From: Thozetella sp. PMI_491
Taxonomy: Eukaryota; Ascomycota; Sordariomycetes; Chaetosphaeriales; Chaetosphaeriaceae
NCBI GenBank assembly: GCA_021432635.1
Contig: MU270046.1
Span: forward strand, 99,913-163,912
DNA: 64,000 nucleotides
Direction: 5' to 3'
In this document: positions 1-64,000 of the stretch, piece by piece
Position numbering within the stretch: the stretch's first letter is position 1
Layout: every line of letters begins with the position of its first letter
The notes under the pieces: generated by a model
Databases searched by the model: none
Told to the model about the DNA's origin: nothing
Seen by the model: the letters and a program-made list of their open reading frames with translations, nothing else
Program-made: the position numbers and the translations under genes

Positions 1-1002
1 AGGATTAGCTGTGGTATGGAGGGGGCAGTTCAACTGGCTTGCTGGCTGTTTTTTTACTTTTTTTTTTTTACTTTACTGCTTTTACTACGCTTTTTACTAG
101 TTGATATTTACCATATTTACGACCATATATCCACTGCGCCAGCTGGCCGCTTTAATTTTTTAAAATATAAGGGCATACGATCTTAGATATGGTGGTTGCA
201 GACCATCCCCCTCCCCCCCCCCCATATGGGGGATCCCAGGGTTAGGGTCCACGCTTACGTAAAATCGACCGGACCGGTAAAATAATAAATCGACCGGACC
301 GGTCGATATATGGGACCCCCCACACATCCATCGCCAGCATTTAATCTCTTCTTCCAACCACGGAGACGCAGGATCACCACACTGTCTTACGGCCGCGGCT
401 AGGCAGAACTTGACATCGCGGATCTGAGTCCACGCCTGATAGTATTTATCTGGTGACTAGGTGGCGAGTGGTCGTGGGCCTTATGATATGGAATACTAGT
501 AAGAAGCTCTTTTAAGTTAAAGGAAGCCCTGAAGGAGAAGGTGAGATGGAGCTAGTCCAAAATTTTGGAGAGCTTGCCAAGTACGAAAACTAGATGCTGC
601 TCTAATGCTCTATATATATTCCCGAGGCTCTTTCGCCGGTTAGAATCATTTTGTTATACGAGCTAGCTACCCCACCTTTCGACAGTCCTAACTTATGACA
701 TCACAGAAAAGGAGTCTAAGGTACCGTAAAACCGAGAGGGTTAATAAAGGGGAGCAGGGAAAGGGGTAGGAAAGAGGGATAAAGAGGAAAAGATGGCGAA
801 GGAATAAGCAACAAATAGGAAGAAAGGGAGAGATTGTAAATTTTCAAGGTTAGGAGACGGGATGCACCTACCTGAAGTAGGTGACATATATTAATGCCAA
901 GTAGTGCATAGAACTGGCATAACTGCAAAAGAACTTGCCGGTCGCGGTGATGCCATACAATTAGTTACTATTTCCTATATACAAATCCTACAGACAAGGT
1001 GC
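1..1002. other. Intergenic, low-complexity and AT-rich
   Basis: I see no supportable gene here. The stretch holds a T-rich run near 50-70, a C-rich run near 205-220, and two close copies of a CG-rich motif at about 262-305 (listed separately). Short open frames on both strands have no recognisable domain and overlap each other, so they are treated as chance. Confidence 0.6.
262..305. repeat. Two direct copies of a near-palindromic CGACCGGACCGGT motif
   Basis: The block AAATCGACCGGACCGGT occurs at 262-278 and again at about 288-303, 26 bp apart. The second copy continues to a 15-bp near-palindrome (CGACCGGACCGGTCG, 291-305). The motif is GC-rich inside AT-rich flanks. It could be a protein-binding pair or a remnant of a repeat element; the sequence alone does not decide. 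Confidence 0.5.
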
Positions 1003-1532
1003 TCAAGTGCACTTAACGAACGCATTGCCGCTAGCTCCGGTGTGCGTAATCGTGCCAGCCTGCTTGCAAGATGTGTTGATAACCACGCGATCCGCGCCAG
1101 GAGAACCTAATTGGACATTTCAGCATAAATACTCGCTTATCGCCTTTTTAACAATGGAATAGCCTATTGCTTACCTCCGGTATACAAAGACCCGCTGCTC
1201 AGGATGGGGAACTCCTGGTAAGGCCCGCTAACCGCAAAACTGAAACCCTCGTTGTTGTTAAAAGTGTGGGGGTAGCCACCAACAGTCGTGCCAGCGTTGT
1301 AGTGGTTACAAGCTCGGACACTAGCGGCGTTAACCTGCGCAGCCGTGTAGTAAACCGAACCACTATAAGAACATAAGTGTATGTACAGAGAAACTGGAGG
1401 GCATGTTTACTATGAGATAAATACTCACCACTGGGCATCAGCACGCTTCTCCAGCGCAGCAACCTCGGCAGGGGCGCTGAGGACGCTGGGGACGGCAGCC
1501 AGTAGAGTCACAAAGGCGCTGAAGAAGTACAT
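1003..1532 (-). CDS. Secreted guanyl-specific ribonuclease, RNase T1/N1 family
   Basis: Three exons (1532-1429, 1362-1175, 1106-1003) join in frame into 131 residues; the introns are 66 and 68 nt with GTGAGT and GTAAGC donors. Residues 1-20 form a signal peptide ([11 protein letters not shown]...), followed by a short propeptide ending in the Kex2-like EKR at 28-30. The mature part aligns by eye with RNase T1 throughout. YPH (65-67) corresponds to T1 Tyr38/His40, the Glu in QEFPILSSG (E85) to Glu58, the Arg in GADRVV (R104) to Arg77, and the His in ITHTGASGN (H119) to His92, so the catalytic set is complete. Cysteines at 35, 53, 111 and 130 fit two disulfides. The expected role is extracellular RNA cleavage 3' of guanosine via 2',3'-cyclic phosphates, for phosphate or nitrogen scavenging. 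Family assignment is firm. Confidence 0.93.
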
Positions 1533-3275
1533 GGCTGCTTGCTTGTTACGGATTGCAGTTACCAACACTCAAGGCCTGTGCGATGGACAGCGGCTATAAA
1601 TGCTCATACTGTACTCTCCAAATTGACTTCTCAAACTTGCATCCCAAGACTTGGCTTGTCGTACTTCGGTCAACGTTTATGGAAAACTACCATTTAAAGC
1701 ACGGCGCATGTCTAGTTGTGGTTAGGAGTGCCGCTGTCGTGTAGATAAACGCCAATCCAATAGGGGAGGTAGTACCCCCGGAATTGACCAGCGAATAGAA
1801 GAGGCGGCGTGGATGTGTGGGAAAAGGAGTGGTGTTTGGGGGACCCCGCACCACCAAGCATGTGGTGCGCCTGATTGTCAGCAGTGGTAGATAGGAGTTG
1901 CCAAGAAGAGCCAAGAAGAGCCAAGGAGAGCCAAGGAGACTCTAGGGCTTAGTTGCAGCCGGATGCGACGTTGGAGCGGTACAGCACACGGCAACACGTG
2001 CGATAACGAGGCATTGCCAAGAGACAACCCGCTCGGTGGCGGATGGTGAAACGAAGGATCATTTTCGCTAGGCATTCGCGGATAAAAGAAAATCAACCCG
2101 CGGTGGTGACTTTGCTACAATGATAATTGATGCCCTATCTCCAAGTTGAAAGTATGTGGAGTAAGTCTTAATGAGGAGGGATTGGGCAAGCATGATTCGC
2201 CCAAGCAACACAACATAGGTAAAATGCGAGTCTCTACCACGCTAGTCTTGGGCGAGGCCCGTCACAACTACCGCTCGCTTGTTTAACTTGCGTTTCACCA
2301 TTTTAAGCAGATATCCAATGTATAGCATCATTCCCAAGGGCCATGGAATTGTTCTAAGCCATAACAACGGCCCGGCACGAAAACGCGCCTGCTCTCAAGA
2401 TCGGCGATCGGCGCCAAAGTGTATACAGAGGCTCTTTGGCACAGTATTCCCACGGGACCGGGTACATCATAATCCTCGGGCTCCGGGAGACTGTTGTTTT
2501 GCAAGAGGTCGTCTGGAACGCCGTATACTTATTTCAAACTTGTAAATCGTGAAGATAACCCTCTCTTCCATAAAAGTGGGAGACTATATAGATAGAGTTA
2601 ACCTAATGGCTGGTTTATCCAATATAGAAATTCACAGCTACTTAGGTCTACTCTCACGGCAGTCCACTGGGCGAAGTAATAGGCATTCTGTTTCATGGAC
2701 CTCGGTTACCGATACGAGGGAGATTTTGTGGGACCACCCAGGATAACAGGATATACTCTTCAGGATGCAATGTACAGGTAACTAACCTTAAATTGACTAC
2801 TGACGACATTTGGGAGAACGGACCAAGAGCGCTACGGGGGTAACTAGATTACTAATGCGTCTGTTACTGTCAACATTTGACCTGTAAAGCAGTTTGTAAC
2901 ATATGCAGAGTAGGCCTGTGACGGGCCCAGGATATTCTCCGTTAGACCCTGAAAGTTGCGTGTGCTTTTTCGTAGCATCCGTGCACTAGCTCACACAGCG
3001 GATGCCATGGTCAGCATCTTAGGCACAAGTACCTGTGAGCCGAGCAAATCTCACAGCGATGGCCATAGCATATTTGAGGACTAAAGTAGATAATTCTCGT
3101 TGCTCAATAGCTCGCTCTTTTCAAGTAACATAATGCGGGGAGAAGAAATTGGCCGGTGCGGATGCGGGGTTCGGGTTCGGTAGGCAAATTAATCGGCCGG
3201 CTGTGGGTAAGAACTATTCCGCTCCACATCCGAGAGCCATGGAAATAAAACCGCCCGTAGGCCCATCCCATCAAT
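1533..3275. other. Intergenic, no gene recognised
   Basis: This 1.7 kb lies between the RNase start and the oxidoreductase start. It contains a 10-bp tandem repeat at 1901-1940 and only short open frames without domains. The part next to 1532 is presumably the RNase promoter and the part next to 3276 the oxidoreductase promoter. Confidence 0.6.
1901..1940. repeat. 10-bp tandem repeat, four units
   Basis: Four consecutive units read CCAAGAAGAG, CCAAGAAGAG, CCAAGGAGAG, CCAAGGAGAC. It is purine-rich on the plus strand and lies in non-coding sequence. It looks like a simple minisatellite; no function can be assigned. Confidence 0.8.
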
Positions 3276-4943
3276 ATGGATCAACGCATGAACAGAGAAG
3301 ATATGGCGTCACCAATGTTAGCAGTGATGGGCCCCGAAATGCACCCAGAACTGAGTGCCTTATCCCAGGTAAATTCACTCTTCCTACTCGTCTCAACCTC
3401 CCTCTCTTGCCCCTAGCTTCGTTTGCGTTGCGCATCTAGAATTGACACAACTGATAAACCCTCCAGCCGATACTCCTTAAGCTTTCAGGGAAGATCATCC
3501 CGAATAGACTTTATCGAACAGCGCTCTCCGAATATGCATCCACATACGACAAACAGGACATCAATAACACAGGACGGCCGCTCCCGGAATATACAGAGCT
3601 CTACCAAGGTAGGCGCTTGGACCAGCCTGGAGTGATGGCGACGGAGACTAACTCACTCCTACTCCGCAGAGCTCGCAGACGGCGGCGCTGGTCTGATTTG
3701 CTTTGGCAACATTCCTGTGGATCGAACCCATCTGGAGAACTACAGAAATGCAGTCCTAGACTCCCGCAATCCTTGGGACCCCATTGCCGCGTTCGCCCCT
3801 GCAATCCGCGCTGCCAAGTCTCGCGGCGCGATATGCCTCCCGCAACTTCAGTTCCCAGGACGACAAACGGCTAAAAATTTGAATCCGAGACCAAAATCTT
3901 CCTCTGACGTCCAACTACAACCTTCCATGAATAAAATTTATGCAAAGCCGGTACCGCTCGAGCAAGAGGAGATAGATGAACTGATTGATAGGTTCATTTG
4001 GGCGGCAGATGTGCTAGTGAAAGCTGGCGCAGACGGGATCACTGTAAGTAGCTTGGATCTCTTGGGTACCGCAACTCTAGCTCAAGTTTCATACTAACCG
4101 AGTCCGATTTGCTGTCTAGCTTCATGCCGGCCACGGATACCTTATTAATCAATTCCTCTCTCCAATTTTAAACCGACGGACAGACCAAGTATGTTCATAC
4201 CACATCATTACTTCTCAAAGTTAGCTAGGAGAAGACGTTAGTTAACATAAGTGTAGTATGGCGGATGCCTCGAAAATCGAGCTCGCTTTCTCCTCGAGTT
4301 GGTAGCAGCCATCAAAACAAAACTGCCATCAGATAAATTTGTTATCGGTGTCAAACTAAACTGCCACGACTGTAAGTACGCATTGTAGTCAATCTATCTT
4401 TGTGAAGCACTTCTATGCATAATCGCTAACAGGAACTTAGTTATCGAGGGCGGTCAAAGTTTCGCCGAGCAATGCGTCATTGTCAAGTGGCTAGAGGATG
4501 CAGGTGTTGACTTTTTCGATATGAGCGGTGGAACCTATGCATCCCCAGCATGGAGAGGTAACATCATGAAAGAGCTGTCAGAGAGGCCTTCACAGAAGGA
4601 GAGGGGGAGGTGCGTAGAACATCCCATGAGTGCGAGTTAGCTTGCTAATCTACGCCACAGTTATTTCATCGAGTGGGCACAGGAGATTAAGAAAGTGCTT
4701 GTAAGTCTTGCGTCCCCGATATGTCGACGCATGGAGCTAACTAGAAAGTCGCGTGCCGTCATTGGTACCACAGGCGGGTGGCGTGACAGCCATCGCATGG
4801 CGGAGGCAGTTGCTCAAGGAGACATCGATATGTGCGGTCTGGGACGTCCACTGAGGAGAGATCCCAGCTTCGTTAACAAGGCATTGAAAGGAGAGACGCG
4901 ATTTGCCCAAGTTGAAGGAGAACGGCGTGATGCCAAGTTATAA
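3276..4943 (+). CDS. NADH:flavin oxidoreductase, old yellow enzyme family
   Basis: Eight exons (3276-3368, 3467-3608, 3670-4043, 4120-4188, 4257-4371, 4441-4609, 4661-4700, 4749-4943) give 398 residues, normal for the family. Recognisable parts in order are the FMN-barrel start (GKIIPNRLYRTALSEY), the LADGGAGLICFGN strand, CLPQLQFPGRQ, the active-site segment HAGHGYLINQFLSPILN followed by RTDQ/YGG split by an intron, the IEGGQSFAEQ segment, and the phosphate-binding end GTTGGW...GLGRPLRRDPSFVNKA. These proteins use FMN and NAD(P)H to reduce activated alkenes and often act in secondary metabolism or detoxification. The start at 3276 is chosen because it is the first ATG in frame with exon 1. 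The last intron (48 nt) is uncertain, since reading straight through would also stay open. The gene converges on the Zn2Cys6 gene ending at 5172. Confidence 0.88.
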
Positions 4944-5171
4944 ACTGTTCCATCATGAAGTGAGCCCCATAGAAGATGAATTCGACTTAATCTAACGGTT
5001 GAATACCGTCACTTTTATTAGCCTCTCCTGCGGCTTGTACTCCTTAATAACATATCACAAAAAGCGATCAATGCCTATGCAGACCTAATTTACTACATGT
5101 CATGTAATCCCTCCCAGATGAATGTCTCCGAGTAAAATGGCACTTAGGCCAAAACATCAACGCTGGAGATA

Positions 5172-7809
5172 TCACATGAGCCCCCCGAACCCTTGACTGT
5201 ACCATTCACGAATCATTCCGCCAAAGAGATCCTCGTCACTCATATCCGCGCCTTGGAACGTAACAGGCACAAATGGGTCGAAGATAGGCATGAATGTGTC
5301 AACAAGGCGCCCTTGCTCCGTCCATTCCAAATCCCTACCATCATGCTCGAGGGGGTCTAGGCCGACACATGGTACGTCTCCCCAGTGACTGGTGGCTGAC
5401 GATATTATGGGTTCTGGACCTTCTTGGTTTGCTGGATCTCGCTCGGTGGCAACCCCGTCCTTCAAGCCGCTCGCCATGGACCTCAAAATGAGAAAGAGGT
5501 GTTGCCCTAGCAACGCTGATATGCCGAACCGATGTGGTGGTGTGGTTCCTGCCTTTTCTAGCTGCAGTGCGACCTGGGAGACTAAGGCGAGCAGCTCTAC
5601 TTTGTAGCCAACGCGAGTCCCGTACAGGAGTGGAAAGAGCTTAAGGGCAACAACAGCAGCGTAAGAGATCATGGCCCATGTTGGGGCCAGCATGCAGTAG
5701 ATTGGCTCTCCGAACTCTTGTAAGTCGCGGACGGCGGCCTCGCAGCACTCCACCGCCGCGTCGAAGCAGTCTTCCATCATTGCGGCGGTGTCTGGCCCAC
5801 CGTTAGTGGAGCCTTGCAATGCAAACGACAAGGTCCATAGCCTCCCATGCATGTAGACGTAGTGCATATACACGTTAGACGCCTCGCCAGTCGGTGAGGT
5901 GTAAGCCGCTGGATCAGCAAGCCAGGCCAGGTGCCATTGTGCCAATGCTGAGTCGACAAGCTCCCGCACCCAGTGAGGATCACTGTGTGGGACGTGGATC
6001 TGGCGCTTGATCTCGTCATGAAGAAGGGCTAACTGGCGCCGGAAGTGGATAAATGCACAAGTATGTTTGTCTGCGGGGTGGGCTAGCGCATGAGAACTCC
6101 AGTCTTCGATGTGCAGAGTGAGTTCTGTCTCGGGGAAGGAGCTCATCCTTCCTCGGGCAGAGCTGTGCGCTCGCTCCCACAGAAGAATTCTCAACCAAGT
6201 TCGTTCGCGATTCCTCGCCATTCTCTGCCGATGGTATGGGTCTGTGGGAAGACCGAGGTCAAGGGGCTGAGAACTGGCGCTCTGTAAAGGTCCAGATTTT
6301 CGCGGAAGTGTAGAAAGCAAAGGTGAGGGTGGTCCGGTTCGCCGTGCTGAGTGGCCATTTGAGCGGGACCTGTGATCAGACACTAACTCAGCAGCAATGC
6401 CGAAAGCGTAGTTGGTGTACATCCAGGATCGCTCGTCAGACATTGTGTTTGCCGGCGTGGCGGAAAGTAGCGAAATATAGTAGCCTTGTGCGATCTCGAC
6501 TGACCGATATCCATTGGCGTGAATATGTTTAGACAGGTTCTCGCCGTGAAGCCTCAGTCGTTTTGCCATGGGGCTAGAAGCAGTATCAAACTGTGCCGTT
6601 ATGGCAAGAATCCAGGTGAACAAGAGCGCCGAGCGACTCCGTACGAAATTTGGAGTATGTAGTAGAGGGTCAAGGATTCCATTGAATGGATGGAGACGAG
6701 CGAAGTAACTACAGACGCACAGAGGACTGGCGTTAGATATCGAGACAGGTATAGTAGGGGTGCTGCTTAGATCAACTCACATTGGAAAGAGATATTCCGC
6801 TTCCTCCATTGTGACCAGGCCTAGCTCTACTGGTTCGACATCAGGACCGGTATCGGGTGGTTTGCCGGAGTCGGTGGATTTAAAGTAGTTGGAATACCGA
6901 GCAGTAAGCCCGGGGTGGGAGAAGAGGGCATCCAGGCCAGTCTCAAGACTTTGTCTGCTGAGCTTCAATCCGAGCGAGATGTAGCCTGGCCGCCCGAGGA
7001 GGTTATGCGCGAGCGTTGAAGACTCAGTCTCCGCAGCATGTCCCCGAGACGATGTAGTGGAGTGTGAGAGTGGCGGCCCCGTAGCAGACTGCTCCCCCTT
7101 TGCTTGTGCTTCTCCAGAGACGTCCGCCACTAAACCGAGGGGATTACTTATCGTCTCTTCCCTGTGCCTGGGCTGCCCAATGTGGTTATTAGATACGTTC
7201 AACTGTTCTGCGCTTGCTCTAAAAGAGTCATTGTCCAACGATGGAGATGCTTCAGCTTCATCTCCTCCAGGGAGACCGACCGGAGAGGCGGGTTTGTTGG
7301 AGATGTGTTGGTTTTCCGGTGCTACGCACAAGTCTATCGATGACTCTGCTTCATTACTAGCTATACGAACCCGGGAATCTTCCTGGAGCGTCTTTGTGCT
7401 GCTTAGATGGAGTAGATGGGAAATCTCTGCCTCTGTGCTGGATTCGGATGGACCGGCAATGTTGCTGGTCCCGTCTGAATGAGCCTGGACTTTGGACAGC
7501 TCCAGCCTCATTTTCCGAACTGCTTTCTCGAGCCCTCTGTACTTTCCCACGGCCCCATGTCTGCGACCTAGAGGGCGTGGTTGTGGAATGATGCAGTTGC
7601 GTGCATTGCGTCTGCAACGCTCGCAAGGGTCGGCTGCTTTGCCGCTCTCGCTCTCCCCTGCTGAGGATCGGATGCAGCGCATCTTCCCCTTATATCAGCG
7701 TGTAATGAACCTTGAAATTAGGGGTAATCGTCGGCACCTTGGACTTTCGGCACGCTTCGCATGCCGGTAACGTCGATGAGGACGAAATGCGTCGACCCGT
7801 CTCAGCCAT
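5172..7809 (-). CDS. Zn2Cys6 transcription factor with fungal MHR domain
   Basis: Three exons (7809-7738, 7682-6781, 6708-5172) give 836 residues. The zinc cluster begins ACEACRKSKMRC, is split by a 55-nt intron before the third Cys, and has an unusually long 16-residue loop before CERCRRNARNC; the cysteine pattern CX2CX6C...CX2CX6C is intact. A basic linker and a Ser/Gly-rich, probably disordered stretch (about 80-250) follow. The fungal-specific middle homology region starts around EAEYLFP/YFARLHPFNGILD, joined across the second intron. The protein should be a nuclear DNA-binding activator or repressor. It shares a 695-bp divergent promoter region with the dehydroshikimate dehydratase gene at 8504, which makes that gene its most likely target. 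It is not recognisable as QutA or QA-1F from sequence alone. Confidence 0.9.
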
Positions 7810-8503
7810 GGCGGCACCGGGCTTCGACGCGGGCTGGTGCAGTTTGTACAGAACGAGCTGAGAGAGGGTTAGGGAATGAAGAAGCAATGCATGCAACTGT
7901 CTCTCTGATAGGTGCCCAGCCTGCATGGATCACGAGGTCGCCTGCTCTCTGCTCCTACCTGTAACGCACCGGATGGCGGTTGGATGAAGTTTCAGTGGGG
8001 ATGGTTCCCGCCATTTGGGATTGAATGTGGGGGTTGTTGGAGGCCCAAGGGACCTGGCCAAGATAATCGATATCCCCCAGGCCTCCATTGGTTAGTGCTT
8101 AAAATAGTGGAGATGCTTATCCACACCAAGCCAAGCTCGGGGGTCTTCTCAAGTCAATGGCCCTCTGTTCTTGTTGTTTCTCCTGACTCTCTTTCGCTCC
8201 CCGAGCTCTCTTGCCCCACGAACTTCCCAGGTCTTCCCCGCGCGAACCTGCTGACCTCTGTGCGAATCACCTTTCGCTTCGGGAATAAGCCCCCTACTAA
8301 CGTAGCCACCCGGGCTTGGCAATCGACCAAGGGAGAACCAAATTTTGGTTGCCCCACCTGCTCCTTGCACCGGCCATTTATTTTGTTGCCCGGCTTTTGG
8401 AGCCGACAGCGTACTGCGCGGTCACCCTCATTAATAACGTGGACATGTAATACGCAGGTATAGTGAAGGGGGCAGACGGCACAGAATCCAACTTCAAGAA
8501 AAG
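7810..8503. promoter_or_regulatory. Divergent promoter region between regulator and dehydratase
   Basis: These 694 bp separate the start codons of the Zn2Cys6 gene (minus) and the dehydratase gene (plus), so both promoters must lie here. No experimentally known operator can be named by eye. Open frames in this interval on both strands lack domains and are regarded as chance. Confidence 0.7.
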
Positions 8504-9659
8504 ATGGCCGAAGCCCCGGGACTCCGAATTGCGATTGCCACAAACTCTCTTGGCAAAGCGGCTGCCGGGCATCACCTTCATCGGAAGCTCGAGGTTGCCC
8601 GGGCAGCTGGGTTCGATGGAGTAGAATTGGCGATCGAATGCCTCGAAGCTCATGCTGCCTCGACCCAGTTCCAGGTAGAAAGTACTCGCGCCGACCGTCT
8701 ACGCGCCGCAGCGCGGGATATCTACGCGAAAGCCCGCGCGGAGTCTGTGGAAATTATAGCTCTTCTTCCGTTTGGGGACTTCGACTGTCTCGCAGACCCC
8801 GCAGAGATCAATGAGCGTTTCCAGGAGGCGGAATTGTGGTATCAGCTTTGCCAGCTTCTTCACGCGCCCATTTTCCAGGTGGGTGAGGCGGGACCGCAGC
8901 CAACCTGTCGTACAATGAGCTAACCCGGACAGATTCCTTCGGCCACGACTCGAGTGGGAAAAAAACTTACATCGGATCTCGATCGCATTGCAGTGAACTT
9001 GAGACGACTTGGACTTCTCGCGCAGGACTATGGACTCGTTGTTGGATATGAAGCTGTGGCTTGGGGCGTCCACATTAATACCTGGCAGCAGATGCGCGAC
9101 ATCGTCCGCCTAGTGGATCTTCCCAATGTTCGCTATTGCCTAGACACTTTCCATATCGCAGCCAAGGTTGCCGGGGATCCTTTTAAGGCCTCTGCACCCG
9201 TCCGACCCGGTGGGCTAGACGATCTGAAACGCAATCTCGGAGAGATCAAGCACACGATCAAGGCTACTGACATAGCATATCTACAGCTTAGCGATGCAAC
9301 CGTTGCCGACCCCGAGCAAAAGTCCTACCCGATGCGAGATTTAAGCCAGCATCCTATCATGACACAATCCAGAAACTGCCGCATGTTCCCTTGCGAACCC
9401 GATAAAGGCGGAGTCCTCCCAGTATTGGATGTAGCAAAGGCGATCTTCGACCTTGGCTACAGAGGCTGGGTCTCTATGGAAGTTTTCCATACTGATTTGT
9501 GGAAAGGCTCTCCTTCGTAAGTCGCATAATTGGCCTCCTCTTATTTGCTACTGCTGACTGAGAACCACAAGCATTCCGGAAGAATGGGCCACCCGCGGGC
9601 GCGCGTCGTGGGATAAAGTTTGTGCAAACTGTCACCTTGACTCCCCAGGATCGACGTAA
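8504..9659 (+). CDS. 3-dehydroshikimate dehydratase-like TIM-barrel protein
   Basis: Exons 8504-8878, 8933-9516 and 9572-9659 give 348 residues, close to the usual length of the fungal enzyme. The fold is that of the xylose isomerase-like / AP-endonuclease-2 barrel. Family landmarks are a start of the type RIAIATNSLGKAAAGHHL, a YEAVAWG metal-site strand, YCLDTFHIA, a YLQLSDA strand, the RNCRMFPCE segment, GYRGWVSMEVF and the C-terminal PEEWATRGRASWDK; the pattern follows fungal QutC/QA-4-type dehydratases. The reaction would be 3-dehydroshikimate to protocatechuate, a step of quinate and shikimate catabolism in the cytosol. The start at 8504 follows an A-rich context. Neighbours are a divergent regulator and a convergent permease, which supports a catabolic unit. 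A related sugar-phosphate isomerase activity cannot be excluded. Confidence 0.85.
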
Positions 9660-10361
9660 GTAGGTAAATCAGTGATCAAAAATACATTCTAACTGCGAGG
9701 TTCAGAGCGAAGCTATAGTGCAGTATAATCATCTTGTACTAGCTATCCAAGAGAAAGAACAAAATAGTTGAAGGAAATTTAATAATTATATAATTATGCC
9801 AACCCTCCTGTAGCCGTTCCCGTGTTACACTGGTAATATCGGCGGTGACTGAGCTATCGCAACGAACCTTGAAGGCTTCAGGAACACCTAGGGCGATTGG
9901 GTGCAATCTAGTGTAATGCATATGAGCTCTAGAGGTTTAGTGAAAGTCCGTAAATTTATCTGCTAAATGGAGCAAATGGAACAAGCATTCTAGTTTAATA
10001 ACGGGATACCGGGTTGTTTCCACGTGGGTTCCCGTTCGACTCTACTGTAGTCATTTCATCTCAGCGCTTACGGCATCTCCAGTTACGAGGCATAATACCA
10101 TGGTGTTTTGGTACAAAAATGGCATTTAAAACTCTCAAATAAATTGGCAATATCCTAAAGCATTATTCTGAAATACTGGCATACTAGATCCTTTTCTTAT
10201 CACCCCATCTGAGTGCCACTAAAATTGACAAGAGTGCTACAGCTGTGCTCAGGAAGAGTATCTAAAATGCTTGTTTTGCCGATCCGTTTCGTCTCTGAGA
10301 TCGTGTTAGCATCATCTCCGGAAGATTCTCGCATATGGTCATTTGACATGACTGGAAGTCC
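9660..10361. other. Intergenic between two convergent genes
   Basis: This holds the 3' regions of the dehydratase (plus) and the permease (minus). It is AT-rich with no recognisable gene; short frames at about 9739-9921 and 10213-10410 are unsupported. Confidence 0.65.
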
Positions 10362-12568
10362 TTACCGGAGCCCGGACATCACGTCCAAGTTGGCGTCACC
10401 AGTTGTATAGTTCGGGTCCGTAAGAGCTTTCTTGTCCCTGTGGGCATTTTCCCGCTGCATAACGGTCCATGTGGCAAGGGTAAGAACTATAAACCCAACA
10501 AGAAAACTGAACAAAGGCCGTTAGTAAACATGGGTTCAGACAAGGGGCCAGCGCCTGGAAGAAGAATCTAGTACGTACGACATCGAAAAGGCCAACCCTG
10601 TATGGTAACTTGGGCTTTCAGACCCCAAAAAGGTCTGCGGAGTGATGATGTTGATAATACAGTATAAAGCAAAGGCCGTAGATGTCGTAAGCTGCTTTTT
10701 GGTGAAACCCGCGATGTTGGAGGCTATAATGGACTGGATTACGGCATAGTTGACGCCTGAGCAGGAGATGATGATGCAGGCGCCAAGTCGCCGGCCTTGA
10801 TATTGTGCCTCGGCCGGGGTCACGTAAAGGATAGCTATTCCTATGAGACCGATAATACTTGCCAAAGCTGTTAGAGGTTGTTTCAAGTTGCGGAACCGGC
10901 GAGAAAATGTGGGAAGTGCCGACACAATGACTTGAGTTACAGCCTAGATGAAAGAGGTGAGAATTTCAATATTTCTCTGATATATCCGAAGACTCAATCT
11001 CGCGGAAGTACTAACCTGGGTAGCAAAATTGGGGGCCGTATATAGCTGTGCTTTCAACGCCGTATAGCCAAACCCCTGTAACACACAATATTTAGCATTC
11101 TATGATTTGACGGCGAATTATGCGGCTCACCTGAATGATAATTCCGAGGAAGTTGGTAGTGACATTTCCAGTAGCTTGGGACAAGAACATTTGCATAACA
11201 ATCATCCAGAAGCGGTAGTCTATCACGGCCTCTCTAGCCTGCTCCCACTTGAATTGTGCTTTACGGCGCCGTCAGCGAACTCGTAATGTCCCAAAGAGGC
11301 ATTTATAAAACATACTGTTCTTAACTCCCAGCTGGAAGTCTGCGACTCTCTTTACTGCGATTGCTTTCTCCCGCTCGTTCAGCCATTTCGCGGTGAGCGG
11401 ACTATCGGGCATGAAGAAGTACTGTTTATCGGTAAGCTTATGAATCTCTGTAATTGTTGAAGATCTCTTACCAATATGACGCCAGTCACGCAGCTAAGCA
11501 GTCCAATAAGAAGGAATATCAAGCGCCACGACGTCTTCGCTTGTAGTTAGCATCTTCTAACGCGCTGTGTTGCCACGTTACATACCAGTGACGCGTGTGT
11601 AACTTGGCCAAGACCTTTTTCTTTCATTAGAATTTGTCTAGGATAGAGTCGGTGTAGACCACTTACCCCAGTATATGATGAGAAACGGGACAGGCATAAG
11701 GCCGTTGGTGATGTTCCAGAGGCCAAACCGGAAGGGCTGCTCTTGCGGTGTATACCACATAGTTGTACTAGAAAATGCTCAGCCCAAGTCCAGCTCACAA
11801 AGGGTTCGGGGCTCTTACATCAGTATGAGCCCTGGAACCAGCGACGATTCGAGGAACCTAAAGACCCATTAGCTGCATTCTTAGTTGCGAATGGGTACCG
11901 TTGCTTGCCCGAGCAGAAATCGAAGAGCCATCAAAGTCTCAAAGTTCCGAACGCCGACACAGCCGAGTAATGTACATCCCCACAGAAAGTACGAAATGCC
12001 GATGACCTTCCCGGCATGGAAGTATTGGAGAGCTCGGCCAGAGAAGAACGCACCAGAGAGGTAACCGAAGTAGAACATCTAGCAGTGCGTCAGATACCGT
12101 CTCACACCTGCCGGAAGATAACTTGTGCTACTCACCGAGACACACCACGAATACTGTGAGCCAACAAGCTGAAGTTCTTCTCGGATACCGTAGGTTGCAG
12201 CGGCACCGAGGGCGGACTATGTCGAGTTTTAGCCGCGAAACTCCCATTCAAACGACACGCCAATGCCCACCTTGTCAACAAACTGGATCCCGCATGCCCA
12301 GGCCGCAAGTGGAATAAATCGCCAGTCGACTTTTCGGAGGAGACGGTCATGTTCTAAAACTCGTTAGGCTACGTCTGCATCCTGGCTGTATGTCGAACTT
12401 TCGCGTACCCTGCTTGGTAAAGTGAAGATCCTGTCCCTGGAGTGCCTGGGCTCCCACGTCCGCATCCCCGTAGATCTCGGTCTTCGTCACGTTTGTTTCA
12501 CGATTGCTAGTTGTATCCTCCACTTCCATGGTTACCGATTCTTCTGAAGGTTTGTGAGATGTCATCAT
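10362..12568 (-). CDS. MFS permease, Dal5/allantoate-type anion:cation symporter
   Basis: Thirteen exons on the minus strand (12568-12409, 12353-12259, 12216-12136, 12078-11909, 11857-11819, 11767-11667, 11614-11586, 11534-11472, 11421-11316, 11258-11131, 11075-11016, 10943-10579, 10506-10362) join into 513 residues, typical of the family. Diagnostic segments are LRKVDWRFIPL near the first membrane helix, MALRFLLG/FLESSLVPG, MWYTPQEQPFRFGLWNI and the central LTAKWLNEREKAIAVKRV loop. The protein should be a plasma-membrane proton symporter for a small organic anion (allantoate, nicotinate, pantothenate, or an aromatic or hydroaromatic acid). Its position beside the dehydratase suggests the last group, but that is inference. 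One junction (11858-11908) needs a GC-AG intron with donor GCAAGC. Two introns are only 42-50 nt. Confidence 0.88.
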
Positions 12569-13316
12569 GGGCCGCTAGTTTGACGTCCAAGGCAGTCGGG
12601 GGTAGCGGTGGAGAGGCGGGACGAATGCGATGGTTGACTGATACTCGGTTTGCGAACATCTACATTTAATTCGCCTATCACCATTGCCATACAGAAGGGC
12701 TTTATATCTAATCTTACCACCCGAAGCGCTACGCCGCTGCGGACACTTATTTAAAACACCGGCCGGGGTTGAACTGGGCTGGAAACCTACGCGGGGTGGA
12801 ATTTAGTGGCCGTAGGGAGTCTGGGGACCCCAATAGATGGAGCCAAGAACTGGCTCTGTTTGGCGGGGCCGTGCTAAACCCCGGTTTGTGATCCCCAATG
12901 CTGGGCCCGGGTCCAACCCCTCACCGCTGTGGTCAGTCGGCCGGTCGGTTTTCACCGTGGACGGCAAAAACAAATTTCGGCGTGTGGGTAAATTTAGGAG
13001 GAAGCTTTTGATTAGAGCTATACGAGGCTAGGACTGTCGAATTCACAGTGTACAAAGGCTGTGGAAGTCCACCCTTGAGTCTTGCCAATCTACGAGCTAC
13101 TCCAACAAAGCACGCTGCTAGCATGGAATGTAAGCGCTTCCTGAGACTGCGTTGACTGCAATCCTTTGGTATTCTGCGAAAGTTTTCGGGCCCAGTTCGA
13201 TAATTTAGCCAATAATCTCCATAGAATGTATTAAGTAATTTCTTTTTCTAAAACATAATAGTGTGCACTCTAGAACTAAAGCACAATCTACAGGATATCA
13301 AATGCAATGAGTTGGC
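12569..13316. other. Intergenic, includes permease promoter
   Basis: Upstream of the permease there is a TATA-like element on the minus strand near 12700-12706. The remainder to 13316 is non-coding by eye, GC-rich around 12760-12960, with only short unsupported frames. Confidence 0.6.
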
Positions 13317-14231
13317 CTACTTCCGGCTCTGCTTGATAATGTTTTCCACAACGTCCAACTTGGTCATCTTTTTAATGGTCCCCTCAAACATGCTAGATGG
13401 CAACATGCTCGCGAGCCGCCCCAGCTGCGCGCTGTGTCCCTTCCAAATTATTGGCGGAGGACTAGCTCCCAAGAGCAAAGCGGACACCTCAGCGGCCCAC
13501 CGGTCCGCCGGGATCGCTTTATCGCTGAGCCCCTCCTGACTCATTGCCTCCTCAACTACTTCGCGGGCTGGGGCATATATGGATCCCTCGGGAAGGCGCT
13601 CAGCCTTGGTGTTGACATTGTTATTAGCGATAATATTTGTCCGCACCCCTGCCGTCTTCAGCTCGACGACGCGGATCCCAAACGGGGATAGCTCAAGGCG
13701 CATCGTATCGGAAAGCATAGCTAGGGCCGCCTTGGACGCGTTGTAGATACCTTGGAATGGCATCGCTGATACCGAACCTAGCGAGGTGTGGTTTACAACC
13801 ATCGTCCGGCTCTGGCTGCCGACAGAGGCAAATGAGGCGGTTGAACGGAGTAGCAAAGGTAAGAAAGCTTGTGTTACGGCGATGTGGGACCAGACGTTCA
13901 CATCGAACAGCTCCCGTGCTGCTTCGAGCGACGCATCCGCGATGGGCATGGAGTAGCTGCTCGCTGCATTGTTGATGAGCATGTCTAAGCCCTTGTCGGC
14001 TGGTAAGGAGGAGGAGATATAGGACACGGCTGATGCGATAGACGATGCCGATGTCACATCGAGAGTCACAGTCTCGATGCCTTGCTCGCCGAGCGGCTTC
14101 AACTTGGAGGGGTTCCGCGCCGTCGCGTAGACGTGGTGTCCGGCCTTGTGATAGGCGAGCGCCAGGGCTGCACCCGCACCACCCTGGGAGCAGCCAGTGA
14201 TCAATATCGTGAGATTCTTGGACGAGGCCAT
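13317..14231 (-). CDS. Classical short-chain dehydrogenase/reductase, AYR1-like
   Basis: A single exon of 304 residues. The dinucleotide motif is TGCSQGGAG (13-20, TGxxxGxG type), then LDVTSAS, LINNAA (85-90) and the catalytic YNASK with Tyr163 and Lys167. The N-terminal pattern, with Cys-Ser-Gln-Gly in the glycine loop, resembles the NADPH-dependent 1-acyldihydroxyacetone-phosphate reductase group (yeast Ayr1), but fungi have many relatives acting on other ketones. The start at 14231 (MASSKN) is preferred to the upstream in-frame start at 14255 because the beta-strand of the Rossmann fold then begins at the usual distance. The substrate is not predictable. Confidence 0.85.
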   Translation of the reverse strand: MASSKNLTILITGCSQGGAGAALALAYHKAGHHVYATARNPSKLKPLGEQGIETVTLDVTSASSIASAVSYISSSLPADKGLDMLINNAASSYSMPIADASLEAARELFDVNVWSHIAVTQAFLPLLLRSTASFASVGSQSRTMVVNHTSLGSVSAMPFQGIYNASKAALAMLSDTMRLELSPFGIRVVELKTAGVRTNIIANNNVNTKAERLPEGSIYAPAREVVEEAMSQEGLSDKAIPADRWAAEVSALLLGASPPPIIWKGHSAQLGRLASMLPSSMFEGTIKKMTKLDVVENIIKQSRK

Positions 14232-15080
14232 GATTTCTTTTCGGGTATGTACCAAAGATCAAAAGCACCGGTGAACAGGTTAATCAGCCCACGGCGCGGC
14301 AAGTCGTGGGTGCAAGAAAATTCAGTAGTAGCTGGCACGTCCACGGTTCTATAGAGAAACAACCGTACGGACTTGGGCATTGCATTCTGACTGAGTGATA
14401 CTTATTCTCGGTCGTCAATCGGAGAGTATTTGTGTGATGGCAATGAGAACAGGCTGGTGCGGAGGCCGCTACTGCGGACTTGAAGTTGCGGATTTGCGGA
14501 CTTTTAGGGCGGAGCGGGGCTCCCATCTCGGCCCCACTCCGATGTCTGCTTTAGGAATCAGCCTTTGGAGGAGGCTCCCAATGCAAATTCCCAACCGCCC
14601 AAACCTGTGCTTCGCAATGCTTTACGTAAAGTATGGATGCGATTGTTTGAAAATATGCCTGGAAATGGGATTGGTTTATTCTCATAAGATAGAAGGAACT
14701 AGTCAGAACTCGACGCATCGTGGTGATCTAATCTCGGGCATCAGAGCGACCGTCGGGAAATTGCCTCAGTCGTCCCTGATGCCTTGTAACGCCGACATTC
14801 TCTCCATTAGCTAGATTTGCAGCTAGTAGCCAGGTCGTTGATCTCCAGTACTAGGATGATATGTTCCGTTTTACCAGCTGACTTCTTACACTGGTCTGTA
14901 CCTCTAGGATACTTCCGTACTTGCCCCTCTGGCGCTGCAAGACCAGGAAGCGGAATACGCCGGACCGAGCCCTTCGCCCCACAAATAGCGTTTCTAGCGT
15001 CGGGAAAAACACTCCTTCAACTCACACACCTCCCAAGTAAACCGTGTCCAAGTTCTCTCCAGTACTCCCGAGCCTACGCG
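14232..15080. other. Divergent intergenic region
   Basis: This lies between the SDR (minus) and the dual-finger regulator (plus) and should contain both promoters. An open frame continues in phase upstream of 15081 to about 14817, but it has no ATG and no domain, so it is taken as leader or chance. Confidence 0.6.
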
Positions 15081-16965
15081 ATGACATCGACGGGAGCTTC
15101 CGGGTGCACGATTTGCAGTCTTCCATTTGCGAGGAGCACTCCAACTCGCCGATATGCCTGCGCTTTCTGCGACCGTACTTTCAGTCGGGTCGATGGCGCC
15201 AGACGACATTCGAAAAGCTGTCAAGCAAAGGATGGCCGCCCGCTTCCACCGGTTGCCAAACGTGGCCGGAAATTACGTGCATGCGACGCGTGCTGTCGGG
15301 TCAAAGTTTCATGTGACTTCAAGAGTCCCTGTCAGCGATGCTCAACTCGGAATCTGGCCTGCAATTACAGCCGTCTTTGTACCGACCCGTCTCACCGGGG
15401 TGGTCTAGGCAAAAACAAAGAATCCTTGCCACTGGATGCCGGCCATTCTGCCCTGTCCTTCCTCCTTAGATGTACAGATCCAAGTGTAGTCTCCATCAAT
15501 GACGTGGTACTCGCTGGAGAGCCGGAGAAGGATCCACCAACAAGCACCTGGAACCAGCCTTCGACAAGCAGCATGCCTCAGGGCACAATTGATCCAAGCC
15601 TTCTGTTCTTCGGGATGATGGATCCATACTTTGACATGACCTTAGACTACGGGTCTGATTATGAACACGGCAACGAAAACTTCGCCCTAGCGCCGATGAT
15701 GGCTCCCAGCGATGACCTCGCAACACGGGTACAACTCTTAAAAGCCGAGCTCGAGCAATGGGCGGCAAGCTCCCAGATCGATTTCAGTCAAGGTTATTTC
15801 CAAGAGTTTTTCACGGATACAAAATTCTACCAACTGTTGATGGTTTTTTTCCGCCGCCGGCAGCTTCTGGCCCAGGTCATACACTGGCCGACTTTCGACC
15901 CCAGCAAGGTGGACCTCGGCTTGCTCTTGGCACTTGGCCTGGCCGGCGCAGTATACTCTCATTACATTGAGAAGACTTTAGAGATCTCCCCTGACACAAC
16001 AGTGTTACAAGACCTTGCAGAGAATTACATCTTTAGACGGTTGACACAGTTCACTGCTTCCGCTGGTTCCTCGTTGGCGCTAGAGCTGTGCCAGGCCGCA
16101 TACTTAATACTCGAGCTCCAGGTCTGCGACAACGACGTTATCACTCGCCGAAGATCCATCGTCAAGCGCCACCCAGTCCTGGTAGATGCGTTAAGAAAGA
16201 TGGGCATGACTGGCAGTGCATTTTATTCTACGGAACTCAACACTGATTGGTCCTCTTTCGTGTACCGAGAGTGTTGTACCAGATTGGTAACATGGATTTC
16301 TCTCAACGATGGGTTGTACGCTCTTTTCTGCGGCACACCACCATGCATGACAGTTTCGGAGCTTTCTGGACCGTTCCTTTGCCGCGAGAGCCTGTGGAAT
16401 GCGGATTCCTTAGAAAACTTTAAAACCGCACGGGACGTGGAGGACCCAGACCCAGAACACCACTGTACGAGGGAGCTCATCGCTAGCTTGCTGGAAGACG
16501 AGTGGACAGAGGCCAGGGAAACTTCATTCGGGAAGTTAGATGTTCTCCCCCTTTTCATTGCCATTGTAGGTATGTATAACGTTGCCGGTGAGAAATGGGA
16601 TATAATCCGCAGTGATCTAACGCAAATCAGTCTTTCAAGGTATTATCTTTAACCACCGGTCTAGTATGTTGCCAACATGCCACGCTGCCATACTGTTACG
16701 CGCATTGGACCGGTGGAATCGTCTGTGGGGTACCGCTATAAGTTTAGCGCCCGCTGACAGACAGCGTTGGATGGGCGTTGCAAAGCATGCGCCAGAGTTT
16801 GCTCTAATATCCAGGCGAATTCTTGAGGTCGGTGCTACGGAGGAAGGAAAGCGCTCCAGGTATCTTCGATGTACCGCGGAATATGACTTCACGGCTTTTC
16901 GGGAGTTCATAATACAACACGGGCTGGCGGCTAGATCAACGCCGCTTGAGCTAGCTGGCAGTTGA
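15081..16965 (+). CDS. Transcription factor with C2HC finger plus Zn2Cys6 cluster
   Basis: Two exons (15081-16587, 16631-16965; 43-nt intron with a TCTAAC branch point) give 613 residues. The N-terminus carries a zinc finger, YACAFCDRTFSRVDGARRH, completed by SKSC, i.e. CX2CX12HX3C, directly followed by a basic linker and a complete Zn2Cys6 cluster (ACDACCRVKVSC...CQRCSTRNLAC, CX2CX6CX5CX2CX6C). The rest is helical and matches the general look of the fungal-specific regulator domain. A tandem C2H2-type finger plus Zn2Cys6 is a known but minor fungal class. The intron is inferred: without it the frame stops at 16652, while with it the frame runs into a coding-like tail (LLRALDRWNRLWG). The start at 15081 is the first ATG before the fingers. 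Its target is unknown; the SDR is its divergent neighbour. Confidence 0.85.
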
Positions 16966-17793
16966 AGATTATGTATACCCAGATTTTACCCTATGTTGAG
17001 CATTTACGTCTGAGCCAGGACAAGCCGACAGGAAGTGCTAGTTCGCACAGCGAATAGGGTGCCTCTAATCACAGTCACAGTCATGGAATCAAGCAACTGG
17101 CGCAGCACACTTAGAAGTATGGTAACTTGGGATGTCAAATAGCTTTATATGGTATCAAAGGCAACCAAATTCTACCGTTTAACACCGCAGTGACAATGGT
17201 TTTTATAAAACAGAGTTCAAAAAACCTAGACAGTATCGTCCTCATGTAGTATAACGCACCTTACAGGGTGCATAGATAGTAGCAAGAAGGGGTCGTGCAT
17301 CAACTGAGCCTGCTCTTACCAGTCACGTTTCCGCAAGATTGACGACAACGCACATACGCAATACTAATATCAGCCAAGTGCATCTATCAGACATTGACTG
17401 TAACCAGTCTCTGACTCCTCGATGGTAATCGTGCAACCAGCCATTATCCCGGTAGAGTCTTTGTAGGTGCGGATCAGAGACTAGAGAGCAGGTAGTGCTG
17501 CAGGAGCCTACTTGCGGATAAGGATTACGGCGGACGATACCCTGGCGCACGCTCCCACACATGGGTGAGGTTGATATGGAACACATGGCTGCAAAGTGGT
17601 GTGCTTGGCCTTGGAGTTTTGGTTATCGCATGTAAAACGAAAAGCCACATTAGCGGCGCCATAGTATTAGACTGCGTAAGAAGCGTGTTTGCCAGGAAAA
17701 AGCCAGTTAGGGAAAAACCGGGAAAGTGTCAACCAGGAGGGAATCCGGGTCAGTGAAATCCCATTGCCAATTAAGCAGCGTGATTGCTAATGG
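16966..17793. other. Intergenic with weak coding-like fragments
   Basis: No supportable gene. On the minus strand around 17350-17670 there are broken, Cys-containing frames, including a hydrophobic ATG start near 17662, that might be a decayed or intron-rich small secreted protein. I could not join them with acceptable splice sites. Confidence 0.45.
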
Positions 17794-18177
17794 CTATGGG
17801 TGCCTGCAGTGAAGCCTTGTGTGTCGAAGACCGTTGTCTCGTCGCGGGTAGAGCTTGCCGCACCACGAGTTGGGACATACGTAACAGGAGGTGCTGGGGA
17901 GCCCAAAATGTTTGATTTTGTGTTTCTCGACGTCCTTGGGTAGACGGGATGAATAGGAGCACTCCGGACACTGATATCTCTCAGCGTGTAAAGAGATGCT
18001 TCGGTCACTTTTGGGTGGCACCGCACTGCGCTTCTTGAGAGTCGATCGTTTGCGTGAGTGAAAAATCGACAGCTCCGATGAAGACGCCGCAGTCGAGGAG
18101 CTGGAAACACCGGGGGTCGGCGTGTTAAAGTGACTTGAACTCCTCTCTCTGATCTCAGTGGCACTTGTCTTATTCAT
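17794..18177 (-). CDS. C2H2-type zinc-finger protein (start uncertain)
   Basis: From the first ATG at 18177 this encodes 127 residues. The start is Ser/Thr-rich and a basic KRSTLKKR patch follows. Two C-terminal finger-like motifs come next: YQCPECSYSSRLPKDVEKH with a following KIKH, and CYVCPNSWCGKLYPRRD with a following RHTRLHC. The same frame stays open upstream to about 18591 without an ATG, and its part up to about 18428 looks coding (SVGTIDPGLLDSP, a phrase common near acidic regions of fungal C2H2 regulators). The real gene therefore probably has an upstream exon, with an acceptor possibly at 18429-18430. Likely a nuclear regulator; targets unknown. Confidence 0.6.
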   Translation of the reverse strand: MNKTSATEIRERSSSHFNTPTPGVSSSSTAASSSELSIFHSRKRSTLKKRSAVPPKSDRSISLHAERYQCPECSYSSRLPKDVEKHKIKHFGLPSTSCYVCPNSWCGKLYPRRDNGLRHTRLHCRHP

Positions 18178-18599
18178 ACTGAGGCAGGTGCAGGGAACTC
18201 CAAAGGTGGATTGAGAAGACAGACAAAAGATGCAAGCGGAAATATCGGGGTTCAACAACACAAGGTTCGAAACAGGAGAATCGAGAAGCCCAGGATCAAT
18301 GGTTCCCACTGAGGGATCTGAGAGAGCTTGGTTGCAGGAAGCTCGAGCAGATTCAGAAGGAAGGTATGGATACTGGCGTTTGGAGGGACTTGGGTCGGGT
18401 AGAGGATCGTTAAACTCGATGGTAAATGCTGGGGCGATTATGCCATACCAGAACTTTGATCGACTGATGAGGAAAGAGATGTAGCCGCCGTCGGCCAAAG
18501 ACAGCGGCCCAAGTAGGGGGAAAGGGTTAGCAGAGAAGAGACTTCCAGTCAAGTGGAAGCCCCAAGGGGCAAAAAGCGCGGATCTCTTCACTTCCAGTC

Positions 18600-19489
18600 A
18601 GGCAGCGACTGGAGGTGAGAGGGGGGACCTCAATTGTCAAAATGAAGGAGAGGATGAAGGAAAGGCACAAGAGGCAAGTTGCCGGGCTTAAGGCGTGGTC
18701 GCCATCCTATGGCTTTGCAGGAATTGTGGGGCTCAAGGAGCAATGCAACGACAAGTGTGGCCAATTACCGCAGAGATGATGCCGGTGCATCGGCCTTACA
18801 TCCCTCCGTGAGTCCTCACCTCGCCCGCAAGTCAGCCTCACTTTAATCGCGCAGCTCTCGGGTTCTAAATGTTTGAGTCCTCCTGGCCCGCCTTTTTCAC
18901 CTGCTTATCATTATTGTTTGCCCGGGTTACCCCGAACTGAGTCCTCGGCTTGCTTCTCCATCGAGATCGGTACCTGGTCGACTGCCAAAGGAGACTGAAG
19001 AAATGCAAACGCCGCAAGAAATGACTACGTCTTTGGTACTAGATATAGGCTGGGAGTCCTGGGCGATATCGTAGCAGCGTTTGTACCATATCTCAGTCTG
19101 TTGCCGTACCTGGCTCTTTGCCAATTAAGCACGTGAGGATGTGGACTCAAAGGACTCGGTAGGCTCAGGACTCAATATGTAGGGCGGAACCTCTGGGGCG
19201 GGGGCATCTAGTGGACTCAACCATCCACTTCAAGGACTCACCTGCCCAGAGACTCAAATAAGTCGGGAGGATTCTACGTCGAAAGGACTAATAACACAGG
19301 ATAACAGTAGTCTGATTGAGAATATATATTAGCATGGCGACAAGAGCGTCAGTATAGAAGAGTCATGCTGAAAATCACCAGCGAACCCATCCTTGGGATC
19401 CTTACTTCATTTATTTATCTACAGGGTTATTCGAAATATTACAGCTGTCAAAGCAAGAAAGCACAAAGCAGCAATTTAAATACCCCCAT
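18600..19489. other. Intergenic region
   Basis: No gene recognised. This lies upstream of the C2H2 gene on one side and of the small spliced orphan on the other. Several GACTCA/GGACTCA-like words occur around 18870-19260, the kind bound by bZIP factors in other fungi, but there is no proof of use. Confidence 0.45.
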
Positions 19490-19865
19490 ATGGCTGACAC
19501 AACAACTTCTTCGACCAAGGCGACCATGGGTACTTCGAAGTTGTAAGTCACACAGCCTTTAAATTCCTATCACTATTCCATTCGCTCACCCTTATGACAG
19601 AGGTTCGCAATGTGACAAGAGTCGGCCCACTGCTACAGAGTCTCAAATGCCGAAGAAATTAAGCAGACTTTCCACAATCAATCAACTTTATGACACCAAG
19701 TGCTCCGAATCTAGGACCGAGACAATAACCGAATATCTCAACGCAGCAAGTCAGGGTGCTTATTGGAAGCATTCGGACCAAAGGGCTAGCGCTGAAGAAG
19801 GTCGAAGGCGCGGACAGACAGCAATTGATCTGTTTGACACCCAATGGACTAGAGGTAGTTCATAG
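19490..19865 (+). CDS. Small spliced hypothetical protein
   Basis: Two exons (19490-19542, 19601-19865) separated by a 58-nt intron with a canonical GTAAGT donor join in frame into 105 residues. The N-terminus is Ser/Thr-rich (MADTTTSSTKATMGTSK) and the rest is charged and hydrophilic. There is no signal peptide, membrane segment or recognised domain. Support is the good splice site, the in-frame join and an A-rich leader (GCACAAAGCAGCAATTTAAA) before the ATG. It could be a lineage-specific gene or chance. Confidence 0.42.
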
Positions 19866-20067
19866 TTGCACGTCTTAGGAATCTATCAGTAATTTTGGCG
19901 CTGTCTTACTTTAGGCAGGAGGGAACTGTTTGACAGGTGCAGGTTTATCAAGAGGATTCCCGGTGACTTCTTTGGTTTAGTCCCTTATTATGGCTAGTAT
20001 TTGCTCCTAAATTCGCCATTAGTGATTTCTTTTCTGTCTATACTAACTGTAATGGCCGCCATACATG

Positions 20068-21990
20068 TCAGGTATTCTTCTCAAATTCCTTATAGTTGGA
20101 AATGAATTGGAGCAACTCCCCATCTATGACGATGTCCAAGTGCTCCGTGTGCAATGCTAACTCATCACGTCCAATTATGTCACCACTCAACGGTACATTA
20201 TCAATCTCGCGACTCTCTGAAATGTAGGGAGAAGGCTCAGATTTGTATTGGCGAGGAATGAAAGCACGTCCCACGAAACTAAAACCTTCTTTGGATCTTC
20301 GTATGATTATAGATGTATCAGAGTAGAGAAATCGAACAACTAGATCTCCGACCAGCGCAGACGGAGGGGCGTAACCTGTGAGAGGTTTTGTGGAGGAGGC
20401 GACAAATTTTCTTGAGTCCGAACTAGTGTCGTTCGAATTCTTTGCCACAGGAACATTGCCGGAGGTGGGGACAGTCTCCGGAAACTTGGGCGAGACACCT
20501 TCAGCCGATAAATGGACCGTGAAGTAGTGAGGCTTGCAATTTTGAGACGACAAGTGAACTCCTTCTCCATACTCTGGCGGCATGCTTTCGAACAATCCTG
20601 CAATGTTCGGTTCTCCTGATTCATCCACAACCTTTGGGATTTGGCGAGCCGACTCGTTGGCACGCCAGCCAGTCCATGCAGGACCCTGGGTGCTGGAGGG
20701 CTTTCCTAAGCCGATGATTGTGCCCCCGAGAATTCCTTTAATTCGGAAGCAGGGCACAACCGAACTACTACTGGTCATTGGACCGCTGAGGAGTCTCTGT
20801 ACAATTCTGCTAAATCGGACTGTGTAGAAATCGCAAAGGTCGCTCGGACCTCGGACATTCGGGTGTTTGATGTGGCGGATAGCATCCGTGTACACCTCGA
20901 ACGGCGGCTTTTGATAGTCAACGGGCATCGTGCTATCAAACATGCCAAGACAGCCGTAAAGCTTATCCCGTCGAACACTGCATTCGGACCACTGACAGAT
21001 GCCCATCAGCTTTCTTAGGTCAGTGTCAGGAGGAGAAGAAGTGTAGCGTTCGCTGCGTATTGAGTCTAGTCGAATGGAAAATATACTGTCCAGAGACCGA
21101 GATAACGCCGTATATATTGGCCTCGATGGTCGGCTAAAGGCGTGTGGGGGTGACTTGAAGTGTGGCATGCCCTCTTGAAGCCTGCGAATCGACACAGTCA
21201 AGGAGGCCCATGGGAGTCGGTGTTTGCCGCAGTAAATCACGATGCTTTTGGCTAGAATCACCTCTTGCAGAATCCAGAGACGGGTCCAGTAGATTCGGAG
21301 ATGAAGAAGCCTCCTCAACTTATATTCGACTCCGGGCCTAGATGTAATCATTTCCAAAATTTCTTCGTCAGTCGACTGTGGGCTTGAGGCGATCTGATCG
21401 AGGAGGTCCATGGCAAGCCTGCTTCCTTCCGTGGCCCTCCCGAGCCATATGATCACCTGGGATGCTTGGGAGTAGATTTTTCCCATCTGCTTCACCTGAG
21501 AGTCTCGCTCCGTTGCATTATCTTGGTTGATGCAGATAGCGTCGACCCAGAGCGGCCGGGCATTGGCGCGGTCACGAAGGTAAAGGAGTGCCCAGAAGAG
21601 GTTCTCGCGCACTGAGCAGTCTTTGCCATTCAGTGAAATAGTGTGCTTAGGGGATCTAGGATCTCCCCATGTATACGACAACGCTTCGTACACGGGATTG
21701 TCGGACAGGCGGACCGACGTCAGGGTACAGGAGACCTTCGCCGCCCCTTTCCCAGGGAGCAAGGTGAGTAAACGCAAGCTGCCGCTTGGTGGAAGAGCTT
21801 CATAGTGGGAGCTCCGAAATCCAAGGTTTAGAGCTCTTGTTATTGCGGAAGGAAGAGTGTGAGGCTTAGACTGCGCTTTCTCGAGAGAGTCTAGGCTGTC
21901 AAAGGACGCTGCGTCCTCATCGGAGTCGGAAAAATAGATCTCCTCTCTTCTCGCTCTCCCGTTCCTCGCTGAAAGATTATGGAAGGACAT
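20068..21990 (-). CDS. HET-domain (heterokaryon incompatibility-type) protein
   Basis: A single exon of 640 residues from the first ATG (21990). The frame is open 90 nt further upstream but without ATG. HET landmarks are YEALSYTWGD (102-110), PLWVDAICINQDN (146-158), QMGKIYSQASQVIIWLG and IYWTRLWILQEVI. The C-terminal half is low in known domains. HET domains mediate self/non-self recognition and programmed cell death at hyphal fusion when paired with an incompatible allele or an NLR; many copies per genome have no known partner. Acidic SDSDED near the N-terminus. No NLR or HeLo gene is adjacent. Family call firm, function general. Confidence 0.9.
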   Translation of the reverse strand: MSFHNLSARNGRARREEIYFSDSDEDAASFDSLDSLEKAQSKPHTLPSAITRALNLGFRSSHYEALPPSGSLRLLTLLPGKGAAKVSCTLTSVRLSDNPVYEALSYTWGDPRSPKHTISLNGKDCSVRENLFWALLYLRDRANARPLWVDAICINQDNATERDSQVKQMGKIYSQASQVIIWLGRATEGSRLAMDLLDQIASSPQSTDEEILEMITSRPGVEYKLRRLLHLRIYWTRLWILQEVILAKSIVIYCGKHRLPWASLTVSIRRLQEGMPHFKSPPHAFSRPSRPIYTALSRSLDSIFSIRLDSIRSERYTSSPPDTDLRKLMGICQWSECSVRRDKLYGCLGMFDSTMPVDYQKPPFEVYTDAIRHIKHPNVRGPSDLCDFYTVRFSRIVQRLLSGPMTSSSSVVPCFRIKGILGGTIIGLGKPSSTQGPAWTGWRANESARQIPKVVDESGEPNIAGLFESMPPEYGEGVHLSSQNCKPHYFTVHLSAEGVSPKFPETVPTSGNVPVAKNSNDTSSDSRKFVASSTKPLTGYAPPSALVGDLVVRFLYSDTSIIIRRSKEGFSFVGRAFIPRQYKSEPSPYISESREIDNVPLSGDIIGRDELALHTEHLDIVIDGELLQFISNYKEFEKNT

Positions 21991-22819
21991 TACAGAGGTA
22001 GTAAAAACTAAAGAAAGGTGATTAACGGAGGAACTGTTCAAGGTAGTATGGCTAAGCAACTCCACCAGAAATTCCCTCAATTAGTTGTGATTCGGATACT
22101 TCTTGGTGATGAATTCGTCAATTTGAAAGCGGGGAGAGCTTATGTAATCATGAATACTTGTGAGCATGTAACTAGTTAACTACCTAGTTAGAGACTGAAG
22201 GATAGTAGGATAGTTGCCTTGCTTTAACTTGATGATGCACGTATCATCCCCATTCTATATCTTAAGATATAATGGCTATACATTTGAAGGTTGTTGCGAG
22301 CGAAGCAGCCGGGTGTCCAAGCGAACTCGTAGCCTTGTCCTAGTTCTGCTTGCTTGTAAACGTGTTCTGCAACAGTGCCTACTGTTTTAGACAATGGCCT
22401 TGAGCTGCACCTACTTCCTGCTTGGTATTATTAATGCCCTACACAGGATGCGACTTGCTATCACTGGTGATGCTGAGGCATAACGATCAGGTTTTTGCGA
22501 AGGAGTTCTGGAGGATGCATGTTTATATCAACAGTGATTATATTGTAAACTAGAGGTATATTGAGCACCACGCGGAGGAAGCCGAGGAAAAATGAGTTTC
22601 GCTGCGGAGAGAGGGTGTTGAGGGGAATGCACATGTTTCCTATGCTATGTGGGACGACGAAAGGCATTGGCGAACAGTACAGCAGGTGTGGAAAGAATCC
22701 TCTGGAAGCGGCGCTGGAATACCCCAGGGCGTGCACACTGCTCGGTTGTCCAAGCTCTAGTAGTAATATCCCAAGCGTTTCGGGTCTTGCACGACCAATG
22801 TACCAGATCTCTTTGATTG
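21991..22819. other. Intergenic region
   Basis: This lies between the HET gene start and the 3' end of a Zn2Cys6 gene. Overlapping open frames occur on both strands at 22461-22863 but share no recognisable domain; they may mark a decayed gene. Confidence 0.45.
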
Positions 22820-24740
22820 TCACCTTGGTGCAAGACTTCTACTCATTTCATCAGAGGCCTTAGAATCTAGCCGAGTTAAGATATCCAGAAGCTGCGAAAA
22901 ATAACTGCTCGCACGCTTCTTGAGCGTCTCATTGGGGTCGGTGCAACTCATCTCGAGTAGCATGCTGCCGACCTTCCGTATCCTCTCTACCTTTAAGATA
23001 CGTCAGTACCACATGTCTACCCCTAGCACTTCCAGAAGTCTTACCGTGGGTTCTCCCTTGACTTGGAGGTATATGAATGGAATATCGTTCAGAATTTGGA
23101 TGAAGTCGTAGGCTATGCCTATCTTAGCCATAGAAAGCGTGAGTGTCTCGTTTCTCAGCCCCATGATGTCCAAAAGGTCGCTGTCCACGCACTGTTGCAG
23201 GACAATGAGCCGCAAGCAATGGAATGTGACTAGGATGGAGCAGCGCTGCACCCAAAATGCACACTTTTGGAACTGGGCAGCCATCCCATCGGACAGATCT
23301 GTTATGAGATTGGACGCCTGTAACCATACCGGGAGACAGTCCGGAACACTCATAAATACCATGAAAGCCTGAGTCAGTCGTGCCTTGCGGTTTGGGTCCT
23401 CTGTCTGAGACCTGGCAATTCTGAGATCAAAGATAAGCCGGGCAGCGGACAACCAGAGGCGCAGGAAAACACTCCAACCGGATAGGAGCTGCTTCTCGTA
23501 GTTCTTCTCATAGCTTGGCTGAGTTGTATCTAGAAGAGGGACGAAAGTTTCATCCACACCGCGTGGAGACACCTCGATGTCGAATAGAAGGTCGTGGAAT
23601 ACAAATGCCCGGCTGAGAAAGCAGATGGAAGCTTGATCTGACGAGTAGAGGTGCCAAAAAACGTTTCGGAGCATCTGGGCCTCAATGTCGTCAAGGCCCT
23701 TTAGACTCTCTTCGCGATGCAGATGCATGTTCTTGGCCAGCAGCGCGGCTTGGCCGAGAACGTAATATGCCAGACCGGTTTTCCCCGTAATCTGCTGTAG
23801 AGCGATGGAGTGCATGATCCTGGTCGAGAGTGATGAAGAGGTGGGGTGCTCAACATCGAAGTCTTCAAAAATCTTGAGCGTGTTCCGGGAAGCCACTAAA
23901 CACGGTTCGACTATGGTTTCCCGCTGCGATAGCTGGGACTTGGGCACGATGGACGCGACAGCTGCGCATAGCGCGGTCAGCAGGCTGTAGGCCCTCAAGT
24001 GACCCACCGTTTCATACCAGCTACTAGCAGAAAACAGATCCGTGGCTTGCGGATCCGCGAAGAATCTTGCGGCGGTGGACCGGAGTGAAGACTCGTGGAC
24101 ATAGGGGGCGGTCGGGAAGATGTACTGCACGTAGAGATCGATGCAGTGATAAACGACATTGGGCTTATTTGGTGAAGACAGCACCGGGGTGATGGATCTG
24201 AGAAGTCGGCTGTGTATGGTCTGTGCCTCTACAGCAGCGACTATAAAATCTTCTAAAGCACTGGACAGTGGTTCCAGGGGGGAAGCTAGGAATCGTGTTG
24301 CCTGTAATAGTGAATGCTGTTCCACCAGGTCCTTGCTAGGCGACTCCGCCACCGTCGAAATAGAAAGGGGCGTCCAGGTGGCATCTTCAGAGGGGAAAGC
24401 ATCACGGCCATGGCCCGACAAAGTTCGGATTTCTGGTGTATCCGACGTAGTAGGAGAGTGGCGTTGGCTTGGGAGGTCTTGTGTTACATCTGAGGGCTTA
24501 CGCTGCTTGGGGCCTCGCTTTCTCGGCAGCAATGTATACTCGCAGGGCAGCTGAGATATTTGACAATTTCCGCACACTCGTGTTGCCTATATTCTCATTA
24601 GCCGCCCTTTCTTTACCACTGAGAAGTTGCCAAGGCTTAGGAGGGGGCTGAATGCTGGCTGCACACACGTCACACTTGACCTTCCGCTTACGACAGGAGT
24701 CGCATGCTCGGGATACTGCCAAACGTCTCGGGTTAGGCAT
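22820..24740 (-). CDS. Zn2Cys6 transcription factor beside beta-glucosidase
   Basis: Three exons (24740-24669, 24586-23045, 22990-22820) join into 594 residues. The cluster ACDSCRKRKVKCD is split from RVCGNCQISQLPCEY by an 82-nt intron; together they give CX2CX6CX5CX2CX6C. The basic linker RKRGPKQRK follows, as in fungal sugar-pathway regulators with an RRGPKG-type linker. The middle region (YVQYIFPTAPYVHE, MLRNVFWHLYSSDQ) is the fungal-specific regulator domain. The third exon is inferred from GTAAGA...AAAG around a frame that otherwise stops. The gene is divergent from the GH1 gene at 25240 with 499 bp between starts, so it may control disaccharide or aryl-glucoside use; that is inference. 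It resembles maltose, cellobiose or lactose regulator classes only in a general way. Confidence 0.88.
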
Positions 24741-25239
24741 CGTGAGCCAAACATGGGGGACGATCGGCCTGCGTGATTGAATTGGTACCGAGCGGCCGGG
24801 TGGCGTGGGGATGCATCAAGAACCCCGCGGAGAAAATATACGCGTATAGAGTCCTAGCTAATCATGGGTTTGCGGGGTTCCTTCTAGCGTCATCAGAAGG
24901 AGAAGGCTAGAGCGCTGACCAATCAGATATTTCTCCGCGATAAATTTGTGGATGCGATGTTACGAGTCGGCGGCTCTCGGCTTAGAAAGAGCAGCTAGCA
25001 TTTTCTCCGCGGCCGGGCGTGTTATCGAATCAATGGGGTAGATACCGATGGTTAGTCGGCCCCAAAATGTTGTTATTGGGCTACAAGGGGCACAAGCCAA
25101 GCTACCTAGAGAATAAAAGCTAGAATACAGTGCCGCCGCTCTCCCTGGAACGACTTTCTCCCTCCATTCACTCGCACCTTTCAATGCTGAAGAAGGTCTA
25201 GGTCACAGACAATTCGCCTAACTCGTCTTACACCTCAAA
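24741..25239. promoter_or_regulatory. Divergent promoter region, regulator / GH1
   Basis: These 499 bp contain both promoters. The region has CGG/CCG-containing words (for example near 24793 and 25015) of the type Zn2Cys6 proteins bind, but no inverted CGG pair can be singled out with confidence. An AT-rich AATAAAAG element lies about 130 bp before the GH1 start. Confidence 0.6.
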
Positions 25240-26845
25240 ATGGCTACGGAGGCGTCCATGTTCCAGGCGTCCGACTTGGTCACGGGTGTGGAATCTAGCT
25301 CTAAAACTGACGAACTCTTGGTCAAGGAGCTTCGCCTGCCACATGACTTCGCCTGGGGCACCGCTACGGCAGCATACCAGGTGGAGGGTGCATGGGACCA
25401 AGATGGGAAGGGCAAGTCCATCTGGGACACATATACTCATCTCGAACCGTCTCGAACCAACGACGAGAATGGCGACATCGCCTGTGATCACTACAACCGT
25501 GTCGAGGAAGACATTGGTCTGATGGACTCATTGGGTGTAGATATGTATCGCTTCTCTATTGCCTGGTCACGAATCATCCCACTCGGCGGACGAAGTGATC
25601 CAATCAACGAGAAGGGCATCGCGTTTTACAATAATCTCATCGACCGACTTATCGCGCGGAACATCGAGCCAGTGGTCACATTATATCACTGGGATACGCC
25701 ACAGGGCATCTACGATCGTTATGGTGCGTTCCTTGACACAACCGAGTTCAGGGCTGACTTTGAGCACTATGCCCGGCTGTGTTTCGCTCGGTTTGGCGAC
25801 CGTGTCAAGAAGTGGGTTACTTTTAACGAACCCTATATCACCTCCATCTTTGCCCACCACAACGGCGTCCTTGCCCCAGGACGTTGTGCCTCAACGGGGG
25901 CCGACACGAAGACGGAGCCGTGGAGGGTCGGCCATACCATCATCCTGGCGCACGCCGCCGTTGTTCAGCAGTACGCGGCCGAGTTCCAGCCTTCCCAGGG
26001 AGGTGTCATATCAATTGTGTTGAACGGGCACTTCTACGAGCCACACAACGCCAAGCTACAAGCAGACATTGACGCGGCCCAGCGCAGACTGGAGTTCTAT
26101 ATCGGCTGGTTTGGAGACCCGGTTTTCCTTGGGAAGGACTATCCAAGCTCGATGCGAACCTATCTTGGATCGAGGCTGCCCGAGTTCACGCCTGAGGAAC
26201 TCGAGTTGCTCCGCCAGACGGCCCCGATCAATGCATTCTACGGCATGAACCACTATTCCACCAAATACGCCCGTGCCCTTACGGATCCACCGGCGGACGA
26301 TGACTGGACCGGAAACATCGAGGAGACATCCGTGAATAATGATGGGGTCGAGATCGGGCCTCCGTCTGGCGTGCTCTGGCTTCGACTCGCTCCGGTGGGG
26401 TTCCGAAAGCTGATGAACTGGGTGTGGGATCGATACCATATCCCGATCTTCATCACAGAAAACGGCTGCCCGTGCCCCGGAGAGGATGACTTAGAAACCG
26501 CCAAGAACGACACGTATCGGCAGAACTACTTTGGTCTGTATCTCGATTCTATATCTCGGGCTATTTACGAGGACGGCATCCCTGTACAGGGCTATTTGGT
26601 GTGGACTCTGATGGACAACTTTGGTTAGTATCTCTCGTCTTTCTGTTTGACACTTTCCACTGCCACTATTTATCCATCTTGAGAACTAACAAATCAACCA
26701 CGGAATAGAGTGGTCGGCCGGATATGGTCCTCGGTTTGGAATCGTGCATGTGAATCGTGAGACATTGGGGCGTACACCGAAAAACTCGGCGGCTTACTTG
26801 AAGGAGACGTTTGAGAGGCGCAGAAGAGCGTCGGGAACTGAGTAA
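25240..26845 (+). CDS. GH1 beta-glucosidase, intracellular type
   Basis: Two exons (25240-26623, 26709-26845) give 506 residues with no signal peptide. GH1 hallmarks are FAWGTATAAYQVEG (38-50), YRFSIAWSRI, VTLYHWDTPQ, the acid/base Glu197 in WVTFNEPY, the nucleophile Glu407 in FITENGC, and the C-terminal GYLVWTLMDNFG/EWSAGYGPRFG, split by the intron. Retaining hydrolysis of beta-glucosides such as cellobiose or plant aryl-glucosides is expected in the cytosol, where such enzymes also make inducers by transglycosylation. The N-terminal about 30 residues are longer than in typical members. The regulator on the other side of the promoter and the peptidase downstream (converging) are its neighbours. 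Confidence 0.95.
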
Positions 26846-26965
26846 CAAAGCAAAGCCAAGGAGGGTCATAAATCGACTGCTCGTGACATTTTCTCTCGCT
26901 TAACTGACCTATCCATATACCACTATTAGAAAGCTCATGCCATCAGCATGGAAAGCCTATCCCGA

Positions 26966-28401
26966 TTACTCATCGCGAACCATGTGCTTATCCAGTAGAC
27001 TCTGCACTCTGTCCAGCGGCAATGCCTCGATCTTCCTGCCCTCCTGTCCAACTAGGGTTTCCGCCTGGCACATGGCGTTCAGAATTGCCTCCTCGGTGGC
27101 CTCAGAGACGGCATACAAGAGGGAGTCAATAGTTTCGTTCCTCACAGTTTCAACCGTCTGGACTTCCACCGGCGGTAGATATCCCATCCCCGAGGATGCC
27201 TCTGCTAGTTTATCGGGAGACGTTCCGGTGGAAAACGCAAGGAAGATCTCGCCCGAAAAATTGCGGCCCGATGCGTGGCCGCTCACCTGCGTCACACCCA
27301 TAGACGCATGCTTGGCAAGGCGCTTAAGCTGGTGAGGTAGAAGAGGCGCGTCCGTCCTACGACATGTTAGCTGTGTGTAAATCGCATCAGGAGGGTTGTT
27401 CCAAAAAAGAATTAAATAAAAAGACTGACGCGATGATTATAATTATACCTAGATAAAGGTTAGTCAATGCGAGCATATCTTTTGGTGTCGACATGACTGC
27501 ACTTACTTCCTTCCATGGCTTTCCCTCCAACCGGAATCTCCCTGGTTGGAGGTGCCGCTGCCCGCTTTTTGTCTTCGTCCATGAGCAACTTGCCGACTGG
27601 AACATTGGCAATCCTCAAATCTGCCCTCTGTCCGTGATTGGCCTGCACCAAGACGCCGAGGACGTAATCCTTGCCCACGCCTGGAACAACACGGGAGCTG
27701 GTTCCAGTACCGCCTTTGAAGCCGTGGCATATCATTGCGGTACCTCCGCCGTGGTTCCCTTCCAGGACATCTGTCTGGTGCTCTGCGGCGAGAATGGCTT
27801 TCCTTACTAATTCATTGTCTACCGCTGAGGCTTCAATTTTGTTCAAGTATCCGTCAAAAGTCTCGCCCACTATAGGGATGGAGACCCGGCGGAGATACTC
27901 CTCCTCCGTCTCGCCTCTGTTACGGGCGGCTTCCAGCATCCAAAGGAAGAGGGCGTCGTAAACTTTCCCAACACTAATGCTATTCGTGATGGCGATCGGC
28001 TACGGCTGCATCAGACGAGTATCGTATGCTCGACCCGGGAAGACTCACGGTGCTCAGAAACCCCCACTCATTTAGCATGTGGCAGCCCGTCATCTCGCCA
28101 GCGCCATTAAGGTCATGCGTAGCGCCGTAACATGGTCGCATGTGAGTTCCCTTGACGCCCTGGGGAAAGATCACAGTAACGCCGGTATGGATATCATCCC
28201 CTTCGTGTACTGTTGCCTGGCCCACTTGGAGACCTATGGATTATCAGGGGATGAGCACGGGCACTGGTAGGTTCATCGCCTTTTGGCGTAGCAGACAGCC
28301 GCACCTTTGACGTCGAGAATTGAATTCCCGGGGCCCGGCGCGAACTTTCCGGGCGCATACCCGAGGTCTCTGATGCGGCACCGCTTAACAATAGTCACCA
28401 T
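26966..28401 (-). CDS. DmpA-type (peptidase family S58) aminopeptidase
   Basis: Five exons (28401-28305, 28233-28049, 27999-27507, 27448-27430, 27356-26966) join into 394 residues. Family signs are RIRDLGYAPGKFAPGPGNSI at the N-terminus, GCHMLNEWGFLST/PIAITNSISVG, VGETFDGYLN, the Gly-rich GNHGGGTAMICHGFKGGTGT, VLGVLVQANHGQRADL and finally GS-IIIIIATDAPLLP. In this family the protein self-cleaves before the Ser of the Gly-Ser pair, and that Ser (here Ser259) becomes the N-terminal nucleophile. Substrates are N-terminal L-amino acids, D-amino-acid amides/esters or beta-peptides. No signal peptide. Odd points: a 19-nt micro-exon follows the Gly-Ser codon, and an intron splits the codon of the nucleophile (A|GT). 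One donor is GTCAGT. The family call is strong because all motifs fall in frame. Confidence 0.88.
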
Positions 28402-29307
28402 CTTGGAAGCTCTTGGAAGAGAAGTAGAGTTTACGTCTAGCATGGAACTTGTGTGGGGATGTTTTTACCCGTATTTAAATTCGAACCGTGCCGCATCTCC
28501 ACTGTCGGCTCTGGCGAAGCCGAAACCCGAAAGCCGAATCGGGGGTGTCAGACCCGATGCAGCGCAAAACGCAAGAACTCGTAAGCTGAATGGTAGCTAC
28601 AGGTTGACCATACCTACGCATGCCACGTCATTGTGAAACACTCTTATCTATTATCAAGCCGATAGAAGAATTAGGTAAAAACCCCTTTCGCTTCTAGACT
28701 ACTCAGCGACGATATCTAGACTCGGCACTGCTGCTGTAGGAACCAACGTGTGCCCAGGGAACTGGTGCGTAAACGTGAAGCACGAAATGGTGGTTGTTAG
28801 TAAGTGTGTATTCTGGCACAATTTTTTCTAACAGTCTCTAGCCCTTTAAGAAAGCACGTGTATTAGCTACTAGATTGTCACACGCTCCAGAGTAATGCGA
28901 GCTAATTTCGCGCAGGAAAAGACTTTGATCTTCTAGTATAGTGCAAAGCACTGGGGCTAATCAAGCCGATGCTCTTATTGCTGATCAGGCCACGATTGAG
29001 CGAGAGCAGACTCCAGATGAATAGAGTCCCGCAGAACCAGGGCTCGTGTGGCCTTCATTTACAGAACAGAAATTGCATAACCAACGATATATACCCATAA
29101 TTTGGCATATAAGTCTAAGTATAGGAGTTTTTGGAATAATAATTATAAAGTACAATCTAAATACCTCTCTAGCCAGAAAGTCGGCGAGTAGGCCATATGT
29201 TCTTTCGAAGACATAGAACGATATAATTATGGAAGTGGCCTATCTTCTGATCTCCTACCATCCTTTGCAGGAATCTGAGAATAACAATACTTCCCTGTAT
29301 TTGATAC
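28402..29307. other. AT-rich intergenic region
   Basis: About 0.9 kb, AT-rich from about 28640 on, with no recognisable gene. The part next to 28401 is the peptidase promoter; the rest is 3' sequence of the peroxidase gene. Confidence 0.65.
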
Positions 29308-30211
29308 TCAAGGCACCGCGCTCATCGCTGTCACGATAGCCACGATGTCGTCACCGATAATCTGTTTCTTGGGGCGCTTGTACCCCTCCTCCCACGGCAA
29401 TCGCTCCTCTCCTGCAGAGAATTAATTACCTGATACGTTCTCAAAATTTTCAAGATAGCAGGAACGCTCACGAAAGAGGACTTCGGTCCAGACGTGGCTT
29501 GTCTTGCCAGGTGCGACCTCGAAAACCTTTAGATAGAATGCCGACTCGCCCAGGCTCGCGCCATTCTGGTCATCGCCAAAGTTGAACTGCGGGTTAGCAG
29601 CTCGTGCAGCAGCAATGCGATCCCTCCTGGCCAGCTCAGCGGTCTCTATCGTAATTGTTTTGTTGCGGAAGTGCCTCGACACTTGGTTCCAGATGGTGGC
29701 ATTGAAGCTGTGGTTATCGCCAAGGAAGAGGTCGCTGCGGCTCAAGCTGCCATCGTGCTCGCGCGGATCTATCATTGGCACCCGGTTAGAAAAACAGAAT
29801 CTCTCGCAGGCAGGGCCACTCACCGGCCTGATGATCAAGGTCGTCGAGGTTCAGAGTCTCGTTCATTCCAGTAGTCGAGAATACTAGCCCGGCTTCCACG
29901 AGGGGCTGGATGAGACTCGGATCAACATTGAACACTTCGTCGATGCTGTCCAGGAACTCGTCCAGAGAGACATCCGCTCCGTCACGCGGCAGATAGCCGT
30001 GGTTGGCCAGGGCGTTCAATGCCGGGCACGGACTCCGCCCTAAATGGATCAGCTTAGAACCTTTTCTTGGACGAGTACCATATGAGATGGAAACTGCCAT
30101 GCACTTACGGTCCGTAGGGAGGGGTGCAAGGAACCTGCGGTCCTTGTGGTCTGACCCGGGGCAACCAACAACGGCGCCAGCCGAGAAGAGCAGAAATGGT
30201 ATGAAGAGCAT
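29308..30211 (-). CDS. Heme-thiolate peroxidase (chloroperoxidase / peroxygenase family)
   Basis: Four exons (30211-30109, 30039-29824, 29768-29472, 29411-29308) give 239 residues, the short class of unspecific peroxygenases. An N-terminal hydrophobic segment (MLFIPFLLFSAGAVVG) acts as a signal peptide. The proximal heme ligand motif SPCPALNALANHGYLPR places Cys39 as the thiolate, and the distal motif REHDGSLSR gives Glu110-His111-Asp112, split from upstream sequence by an intron. The C-terminus reads EVLFREERLPWEEGYK and ends IVTAMSAVP, usual for the family. Secreted enzymes of this group use hydrogen peroxide to oxygenate aromatic or aliphatic C-H bonds or to halogenate. Potential N-glycosylation sites occur at NETL, NHS/NAT and NKT. 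A TATA element is seen 67 bp upstream. Substrate unknown. Confidence 0.9.
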
Positions 30212-31630
30212 GACAACTTCTGTAGCCTCTTGTTATTAGATGGGGATTTCGTCTGGTCTCGAGTTGAGGACCACTCCTTTTATAGAGATGGAGGTGTCTA
30301 CTTTATATCTCAGGCATGGAGCAGCTGTGTTCCACAGCATCGTATTTTAGGCGCCTATGGTTGGCTCGCAGTGTGATGCTACCGATTTGGGAACGCATGG
30401 TAAGGCTTGCGGCTGATTTCTAAGGCGGCATACGCTTACGGGACTTGCAGTAGTTCAAATTAGATCTTACCGGCGTATTCTGCCCTCCGGGGTAGCTATA
30501 CCCATCCTCCAGCATCTTAGAGAATTGAGGCTCCCCTGAGTAGAACCGCTAATATGAATATGATCGTTTCTGTACAGAGCCTGGAATATCAATCATGGTA
30601 CTTCTCTCTTAATCTGTGAATCTACTCAGAATTTCCACCTAGGAGCCGCCCGGATCCCTCATAGCATGTGGACCGGTCGACAGTTCACGAAATCTTGAAC
30701 AGTCAGCGTGGAGCGAGCTGAGGATGGGCACGGTGACCCATCGAAAAAAAAAGTGTCCTTCCTGCAGCCTCTCGGAATGCATAATATTAGCATGCCTGTA
30801 TCTAGCAAGCTCGCCTACGAGCAATCGGGCTGAGGGATCGAGGTAGGGCTGATTACTGGAGATTATCACCATTCCAATTTTGGTAGGCTTCGTGCCTATT
30901 ACGGCCGTTTTGCGAGTTCGCCGCCTTTTCATTGGCTGGGTCGCGCGGCTCCTGAGGGCTATTTAGTTCAAGGATGTCTCGACCGTATAACTCTTGCAGC
31001 TCGTAAATGTCTTGGCCTATGCCACAGCCACAATGTCGAATCAATTATGCCAACATGAACCTTGGCGAGCGCTTGAAACCTTGTTGTGCTAGTTCCGAAT
31101 TTCACTATTGCTATTCATAATCATGAAGATCCTGACAGGCCCGCCCAGTACACCACCAGATATTTAGCAGAAGATGCATGCTGAGGCGAGGAAAGGGAGG
31201 TGGCTTCCGGAAAAGGTGACATTTTCGGCTGCTTACCTCCCTAGAACCGCATCAGGTCTCAGGGGATATACGGTGTCTGTGTCTCATGAAGCTAGCAGAG
31301 ACGATAGAGCAGGCCCATCGTAGCGGTCCTTAACTTGTGCAAATCAGGCAGCATGAGACATCAAATCTCATGATACCACTCTAGTATTTAGGGAGACCAT
31401 TACACTGCGATGACAGCTCTCAAGCAAAGTAGGGAGTGTCCTGCAAAATGTCACAACATTGAAGAAGGACAAGAGAGGGGTTAGGGTTAATGTCGGGATG
31501 CGGCGAGCGCGAGGCGCAAGAGCCCCCGCTAAGCTGTGGTGGCTGAAATAGGATCCCCTCAGCCCCCGAGAAAGCATCAAAGAGGGGCCGGGAATAGCCA
31601 CCAGTCCGAAGTTCATGTGAATTGTCCGCC
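30212..31630. other. Intergenic region
   Basis: 1.4 kb between the divergent peroxidase and HET genes. Small open frames at 30639-31044 and 31368-31835 have no domains and are mostly antisense to each other or to the HET gene start. Apart from the TATA element nothing is identified. Confidence 0.6.
30278..30284 (-). promoter_or_regulatory. TATA box of the heme-thiolate peroxidase gene
   Basis: TATAAAA on the minus strand, centred about 70 bp upstream of the ATG at 30211, in an otherwise mixed-composition leader. Assignment rests on position and match only. Confidence 0.5.
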
Positions 31631-33535
31631 ATGGCACCGGGCCCACGAGAATATACAATATGTGACGTCTGTAGGCCCATCTCTATCGACACTCTCAGCG
31701 CGCCCGGCGGACTCCAGCACGAGAAAGATGCTATGTTCGGCGGCTTCCGCACCAACGGTCATGGTAAATATTGCGACCTTTGTCAAGCTTTCGCCCATGA
31801 GCAAACTATTTGGAGCAAGAAGGACTTCCGTCTAGTCCTCAAGCCACAACATGGAACGGACCACATGTGCCTAGGGATCACATACGGCGACAACATTGAG
31901 GCTCCGGAGCCTAATTATCCCCTCTTCACCGATGAGGGTGACCCTGCAGCTTCGCAGGGCATTCGAATACTTCGAAAGCCAGAGTCTCCTTCGCCGAAGG
32001 CTTACCGGATTGCGCGATCATGGATCGACGAATGCATCTCAAAACACACCTGCAGCACCATACAGTCGCCACGCGAGTTGCCCATGCGGCTGCTCGACCT
32101 AGGTGCCTTCGGTTCCGAGTCTGCCGATGCAAGAGTGGTCGATACCGCCACACTCGGCCCGGAGCCGAAGTATGCTGCTCTCAGTTACTGCTGGGGCGCA
32201 GGCATGCCGGAACACGGGATGACGACTATGTCGAACCTCGAGAGAAGACAGCAGCGTATAGAGGCAGCGTCTGGCCTACCACAGACAATCTTGGATGCAT
32301 TCACAGTAACTCGGGGCCTCAATATCCGCTATCTATGGGTTGATGCTCTCTGCATTATCCAAGACAGCCCGGCAGACTGGGAGAGTGAAGCGGTCAAGAT
32401 GTCAAGTATATATGGCGGCTCCATGGTCAGCATCGCGGCGGAGCTGCCCACAACCTGCACAGAGGGCTTCTTGACCTTCACGCCAGAGCAAGACAACCCA
32501 TGCACTAAGAATATGATGAAGATAACCAACACGGTCCGAGGTGGCCAGAATAGCAATCTGTATATATGGGTGCGGGAGCTTTGCAGATGTTTCCTCTGCC
32601 GCGATATCGAGGAACTGCGGACAACCCAACTCGCCAAGCGTGGGTGGGCGTACCAGGAGCGCTTCTTGGCGCCGCGCATTCTCCATTTCACCGGCGCGCA
32701 GATCCTCTGGGAGTGCCGGAGCCGGTGCGGCATTCCGCTAGAAGACGCTAGCTCGCTGCAGAATATGGATACACTGCATAAGTTTCCGCCCCTCTTTGGA
32801 GATATAGCGAATATTACCTTTGGCCCGATGGTCGACATGAAGGCTACGCGAGTAGAGCTGCGGAGGCTATGGTATGCCAAGGTCGTCCCCGAGTTCTGCA
32901 AGCGTGATCTCACGCAGCCAGCAGACAAGCTTCCGGCAATCGCAGGGGTAGCCAAGGCCTTCGCATCCGGGATGGGCGGCGACGATTTGTATGCCGCAGG
33001 CATCTGGCTGGACGACATCGTCGTCGCATTGAGTTGGAATCCTTTGTTCGCCATCAAGCGGCCAGGGTTCTACCGCGCGCCATCGTTCTCGTGGGCGTGC
33101 ACCGACGGGGAAGTGAACTGGCCGTACAACGGGTCGTGTGAGGTCATCCGTCACATCGCACTGGAGGGGTACCACTTCGAGCGTATCGAGACGTTTGGCT
33201 GCGTCACGGCTGGCTGGGTTACATTGGCGGGCTTCATCGGCCACGGTACTGTGCAAGATAAGAACCTCAGATGCGACAAGTCCCGCACAAGCCTTGGGCG
33301 CGCATACTTTGACGACGTGAGATCTATGGGCGCAACCGAGGGCTGGCAGGCAGTGTATTTCCCCATTTGGTCTCTAACGGACGATCTCTACCTTTTACTA
33401 TTGCGACCCTTAGAAGGAAGGCCAGCGTGCTTCGAGAGAATCGGGCACGTAATAGGTGTTCAGGCGGATTCCACCTTCATGGATGAGGCCTGGCTTGAGA
33501 AGCACTGCGAAAGGATGTCGGTAACATTATTCTAA
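31631..33535 (+). CDS. HET-domain protein, second copy
   Basis: A single exon of 634 residues starting at ATG 31631. An N-terminal Cys-rich stretch (CDVC at 11-14, CDLCQAF near 48) precedes the HET domain. This is marked by YAALSYCWG (181-189), RYLWVDALCIIQDS (233-246) and MSSIYGGSMVSIAAE, then the family's C-terminal part KRGWAYQERFLAPRILHF and ILWECRS, with FSWACTDG further on. This is the common HET architecture without NACHT or WD repeats. It differs clearly from the copy at 20-22 kb, so the two are not a recent duplication. Expected role: self/non-self recognition or regulated cell death in hyphal fusion; no partner is evident nearby. Confidence 0.92.
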   Translation: MAPGPREYTICDVCRPISIDTLSAPGGLQHEKDAMFGGFRTNGHGKYCDLCQAFAHEQTIWSKKDFRLVLKPQHGTDHMCLGITYGDNIEAPEPNYPLFTDEGDPAASQGIRILRKPESPSPKAYRIARSWIDECISKHTCSTIQSPRELPMRLLDLGAFGSESADARVVDTATLGPEPKYAALSYCWGAGMPEHGMTTMSNLERRQQRIEAASGLPQTILDAFTVTRGLNIRYLWVDALCIIQDSPADWESEAVKMSSIYGGSMVSIAAELPTTCTEGFLTFTPEQDNPCTKNMMKITNTVRGGQNSNLYIWVRELCRCFLCRDIEELRTTQLAKRGWAYQERFLAPRILHFTGAQILWECRSRCGIPLEDASSLQNMDTLHKFPPLFGDIANITFGPMVDMKATRVELRRLWYAKVVPEFCKRDLTQPADKLPAIAGVAKAFASGMGGDDLYAAGIWLDDIVVALSWNPLFAIKRPGFYRAPSFSWACTDGEVNWPYNGSCEVIRHIALEGYHFERIETFGCVTAGWVTLAGFIGHGTVQDKNLRCDKSRTSLGRAYFDDVRSMGATEGWQAVYFPIWSLTDDLYLLLLRPLEGRPACFERIGHVIGVQADSTFMDEAWLEKHCERMSVTLF

Positions 33536-33768
33536 CCTGTGGAAAGCTAGCTCCTTGCACTTCAATGTTAACGGCACACATTGCTGTCGCAATGTCACAA
33601 TATGATTCCCTCTACACAACAACAACAACAGTCCAGGTAAGAAACTATGCCTTAACGGTAGATTCTAGTTAGACGGAAAACCTAGATATCTCGAACTGCT
33701 TCCTTCAAACACTTTCAGAACCTAAAATTTGTTATAAAGTATCTAAACATTTAATAGTGGATAAGAGT

Positions 33769-35122
33769 CTATGAATGGCGTGATAACCCTGGGTAGAATC
33801 GCTTGAGGTATACGGATATAGTTCGGATTTCGACCCTGGTCCTCAGCTGCATCCACCAGATCTCCTCGGGTAACTCGTCATACCACTGTGCGAGCAGTAA
33901 AAGTGCCACTGGATCTTTGCACTGCAGCAGGGCCTTGAACGGCCGGTGTGCCTGGCTTATGAATGAGAGGGCCTTGGCAAGCGTTACTTCCTCTTTAAGC
34001 GTGTTCTGAAGCCGAACAATGCCATGAACCGCCGCAAAGTAGGGGTGATTCTCCGCGTTGGAAGAGTCGTTAAGCATACACAAATCGACCAGGGCCTCTG
34101 GGATGCCATCGATGCCAGCCTTCGGTAACGGCGCGTCAGCTTCTGTATAAATACGAGCGAACTTGCAGAAGATGCTGTCTTGTCGTAAAGGATTTGTTAG
34201 TTGCCAGAGCACATATTTGCCCTCGCTCATCTGCAACCACTCTAAATCTGATGAGTCGGATATCTTTAGTGGCCAGGCGGCTTCCGGCGCAGAGAGGTCT
34301 GCTTGAGCGAATGATATGATGCTAACGATCGTTGCTGCGGCCCAAATAGGGTCACGATCGTCCGGCAGAATGGGCTTCTGGAGCTTCTGATTCAGCAAAC
34401 TGGTACATTGAGAGTAGTGATATAGCTCAGTTACAGAACGAGCAGTTTCTGACTGGCTTAGAAATCGACGGTGGGCGCCTGCAAGAGCCAACATGCCGTG
34501 CATCAGGAAAGGGTACTGCAAACAAAGAAGTTAATAAAGCATACAGTATATCTCAGGCAAACTAACGATGAGGTGAAGATGTGTTTGCATCTGTAATCCG
34601 AAACATAGAACAAGGGGAGGGTCGTACATAGCAAGCAAGCCGAGAAACCTCGGTTCTGTACAAGGACGTCATTTTCGGATCGGCTGCTGTGAACACAGGT
34701 CGAGTCTGAAGGTGATGCAACAGGTCTAAACTCTTGGCATCCAGAGGAAATAGTGTTGCGGCACCTGTAATACTATTGTCCGAGCTGAGAGGCCCATACA
34801 ACGACCACGTCATTTCTCGCAAGCAGACTGCGCGCGATTTCGCCCCGGCTGCTCGTGATGATGTGCCGCTTTTGAGCTGAAGATCGAATACATCGCCGCT
34901 AAAGTTGCATATCACGCCATACGCCTGGCATCGCTGGCAATGCGGACGTGTTCCGTCGCACTACGATGGTAGCCTCCATCAGTCTCAGGGGACAGTGAAA
35001 ATGCGACTGGGGGTTAGCTCAAATACCTTGATCTTGCGGAGCTTGCAATTACGGCAGCCTTTTGGAGATTTCCTATAGGGCCCGCGCTTCTGCCCCATCT
35101 TAGTCACGCGTTGGGAATCCAT
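33769..35122 (-). CDS. Zn2Cys6 transcription factor, UPC2-like class
   Basis: Exons 35122-35027, 34960-34628 and 34515-33769 give 391 residues. The cluster sits at the extreme N-terminus: KGCRNCKLRKIK/CDGTRPHCQRC, then QAYGVIC, with the first intron falling exactly before the third Cys. The segment YPFLMHGMLALAGAHRRFL marks the start of the regulator domain shared with sterol-uptake-type (UPC2) proteins, which are short and lack the large MHR. The second intron (34516-34627) is less certain because the alternative donor GTTAGT at about 34570 is also possible. The gene is divergent from the SDR at 35643 across 520 bp, making that gene a candidate target. Ligand or function unknown. Confidence 0.85.
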
Positions 35123-35642
35123 GTTACTCCTCGAGGAGAATGATCAGGGCAGCCCAGACGTGCGCGGCATCCGGGGCGATGAGGTCGTAGATCTGGCCGG
35201 CCGGCCGGAGATAGAAAGTAACTCCACATCGGGAGGTACCGACGCTAACCCGTTCTCGCATTTTCGACGCCAAGACCTCTTATGTCAATAGACGCTAACC
35301 CATCATCGCGCGCAAGTCGCATCTTATTGGCTAGCTGCTGAGACTAGGAACCGCCTGTCGTCACCAAGTTGCTTCATCTTCGTGACAAGTTGCAAAGTAG
35401 TTCATCGGATATAGGGGTCAGAAGGAGATAGTATCTGCCCGATGAAATGACGCGATTCTCAATTTTTGTACTGCCCTTGCCCCCTATATAAAGCCACCGC
35501 AAGCTTGAGTTTGATCACCAGCAATACGACAGTGCAACACCAGCCGTCTAAACGCAAACGAATACCTACAAATCGGCTCAAAGAGACTAATTCGTAACCT
35601 ACCTCACACTGCATCGTCAAAGGATCTCTTTAAATATTCGAA
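35123..35642. promoter_or_regulatory. Divergent promoter region with TATA box for the SDR gene
   Basis: Between the regulator and SDR starts. TATATAAA lies at 35485-35492, about 150 bp before the SDR ATG, followed by a CA-rich leader typical of well-expressed fungal genes (CACCAGCAATACGACAG). Confidence 0.65.
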
Positions 35643-36557
35643 ATGCGAGTTTTCGTTACCGGAGCCACAGGCGGAGTCGGCAACTTCGTCGTTGCCGAGC
35701 TCATCGCCAATGGACACCACGTACTCGGCCTGTGCCGCGACGAAGCCAAGGCAGCAATCCTCAAAGCATCCGGTGCAGAGCCGCTGATCGGAGGCCTGGC
35801 CGACCTAGACGTGCTGAAGCAGGGTGCGTCATCATGCGACGCCGTGATCCACCTAGCCTTTGTGCACGACTTTGCCGACATGGCCGGCTCGTGCGCGACG
35901 GACCGGGCCGCCATCACAGCTATGTGCTCGGTGATCGAGGGCACCAGCAAGCCTTTGGTCATCACCTCGGGCACCATGATGGGTCCTCATGGGCGTGTCT
36001 TCACCGAGGACGACGGCTATGACAAGAATAACCCGTTCACATCTGCCCGCGGCGCCTCGGAGGATCTGGTCCTAGGTTTGGCATCCAATGGCGTGCGAGC
36101 TTTTATAATGCGCCTGCCGCCTACCGTCCACTGCAGCGGCGATCCCGGGTTCACCGCCATGCTGGTCGGTGTGGCCAAGCAGAAGGGTGTCTCCGCATAT
36201 CCCGGTGACGGTCTGAACCGTTGGTCTGCGGTACACAAGGCGGACGCCGCTGTGGCGTACCGTCTCGCAATTGAGAAAGCTCCGGTCGATGGTCTGGTCT
36301 TTCATGCGGTTGGGGAAGAAGGGGTTACCCTCAAGAATATCGCTCGAGCCATTGGAGACAAGTACAACCTACCGGTCGAAAGCAAGGCCACTGAGGAGAT
36401 ACAGGGTCATTATGGTATGGCAAGCTTCGCTGTACCAGTGGATAACCCTGCATCTAGTGTGAAGACTAGGGAACTGCTGGGTTGGACGCCGACACAACCG
36501 TCTCTTCTTGAGGATATCGCGAACGGGGCGTATGATGGGGATCTTAATGAACACTAG
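35643..36557 (+). CDS. NAD(P)-dependent epimerase/reductase-like extended SDR
   Basis: A single exon of 304 residues. The Rossmann motif FVTGATGGVGN (4-14) is of the TGxxGxxG kind, followed by HHVLGLCRDEAKA, which carries the adenosine-ribose-binding region; VIHLAFVHDF and LVITSGTMMG are the next strands. The later part (GDGLNRWSAVHKADAAVAYRLA, FHAVGEEGVTLKNIA) matches the pattern of fungal NAD-dependent epimerase/dehydratase-like proteins, often reductases of carbonyls in specialised metabolism. The usual YxxxK is not obvious at its standard place, so activity may be reductive without a classical Tyr or may use another residue. It sits between two Zn2Cys6 genes. The TATA box and leader suggest regulated, strong expression. 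Confidence 0.88.
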   Translation: MRVFVTGATGGVGNFVVAELIANGHHVLGLCRDEAKAAILKASGAEPLIGGLADLDVLKQGASSCDAVIHLAFVHDFADMAGSCATDRAAITAMCSVIEGTSKPLVITSGTMMGPHGRVFTEDDGYDKNNPFTSARGASEDLVLGLASNGVRAFIMRLPPTVHCSGDPGFTAMLVGVAKQKGVSAYPGDGLNRWSAVHKADAAVAYRLAIEKAPVDGLVFHAVGEEGVTLKNIARAIGDKYNLPVESKATEEIQGHYGMASFAVPVDNPASSVKTRELLGWTPTQPSLLEDIANGAYDGDLNEH

Positions 36558-37417
36558 TCTTTTAATTAGCCTCTTATTACACTCACACGATCCTGTCGGT
36601 AGCTATTATGGCCTAGTTTCTATGTCCCCAAGCAGCAGTGACACCTAGGCCTCAAGGATAATTCAGATATATTCCTAGATATATGTGCTGCTCCGAGGCG
36701 CCCCAAGATCTTTGAGAATAGCGCGCCCCGGGAAGGGCGAAATAATTGGTGAAACCGCAGTCTACATCAGTGTGCAGTTGCTGGTGTAGTAGGTGACTGG
36801 CTTGTTTTGGGTCCATGCGTGCTCACAGCCACTGCATGTTTTAGCACCACGGGAACCGCTCCTCTCTTGTCTTCACTATTCCTGCATCGCACCAATAGCC
36901 AGTTTCCCGACTTATTTAGCGATCGCTCTGTCATATGAAGACGTGGCCCATGGGAGTTTCCGTGGCTGTGCCTTCACGGGGAAGTATGTAGCCAGAGGCT
37001 CCCAAACCATCGGCTAGACCGGTCCTTTCCCCTGATTGGATACCACTACCCCTCCGAGAGACCCCACACGCATACGCTACCGAAAAGGGGCAAGTGCAAT
37101 AATGTGACCCACTCGATTAACCAATAAAATGTCAAATTCGACAGCCCCTGTAGACTGGGCATGCTGACGTACAGGCTTCCTCCAAACCAGCCTCGACGCG
37201 ACGAAAGGAGACCTGATGGTCTATAGTTTGCTGATGGGACTCCGTTGAACGGCTGCCATGTTGGCCACAGCTGCCAGAAAATTAGCACGTACGCGCGACT
37301 TTCGGGTAGTGAATGCTTTCCAGACAGCCAAACGGAGTGTCCAACTTTGACTGTCACGCTGAGCCGATATCGAGCCCCCTTGGTTTATGCCCTTGAAGCT
37401 GTTTCCACCCTTGAGCG
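36558..37417. other. Intergenic region
   Basis: 0.86 kb between two plus-strand genes. No domain-bearing frame. It holds the SDR 3' region and the promoter of the next regulator. Confidence 0.6.
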
Positions 37418-39469
37418 ATGAACGGGACGAATAAAAAGCGCCGCTACCACAAACGGAGCCGCACCGGCTGCTCCCGGTGCAAGCAACGGCGCGTGCGGTG
37501 CGACGAGATTCGTCCGTCATGGTTGGTACCATCTTGCCCTTCTGAGCCTCTTATCGAGGCAGGGTTTCCCGTGCCTGTCCTGGGGGACACGACATGCATC
37601 CTGCAGTAGCTGATAGCATTCTCTTGTCGCAGCACGCAATGCATCATCGCGCAGCTGGAATGTCCCTATGGACTGCCTGAGGCTCCGCTTCGCGACCGGC
37701 GCGTGACAACGCTGGCCAATCCCGGCGTCGTCATATGGCAGCTTCCCAACGCGGCCGTGGACCCGTTCGACTCGCTTCCCATCCGGATGCCCCTCCGTTC
37801 CCTCGACCTGGCCCGCTACTGTAAGTTGTCTCCGTTATTCCTTGCCTCCACCCGGGTAGTGTGAGGGTAGAAAGCTGAACGGTGGGACGTCCACCTAACA
37901 CAGTTAGGGAGATCTTCCGGTCAGAATATTGCGACGGCAGCCCTGGCGGAACGGAAATGATTTCTGCTGGCGGTCAGAGGATAGATCAGTATGACAACCC
38001 ATTCCTCTCCAATTTGCCGATACTAAAACAGGGCCCGTGTTAACTGTGGTAGAATTGGTTTGTCCCTGCAAGAGCCCACGACAGTGAGGATATTGGTTCT
38101 CATCTCCGCCTTTCATTACCTGTGGAGAACCGGCTCGTTTCACACATTTGACAAGACCTTCTTTTTCCACAAGGCTGAGGCTATTCGCCGGGTAAACGAA
38201 TGGCTGGCGAACCCAGACCCGAGCGAACTAGATAATTGCATGAAGCTGGTCTCTGCGCTCAGTATTTCGGAGGTAAGACATCCTTCCCCGGTTCTCGTGC
38301 CTGCCGTCTCAGATCTTACCCGTCTCCCTTGTAGTCATGCATCGGCAACTTTCCTGCAGCCAGCACACACGCGGATGGGCTTCTGACCCTGTTCGACATA
38401 GCTGCAGGGTCGCGAGGGGTAGAAACGGATGCTGAGTTTAGCGAAACGCGCGAGATGCGCAACCGACTGCTCCTATCGTAAGCCCCTCCAGTTCGTCATT
38501 TCTGCCTCACTGGCAGCTGAACCTGTCGAATATCTGACAAGTCGTACCTCGTATAGGAGCAATAGCTTCTCATGCGCCGTCAAGTCTCGCGTAACCGAAG
38601 ATCTAGCCTTTCAAGCCGATGCCGGTGTGGTCTGGCATCGTGCCTTTTCGGGCCTGCCGGACAACCTCCGAGCTACGGAGCTGCTGCCATCCCTGTACCT
38701 CGGATGCACCTCACCATCCGGCGAAGCCCTGCGCATACGTGACATTGTCGATGCCACGCCAATTATTGCTGCGATGCGCCAGCTCACATCGGCCATGGCG
38801 CGGAGTCGGCGCGGGAATGGAGCCGTGCGTCACCACCAAGTGGTAAGCCAGGGCCAGGCCCCCCAGCGTAGTCTTTGCGATGGCGAGAACCCAGCTGCTT
38901 GTCCCGCGTGCCGTGGCTACTGCGCACTATTTCGAGCCAACATCGCGACTCACGCGTGGTCGCTCGAGCCGTCCTCGTGCGCAAGTTCCACGATCTCCAG
39001 CGAGGAGGATATACTTGATCTTGGCCCTGCACCTCTAGGCCTGCCTTCTTCTTGGTCGGGGATGCATGCAGCAGGAAGCTGCTATCTGAACGCTGTGATA
39101 CCCCTGTGGCATGGTGGGCAGCCGTATCGGCCGGCAATGCTGTCGAAGGTGGTGCAGATCCTCAGGGAGGACCTCGTCCGCTCCGAAGAGAAGGCACTGG
39201 AGGCGGGCAAGGGCCACATTCTCAATGCGTCGTGGTTCTGGAAGGTCTTTGCCGGGGCGAGTGCGCTACAGCTATCCATGGAGCTTGGCGATAATGTCGA
39301 GTGCATGGCGGATCTGTACTGGTTCGAGGCGCAGGTCCGGAGATGGAGCCAGAGCACAGTCACCACTGCCTGGGTGGATGCGAGGGCATGTTTGGCGGAA
39401 TTGGTATGGCCAGATGCGGACATGGAGAACCCCATGCACCTCGTTCTCTGGAACAGGGCTACTTCGTAG
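37418..39469 (+). CDS. Zn2Cys6 transcription factor, UPC2-like class
   Basis: Six exons (37418-37521, 37633-37820, 37904-38032, 38073-38272, 38335-38477, 38557-39469) join into 558 residues. A basic start (NGTNKKRRYHKRSRT) leads into GCSRCKQRRVRCDEIRPS/CTQC and AQLEC, the complete CX2CX6CX6CX2CX6C. Further conserved-looking segments are YDNPFLSNLPILKQ, VRILVLISAFHYL, KAEAIRRVNEWLANP and SCIGNFPAASTHADGLLTL, typical of the fungal-specific domain of this class. The join at 38033-38072 needs a 40-nt intron with a non-consensus GC donor (GCCCGT). Without it there is a stop, so this is either a rare GC-AG intron or a lesion. The alpha/beta-hydrolase gene follows 380 bp downstream on the same strand. 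Confidence 0.82.
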
Positions 39470-39849
39470 GCTGCGACCTGCCCCTTTCTTTTCTGATGTG
39501 GCCAAACCATGGCCGCCACCCGAGTCTCGCTGGGGCTTGGCCATCCCAGTCCTATCCGGACGATAGACGATTCATTGTACCTTAGACTAGCGTTTTAGTT
39601 CGAAGAAGCTCACCTAGGCCCCCAACCGACTGTCCCATCGCCAATGCGCTAAGCCCAAAGGGGAAGCGTATCCGGCAAGTCTGTCTGGCGGCCGTGCCTT
39701 CACTTTAAAATGCACGGGGGACAAAAGCACCTCTCGTGCGTATAAAAGGAAGTCTTTGATCTCACATCATTTTACTTATTTCTCCATGCAAGTACGCCTT
39801 TGGAGCATTTTGGCTCGATCTATTCTACAGTTCGGCATACCCCCTCACA
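39470..39849. promoter_or_regulatory. Promoter region of the alpha/beta-hydrolase gene
   Basis: TATAAAA at 39741-39747, 103 bp before the ATG at 39850, followed by a pyrimidine-rich stretch; a short same-strand interval with nothing else recognisable. Confidence 0.6.
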
Positions 39850-40680
39850 ATGAAGTCCGGTGTCGAGAAGCCCGTGATTGTGCTCGCCCATGGGGCGTGG
39901 CATACCCCTTTGCACTACCTGGGTCTCCTTTTATCGCTTCGTGGGCAGGGCTATACTGTTGTTGCACCGCCTCTCCCTACCACAGGCTTCACAGAGGGCC
40001 TTGCCAAGGTAGGCCTCGAAGACGGCGCAAATGCGCTTCGCAGCACTATGGCCCCTTTCTTACAGGATGGCCGGGAGATTGTCATGGTGGCCCACAGCCA
40101 CGGCGGTATGGTGGCGACAGACAGCGTGATCGGCGAGACAGTCCAGGAGAGAAAACTACGCGGTGAACTCGGTGGGGTGAAGGCCATCGTGTATATTGCC
40201 GCTTTTGCTCCGCCGCAAGCCGGCCTTAGCCTTATAGCAGCCATTGGCTTGGAAAAGGAGTCGGACCATCCCGACTGGTGGTATCCCAAGGTAAGCTAAC
40301 GTACTTTCTGATACGACGAGTGGTATTCGATGACTCTAACCCGGAGAAAGGACGGCGTCGTACTTCTCGGCGGCAAGGCTCTTAACACGCTATACGGAGA
40401 CGTGGAAGACGAGGTTGCACGGATATACTATAGTGGGGTGGCGCCTCAGAGCTTTGCGTCTTTCACCGAGCCCTGTAAGCATGCGGCCTCCGAGATCCAG
40501 GCGGCCAAGGTCTACGTTGCGTGTCGGGCAGACAGGGCCATCCCATACGAAGCCCAGGTGGCCATGGCGGGAGAAGCCGGGGCCGAGACAGTCCACTTTG
40601 ACTGCGGACATAGTCCATTTGCAAAGGAGGATGAGCTGGCACAGTTGTCAAGTGTAATTTTCCGCGCAGCGGAGAGTTAG
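39850..40680 (+). CDS. Alpha/beta-hydrolase fold protein
   Basis: Two exons (39850-40290, 40351-40680; 60-nt intron) give 256 residues without a signal peptide. The oxyanion region is VLAHGAWHTP (11-20). The nucleophile elbow is VMVAHSHGG with Ser83, where the first Gly of GxSxG is Ala. The catalytic His lies in CGHSPF near the C-terminus. The layout matches the EstA / salicylate-esterase-like group, which includes plant methylketone and hormone-ester hydrolases and fungal lactonase-like proteins. It likely cleaves a small ester or lactone in the cytosol. Placed behind a Zn2Cys6 gene and near an SDR, it could belong to a small tailoring or detoxification set. Confidence 0.88.
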
Positions 40681-40745
40681 CTTGAGATGGAATGTCCATT
40701 GCAGAGGAAAATAAGCATGTACCCCCACCAGGCTACCCGTATAAC

Positions 40746-43700
40746 CTAAACCGTGACCCTCTGCGCCATTAGGTCTTTAATCAAATCTCTGCAAGCAATA
40801 TGTCCATTTTCTTCTGCCAACCGCATTGCATTTCGGCACTGATTCTCGTTGAAGACAGCATCGTTAAGCCCCCAGAGGTACTCGATCATATCAATGCGGT
40901 TGTGTTCTGCTGCACCCTCCAGGGGCCATCGACCATGTACGTCTGACGGCTTGGCCGTGATGTCGGCACCGAAATCTAGCAGTGTGGCCGCGATATTGAT
41001 ATTTCCACTAATAGCAGCTAACTGTAGAGCTGTTGCACCGCTCTGAGTTGCCGGTTTCTCGTTAGGGTCCACCCCAAGGCTCAGAAGGAGTGAAACGATC
41101 TCAAGATTCTGGGTCTCTGCTGCCTGCTGCAGAGGTGTTCGTTTGATCCCTAGGGTAGCTGGCCTCTTTATATCTGCTCCACTTTGAATTAGGAGCTGTA
41201 CTAAATTTTGATTGTTGGTCTTAATAGCCAAAAGAAGCGCTGTTTGGTTGACAAGTATACCGCTGTATGGTGACAACACAATGCTGTTGACGTCACAGCC
41301 AGCATCAATAAGTTGTTTTACTAAGGAAATGTCGTTAGGGTCTTGGGTTGAACACTTCTCAATTGCGCTTCCAAGAACAGAAATGAAATCGAGACCATGA
41401 GAAATCTCATCATTTACCCATGGTAAGACAATGTTGATGCCTGGTATCTTCAAGCCGAGAAGGCAGGCCACAGCGTTAGGGGTCGCTGCGCCTCGTCTGA
41501 TAATAGATCTCAGTGCGATTGGCCCGAAATACGATCCTGCACCGTGCTTGTCTCCAGTGACCTGTGTAACAAGGAATGGGAGCATATCGGGAGCCAGACG
41601 GGCGCAAGCTGCGCCCAAATTAGGTGCTGTTGTTGGGTCTGCGCCGTAGCCGACCAGTCTATGGAACAACTCCTCATCCCGTTCCTCCGACGCATAAAGC
41701 AGAGCAAGAGAGAGGCTTTCGGATGAGACCATGTTTGAAATAGCCAGGAAGTTGGAAAGTTCAAAGTTTCTTTCCTTCAGTATTCTGATGAATGTAGAAC
41801 GGGGTATCATGCGTCTTGGAAATGCAGTGTGGAGGGCTTGGAGGATCGATATGTTGCCCCACAGGGCTGCCGCTTCGAGACATCTAACCCGGCGCCGATC
41901 ACCGTTCTCAAATGTAATCAGCATGTCAGACTGAAGGCTTGCTCCGATGTCGACATCGAGTAATCTCATAATCGTAGCCGTGTCTCTACGTCGCGTTGCA
42001 GCTAACAATACGTCCCTGTGTTCTGTAATGGTGTCGACTTTGGCGCCTGCTCTCAATAATACTGAGAAAATTTCTTGGTGGCCGTTGCAATACGCGTAAT
42101 ATAACGCACGCTCCATATCCGAAGGCTTTGGGTGTAATTGATGATGGAGCAATTTCCGAACGTAGAGCAGATCACCGATCTTTGAGGCTGCAGTTATTGC
42201 TGCTTGAAATCGCCCGTCGTCTTTCTCAAGCCCGGTCAGTGCCCCAGCATCTTCACTTTTCTGAATGAGTTTTGCGTTCCGTGCCTCGAGCGCTTCTGCA
42301 AGTGGCGTCGTATATGCCAGACCTCCGCGTTTTCTTTGTTCCCAATCACCATAGTCGTGGTAAGCACCTAGGTCAATAGAATGCGCCTGTGGATTCGGCT
42401 CTGGATTCACCGCCAGGACTGCGTCAATGACTTCAGGATCTCCATTACGTATTGCCGCGCTCAGTATTCTATGCGGGTGTTTGTAGTGCGGCATAATTGT
42501 ACGGACAACCTCGGTATAGCCTTTCATGGCACTTTTAATCAACGCTGGTTCAACTTGTTCCAGCCAAATCGTCGTAAGGATGTGGGTGTGGGCTCGGTCA
42601 TCTGAGTCGAAAATTCTTGGCATGATTTCCGCACATTGTAAACGATCTAAATGATCCACAGCTGCGTACAGCATTCCTTGGGAGAGAAAGGCCGGTAGAT
42701 TGGCATCTAAAAGCCTGATGGCAACACGAAAGGCAACGCCATGGCCACTGAATGACTCGAAGAATCTGAGGGTATATTTGGGATCTATTTGGATCCCATA
42801 ATCAAGTAATTTCTCGGCGATAATGATTGACTCTTTAGGGTGTATTTTATCGATATGTTCGATCTCGACAAGAGCGTAGAGTGCGCCGCCTTCGTACATT
42901 GATCGATTCACATCAGTGCCGGAACTGAGTAAGAGTGTGACTCCATCTTCGTCCAGAAGCCTAACAGCACGCTCAAGTGGCGTGTATCTGTTGCCGTGGA
43001 CTGTGCACACGATTTTATTAATATCGAACGCATCAAGAGATATCAGATGGCGCATTGTTGCCGGGTCTTTTGCTTCGATTGTAGCGCGAAAAAGGTTTTC
43101 TGCGAAAGATCGCGCGAAGCAAGACTTGTTCACTCCGAGATACTGCCATATCAAAGAGCGGGTAGTCCCATGTTGACGGAGAAGTTTGAGTACTCCCTCA
43201 ATCGGAAGGTCCTTCAGGCCCACAAATCCATTGGCAATTGAGAATAGAAGACTCCGGTATATTTTAGATTCGAGAATTCCGTCCTCTGTCATTAAATCCA
43301 TGGCTCTTCGCGTGGCAAAGGGAGTATCCCAATTTGGAAGAAGTGTGTCCAGAGACTTGATGATGAACCGAACTTTGCGGGTATATATATCGAGTTGTTT
43401 GTCGTCCATTGCCGATGCACTGACCGCGAGATTATGCACGAGACCTTCAACTGAATCTATGTTTGCATGGTTTCCACCATTCTGCGATGATGCAAAATTG
43501 GATTTTGCGGAACGTATCACTGAGATCTGTCAGAAAGCCCCTTATGGCCAGCCGTCGAGCGACCCTGTGTTTGGGGTAGGCAAACGAACCTCGGATTGGC
43601 AAATCTCGTTCGAACCGAGCGAATGGAAGCTGATCTGCAACGGAGTACGGAATCATCGGTCGATAGAATATACTCACGTTATCCGAGTTGTATAGGAACT

Positions 43701-44589
43701 GCTCAGATGCGAACGGGTCAGAGAAGTCCAAGTTGAAATTCCAATTCCCTGGTTGCAACGGGAGCGACTGAACCGCGGACAGTTCAAAAGGTGCGGCAGG
43801 AATAGCAAGAGAACTTTGGGGAAGTAATGTTTGAGCAGCCTCTGGTAAATCAAAATGCAGGTGAACGGGCGTATATGTCAAAGGCAAAGCATAGCTATCG
43901 TCCGATTGGACGACAGAGTGGTTCATAGAGCACCCGCGGTCGTAATACTCAGAATGACCTCCAAAGTTGTAGTTTCCGAAGATATTGTCTGTAACCTGCG
44001 AGATTCCTGTCGTCGAGCTGCGAGATCTATGATCCGAAGGCACCTTGGTAGGATCAAAGTCTAAGACCTGAACCCATTGGTTATCGGCTCCCAGCTTCTC
44101 TATCGAAACTCCTTGTAGGCTGGTAATCCTTCCTCCTAAACCTTTGTAAGTGGCGCTACTATAATATAGATCGACAAGGTTACCTGTGGCGCTTCGACAT
44201 TCACTAGGTCCATCTACCTGTGAACATCGGCGCATCTCTCTTTTAAGCTTATGATCAGGGACGGGCTGGCCTGAAATGAGCACCCTAGCCTTTTCTCCCT
44301 GCGAAGTGACCTGATTGAGCTTCGATAAAACAATGTTCCATTCGTGTCGTTTTAGGTTTTTGCGCTGACCCCATTTTAGAAACTGGGTTTCGTACTGGGA
44401 ACGGCTGCCAGCGGATGTTAGTTCTTAGGCCTTGCAGTGATAGCCACTATGCGCGAACCTTGCCGAAAAGCCATCATTCTCCATGATCTGCATCACATCT
44501 TTGAGCCGATGATTGCGAGCAAGATTTAGGATTGTCTCCTTCCGCTTGTCCCAGTCACCAGCAATAGGATTTGAGATTGCTGAAGCCAT
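40746..44589 (-). CDS. Clr5-domain ankyrin-repeat protein
   Basis: Three exons (44589-44459, 44404-43678, 43526-40746) give 1,212 residues. The first 60 residues form a Clr5 domain: DWDKRKETILNLARNHRLKD, then MQIMENDGFSAS/RSQYETQF and FLKWGQRKN, with an intron inside. A Ser/Gln/Pro-rich linker of about 230 residues follows. The C-terminal half has ankyrin repeats (RYTPLERAVRLLDEDGVTLL, GATALQLAAISGNINIAATL, GRWPLEGAAEHNRIDMIEYL). Clr5 is a fungal N-terminal domain thought to be DNA- or chromatin-related, often fused to ankyrin or TPR repeats in expanded, fast-evolving families. The introns were placed to link the Clr5 and ankyrin frames; the 151-nt second intron ends at CTGACAG. A further intron near 44160-44210 cannot be excluded. 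Confidence 0.85.
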
Positions 44590-45764
44590 GATACTAAAAC
44601 TGATGCTGTGTCGAACGTGGTTGATTCCTGCCCCAAGAAGCTGACGGTTCTCGGACGCCAGATAGGAAAGAGGGGAACAAACAAGAGTCGCCAGAAACCT
44701 AGGTTATCAGGAGATTCGGAAAAGGCTGCCAAACTGCACTTTCGCCATGTGATGGTGCCTGAACTGTTCTCGAGGCTGAAGAAAAGCAAATATTCGACCA
44801 GAACCTGGACGGGGGCTGACTGCGGCAAATGGGAGCCAATGATATTGCACCTAAATATAATTATACGTCTCTGCAACCAATAACGGTTGAATGTGCTAGT
44901 CTAAACCTGAGATTGTGGTCGGGTTCTGGTCGGGTTTTGGTCAGCAAAAGGCCAAGGCGTGTGCCCGCAACCTGCAGCCTCTTCTGACCAGTGAGTGGTC
45001 TGCATCCAGAGCGTCATTATTCAATTCTCTATTTCTCACCTTATACACAATAGAATGTCTCGTATACTCACACCCTCTGTTCACCATGAGGTGAGCCATA
45101 CCTCCCGGTCCTTCCCGTGTCAGCTTGGCCACTTAGGGCTACACCTCCTCTGTCTGAGAGGGGACTCTTTCCAATCCTTCAACTATATACTCCAACGACC
45201 GCATTATGTGAGCTTGATATGGTGAAGAAGATCATTGAAGATCTATTGCACCTGTGAATTATCCAATTGTCCAAGAGGACCAGGGCATCTAAACGCGTTG
45301 TCAAGAATAGCTTCCCAGGACTGACATTGCAAGGTTCCATAATTTCGCAGTTACGCATAGTCGGCTTGCGTTAATTGGCGAGCCAGCATACAGCTTGAAT
45401 TCTTTTCTACTTCGGGAAAATTAAGTCATGAGATGTTGCCACAGCCAGTCGCGTCTCCTCCCATGGGCCCTGGGGGTCGAATCAGGCGCTTGAGAGTAGA
45501 GGCAATCTGAGTCCTGAAGTGGCCGGTACCAGTTATTCATTCACATAGTAACTGGCGACAAATCGTCGACACCATCAGAATTTTGCTAGCCAGGATTATA
45601 AGAAATCGAGGGATAATGGTGTTTTTATTATCTTAATGCTACCACTGCTGGTGCAGCGAGAAGGGTTCGTCTCGTGCTATTTTCCACTAGAAAAAGACAC
45701 TCTCTACCTATCTATAGTGGCCATCAAATATTGCTTCTCAAGAAGCCGTGATACTGAAAACGCC
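44590..45764. other. Intergenic region
   Basis: 1.2 kb upstream of the Clr5-ankyrin gene and downstream of the ABC gene. Short frames at 44526-45225 on both strands have no recognised domain. Confidence 0.6.
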
Positions 45765-46556
45765 TTATTTATATGCCATCCCTTCTGTGCCCATCTTGCG
45801 GAAGTTCCGCGGACCACGATCTTTCAAATCCGTCTTGAGCCATCCGAGCACCAGTTCGCCGAGACGGCTATTCCCGGAGACCGAGCTGCGGGTTTCGCCC
45901 AAGAATTTGTCGGTGTGCCCCCACTCCCGAACGGTGCCCAGGTGCATATGTACCAGGTGGGTAGGCCAGTCGGCGAGGTTATCGAGGATATGCGTGGCAT
46001 AAACTACGGTGCATTCGCGCACCTCTGTCTCATGCTTGAGCCAGCCCAAGAACTCTGCGCGGCTCAGAACATCGAGGTCGACAGTGATCTCATCAAGGAG
46101 CAGCACCCTCCATGGCCGGATGAGGCCCATTACAAGCTGGACGCGGCGGCGCTCACCATCCGAGACTGCGTGCATGCGCCACTGTACGTCGACATCGAGC
46201 ACGCCGACAAGCTCGTCGCGCCGCTCCGGATACAAGTCGCCGCCCACCGAGCGCAGGAGCTCGGCAACGCCAATGTCGTTGCGCACGATCGGATTTAGGG
46301 CCCATTCGAGCCCTAAGTACGTAATGCCCTCAACACCCTGCGTGAATGGATCCGAACCAGAAACGCGAATTGTGGCATTTGGTGCGAGCCGCTTGCCGGC
46401 CAACAGACGAAGGAGCGTGGTTTTTCCCGCGCCGTTGGCGCCTATGAGTAATGTGCGACTACGGGGTGGTACCGCCAAGGAGATGTTGAATATCCCGGTA
46501 GAGTATTCAGGGAAGGTATAAGTGAGGTTTTCCACCTCGATGCCGGGAGGGGCCAT
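45765..46556 (-). CDS. ABC ATPase, CAF16-like, without membrane domain
   Basis: A single exon of 263 residues. It begins IEVENLTYTFPEYSTGIFNI, then has Walker A GANGAGKT (39-46), the signature-like VSDGERRRVQ (131-140) in place of LSGGQ, Walker B VLLLDE (151-156), and the H-loop YATHILDNL. The SDGERRRVQ form is the hallmark of the soluble CAF16 type, which in yeast associates with the CCR4-NOT transcription/deadenylation complex. The Walker B is followed by ITVDLDV, also typical. No transmembrane segment. The predicted role is a soluble nuclear/cytosolic ATPase, not a transporter. Confidence 0.92.
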   Translation of the reverse strand: MAPPGIEVENLTYTFPEYSTGIFNISLAVPPRSRTLLIGANGAGKTTLLRLLAGKRLAPNATIRVSGSDPFTQGVEGITYLGLEWALNPIVRNDIGVAELLRSVGGDLYPERRDELVGVLDVDVQWRMHAVSDGERRRVQLVMGLIRPWRVLLLDEITVDLDVLSRAEFLGWLKHETEVRECTVVYATHILDNLADWPTHLVHMHLGTVREWGHTDKFLGETRSSVSGNSRLGELVLGWLKTDLKDRGPRNFRKMGTEGMAYK

Positions 46557-47906
46557 TTCCGGTCGGTATCAAGAACGGGAGGGTAACCGAACCCAGGAGA
46601 GTGACGGTATAGAGAAAGAGAACGAGTTGTGTAGGGGTGGCCGATGTGGCAAGCAAACCTTCGTTGATTCTCGGTCTAAGAAGTAGCTTGTGACCACCAA
46701 TTATGATTTATTTACTGTAGTTATGCAGTTGATCTAACCTTCTTGATGAAAGTAATTGCTGATGCGAAATCCGTCGCATGCACAAGGGCCGCTTATCGTG
46801 ATGATTACCACTTGTGTCCTGGATAAGCATCTCATATTACTCCATTCCTTCAAGAGGCGAAGTTAGGCTCTTAACGAAACTACCATTCACTCGATGGTGG
46901 GCATTGGGGAGATAAGGGACCCAAGTAGGTCAGACGTCCGAGGTCAGAGGCTAAGCCTCCTAGTGGTAGGCCCCCAAGATTAAGGCCAGCATCTATACTT
47001 TACGCTGATCTATTCCATTTTGGTATGCTAGGATGGGGGTGGCTTCTAGTTCGGGGTAGGGAAGGAAAGGATTCGCTAAAAGGATGATATGGCCTTGGCG
47101 CCTCGCACCTGGCTCAGGTGCCTCGCTTACTGTCTCAGCCGCTACAAGGTACAGCAGGAACGCTGGAAGGGTAAGCACATGAGTGCACAGGCCAGGTTAC
47201 AGTCGTTCGGACCTTGCATCAGCTTGGACGTATGTATCTCAACAGAAATTGGTTCTACCCCTAGTCAGGTTCCTTAGGCCACATGCCCTGTAGAGCATGG
47301 ATAATCACCCAGGTAAATGGCACGGCTTGGGGCGTAATCGCTGTAGCAGCAGAGGGCCATGGTACGATTCCCCTAGGTAACTACCTCATCGGGATAGAGC
47401 TACGTTTGTCTTGGCTTACATTACACAAGACTGACGCCACCAAGTGGCCGGAACAGCTGTTGGGCAAAGGTGGCAAGGTGAAAATGGATTCCCGGCTCGA
47501 GGACCAGTGACTACAGACATGCATTTCGGTGTGTTCCGAAACACACCGGAAGTGATCAACAAGGCGGGAGGCCTGTCCCATCTATTACAGCGGGCCTTTC
47601 TCTCAACTGAAAGCTACAGAAGTATGGCCTTCGGAGTATTGCTGTCAATACCAGAGGAATTGAATGGGAGGACGGGAGGCCTAGCTCTTCTACTATAGTT
47701 GCTGGCCTTTCCCGATCTTGAATCCTAGGCGGCCTTGCACATATGTTGGTAGAGCATAGAGTTTCAACGGAAGGTTGTCTAGATTAAAGATGTCGTCGCG
47801 ATTGCAATATAAGTTGCCTGCATGCTCCGGTGCGTCGCGGAATTCCAAATGTGACAGGGTTTTACGAGACAGCGCAGTTCACATTCTCAATCTCAACATT
47901 GTCAAA
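46557..47906. other. Intergenic region
   Basis: 1.35 kb with no supported gene. It contains two loosely similar segments around 47560-47610 and 47665-47710 (GGGAGGCCT...GGCCT), perhaps an old duplication. An in-frame extension of the next gene up to 47790 exists but is not preferred. Confidence 0.55.
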
Positions 47907-49366
47907 ATGTCGACTAGCGTGAATTATCTCCCCAATACTTTCCCTACTCTGCCCCAAGTCTCCTTAGGGCAAGCAGAGGTTGCTGGTTTCCAAAAGACTG
48001 CCGCACTACTGGGGCCTGTGGCCACGATCCTCGGAGGGTTCGGTAAGTTATTGTAAAACAACCCATGCCCCTACCAGGGCTAACAGAGTTCTATTGGAAG
48101 CCAAATTGGACCTCACCAGTCTCATTGATTACGCTCTCGCAAGTGAGAAGTACGATGAAGCTCTCTTTCTCCTTTCGAGCATGCGTGTCTTTGGGCACAA
48201 GGTGGACATGACGGTCCGATGGCGTTGGATCCGTGACTACGGCACCGACTCTGGATACTCCAGGCGGAACCGTGAAATAACAGCAGAGCAGAAGAACAGG
48301 TTGACCATACTAATCGCCATGCTCCGACTTGTCGGGCCTGCCGATCCGTCGCTGCAGATCAGTCCTCGCGGAACTCCTTCGATAGTCGAAGCGGACAAAT
48401 GGGACCTTCGGAACATCGGCAATACGGATACGAACGCCCACATCGCTCAACCTACCGAGTCTTTGTTCCCTGCCCGAGAAGAGCGATGGCTAAAATCACA
48501 GTTCAGAATCATCAGAGACATCCCAGGGGACCAACTAGAGCGTACCAATGTCTCGCCGGCGCGATACTACACCTCCAAGGATGACGTCATTCGCCTGTCA
48601 GCCGTGGCGCCCTCGACAACCCATCACGCCCATCCCGTGGTGCCGAATCTGCACTGCCTGAAGGACGTATTCAGATCGGAGGAGTGTACCGAGATTATCT
48701 CCGCGGCCGAGACGGTCGGGTTTCTACCCGACATTCCGACCGGCCCAGTGCCCGAAAAAGGCACTACGTGTGGCCTCTACTTTTACTGGGTCCTCGACGA
48801 GGCGTTTTACTCCAAGTTGTGGGCGAGAGTGGAGCAATTCATTCCACAGACTTTTAACAACAAAAAACTGCGAGGTTTGAACCGTTGGTTCCGAGTCTAC
48901 AGGTACATCCTTGGGCAGCAGTATGCCGCACATATTGGTAAGTTGGAACCACCCTGTAAACAAGCAACGTATCTTTTGGGAGAACATACACTGCCAAGAG
49001 GAACTAACTGCGGTGTTCCTACATGTAGATGGTGCGTGGCCGCCCTCTGGGATCGATCCCGTCACCGACACCTATGTGGAGGATGCGTCTCCAGTGGGCG
49101 CCAAACAGAGGTCTATGCTCACCTTCCTGGTCTATTTGAATGACGACTTTAGCGGCGCAGGAGGTGAGACCACCTTCTTCTTGCCAAACGCCACGATCGA
49201 CGGCCAGATGCATGCGTACTCTGTTCAGCCGACCAAGGGCAGTGTGGTTCTCTTCCCTCATGGAGAGATCGAGCAAGCCCTTTATCACCAAGGCACTACC
49301 GTCTCAGGTGCGGGCAACGAGCATCCCAAGTATGTGATTCGGTCTGAAGTTATCTACGATGCTTGA
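47907..49366 (+). CDS. 2OG-Fe(II) oxygenase, prolyl-4-hydroxylase-like, long N-terminus
   Basis: Exons 47907-48042, 48089-48937 and 49029-49366 give 440 residues. The C-terminal about 200 residues form the double-stranded beta-helix: LNRWFRVYRYILGQQYAAHI/D supplies the iron ligands His327 and Asp329 (HxD, split by an intron), LTFLVYLNDDFSGAGGET is the next pair of strands, and ALYHQG gives the distal His415. Arg433 in KYVIRSEV is the likely 2-oxoglutarate anchor. The first about 200 residues have no recognised domain (SLIDYALASEKYDEALFLL, MRVFGHKVDMTVRWRW). Enzymes of this kind hydroxylate proline, other amino acids or small peptides. The start at 47907 is used because exon 1 from there is strongly coding-like; an in-frame ATG at 47790 is the alternative. 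The first intron uses acceptor GAG at 48086-48088. Confidence 0.85.
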
Positions 49367-50561
49367 TCGGGGCTAGGAATCGGCGGCATGTCGGATGATT
49401 CAATGTGCAGGATGTGCGAAATTGAAAGCCAATTGAAAACTGCGGCAGGGGGAGAGATTAGCAATAGCAACTGTATATTCAAGGGTTTAGGTATAGTATC
49501 CTCGTTTCCAAGCTTGCGCACTTCCGATGTGATTCCGGTAACCATGCAGTGAAACGTTAGAATTGCACAATTCTTCATGCTACAGACGAGTTCTGATAAC
49601 TGAATACATCAAACGTGACAAGAAATAGGCACCTACCGAGCTTCTGTCTTGGATATGCGTAAAATGGAGCTAGCATGAATACTATCTAGACACATGCCGT
49701 CAGATCCTACCCGTTATGGAAGCCACGAAGGGTTCTGGTATAAATAGTGTTTCATTGTCCATAGAAAAGGCTGTATAATATCAGATTAAGAAGCTGCATG
49801 AGAAACTGCGACCAAGAGGCCTTACTGGATCCTGCTGCCGTGCGGGGATAAATAAATAGCTTCCCTACCACCCTTCAGAGAAGCTGGACAGAAAGGTATC
49901 TACCCTCTCTCACCTACTCGTTCACCAGCGACCATTGTTCTATATTATCCCGCCCATTAATCAAAACCTCGTTCGGTGTTACAATGTACGGAATATGTTC
50001 ACCGATATTACTCGCGCTCTGTGGTCGATTTATCGACATGATCCAGCTAGGTTTTCTTATGTGCTGTCAAACGAGGAGCTAAATGCGGTAAGAAATATGT
50101 CTCCGATACTTGGGTCCATTCATTGCTATAACTCAAACGACTCTTCTAATATATGTATATATGCGATTGAAAATTTCCTAGATTCTCGTTCAGTTCGTAT
50201 TTTATCTTTTGGACTGGTACCATTGACAGAGCCGACGAAGACAGAGTCTCTGTCGTTTTCGATGCGCATTGAGAAAAGTGGAGCACTAGTTTGAGGCCAC
50301 CAACACATCAAGGCCACCAGTCACCCTCTCGCGCGAGGCCACCAGCTTCCGAGAGCATGCAGCCAACAGACAGGATTTATCTTCTAGGGATGCGGGCAGT
50401 TAAGTCGCCTCGAAATCCGATTCGTCATCGAAAATTCTCAAAAGCCTCCTTCCTCTCTCTTCAGAAGCAAAAGTACCTGACGCAAGTAGCACGAACTCTT
50501 ACGGAATCTCGGCAATAAGCAACCACCAAAAAGTCCTCATGCGGCCTAGTGAACAACGCGA
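49367..50561. other. Intergenic region
   Basis: 1.2 kb. A short coding-like frame from ATG 49995 (MFTDITRALWSIYRHDP) runs to a possible donor GTAAGA at about 50089 but could not be joined to anything, so it is not called a gene. Confidence 0.5.
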
Positions 50562-51335
50562 ATGGGGATACCACGCGTGTTGAGAATATCGGTGGCAGTT
50601 TGGGGATGTTTTCTAAGTTATCACGCCAAATCGCTTTCTATTACGGGCACAGGGTCGGTAGCCGTACAACCTCGACATTGCACAAGCGGCAGCGAAGGAA
50701 TCGACTGCGACCACTTCTATCCAACACTCTCTGAAATTGTTTCTCGGATTCAAGACTTGGAACATGACGGACGAGCGACTCCTGATACCAGTGCTTGCTT
50801 CTTGACCGGATTTGCTGGGCGCTCCGATCAGTTGTACGAAGATATATTACTTTGGCTGGAGGAATTTGCATTCCCAAGCTGTTACTTCGCGGACTGGCCC
50901 CAAAGACCCGTGGAAAATGCCTGGTACCAAGAGCAGACCGAGTTGATTGCCGACCGCAAAATCGAGTTCAAGGACAACAACCCCGAGTATCCGCCTGCGT
51001 ACGAGCAATTTGGCCTGACGATCGAAGAATTCTTCAAGTGGTGCTACTGGCAAGGACTTGCGGCCGCTAGCTTGAACCCTATCGCAGTCTTATTTGCCCC
51101 AGAGAGTCATACTATTGTGAGTACGAGCATATGGACTCGCGTCGAATTTCCTGCTCTGTCCAACAACCCCAATGTCGAGAAAGTCTACAGAGTGGACCCG
51201 AGGGCATGGCTGAAGGGCCCATATCAGGGATATTCGTCTCCAGAGTTGATTTGGCAGAGAGGCACCGATCCTCCACTGTCTCAAAGTTATCCTGCATTCA
51301 ACTGTCCAGTAGTACCCAAGCCAATAATTAGATAA
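50562..51335 (+). CDS. Predicted secreted cysteine-containing orphan protein
   Basis: A single exon of 257 residues. A hydrophobic N-terminus (VLRISVAVWGCFLSYHA, about 6-22) looks like a signal peptide. The mature part has six cysteines (40, 49, 79, 107, 161, 248), many aromatic residues (ILLWLEEFAFPSCYFADW, EEFFKWCYWQGLAAA) and a Pro-rich end (NCPVVPKPIIR). I do not recognise a family. Even cysteine number plus signal peptide suits an extracellular, disulfide-bonded protein, perhaps an effector-like or wall-associated one. A GTGAGT inside the frame (about 51117) could be a cryptic intron, but the frame is open through it. The start at 50562 is the first ATG of the long frame. Confidence 0.6.
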   Translation: MGIPRVLRISVAVWGCFLSYHAKSLSITGTGSVAVQPRHCTSGSEGIDCDHFYPTLSEIVSRIQDLEHDGRATPDTSACFLTGFAGRSDQLYEDILLWLEEFAFPSCYFADWPQRPVENAWYQEQTELIADRKIEFKDNNPEYPPAYEQFGLTIEEFFKWCYWQGLAAASLNPIAVLFAPESHTIVSTSIWTRVEFPALSNNPNVEKVYRVDPRAWLKGPYQGYSSPELIWQRGTDPPLSQSYPAFNCPVVPKPIIR

Positions 51336-52660
51336 TTATCGTATATTGACGCCTATTGCCGGCGACTGATCCCTCCAACTAGGCACTGTTTGTGTTCTGT
51401 ATGAATAAGTGATATTCATGATGAGTGAGTATGTTTCCAAATAACTGATTGCGGCTGTTAAAATAAAAACAACGGTACAAGGTACAAAATACACGCTGTA
51501 ATGGCATGCGCTAGTTGTCCTTGCGGCTTACTGAGCGAGCCACAAAACCACCACGTGGGCAGGACGACTGGACCAGGATGATCGATATCCGTCACAAACG
51601 CGAATCGCCCCAGTAAGATCCTCCATGCAACGGAACGGCGGCCACGACCTTTTCACCAGCTGATTCTGTACCAGTTGCAAGCTCCGTAATTAGAATACTA
51701 CGGCATAACGGTGCAGTTCGCCGCAACACCTGAAACTAGGCCGGATGGGATACCGAGTTCCCCTGCTACCCCGACTAACGCTGATAACCATTGGCTACCA
51801 AGCCCGTGGATAGTAATTCTTGTAGGAAGAGGGATGAATACATGGAACCGCAGCACCAAGAAAGTCGCCGCGCAGTAGCGAAAACGTGGAGCGGGAGCGG
51901 GAGCGGCCGAGATCGATCGTATGCGAGTGCTTTTCTGGAACTTAGCTACCACGAGTAACCCCTGCTCTGCAAGTGAGATTTAATATTCAATATAGCGTAA
52001 TAGGAATTGTATGAACCTTCAATTCTGTTCCTTCGAGTCGCTTTATAAAGCATCTACCTTGTTGACTACAACACTCAATAATATCTTGTCAATGTGCAGT
52101 TGTCATCTTTCTTGTAATACGTTCTCTTCATAGGGTTGAAGCTATCAGATTGCCGACGCGTAATGATCGAACTGAAATCTTTTACTCGTCGCCGGTGGTG
52201 ATATTTTGAAGCCTTCGGTTCTTAGTGGGGCACAGTGAAGCACTTTACACCATGGACCCGCTCATGTTCGGGCATATTTAGCCCAAAGTGCAAGTGAGAG
52301 TCTAGATAACCACTGTAGATGTAGATATTAGAATCATTGCTCGTACAAAGAACGCTAATGAACGGGTAGCTGGCATTGGTAAATATAGTGAAAGGTAGCG
52401 AATCTCGGATTATCGTCCCGCACTATGTAAAACCTGCCTGTCGACGCTGCTGTTAATTGGAACTGTAGCATTGTTGAGCATAATTCGATGCACTGATCCA
52501 GAAGCTAGAAATATAGGGGGAAAGAATTGTCCCAAAGGCGATGGCGCTGGTATTTCGGTTCTTGTTCAGACAGCCGCAGTTCTCACCCATCAGTTGAACC
52601 TCTTGTTTACTACTCGAAAAGATCTGAGAAGCGCTGGCAACCAAGAAACTCCCTCGTGAT
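51336..52660. other. Intergenic region
   Basis: 1.3 kb without recognisable genes; a short minus frame at 51698-51952 is unsupported. It adjoins the broken membrane-protein gene at 52661. Confidence 0.6.
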
Positions 52661-52945
52661 TTAGATGATGGCCCATGAGCCTGCATCGATACTGGGTGAA
52701 TTGCGCAGTATCGCCTGCCGCTGGTGGGAGGAAGCGGGGCGAGCATTGGAAGAGGAGTGAGTGAAGTGATAAACAAGAAACAGGATACGCCAAAGACGGG
52801 TTCCAATCCAAGCGACCAAAAATGCAACAAAGTCAATGAGCGGGTCTCCAGTTCTACGCTCGACGGTGAGTATCGCTCCCAAAACAGGCCCTCGCAGCTA
52901 GTTGATCCACTTGCCGGTATGGATGGGGTACTCGCTATCGGACAT
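52661..52945 (-). pseudogene. Fragment of a fungal multi-pass membrane protein, with an internal stop
   Basis: Read on the minus strand from ATG 52945, the frame gives MSDSEYPIHTGKWIN, a TAG stop (52900-52898), then GPVLGAILTVERRTGDPLID, a hydrophobic VAFLVAWIGTRLWRILFLV segment and HQRQAILRNSPS before a second stop at 52661. This is the N-terminal pattern of a fungal-specific family whose members start with a TGxWxNWS-like motif, one membrane helix and an HHQRQxILRNS stretch before many more helices. The TAG sits where the family usually has Trp, so a single G-to-A change (TGG to TAG) explains it. Downstream helices are not found. It may instead be a gene with introns at those points, so pseudogene status is likely rather than certain. 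Family recall is from memory. Confidence 0.5.
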
Positions 52946-53581
52946 GGTGCAATATTGCATTGTGCTTCCAGTCGATGGATGGTGACGATGAAACTAAGAT
53001 TGGGGTTCATTTTCACTTCTCGCCCCACGACTCCGTATCTTAAAATCTAAAGAGTCCATCATGGTTTAAGCTAAGAGCCTCTTTATATTCCCTTACTGAA
53101 AGCCTATTAATCTCGGTAATGCCCAACAGGCTACTCTCTAACACGCGGCTGTTTTGATGAGGCGTGTAAATAATAAATATCAAAAAGGTAATAATTGGTT
53201 AATGGAATTTGAGACAATAGAAAGTTCATCTTGTAATATAGAATGTGTCATTTCCTGAATGGTGAGCGTTTCGAGAAATGCATCCAGTCTAAAGCCGTTG
53301 GCTAAGTTATCCTCGAGCATTAGGCGTAGCAGATTACTTCATTTATGCGCACCGTAAGCATTGTCACTAACTTTGACGGTTGTGGCTGCCTGCTCGCCTT
53401 TTCCTTTACTTTTTTGCTGTCTTTGCACGAAACGGTCGCCTCTCGCCAGCTGATGATTCTAGAAAAACCCTAAATGTGGAGCAAACCTACAGCATCCGGC
53501 ACTCGCGGGTCACATAGATGCTTCAACGCCTGTATTCAACGCATCAATTCCTAGACTAACCCAATGATTCTCACTCGAGAA
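52946..53581. other. Intergenic region
   Basis: AT-rich, no gene seen. Confidence 0.6.
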
Positions 53582-54627
53582 TCAGGTTGCAGAGTGTTGC
53601 TTAATGAGACGAAACCTCTTCTCCATATACTTGAGATATTCCTCGACATGGCCGTTCTTCTCAATAATCCCGCAGAGGATTCCGAAGCGATACAAGTGCT
53701 GGACATCTTGAATCGCCTGCGATGCTTGTGAGCCTGAGTCATAATCGTCCCCTCTTTGACTCATTCGTTCATTACTCTCCGAAGATTCGGCCTTTTTGGG
53801 CTCGGGATGGAGAGACCGGCCACCCCATCCTGTAGGCGAGACGTCTTGATCCTCGGCAAGCGTCGCTTCACCGGACCCGAAGGACCCTTCTTTTAGAAAG
53901 GCCTCGCCGTCGTTTTCATCGTCAAGATCTATGCAGCTTACATACTTGTCTAGCTGGAATGGTGACAGAGCTGCCGACTGGGATTGGTCTCCACGGTGAC
54001 TGCCCTGTGTAGATTGTTGGTGTATACATGACGAGTGGGACGTGTTCTGCTGAGAGACTACTGGTCGATAAAACGACCCCATCTCATTACGTGACCTGGG
54101 AGTTGGATAAAATTCGAGTGGTTTTCGGTGGCCTCGGTATTCGCCGCCAGTTTCCTGGAGAAGAAGATCGCCCGTAGTGTGTGGCGCCTCTTGCTCGAGA
54201 GCGCCCAGCCCAGCCTCGGCCTCGGTAAAACCTGGAAGACTTTCAGCCGGATTAGTCACAGTATTTATCAGCTATGAGGGAAGAAGGATAGCTGTACTCA
54301 AGAAGGCGTGAACCTGGGACTTGCTGTGCCTGTCCACTAGATATCGTGGCGCTCGAGACAGTCCCCGCCGTGCTTCCCTGTCCCTGGATTTGGTAAGGGT
54401 CTGCGGCGCCCGATACGCACTTCTTGCGGCTTCCTACCAGCTGTCAGACTTGCCAAGCTGTGCATGTGACCCGTAACCCTTACTGAACCGTCTCTGCGAC
54501 TCTCTATTTTGTATCCTTCTTCGTTCGAGTCGGTCGTCAAGGACACGTGACCCAGTTTCCGCCATTCCAGATGCACGGGGCAGTTCTGCTTGCTCGTTGA
54601 GGGGCAAGCAACATTCAAGGCAAACAT
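53582..54627 (-). CDS. Hypothetical protein, probably spliced
   Basis: Two coding-like frames on the minus strand are likely exons of one gene. The upstream one starts at ATG 54627 (MFALNVACPSTSKQN, then LEWRKLGHVSLTTDSNEEGY) and can leave at a GTTACG or later donor. The downstream one runs from about 54260 to the stop at 53582, is Ser/Gln-rich in the middle with an acidic patch (DLDDENDGEAFLKEG), and ends in a coiled-coil-like LCGIIEKNGHVEEYLKYM followed by a basic tail. No domain is recognised. The exact junction between 54260 and about 54480 cannot be fixed. The acidic, low-complexity middle and short helical end suggest a nuclear or scaffold-like protein, but that is a guess. Confidence 0.4.
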
Positions 54628-56018
54628 GCCTTCCACAGATGCAACTATTTACGACGTGTGTGTCGGGCGATGGTAGAATTTATCGGGGGCTGGTGTCAAG
54701 GCAGTGGTGGCCTGTGCTTTGCAGGATGCTATCTGACGAGCTGAGTAGACCATACCACCCATGACTGCTAAGACAAAAGATCCTAGTGTCTCTGTTATCT
54801 GGCAGGCGGTCCGTGAGGGTGACGTTAGCCTTAACGGAACCACCAATCCTCGCCTGGATTAGCGTGCGAAGACTCCCTCCCCAGGTTGGCACCCTAGCTC
54901 TTCATAGGTAGGTATCCTAGCTTCACCGGCAGGCACCCTAGCTCATTTTGCGGGACCGACTAAGTTTCACGGCCTAATTATATCACTGGCAGTGACTTGC
55001 CATCTGCGAGAAGAAAATTGTCGTGTGACTTGTGCTACACAAGTACATACATGCCAAGGGCATGCGTTGTGGCGGCGCCACGTTCCTACGGCTCGGCAAG
55101 CTCCCCGGCTCGTCGGGAGTAGTCGAATACGGGAAAGCTAGTGAGGTTGTCAGCGAGTCTCTGTCGCTATTGCGTACCCAGCCCCCACTAAGAGCGCTGG
55201 AAAGCATGCGCTCGCAGCGCAAAGCAGGAACTGGCGATCAAGGACAAAGGGACTCTCTGGATATGAATCTGACGAAGGACCGAGGGACTTTGTGGATACA
55301 AAACCAGCAAAGCCAATAAAGTGAAACCCACAGCGGCGTATGATACTGTATGTTCATGCTCGGAGTTGTGCTCTTCTGGGGGCCAAATTGGAACGCGACG
55401 ATCCTACCTAATATGTATGCACCCCCCGACAGAGCGGCGGCGTAGCAAAATCCCGCAGGAACTACCATGCGCAGCGGCTTCTCAACAACTCGGATATAAA
55501 ATCGATTTGGTACATTAAATGCCTACCCCGTGAAGCCAATCACAGGTAAGAAGCTACGTCAAGAGACACGCGACCACTCTCCGAATGCAGAGACCGGCCG
55601 GCCTCAGTATACGATTGGGGATAGGTCGGGAAATTTGCTGTCAAGAAGGGCACAAGACCGTAGAACTGGGGAAAATTCGCGCACCCCTCCTCATTCCCCT
55701 CCCTCCCCCCCTGGCCCCTCCCCTGATGGAGCTAATTGTTCGCTGCCGCTGTATGGAATCATTGATGCGATGATGCTCCCGGCACACAGAATAGTCACTG
55801 GTAAGACCAAAGTCCCCTGCCTTCAATCAGAATTTCCTGTGAAAAATATAGCGTATTCGGGAGATGCCCGCGACTAAACCACATATGGACATAAAAAGAG
55901 GAGAATCCTTACAAGTGCAGCAGGAGGCGTGAGGGGCGACACGGACTCTTCCAATTATACGGCATTTTATACGACACTATGCTTACTATGTAGAAAGCTA
56001 TGCTCGCACTATGTAAAT
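54628..56018. other. Intergenic region
   Basis: 1.4 kb with several short frames on both strands and no domain. A C-rich stretch lies near 55690-55735. Confidence 0.6.
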
Positions 56019-57701
56019 TTACATAATAAAGTAGCTCACAATAGCACTGTTTAGCACAGCGATGCAAGCCATGATCAGCCATGCTAGCCCCGGGAAGTGG
56101 GCTAGGATACCGGCGCGAATCAAAACCCCTCCCAAGATCAACCCGAGAGCTGAGACTGCTGAGTCGCAAGAGTGGGTAATACTATGCACCTTTGCCCGCA
56201 CTGCCGCGTCTTCGCAAGCATCGTTGATCAACAGCAGGGCACTGGGCTGGCATATCGTCCGGCAGGCAACGTGAAGCGCCATGAGAGCAGCCGCGAAGAG
56301 AAGCCGCAAGACATCGCTGCCCGGGGGCTGAGACAGGAGCATGAATCCTAGGTATGCGACGGTGCTGAACGGCAGAAGAAGTTGCAGGCAGTTACGCGAT
56401 CCCGTCGTATCGTGCAGCCGAGGGAAAAGCAGGAGCTGGATAGGAATGCCCAGAAGCGTGACGCCCATGGTCAAAGTTCCTATTTCCTGCACGGAGAACC
56501 CCAGGCCGTGGCCCGGGTTCGCTTCGCCTGCAGCATTGACTCCGTTACCGAGCGGCGCAGGCAGGAATATCGCAATCGCTGTGGCGTATGCTGTAAAATG
56601 TAAGCTCATCACTAGTTTAGCCACCACCCTCCATGCGATAGCCACACTGGATTGGCCAGGTAACGTCGACTCCAACTCTTCCGGGTCGACGGCACCGGTG
56701 AGACCGTCCGTTTCTTTTTCCTCCAAATACGACTCCATGCTTGAATCCCGATACTCCGTGCCGTCCGACCTCGGTAAATCCTGGTCGCTTCCGGTATCTG
56801 TACCGGGTGCCACGAGGCGATAGGAAAAGCGTGGCTTGGGGCGGCCGAACAGAAACGAAAGGACCCGGCCCTTGAGCCAACGCGCTCGAGGCAGCACCAG
56901 CGGGCCGGTAGCGCCTGGGAGTGTCTCTTCCAAATTCACTGCCACCATTATGACGCCAAACGCTACCATAATGGCGTTGACTATCATTGGGAGGGCAAAG
57001 GGCCATCGGTCAACCCAGCTGCACGCTGAGACATTCTCGCCGCAGAGATCTGAGTAATCATCCGCTGGCTTGATGAGAATCCCTGCCAAAAACGGCCCCG
57101 TAATAGAACCGAAAGTGGTACAAAATGGCAAGAGCGAGAATGCCCGGGCGTGGAAGCTATGTTTTGAGTGTTAGGGGGCAAAGAATAAATGTTGGTGACG
57201 GATTGCAAACCTCTTGGTCGGTATGATCTCTGGCACAATCGTCCTTATGACCCCAACATTGCCAGAGGCAATGCCGCCCATCATCTGGAACAACAGAATA
57301 TGGTAGAAGCTTGTTGCAAAGCCAATACCCACGCAGCTAATCCCTGCAATGAACAACCCAGCGACGATGACGCCTTTCCGCCCAATGGAAGGCACCTGAG
57401 ACAGACGGCCCCACACCACAGCCGTGACGCAAGCCCCCATCGAAAAGACGGCACTCAGGAGTCCCGCCTGGAGTGCAATCTCCTTATCGGATAGGCCTCT
57501 GTCGAACGAGGCGAGCTGATAGTACATGTACGAAGAAAATGCTGTCTGCGCCAACGGCTCAGTGAAACGGGCATATAGCAGGATTCCCAGCTGCCCTTTT
57601 CGTGGTATTGTCAGCCATGTAGCGGCTCTCCCGTCCGCGTTGTACTTTGGTTTTTCCGTATCTCGTATCCCTGATCGACTTCTTATTGGTCCGCTCGGCA
57701 T
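56019..57701 (-). CDS. MFS transporter
   Basis: Two exons (57701-57211, 57156-56019; 54-nt intron) give 542 residues. The start is MPSGPIRSRSG; the same frame is open upstream but begins with GTG. First-half helices include ILLYARFTEPLAQTAF, then AVVWGRLSQVPSIGRKGVIV (the A-like loop G-R-x-x-x-x-x-G-R-K), MGGIASGNVGVIRTIVPEI and ARAFSLLPFCTTFGSITGPF. A charged cytosolic loop follows (about 250-310, DGLTGAVDPEELES), and the second half ends in LAWLIMACIAVLNSAIVSYF. About twelve helices are expected. The pattern resembles fungal ZIFL/multidrug-type facilitators that export small compounds or ions. Substrate unknown; the C2H2 regulator lies beyond its start. Confidence 0.88.
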
Positions 57702-58456
57702 TGTGGATATCTCGACCGACACAGCAAGGGCAATGAATCGAAGGGGCCAACTGGTGTGTATACGGTCGCAGGCAATGTGGTGTCGGCGTCACCATTCTAT
57801 GGGCGCAATATTGTATTTAACTCCCACAACGTAGACCGGATTAACTATCTACGCACAGCCGGGAGCCCTCCAGAGAAAGGCATCCGAAACATCCAAAGCG
57901 CTGCGCAGGCACGACGAGTGATAATATTGGCACTGCCGCCTCCTGGTAAAAGGCCAGACATGAAGCAGGCCTGAGAATTTTCCCAGCAATTACCCCGTAC
58001 TGATCAAAGCGTTTTGCATCTATTCATGGCTCTGGGTTGGTGGCCCAAGGTGGCCTAAGGGCCGCCCCGTTACGAAAGGCCCCCAACAAGGCCGGGCCGG
58101 AAGAGGAGCTGCTGCATGGCCTTTGTGGCCTCCCGAAGGATTTCGTTTTCGCTTAAGCCTCCTGACTAAGGGCTCCGGCGTAAGGCTTTCGATTGGTGGT
58201 CTAACCGATGTGATTTGATGGCCTTGCACTGCAGGGCCAAGCAAATAGAACCTAAGTCGGTGCTTGAGAAAGAACCGAATCCGAAGGGATATACAGGTAC
58301 CTAGGCATTTGACACCAATAGACTGGTAAAGAACTTCACGTCGCATTGGCCAAGAAAATATCTGCCTTGGCTCTCCGCAGATTGGCAAGACTATGCGCGA
58401 TGGGCGGAGGGCAGCCTAGCTACCCGGCTTGTTACCATGCCAAAATAGGCAACTCT
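57702..58456. other. Intergenic region
   Basis: 0.75 kb upstream of the MFS gene and downstream of the C2H2 gene; both are on the minus strand. No gene seen. Around 58020-58210 there is a GGCC-rich segment with short self-similar words. Confidence 0.6.
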
Positions 58457-59443
58457 TCATATTCTATGGAATCGCTCGTAGTTGTGCTGCAGAGCGACGA
58501 CTATTCCTAAAGGTAATCCTATCCCTAACAAGTCTTGTTTCGTGAGATACGGTATTTGATCTAGCACAATGGCCGACTCTTCAAGCTTTGGCAGTGCCGC
58601 ATCAAGCTTTGGCCCCTCCAGCTTTGTGTTGTTTTTCAACCACTCAATGTAACTGCTAATATCGCCATAAGAAACATTTTCAGAATCCAGTTGGGGTTTG
58701 TTTCCTCCAGGCCGATCGCTGAGCGCCGGATCGACGTATCCCTCCATCCATGGGAATTCATCCATGTTTGGTTGCTCATCAAGCTCTGCGGTGTCCAATC
58801 CGTCTGCCCAGTGGAAGTCGTTGCTGCTTGGGGGTGATGCAGAGTCACTGTCCCCTCCCAGAGAAACAGACAGACCATGTGTCTTTTTCATGTGAGTGAT
58901 CATGTTGTCTTTGCGGCTGAAGACACGGCCGCAACGCGATCCGTCGGACTTGAAACCTTGACAAACAACACTTGGATTGTGCTTGCCTTCGTGCCGGTTT
59001 CTGTCTTTTGCCGTAGCAAACCATCCGGCCTGCCCGGTGGTGTCCACACCTTTGGCGCGTCTTGATTTTGGGCAGCCGTCATATCGGCAGAACAGAGTGC
59101 GTTCGTGAAGCCTGAGATGTTTACGAAGATCGCAGCGGCGCGTAAACCTGATAGTAGATTTACACCCGGGAAATGAGCATTTCGTAGGCACCCTGCCAGC
59201 CCAAGAATCTGAGGCGGAGATGTCAAGAAGTGCGTCATGTCCAGCATCATCGAGGCTGTCGCTGCTGGGACTAGTTGCCTCCAGAAACTTTTCGAAATCC
59301 CACTCATTGACGAATGTATCAGTCGCATGGGCTGTCTGAAGAGTCTCTTGTAGGGAGTCAAGGAGCGCCGGGTCTATTGCCCACTTGAAATCTTGGTTCT
59401 GACCCGTGGTGCCATCCCCCGTGGTGGACTGTGCCAACGCCAT
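58457..59443 (-). CDS. C2H2 zinc-finger protein with SAM-like C-terminus
   Basis: A single exon of 328 residues. An acidic N-terminal third (FEKFLEATSPSSDSLDDAG) may be an activation region. Three Cys/His units follow: CSFPGCKSTIRFTRRCDLRK with HLRLH, the longer loop CRYDGCPKSRRAKG through NRHEGKH, and CQGFKSDGSRCGRVFSRKDN with MITHMKKTH. The tail (SYIEWLKNN, LDQIPYLTKQDLLGIGLPLG, then VALQHNYERFHR) resembles a SAM-type interaction motif used for self- or partner-association. The expected role is a sequence-specific nuclear regulator. Neighbours are an MFS transporter downstream and an assembly gap upstream. Family type firm, target unknown. Confidence 0.85.
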   Translation of the reverse strand: MALAQSTTGDGTTGQNQDFKWAIDPALLDSLQETLQTAHATDTFVNEWDFEKFLEATSPSSDSLDDAGHDALLDISASDSWAGRVPTKCSFPGCKSTIRFTRRCDLRKHLRLHERTLFCRYDGCPKSRRAKGVDTTGQAGWFATAKDRNRHEGKHNPSVVCQGFKSDGSRCGRVFSRKDNMITHMKKTHGLSVSLGGDSDSASPPSSNDFHWADGLDTAELDEQPNMDEFPWMEGYVDPALSDRPGGNKPQLDSENVSYGDISSYIEWLKNNTKLEGPKLDAALPKLEESAIVLDQIPYLTKQDLLGIGLPLGIVVALQHNYERFHRI

Positions 59444-60201
59444 AATGGAATTATTGTAAAAGGGAGTCTGTGTAAAGGACTCGAGAGCAGGATGTGAAGT
59501 TGGATGGGACTTCTCTCGTCTACGGTGCCAAAGGCAGGCCGGGTAAGGTAGGTAGATAAAGCCAACGACTCCTTAGGCAGTTATCTACATGAAGTTCAGT
59601 TTGAGTCCGTGGGTAATGTCTAGACATTTGGTCCAATAACCCTTTAGGGTTGTGCAATCCTACGGCCGTCGTGTTTACAATCATTGGAGCATTGAGCTGC
59701 AGACGTAATGGTAGGTAATGGTAAGCTGTCAGCGTGTACTCCAAGATTACACCCCCCCCCCCCCCCCCCCCCCNNNNNNNNNNNNNNNNNNNNNNNNNNN
59801 NNNNNNNNNNNNNNNNNNNNNNNNNNNNNNNNNNNNNNNNNNNNNNNNNNNNNNNNNNNNNNNCCCCCCCCCCACGCCGCCCTCGATTACCGCTTACCAC
59901 CATGTCACTACCCCACTAGAGAGTCACTAGGATTTGGTGGAGTAACCCTGTAGCTCAAGTCGTGCTCTACCCCGCCAGAGGTGCCTATTCGCTTACAGTA
60001 AGGCCCCTGGCCGTGCCCTGAATCCTGGGCACCTCCGCTACCAACAGGTACCAGACGCACCTTAACAGCAGAAGTGCCATGTCCAACATCCACAACTCGA
60101 AAGAATCTTGACGTCTTCGCCATTTACACTCCCTACCGATCAGTCAACGGCAACGAACCCCACTCTTACACTCGACCAGCACCCAAGTTGAGTCAGTCGT
60201 C
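59444..60201. other. Intergenic region with assembly gap
   Basis: Upstream of the C2H2 gene (minus) and of the carboxylesterase (plus). It contains the poly-C/N gap. All open frames through the gap are artefacts. Confidence 0.7.
59752..59873. repeat. Poly-C tract flanking a 90-base assembly gap
   Basis: A run of 22 C (59752-59773), then 90 N (59774-59863), then 10 C (59864-59873). The homopolymer is the probable cause of the gap; its true length is unknown. Confidence 0.97.
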
Positions 60202-62162
60202 ATGTCTTGGGGGGTCGGGTACCAACCAGTCTCCACGAACACATCGGTGGAGGATGATCGCGCCCAAGATCTTGAGAAGTCGGTCGATGACAGGCGAAAA
60301 TCTCGAAGGACTTGTAGTATTTTATCACTTGTTGCAGTTGCCCTCGCATGCTGGGGTCTGCTCGCTTTATGTGTCCGGCTCGACTCTATGAGCGGGAATC
60401 GGCCAGAATTACAGCGGGACCTGCCTTTAGCGACAACAAGAAACGGCACTTATTCCGGAGTTTACGATAGTAGTCATGACCAGTTCCAATTTCTGGGCAT
60501 TCCATATGCAACGCCCCCTGTGGGGGACTTACGATTTCGACCGCCTCAATATATCGACGAGTCCTGGGATGGCATTCGAAGTGCCGACAGTTACGGTCCA
60601 ATGTGCCCTGGTTATTACAGAGTGCGTGTTACAAAAACTGACAATCTGGGAATACTGAAAGCTAATATGAAACACCCCAGGGCCCTGCTATTCACTATGC
60701 CATGAGCGAAGACTGTTTGACCGTCAACGTAGTGGTCCCTTCAGCTCCAGAGATGAAGACACTTCTTCCTGTCGCTGTTTGGTACTATGGTGGCGGTCCC
60801 AAAGGTGGAGCGTCTCGGGATGGTCGCTACAATATGTCTTTTCTCGTCTCTCATGCAACCCAGCACGACATGCCATTTATATCTGTTTCGTTCAATTTTC
60901 GATCCTCAATATGGGGGTTCATCAGGGGAGCAGAAGTACTAGGAACGGGCAACACAAATCTCGGGCTTCGCGATCAAAGATTGGCCCTTCACTGGTTGCA
61001 AGAGAACATCGCGGGGTTCGGTGGCGACCCAAGGAAAGTCACCATCATGGGAGGAAGCAGCGGAGCCGAAAACATCGGCTTTCAACTTACGGCGTATGGC
61101 GGTCGAGACGATGGACTCTTCCGTGCGGCTATTCTTCAAAGTGGGACTGCTATATCTCTTCTAGGGGACACAAGCATCTCAGGCCAGGACAGCTATGACC
61201 AGCTCCTTGCAGCCACATCCTGCAATGATACCGAGAATTCCTTGGACTGCCTACGCCATGTTCCATTCGAGCAGCTTAATGGCGCCTTCGACAATTGGGA
61301 TTCGGCACCTGCAGCCAGCCGATTGGATAAAGTGACCACAAATATGGCCTCGCAATCTGTGGCGCAAATTGACGGAGACTTTATTCGGTCCTTCGGAAGT
61401 GTAGCCATGAGGCAAGGGAACTTTGTTAAAGTTCCGATCATAAATGGAGTGACCTCCAATGAAGGCTTTGCTTTCATCCCAGAAGGACTGGACAGCGCCA
61501 ACGCGACTTTGGACTATCTATATAGTGAGTTGTGTTCTCATTACATCATACTGAACAAGCTAACGGATCTTACAGATTTTGCAAAAGGCTTCCGGCCGTC
61601 TGTCGTTGACAAGCTCTTATCATTCTATCCTGAGCTACCAGACGAGGCGAAACCGCTTGATCCGCCGATCAAAGGGATAAGGAATGCTAGTGGATACGAT
61701 AGGCTCGAGCACGTCTTGGGCGACTTTCAACACAATGCTGCAAAGAGGCTTCAATGCGGAGAATACGCACGGCATACAGCCTGTTACAGCTATCGATTTG
61801 ACGCAGTGGAGTCGCTAGAATCGGGGAACCCTCGTGAAGGCGTTCGCCACGGCGCTGAAATTCCCACAGTCTTCCAAAATTACAACGGAGAGGGATTTTG
61901 GCCCGACCCAAATCCGTTTGAAGGAAGAACTTCAGGGTACTTCGACATGGCCAAGGCGATAGGGCTCATGTGGGCAGGTTTTATTACGCAGCTTGACCCA
62001 AACCATGCTTTTGAAGGTGAGCCCTGGCCGAAATACAATCCGGATGCACCGAGACAGATGGTGTTCAACGAGACTGGCCCTTTCTGGGTAGAGGATGATC
62101 TGTTGCGAAAGGACGCGACAGATTATATATATAATATTATGCAAAGCGTATTGACCAGGTAA
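60202..62162 (+). CDS. Membrane-anchored type-B carboxylesterase
   Basis: Exons 60202-60621, 60681-61524 and 61576-62162 give 616 residues. The N-terminus is long and charged, then a single hydrophobic segment (CSILSLVAVALACWGLLALC, about 38-57) would anchor the protein as type II, with the catalytic part outside the cytosol. Family markers are FLGIPYATPPVGDLRFRPPQ, the EDCLTVNV motif (150-157), the oxyanion-type WYYGGGPKGGA, the nucleophile elbow MGGSSGAENIG with Ser266 (the usual Glu before Ser replaced by Gly), and the His of REGVRHGAEIPTVF. The intron at 61525-61575 is 51 nt, in frame and without stop (GTGAGT, GCTAACGG, TTACAG), so an unspliced read would look like a longer protein. Substrate unknown. 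Confidence 0.88.
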
Positions 62163-62353
62163 ACCACAGCCCGAGGCGCAGGTGTAGTGATATGGAACAA
62201 ACAATATGTACATAGAGTTTTCCTAGCTTTCAATAATTTCCTTTTCCTGAACAGAACCGTGGGTCTCCATGAGTTGAAGGACGAGCTCTCTCGAATACTA
62301 CTACGCATATACCTTTTTTTCTCTGCCGGTCACGGAAGCCGTAGCAAAACTTG

Positions 62354-62381
62354 TTTTTTTTTTTTTTTTTTTTTTTTTTTT
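62354..62381. repeat. Poly-T tract, 28 bases
   Basis: Uninterrupted T run about 190 bp after the carboxylesterase stop. It may be a simple homopolymer or the A-tail of a reverse-transcribed insertion on the minus strand; no target-site duplication was evident by eye. Confidence 0.85.
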
Positions 62382-63329
62382 GGAAAACCAGTTGCCTAGA
62401 AATCACTTCAGGGAGGATGTTTAAATGAAACGTTTCGTTATGAGCGCAACTATCGGCACGCTAATAGGGAGAATTGTAGAGATAATCGTATGACCTAACA
62501 CCAACTCCTCCAGCTGAGATCCCCTTTTCCGCGCGCAAATATTACCACAAGCTGCCAGGTACCTCCTTCTGGTGGCTCGGAAAGTGACCAACACAACCTA
62601 TAGAATTGTAACCAATCCGCCATTTCGATACCTGTACGTCGACATATCCTGCATATAGTGGGCTGTGGCATAGCTAGGATTCTCGTGCTGACAGACTGCT
62701 GGCCTACATGTCTAACATCAAAGCAGAGCTGCCTGCAGTCGTTCCAACATCCGCATAGGGCAGGCAAATGTACGCGCAACTTCTGATTACATAGTGGAGC
62801 GCAAGGCTTTTGATTACGGATTGTGTGTATGCACGATTCTTACTTTTGTGGCTGTAGCATCCCTGTCAGCAGCCTCCTTCCGTGTCATGGCTGGCCTTAT
62901 AGCTGATTGCGGCCTATTTTGACACTATTCCGTCTTCTCATAGGAGCAATCCTAGGTACCTAATCCCCGACCCCCAAAACCTCCAAAGTGGGGGGTTCAA
63001 TTGCCAACCACAGAGCTAACTATATGAATAAGGTAAGTAATCATGGAGTGGTAAGCGAAGGATCGGAGATTACCCCGCTAAAGTGCTACCAATACCTACT
63101 GCATAATCTATCCCAATCGGGATACTATCAGACATCGTGGAGAGCAACGTAGCAAACCTCTCTCTAGACGACCCATTACAGTTAGAATTAGGAAGCCGCT
63201 TATGGCGATGGAGGCTGGCGCCTACGTTAACCGTGTGCAACAAGGTTCACGCAACCAATGGCTGACATACATGCGTATAGCTGCACTTACGGTGGGTCGA
63301 TTCTCTTCCTACTGGCAATGAGGGAATTG

Positions 63330-63440
63330 AAGGCCTATGAAGTGAGGGCCTGTGATGTGAAGGCCTTTGTAGATATCGAAGGCCTCCGAGGTGAAGACCA
63401 ATGAGGCAAGGGCCAGTCAAGTGAGAGCCAATAGAGTGAA
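63330..63440. repeat. Degenerate 15-bp tandem repeat
   Basis: About seven units of the form AGGCCTNNGANGTGA follow each other (for example AGGCCTATGAAGTGA, GGGCCTGTGATGTGA, AGGCCTCCGAGGTGA, GAGCCAATAGAGTGA), one with a 4-bp insertion. The unit is a multiple of three, but no good frame with a start runs through it on the plus strand. It ends 200 bp before the repeat-peptide gene. Confidence 0.65.
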
Positions 63441-63640
63441 GGTCGAAGTTCACGCAGCTGGAGTGGCCGATCGAAAGGTATTAAAGACTTCTTCACCCCT
63501 CCGACTTGAGCAGATTCGAAGCATTGCAGAACATCCTCACTCCTGCATTCAATTGCATCTCTCTCACAACAACAAAAACAACTTCAATCCAATCAGCAAC
63601 CGCCACATCCTCTGCCCATCGAATCTCATCCACCGCAAAC

Positions 63641-64000
63641 ATGAAGCTCTCTGTGCCGACCACCGCGAGCTTCATGTTGCTGGCCGCAACCCACATTCTC
63701 GCCGCACCTTTACTCAGCACTCCAGCGGGAGAAATCGTTCCATATCACAACGAGGCCCGCTCAAACTTGAACGAGCGGGATCCCGAGGGCATCAAGCGCG
63801 ATCCCGAGGGAATCAAGCGCGACCCCGAGGGCATCAAACGCGATCCTGAGGGAATCAAGCGTGACCCGGAGGGCATCAAGCGTGACCCGGAGGGCATCAA
63901 GCGTGATCCTGAGGGCATCAAGCGCGATCCGGAGGGCATCAAGCGCGACCCCGAAGGTATTAAGCGTGACCCTGAGGGCATCAAGCGCGACCCCGAGGGG
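63641..64000 (+). CDS. Secreted Kex2-processed repeat-peptide precursor (candidate RiPP or pheromone-like), partial
   Basis: The frame is open from ATG 63641 to the window end (120 codons, no stop), so the gene is 3'-truncated here. Residues 1-22 form a signal peptide (MKLSVPTTASFMLLAATHIL, then AA). Residues 23-46 are a short leader (STPAGEIVPYHNEARSNLNE). From residue 47 on there are ten perfect consecutive copies of DPEGIKR plus the start of an eleventh. Each copy ends in Lys-Arg, the Kex2 site, so processing would release identical DPEGI-KR units, trimmed to DPEGI by a Kex1-type carboxypeptidase. All differences between copies are synonymous (GAT/GAC, CCC/CCT/CCG, GGC/GGA/GGT, AAG/AAA, CGC/CGT), which points to selection on the peptide. 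The design is that of fungal KEP proteins (alpha-type pheromones, repellents, dikaritin precursors such as ustiloxin). The unit lacks Tyr/Phe/Trp and Cys, so classical ether-cyclised dikaritins and disulfide peptides do not fit. Function unknown. Confidence 0.88.
   Translation, partial: MKLSVPTTASFMLLAATHILAAPLLSTPAGEIVPYHNEARSNLNERDPEGIKRDPEGIKRDPEGIKRDPEGIKRDPEGIKRDPEGIKRDPEGIKRDPEGIKRDPEGIKRDPEGIKRDPEG

Follow-up and report, generated by a model that had tools for sequence, protein, structure and literature searches.

A tandem-repeat gene of Thozetella sp. PMI_491 for a probable peptide precursor that lies, with two similar genes of the genome, beside carboxylesterases of a single clade

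A gene that crosses the end of the DNA stretch analysed here encodes a signal-like N-terminus followed by 45 contiguous heptads, and the copies of its predominant unit, DPEGIKR, differ from one another at third codon positions only. Two similar repeat precursors are encoded elsewhere in the genome, and all three genes are linked to carboxylesterases that form one clade. We read the gene as that of a secreted, multi-copy peptide precursor that would serve as substrate for a small, dedicated set of peptide-maturation genes, comprising the carboxylesterase and a GT25-like enzyme, and we give this reading an even chance of being correct. The stretch, hereafter the window, is 64 kb long and corresponds to C32:99913-163912 in the genome of Thozetella sp. 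PMI_491 (72.3 Mb in 157 contigs; C32 is MU270046.1). Its relevant features, in window coordinates, are these:

60202..62162, plus strand: carboxylesterase-family gene before the precursor (its two frames match PF00135 at E 1.5e-62 and 1.2e-15)
63479..63485, plus strand: TATTAAA, a TATA-like site that precedes the ATG by 162 bp (string match only)
63641..63706, plus strand: signal-peptide-like N-terminus MKLSVPTTASFMLLAATHILAA (translation, hydropathy)
63707..63778, plus strand: spacer or leader PLLSTPAGEIVPYHNEARSNLNER, ending at the first R-DP junction, with a single Arg and no KR (translation)
63779..64000, plus strand: repeat array, ten complete DPEGIKR units and a partial one, running on to equivalent 64738

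The window holds the first 360 bases of the precursor gene (63641-64000), which encode MKLSVPTTASFMLLAATHILAAPLLSTPAGEIVPYHNEARSNLNER and then ten complete DPEGIKR units before the window end cuts the array. The gene is complete in the genome at C32:163553-164650, equivalent to window positions 63641-64738 on the plus strand, where a single unbroken frame of 365 amino acids consists of the signal-like N-terminus, a 24-residue spacer, the 45 heptads, DPEA and a TAA stop. An earlier note, made from the window, had described ten perfect heptads that differ only synonymously. The full gene bears this out and extends it to 42 copies; the stop or frameshift just past the window that the note had named as grounds for abandoning its reading does not occur, the frame staying open to the TAA at equivalent 64738. 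The three remaining heptads are an amino-acid variant, DPELLER, and all of them lie past the window end.

The 42 DPEGIKR units occur in 23 different DNA versions, with a mean of 2.75 nucleotide differences per pair, yet no unit departs from the others at any of the 14 first and second codon positions. Variation that is confined in this way to third positions suggests that selection holds the peptide sequence while the DNA drifts. The array is thus neither a product of chance nor a fresh array of identical DNA, and a low-complexity repeat is excluded on the same grounds. Beyond residue 50 the translation lacks F, W, Y, H and C altogether. The signal-like character of the N-terminus is judged from its hydropathy (maximum 12-residue KD value 1.99) and from an A-x-A-like end. 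Pfam searches with the repeat proteins returned nothing, or short, mostly sub-threshold matches to unrelated families. Upstream of the TATA-like site, at 63324-63366, there are imperfect 15-bp tandem repeats (GAAGTGAAGGCCTAT), and by eye similar motifs run on to about 63440.

The precursor contains 42 KR dipeptides, one after each of the 42 DPEGI sequences, and no RR or KK. Cutting at KR predicts 43 fragments, of which 39 are DPEGI, one is the leader joined to DPEGI, one is DPELLERDPEGI, one is DPELLERDPELLERDPEGI and one is DPEA; 39 of these are therefore five residues long, and only two internal fragments reach eight. We envisage that the precursor would enter the ER and be secreted, that Kex2 would cut after each KR in the Golgi, and that a Kex1-type carboxypeptidase would trim the KR, so that each precursor would yield 39 free DPEGI peptides and two longer fragments containing DPELLER. 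A Kex2-type P-domain has one match in the genome, at C4:515486, read through three stop codons (perhaps an intron). An XP or XA dipeptide after a Kex2 site has been described, in the portions of the papers available, as a signature removed by Ste13-type dipeptidyl aminopeptidases (Le Marquer 2019, PMC6339444; Vogt et al., PMC9769878). The residues that follow each KR in the array are D-P, an XP dipeptide, and the end product could therefore be EGI rather than DPEGI. Judged from the protein sequence, release of peptides from this precursor is likely, and the released peptides would have an extracellular, non-mating role.

Two published surveys of Kex2-processed repeat proteins (KEPs) provide definitions with which the gene may be compared. 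As given in the available part of its text, the survey of Le Marquer 2019 (PMC6339444) calls for a secretion signal and at least three similar fragments between KR or RR sites that make up at least 15% of the protein length; here there are 39 identical DPEGI fragments, and 45 x 7 of the 365 residues are repeat. The corresponding part of Umemura 2020 (PMC7329392) calls for at least three repeats of eight residues or more between Kex2 (dibasic) sites, and this minimum excludes a precursor with five residues between sites. The assignment is thus partly supported, by one of two published definitions, and we file the gene as a KEP in the sense of Le Marquer and not as a dikaritin. The likeness to KEPs lies in the signal-like N-terminus and in the many near-identical units separated by KR. 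With 42 copies, the array exceeds the second highest repeat count that the accessible text of PMC6339444 gives for its set, 38, but not the maximum of 129.

The genome encodes three similar precursors, with units DPEGIKR (C32), DPDGVKAR (C67) and DPDGAVVI[G/E]R (C17). The two found outside C32 are:

C67:344594-345187: 16 DPDG units, 13 of them DPDGVKAR, with EMLEAR/EIFEAR-type pieces interspersed
C17:948297-948887: first NPDGAVIAER, then 14 DPDGAVV units, 13 of them ending in Arg

Common to all three are an Arg before DP[D/E]G, a hydrophobic residue or Ala after it, and, by hydropathy, a hydrophobic N-terminus. The repeat period is 7 residues in C32, 8 with inserts in C67 and 10 in C17, and in C17 the variation is confined to the two residues before Arg. 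Neither C67 nor C17 contains KR, RR or KK. Kex2 sites are consequently not a feature common to the group, which weakens Kex2 release as a general mechanism; in these two precursors another protease might act at the single Arg, or there might be no cleavage. For C32 itself, the KR-separated identical units make probable the release of many DPEGI copies per precursor that the earlier note had proposed, with EGI as a possible end product. By the survey definitions, in so far as the available text sets them out, C67 and C17 fall outside the dibasic rule of both surveys and all three precursors outside that of Umemura. The absence of dibasic sites from two similar precursors, together with the linkage to a carboxylesterase clade, sets this group apart from KEPs.

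In a genome search with the C32 query (limit E 0.001), C67 was found at 8e-12 and C18 more weakly at 1.5e-5, and C17 was not found. The C67 query found C32 at 8e-20 and C17 at 1e-10, with weak further matches on C3, C45 and C4 (E 0.003 to 0.16), and the C17 query, with E up to 10, listed neither C32 nor C67. Another weak match lies on C24. Direct pairwise BLAST gave E-values, inflated by the repeats, of 2e-32 for C32-C67, 7e-26 for C17-C67 and 3e-16 for C32-C17, and with low-complexity masking the C17-C32 comparison gave no match at 1e-4. On account of this inflation, 200 order-shuffled DPEGIKR units were compared as a control. The real score was reached by one of the 200 against C67 and by one of the 200 against C17. 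It was the same shuffle in both cases, PDGIKRE, which itself has DG and IKR in order.

The C18 match merits separate treatment:

C18:637550-638044 (L014:4550-5044), minus strand: repeat precursor built of (GET/DV)EPFTGIKR units, whose core contains Phe, with KR at 13 sites

In BLAST against the C32 precursor it gave E-values of 2e-15 and 1e-14 in two runs, and none of the 200 shuffled units reached its score, the best coming close (67.8 versus 70.9 bits). It has no match to C67 (E 0.86) and a weak one to C17 (0.002), it lacks RDP[DE]G, and there is no carboxylesterase among the frames of its locus scanned with Pfam. We do not count it in the group; the GIKR that it has in common with C32 may reflect convergence or distant kinship. 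A HET-domain gene lies nearby, and the nearest listed UstYa match on C18 is about 32 kb away.

The carboxylesterase before the C32 precursor (modelled from the first Met of its frame; intron borders not defined) has a hydrophobic anchor near its N-terminus and then a COesterase domain in which the Ser, Glu and His motifs read GGSSGA, TSNEG and RHGAE. PF00135 matches the C32 and C67 enzymes, and the C17 enzyme aligns with both. A motif scan found Ser, Glu and His in the C32 and C17 enzymes and missed Ser and His in C67, where the alignment shows GGSSGS, SNEG and RHAAD. A hydrophobic stretch near the N-terminus is present in all three precursor-linked enzymes, and the gap between carboxylesterase and precursor is 1.5 kb in C32, 0.7 kb in C67 and 2.4 kb in C17. 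A genome search with the C32 enzyme, in which 86 of 134 candidates were scored, gave at least 92 match pieces. Among the listed matches outside C32, the best piece was that of C17 (324 bits), and C67 ranked third among the loci by its best single piece (266 bits) and second on the sum of its two pieces. A tree was built from 20 carboxylesterase rows, comprising the window and 19 fetched loci, and in it the three copies that neighbour precursors fall into one clade with 100/100 support. When 10 kb of each of the 19 fetched loci was scanned for repeats in frames of 60 residues or more, DP[DE]G repeats were found at C17 and C67 only, the 17 other loci having no such frame. The same scan turned up a different, Tyr-containing KEP at L020 and a simple five-residue repeat at L028.

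A second gene, resembling glycosyltransferases, adjoins two of the three precursors:

C32:165531-166427, minus strand: GT25-like gene flanking the C32 precursor opposite the carboxylesterase
C17:949974-950840: GT25-like gene adjoining the C17 precursor

The two copies are 62% identical and are the best two of seven genome match pieces (E up to 0.001). PF01755 matches them with 15.4 bits, E 0.018 (C32) and 21.0 bits, E 3.3e-4 (C17), below the curated cut-off of 24. Procollagen galactosyltransferase 1 accounts for all four of the matches found in the PDB with E up to 1 (E 0.006-0.008). The likeness to the procollagen galactosyltransferase/GT25 family is a local similarity around the EDD motif, and the difference is that the proteins remain below the Pfam cut-off. 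A hydrophobic stretch lies near the N-terminus of the C32 copy by hydropathy, and a similar one is seen by eye in that of C17. The gene order is esterase, precursor, GT in C32 and esterase, GT, precursor in C17. When the proteins of the neighbourhoods were compared (C32 39 kb, C17 10 kb, C67 30 kb, C18 10 kb), the C32, C17 and C67 stretches had in common, beyond the precursor, esterase and GT families and antisense frames, one 48-residue match; common genes farther out would be missed, since the C17 stretch covered 10 kb only. A carboxylesterase accompanies the precursor in three of three cases, and a GT25-like gene in two of three. This linkage may derive from one segment that was duplicated and later rearranged, in which case the three loci are not independent.

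That the carboxylesterase and the GT25-like enzyme belong to the pathway is plausible. Both neighbours would be membrane-anchored, the one a carboxylesterase-fold hydrolase and the other a GT25-like enzyme, and if both faced the lumen they could act on the precursor or on the released peptides in the same compartment. Similar modules would exist twice more in the genome, DPDGV-KAR with an esterase and DPDGAVVI-[G/E]R with an esterase and a GT. The C32 and C17 units have in common D, P, an acidic residue, G and R, which would make the acidic side chain or the chain ends natural targets for the enzymes. Among the observations that speak against the gene-set reading, DPEGIKR offers neither Ser nor Thr, to which O-glycans are usually attached; the C17 repeats have no Lys; and C67 has no GT25-like match, either in the genome search (E up to 0.001) or in the neighbourhood comparison. 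A bolder form of the proposal, which we consider unlikely to hold, is a UstYa-independent ribosomal peptide pathway in which the code would be R-DP[D/E]G-hydrophobic, Kex2 sites would be optional and the acidic core would be modified by lumenal GT25-like and carboxylesterase-fold enzymes. For example, a sugar might be placed on the Asp or Glu carboxyl and then be exchanged, or used for ring closure, by the serine hydrolase.

The gene set suggested by the three precursors and the carboxylesterase would differ from those of known cyclic fungal peptides. Searches of the literature with the repeat strings of the group found no relevant paper, and survey supplements could still list a relative; one for KEP, carboxylesterase and glycosyltransferase together gave none relevant by title among those listed. 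The main texts of the lichen RiPP paper PMC12048977 and of Umemura (PMC7329392) contain no mention of "esterase". One fungal RiPP paper, in the part available, mentions that a Trichoderma cluster includes a glycosyltransferase of family 1, and it regards KEPs as unmodified. The C32/C67/C17 group would escape the filters of published surveys, as their available text describes them, through the dibasic sites that both demand and the repeats of at least eight residues that one demands, and RiPP mining leans on UstYa neighbours. If the carboxylesterase clade were a reliable marker, it would offer a new route to hidden fungal peptide genes and a concrete enzyme pair for peptide modification.

A rival account is that C32 encodes an ordinary Kex2-processed repeat protein. 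The DPEGI that it releases, or EGI after Ste13 trimming, would then be a linear peptide without modification that acts as a short signal or in an ecological role, and the neighbouring enzymes would be unrelated to it. IKR after all 42 DPEG motifs and the Ste13 signature after KR are what this account would predict. Linear, minimally modified KEP peptides have, moreover, been detected in mushrooms (Vogt et al., PMC9769878), and 78% of the KEPs in the Umemura survey (PMC7329392) have no DUF3328 neighbour, to judge from the portions available of both papers. It leaves unexplained, however, why the same carboxylesterase clade lies beside every precursor and a GT beside two of them, and why KR is absent from two, and we regard it as a serious though somewhat unlikely alternative. 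We think it quite improbable that the product is instead a secreted repeat protein, uncleaved or partly cleaved, that forms a component of the wall or surface, decorated by the GT and altered at its surface by the esterase. The retention of R-DP[DE]G where dibasic sites are not retained, and the linkage of a glycosyltransferase to two of three precursors, would fit such a protein. On the other hand, the KR after each DPEGI in C32 is ideal for cleavage, and a fixed repeat structure could hardly tolerate periods of 7, 8 with inserts, and 10.

Dikaritins (ustiloxin, phomopsin, asperipin) resemble the C32 precursor, which we still read as the substrate of a maturation gene set, in their repeats and KR sites and in the possible tailoring enzymes that neighbouring genes encode. 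They differ from it in that C32 lacks a near listed UstYa/DUF3328 gene and an aromatic core and has carboxylesterase and GT25-like genes instead. With 150 of 203 candidates scored, the genome shows at least 149 UstYa match pieces, so that enzymes encoded elsewhere, acting in trans, are conceivable for a cyclic peptide of this type. The nearest listed UstYa match on C32 is nevertheless at 240846, 76 kb from the precursor; on C67 the distance is 79 kb, and on C17 there is none among the matches listed. Two KEPs with Tyr in their units provide a comparison:

C84:106272-106586 (L036:1441-1827), minus strand: KEP built of EPGTYGVDTFGAIKR-type units, with a UstYa match at a distance of 1.1 kb
C2:1597001-1597210 (L020:1-210), minus strand: edge of a KEP with AGIDYIKEGKR units

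The C84 locus is a probable dikaritin-type cluster. The C2 gene lies about 1 kb from a strong UstYa match and about 5 kb from another carboxylesterase. These were chance encounters and not the outcome of a systematic survey, and they indicate that such clusters are visible with the same search. A dikaritin identity for C32 is therefore very improbable: the suspicion of the earlier note that the core is unlike that of a normal dikaritin is supported, and a RiPP of the dikaritin kind is not, the nearest listed UstYa match being 76 kb away.

Least probable is a mating alpha-pheromone precursor. The architecture of KR followed by a Ste13-like XP dipeptide is that of ascomycete alpha-pheromone precursors, but C32 lacks the WC..GQ.C-type core of alpha-pheromones, and the genome has a better candidate:

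C21:364918-365463, minus strand: four in-frame WCQIRGQSCW copies

From its sequence this locus is likely to be the alpha-pheromone gene of the fungus, and its peptide presumably resembles the pheromones of other Sordariomycetes.

As partners for the precursor, the earlier note had proposed UstYa-like oxidases, a tyrosinase, a methyltransferase or a transporter. Transporters are indeed present, whereas UstYa, tyrosinase and methyltransferase domains are absent from the 28 C32 frames scanned with Pfam, which are a part of the longer frames. An MFS transporter gene lies about 6 kb to the left of the precursor (window 56022-57788), and an ABC-type domain lies beyond it on that side. To the right of the precursor, at about 26 kb, there is an OPT oligopeptide transporter (L011:7665-9302). 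Nothing in the stretches of C67 and C17 that were compared matches the MFS gene, the OPT gene lying outside that comparison. Between a C2H2-like gene and the carboxylesterase the window contains a run of 90 N (59774-59863). The next gene beyond the C32 GT, at C32:167366-168210 (L009:4366-5210), has a partial TNT-domain match (E 2.8e-11). At L010:3094-4272 a Diels-Alderase-like protein (DA_N + AsqO_C) is encoded, with a Zn2Cys6 regulator and an RTA1-like protein close by, and these are possible metabolite genes.
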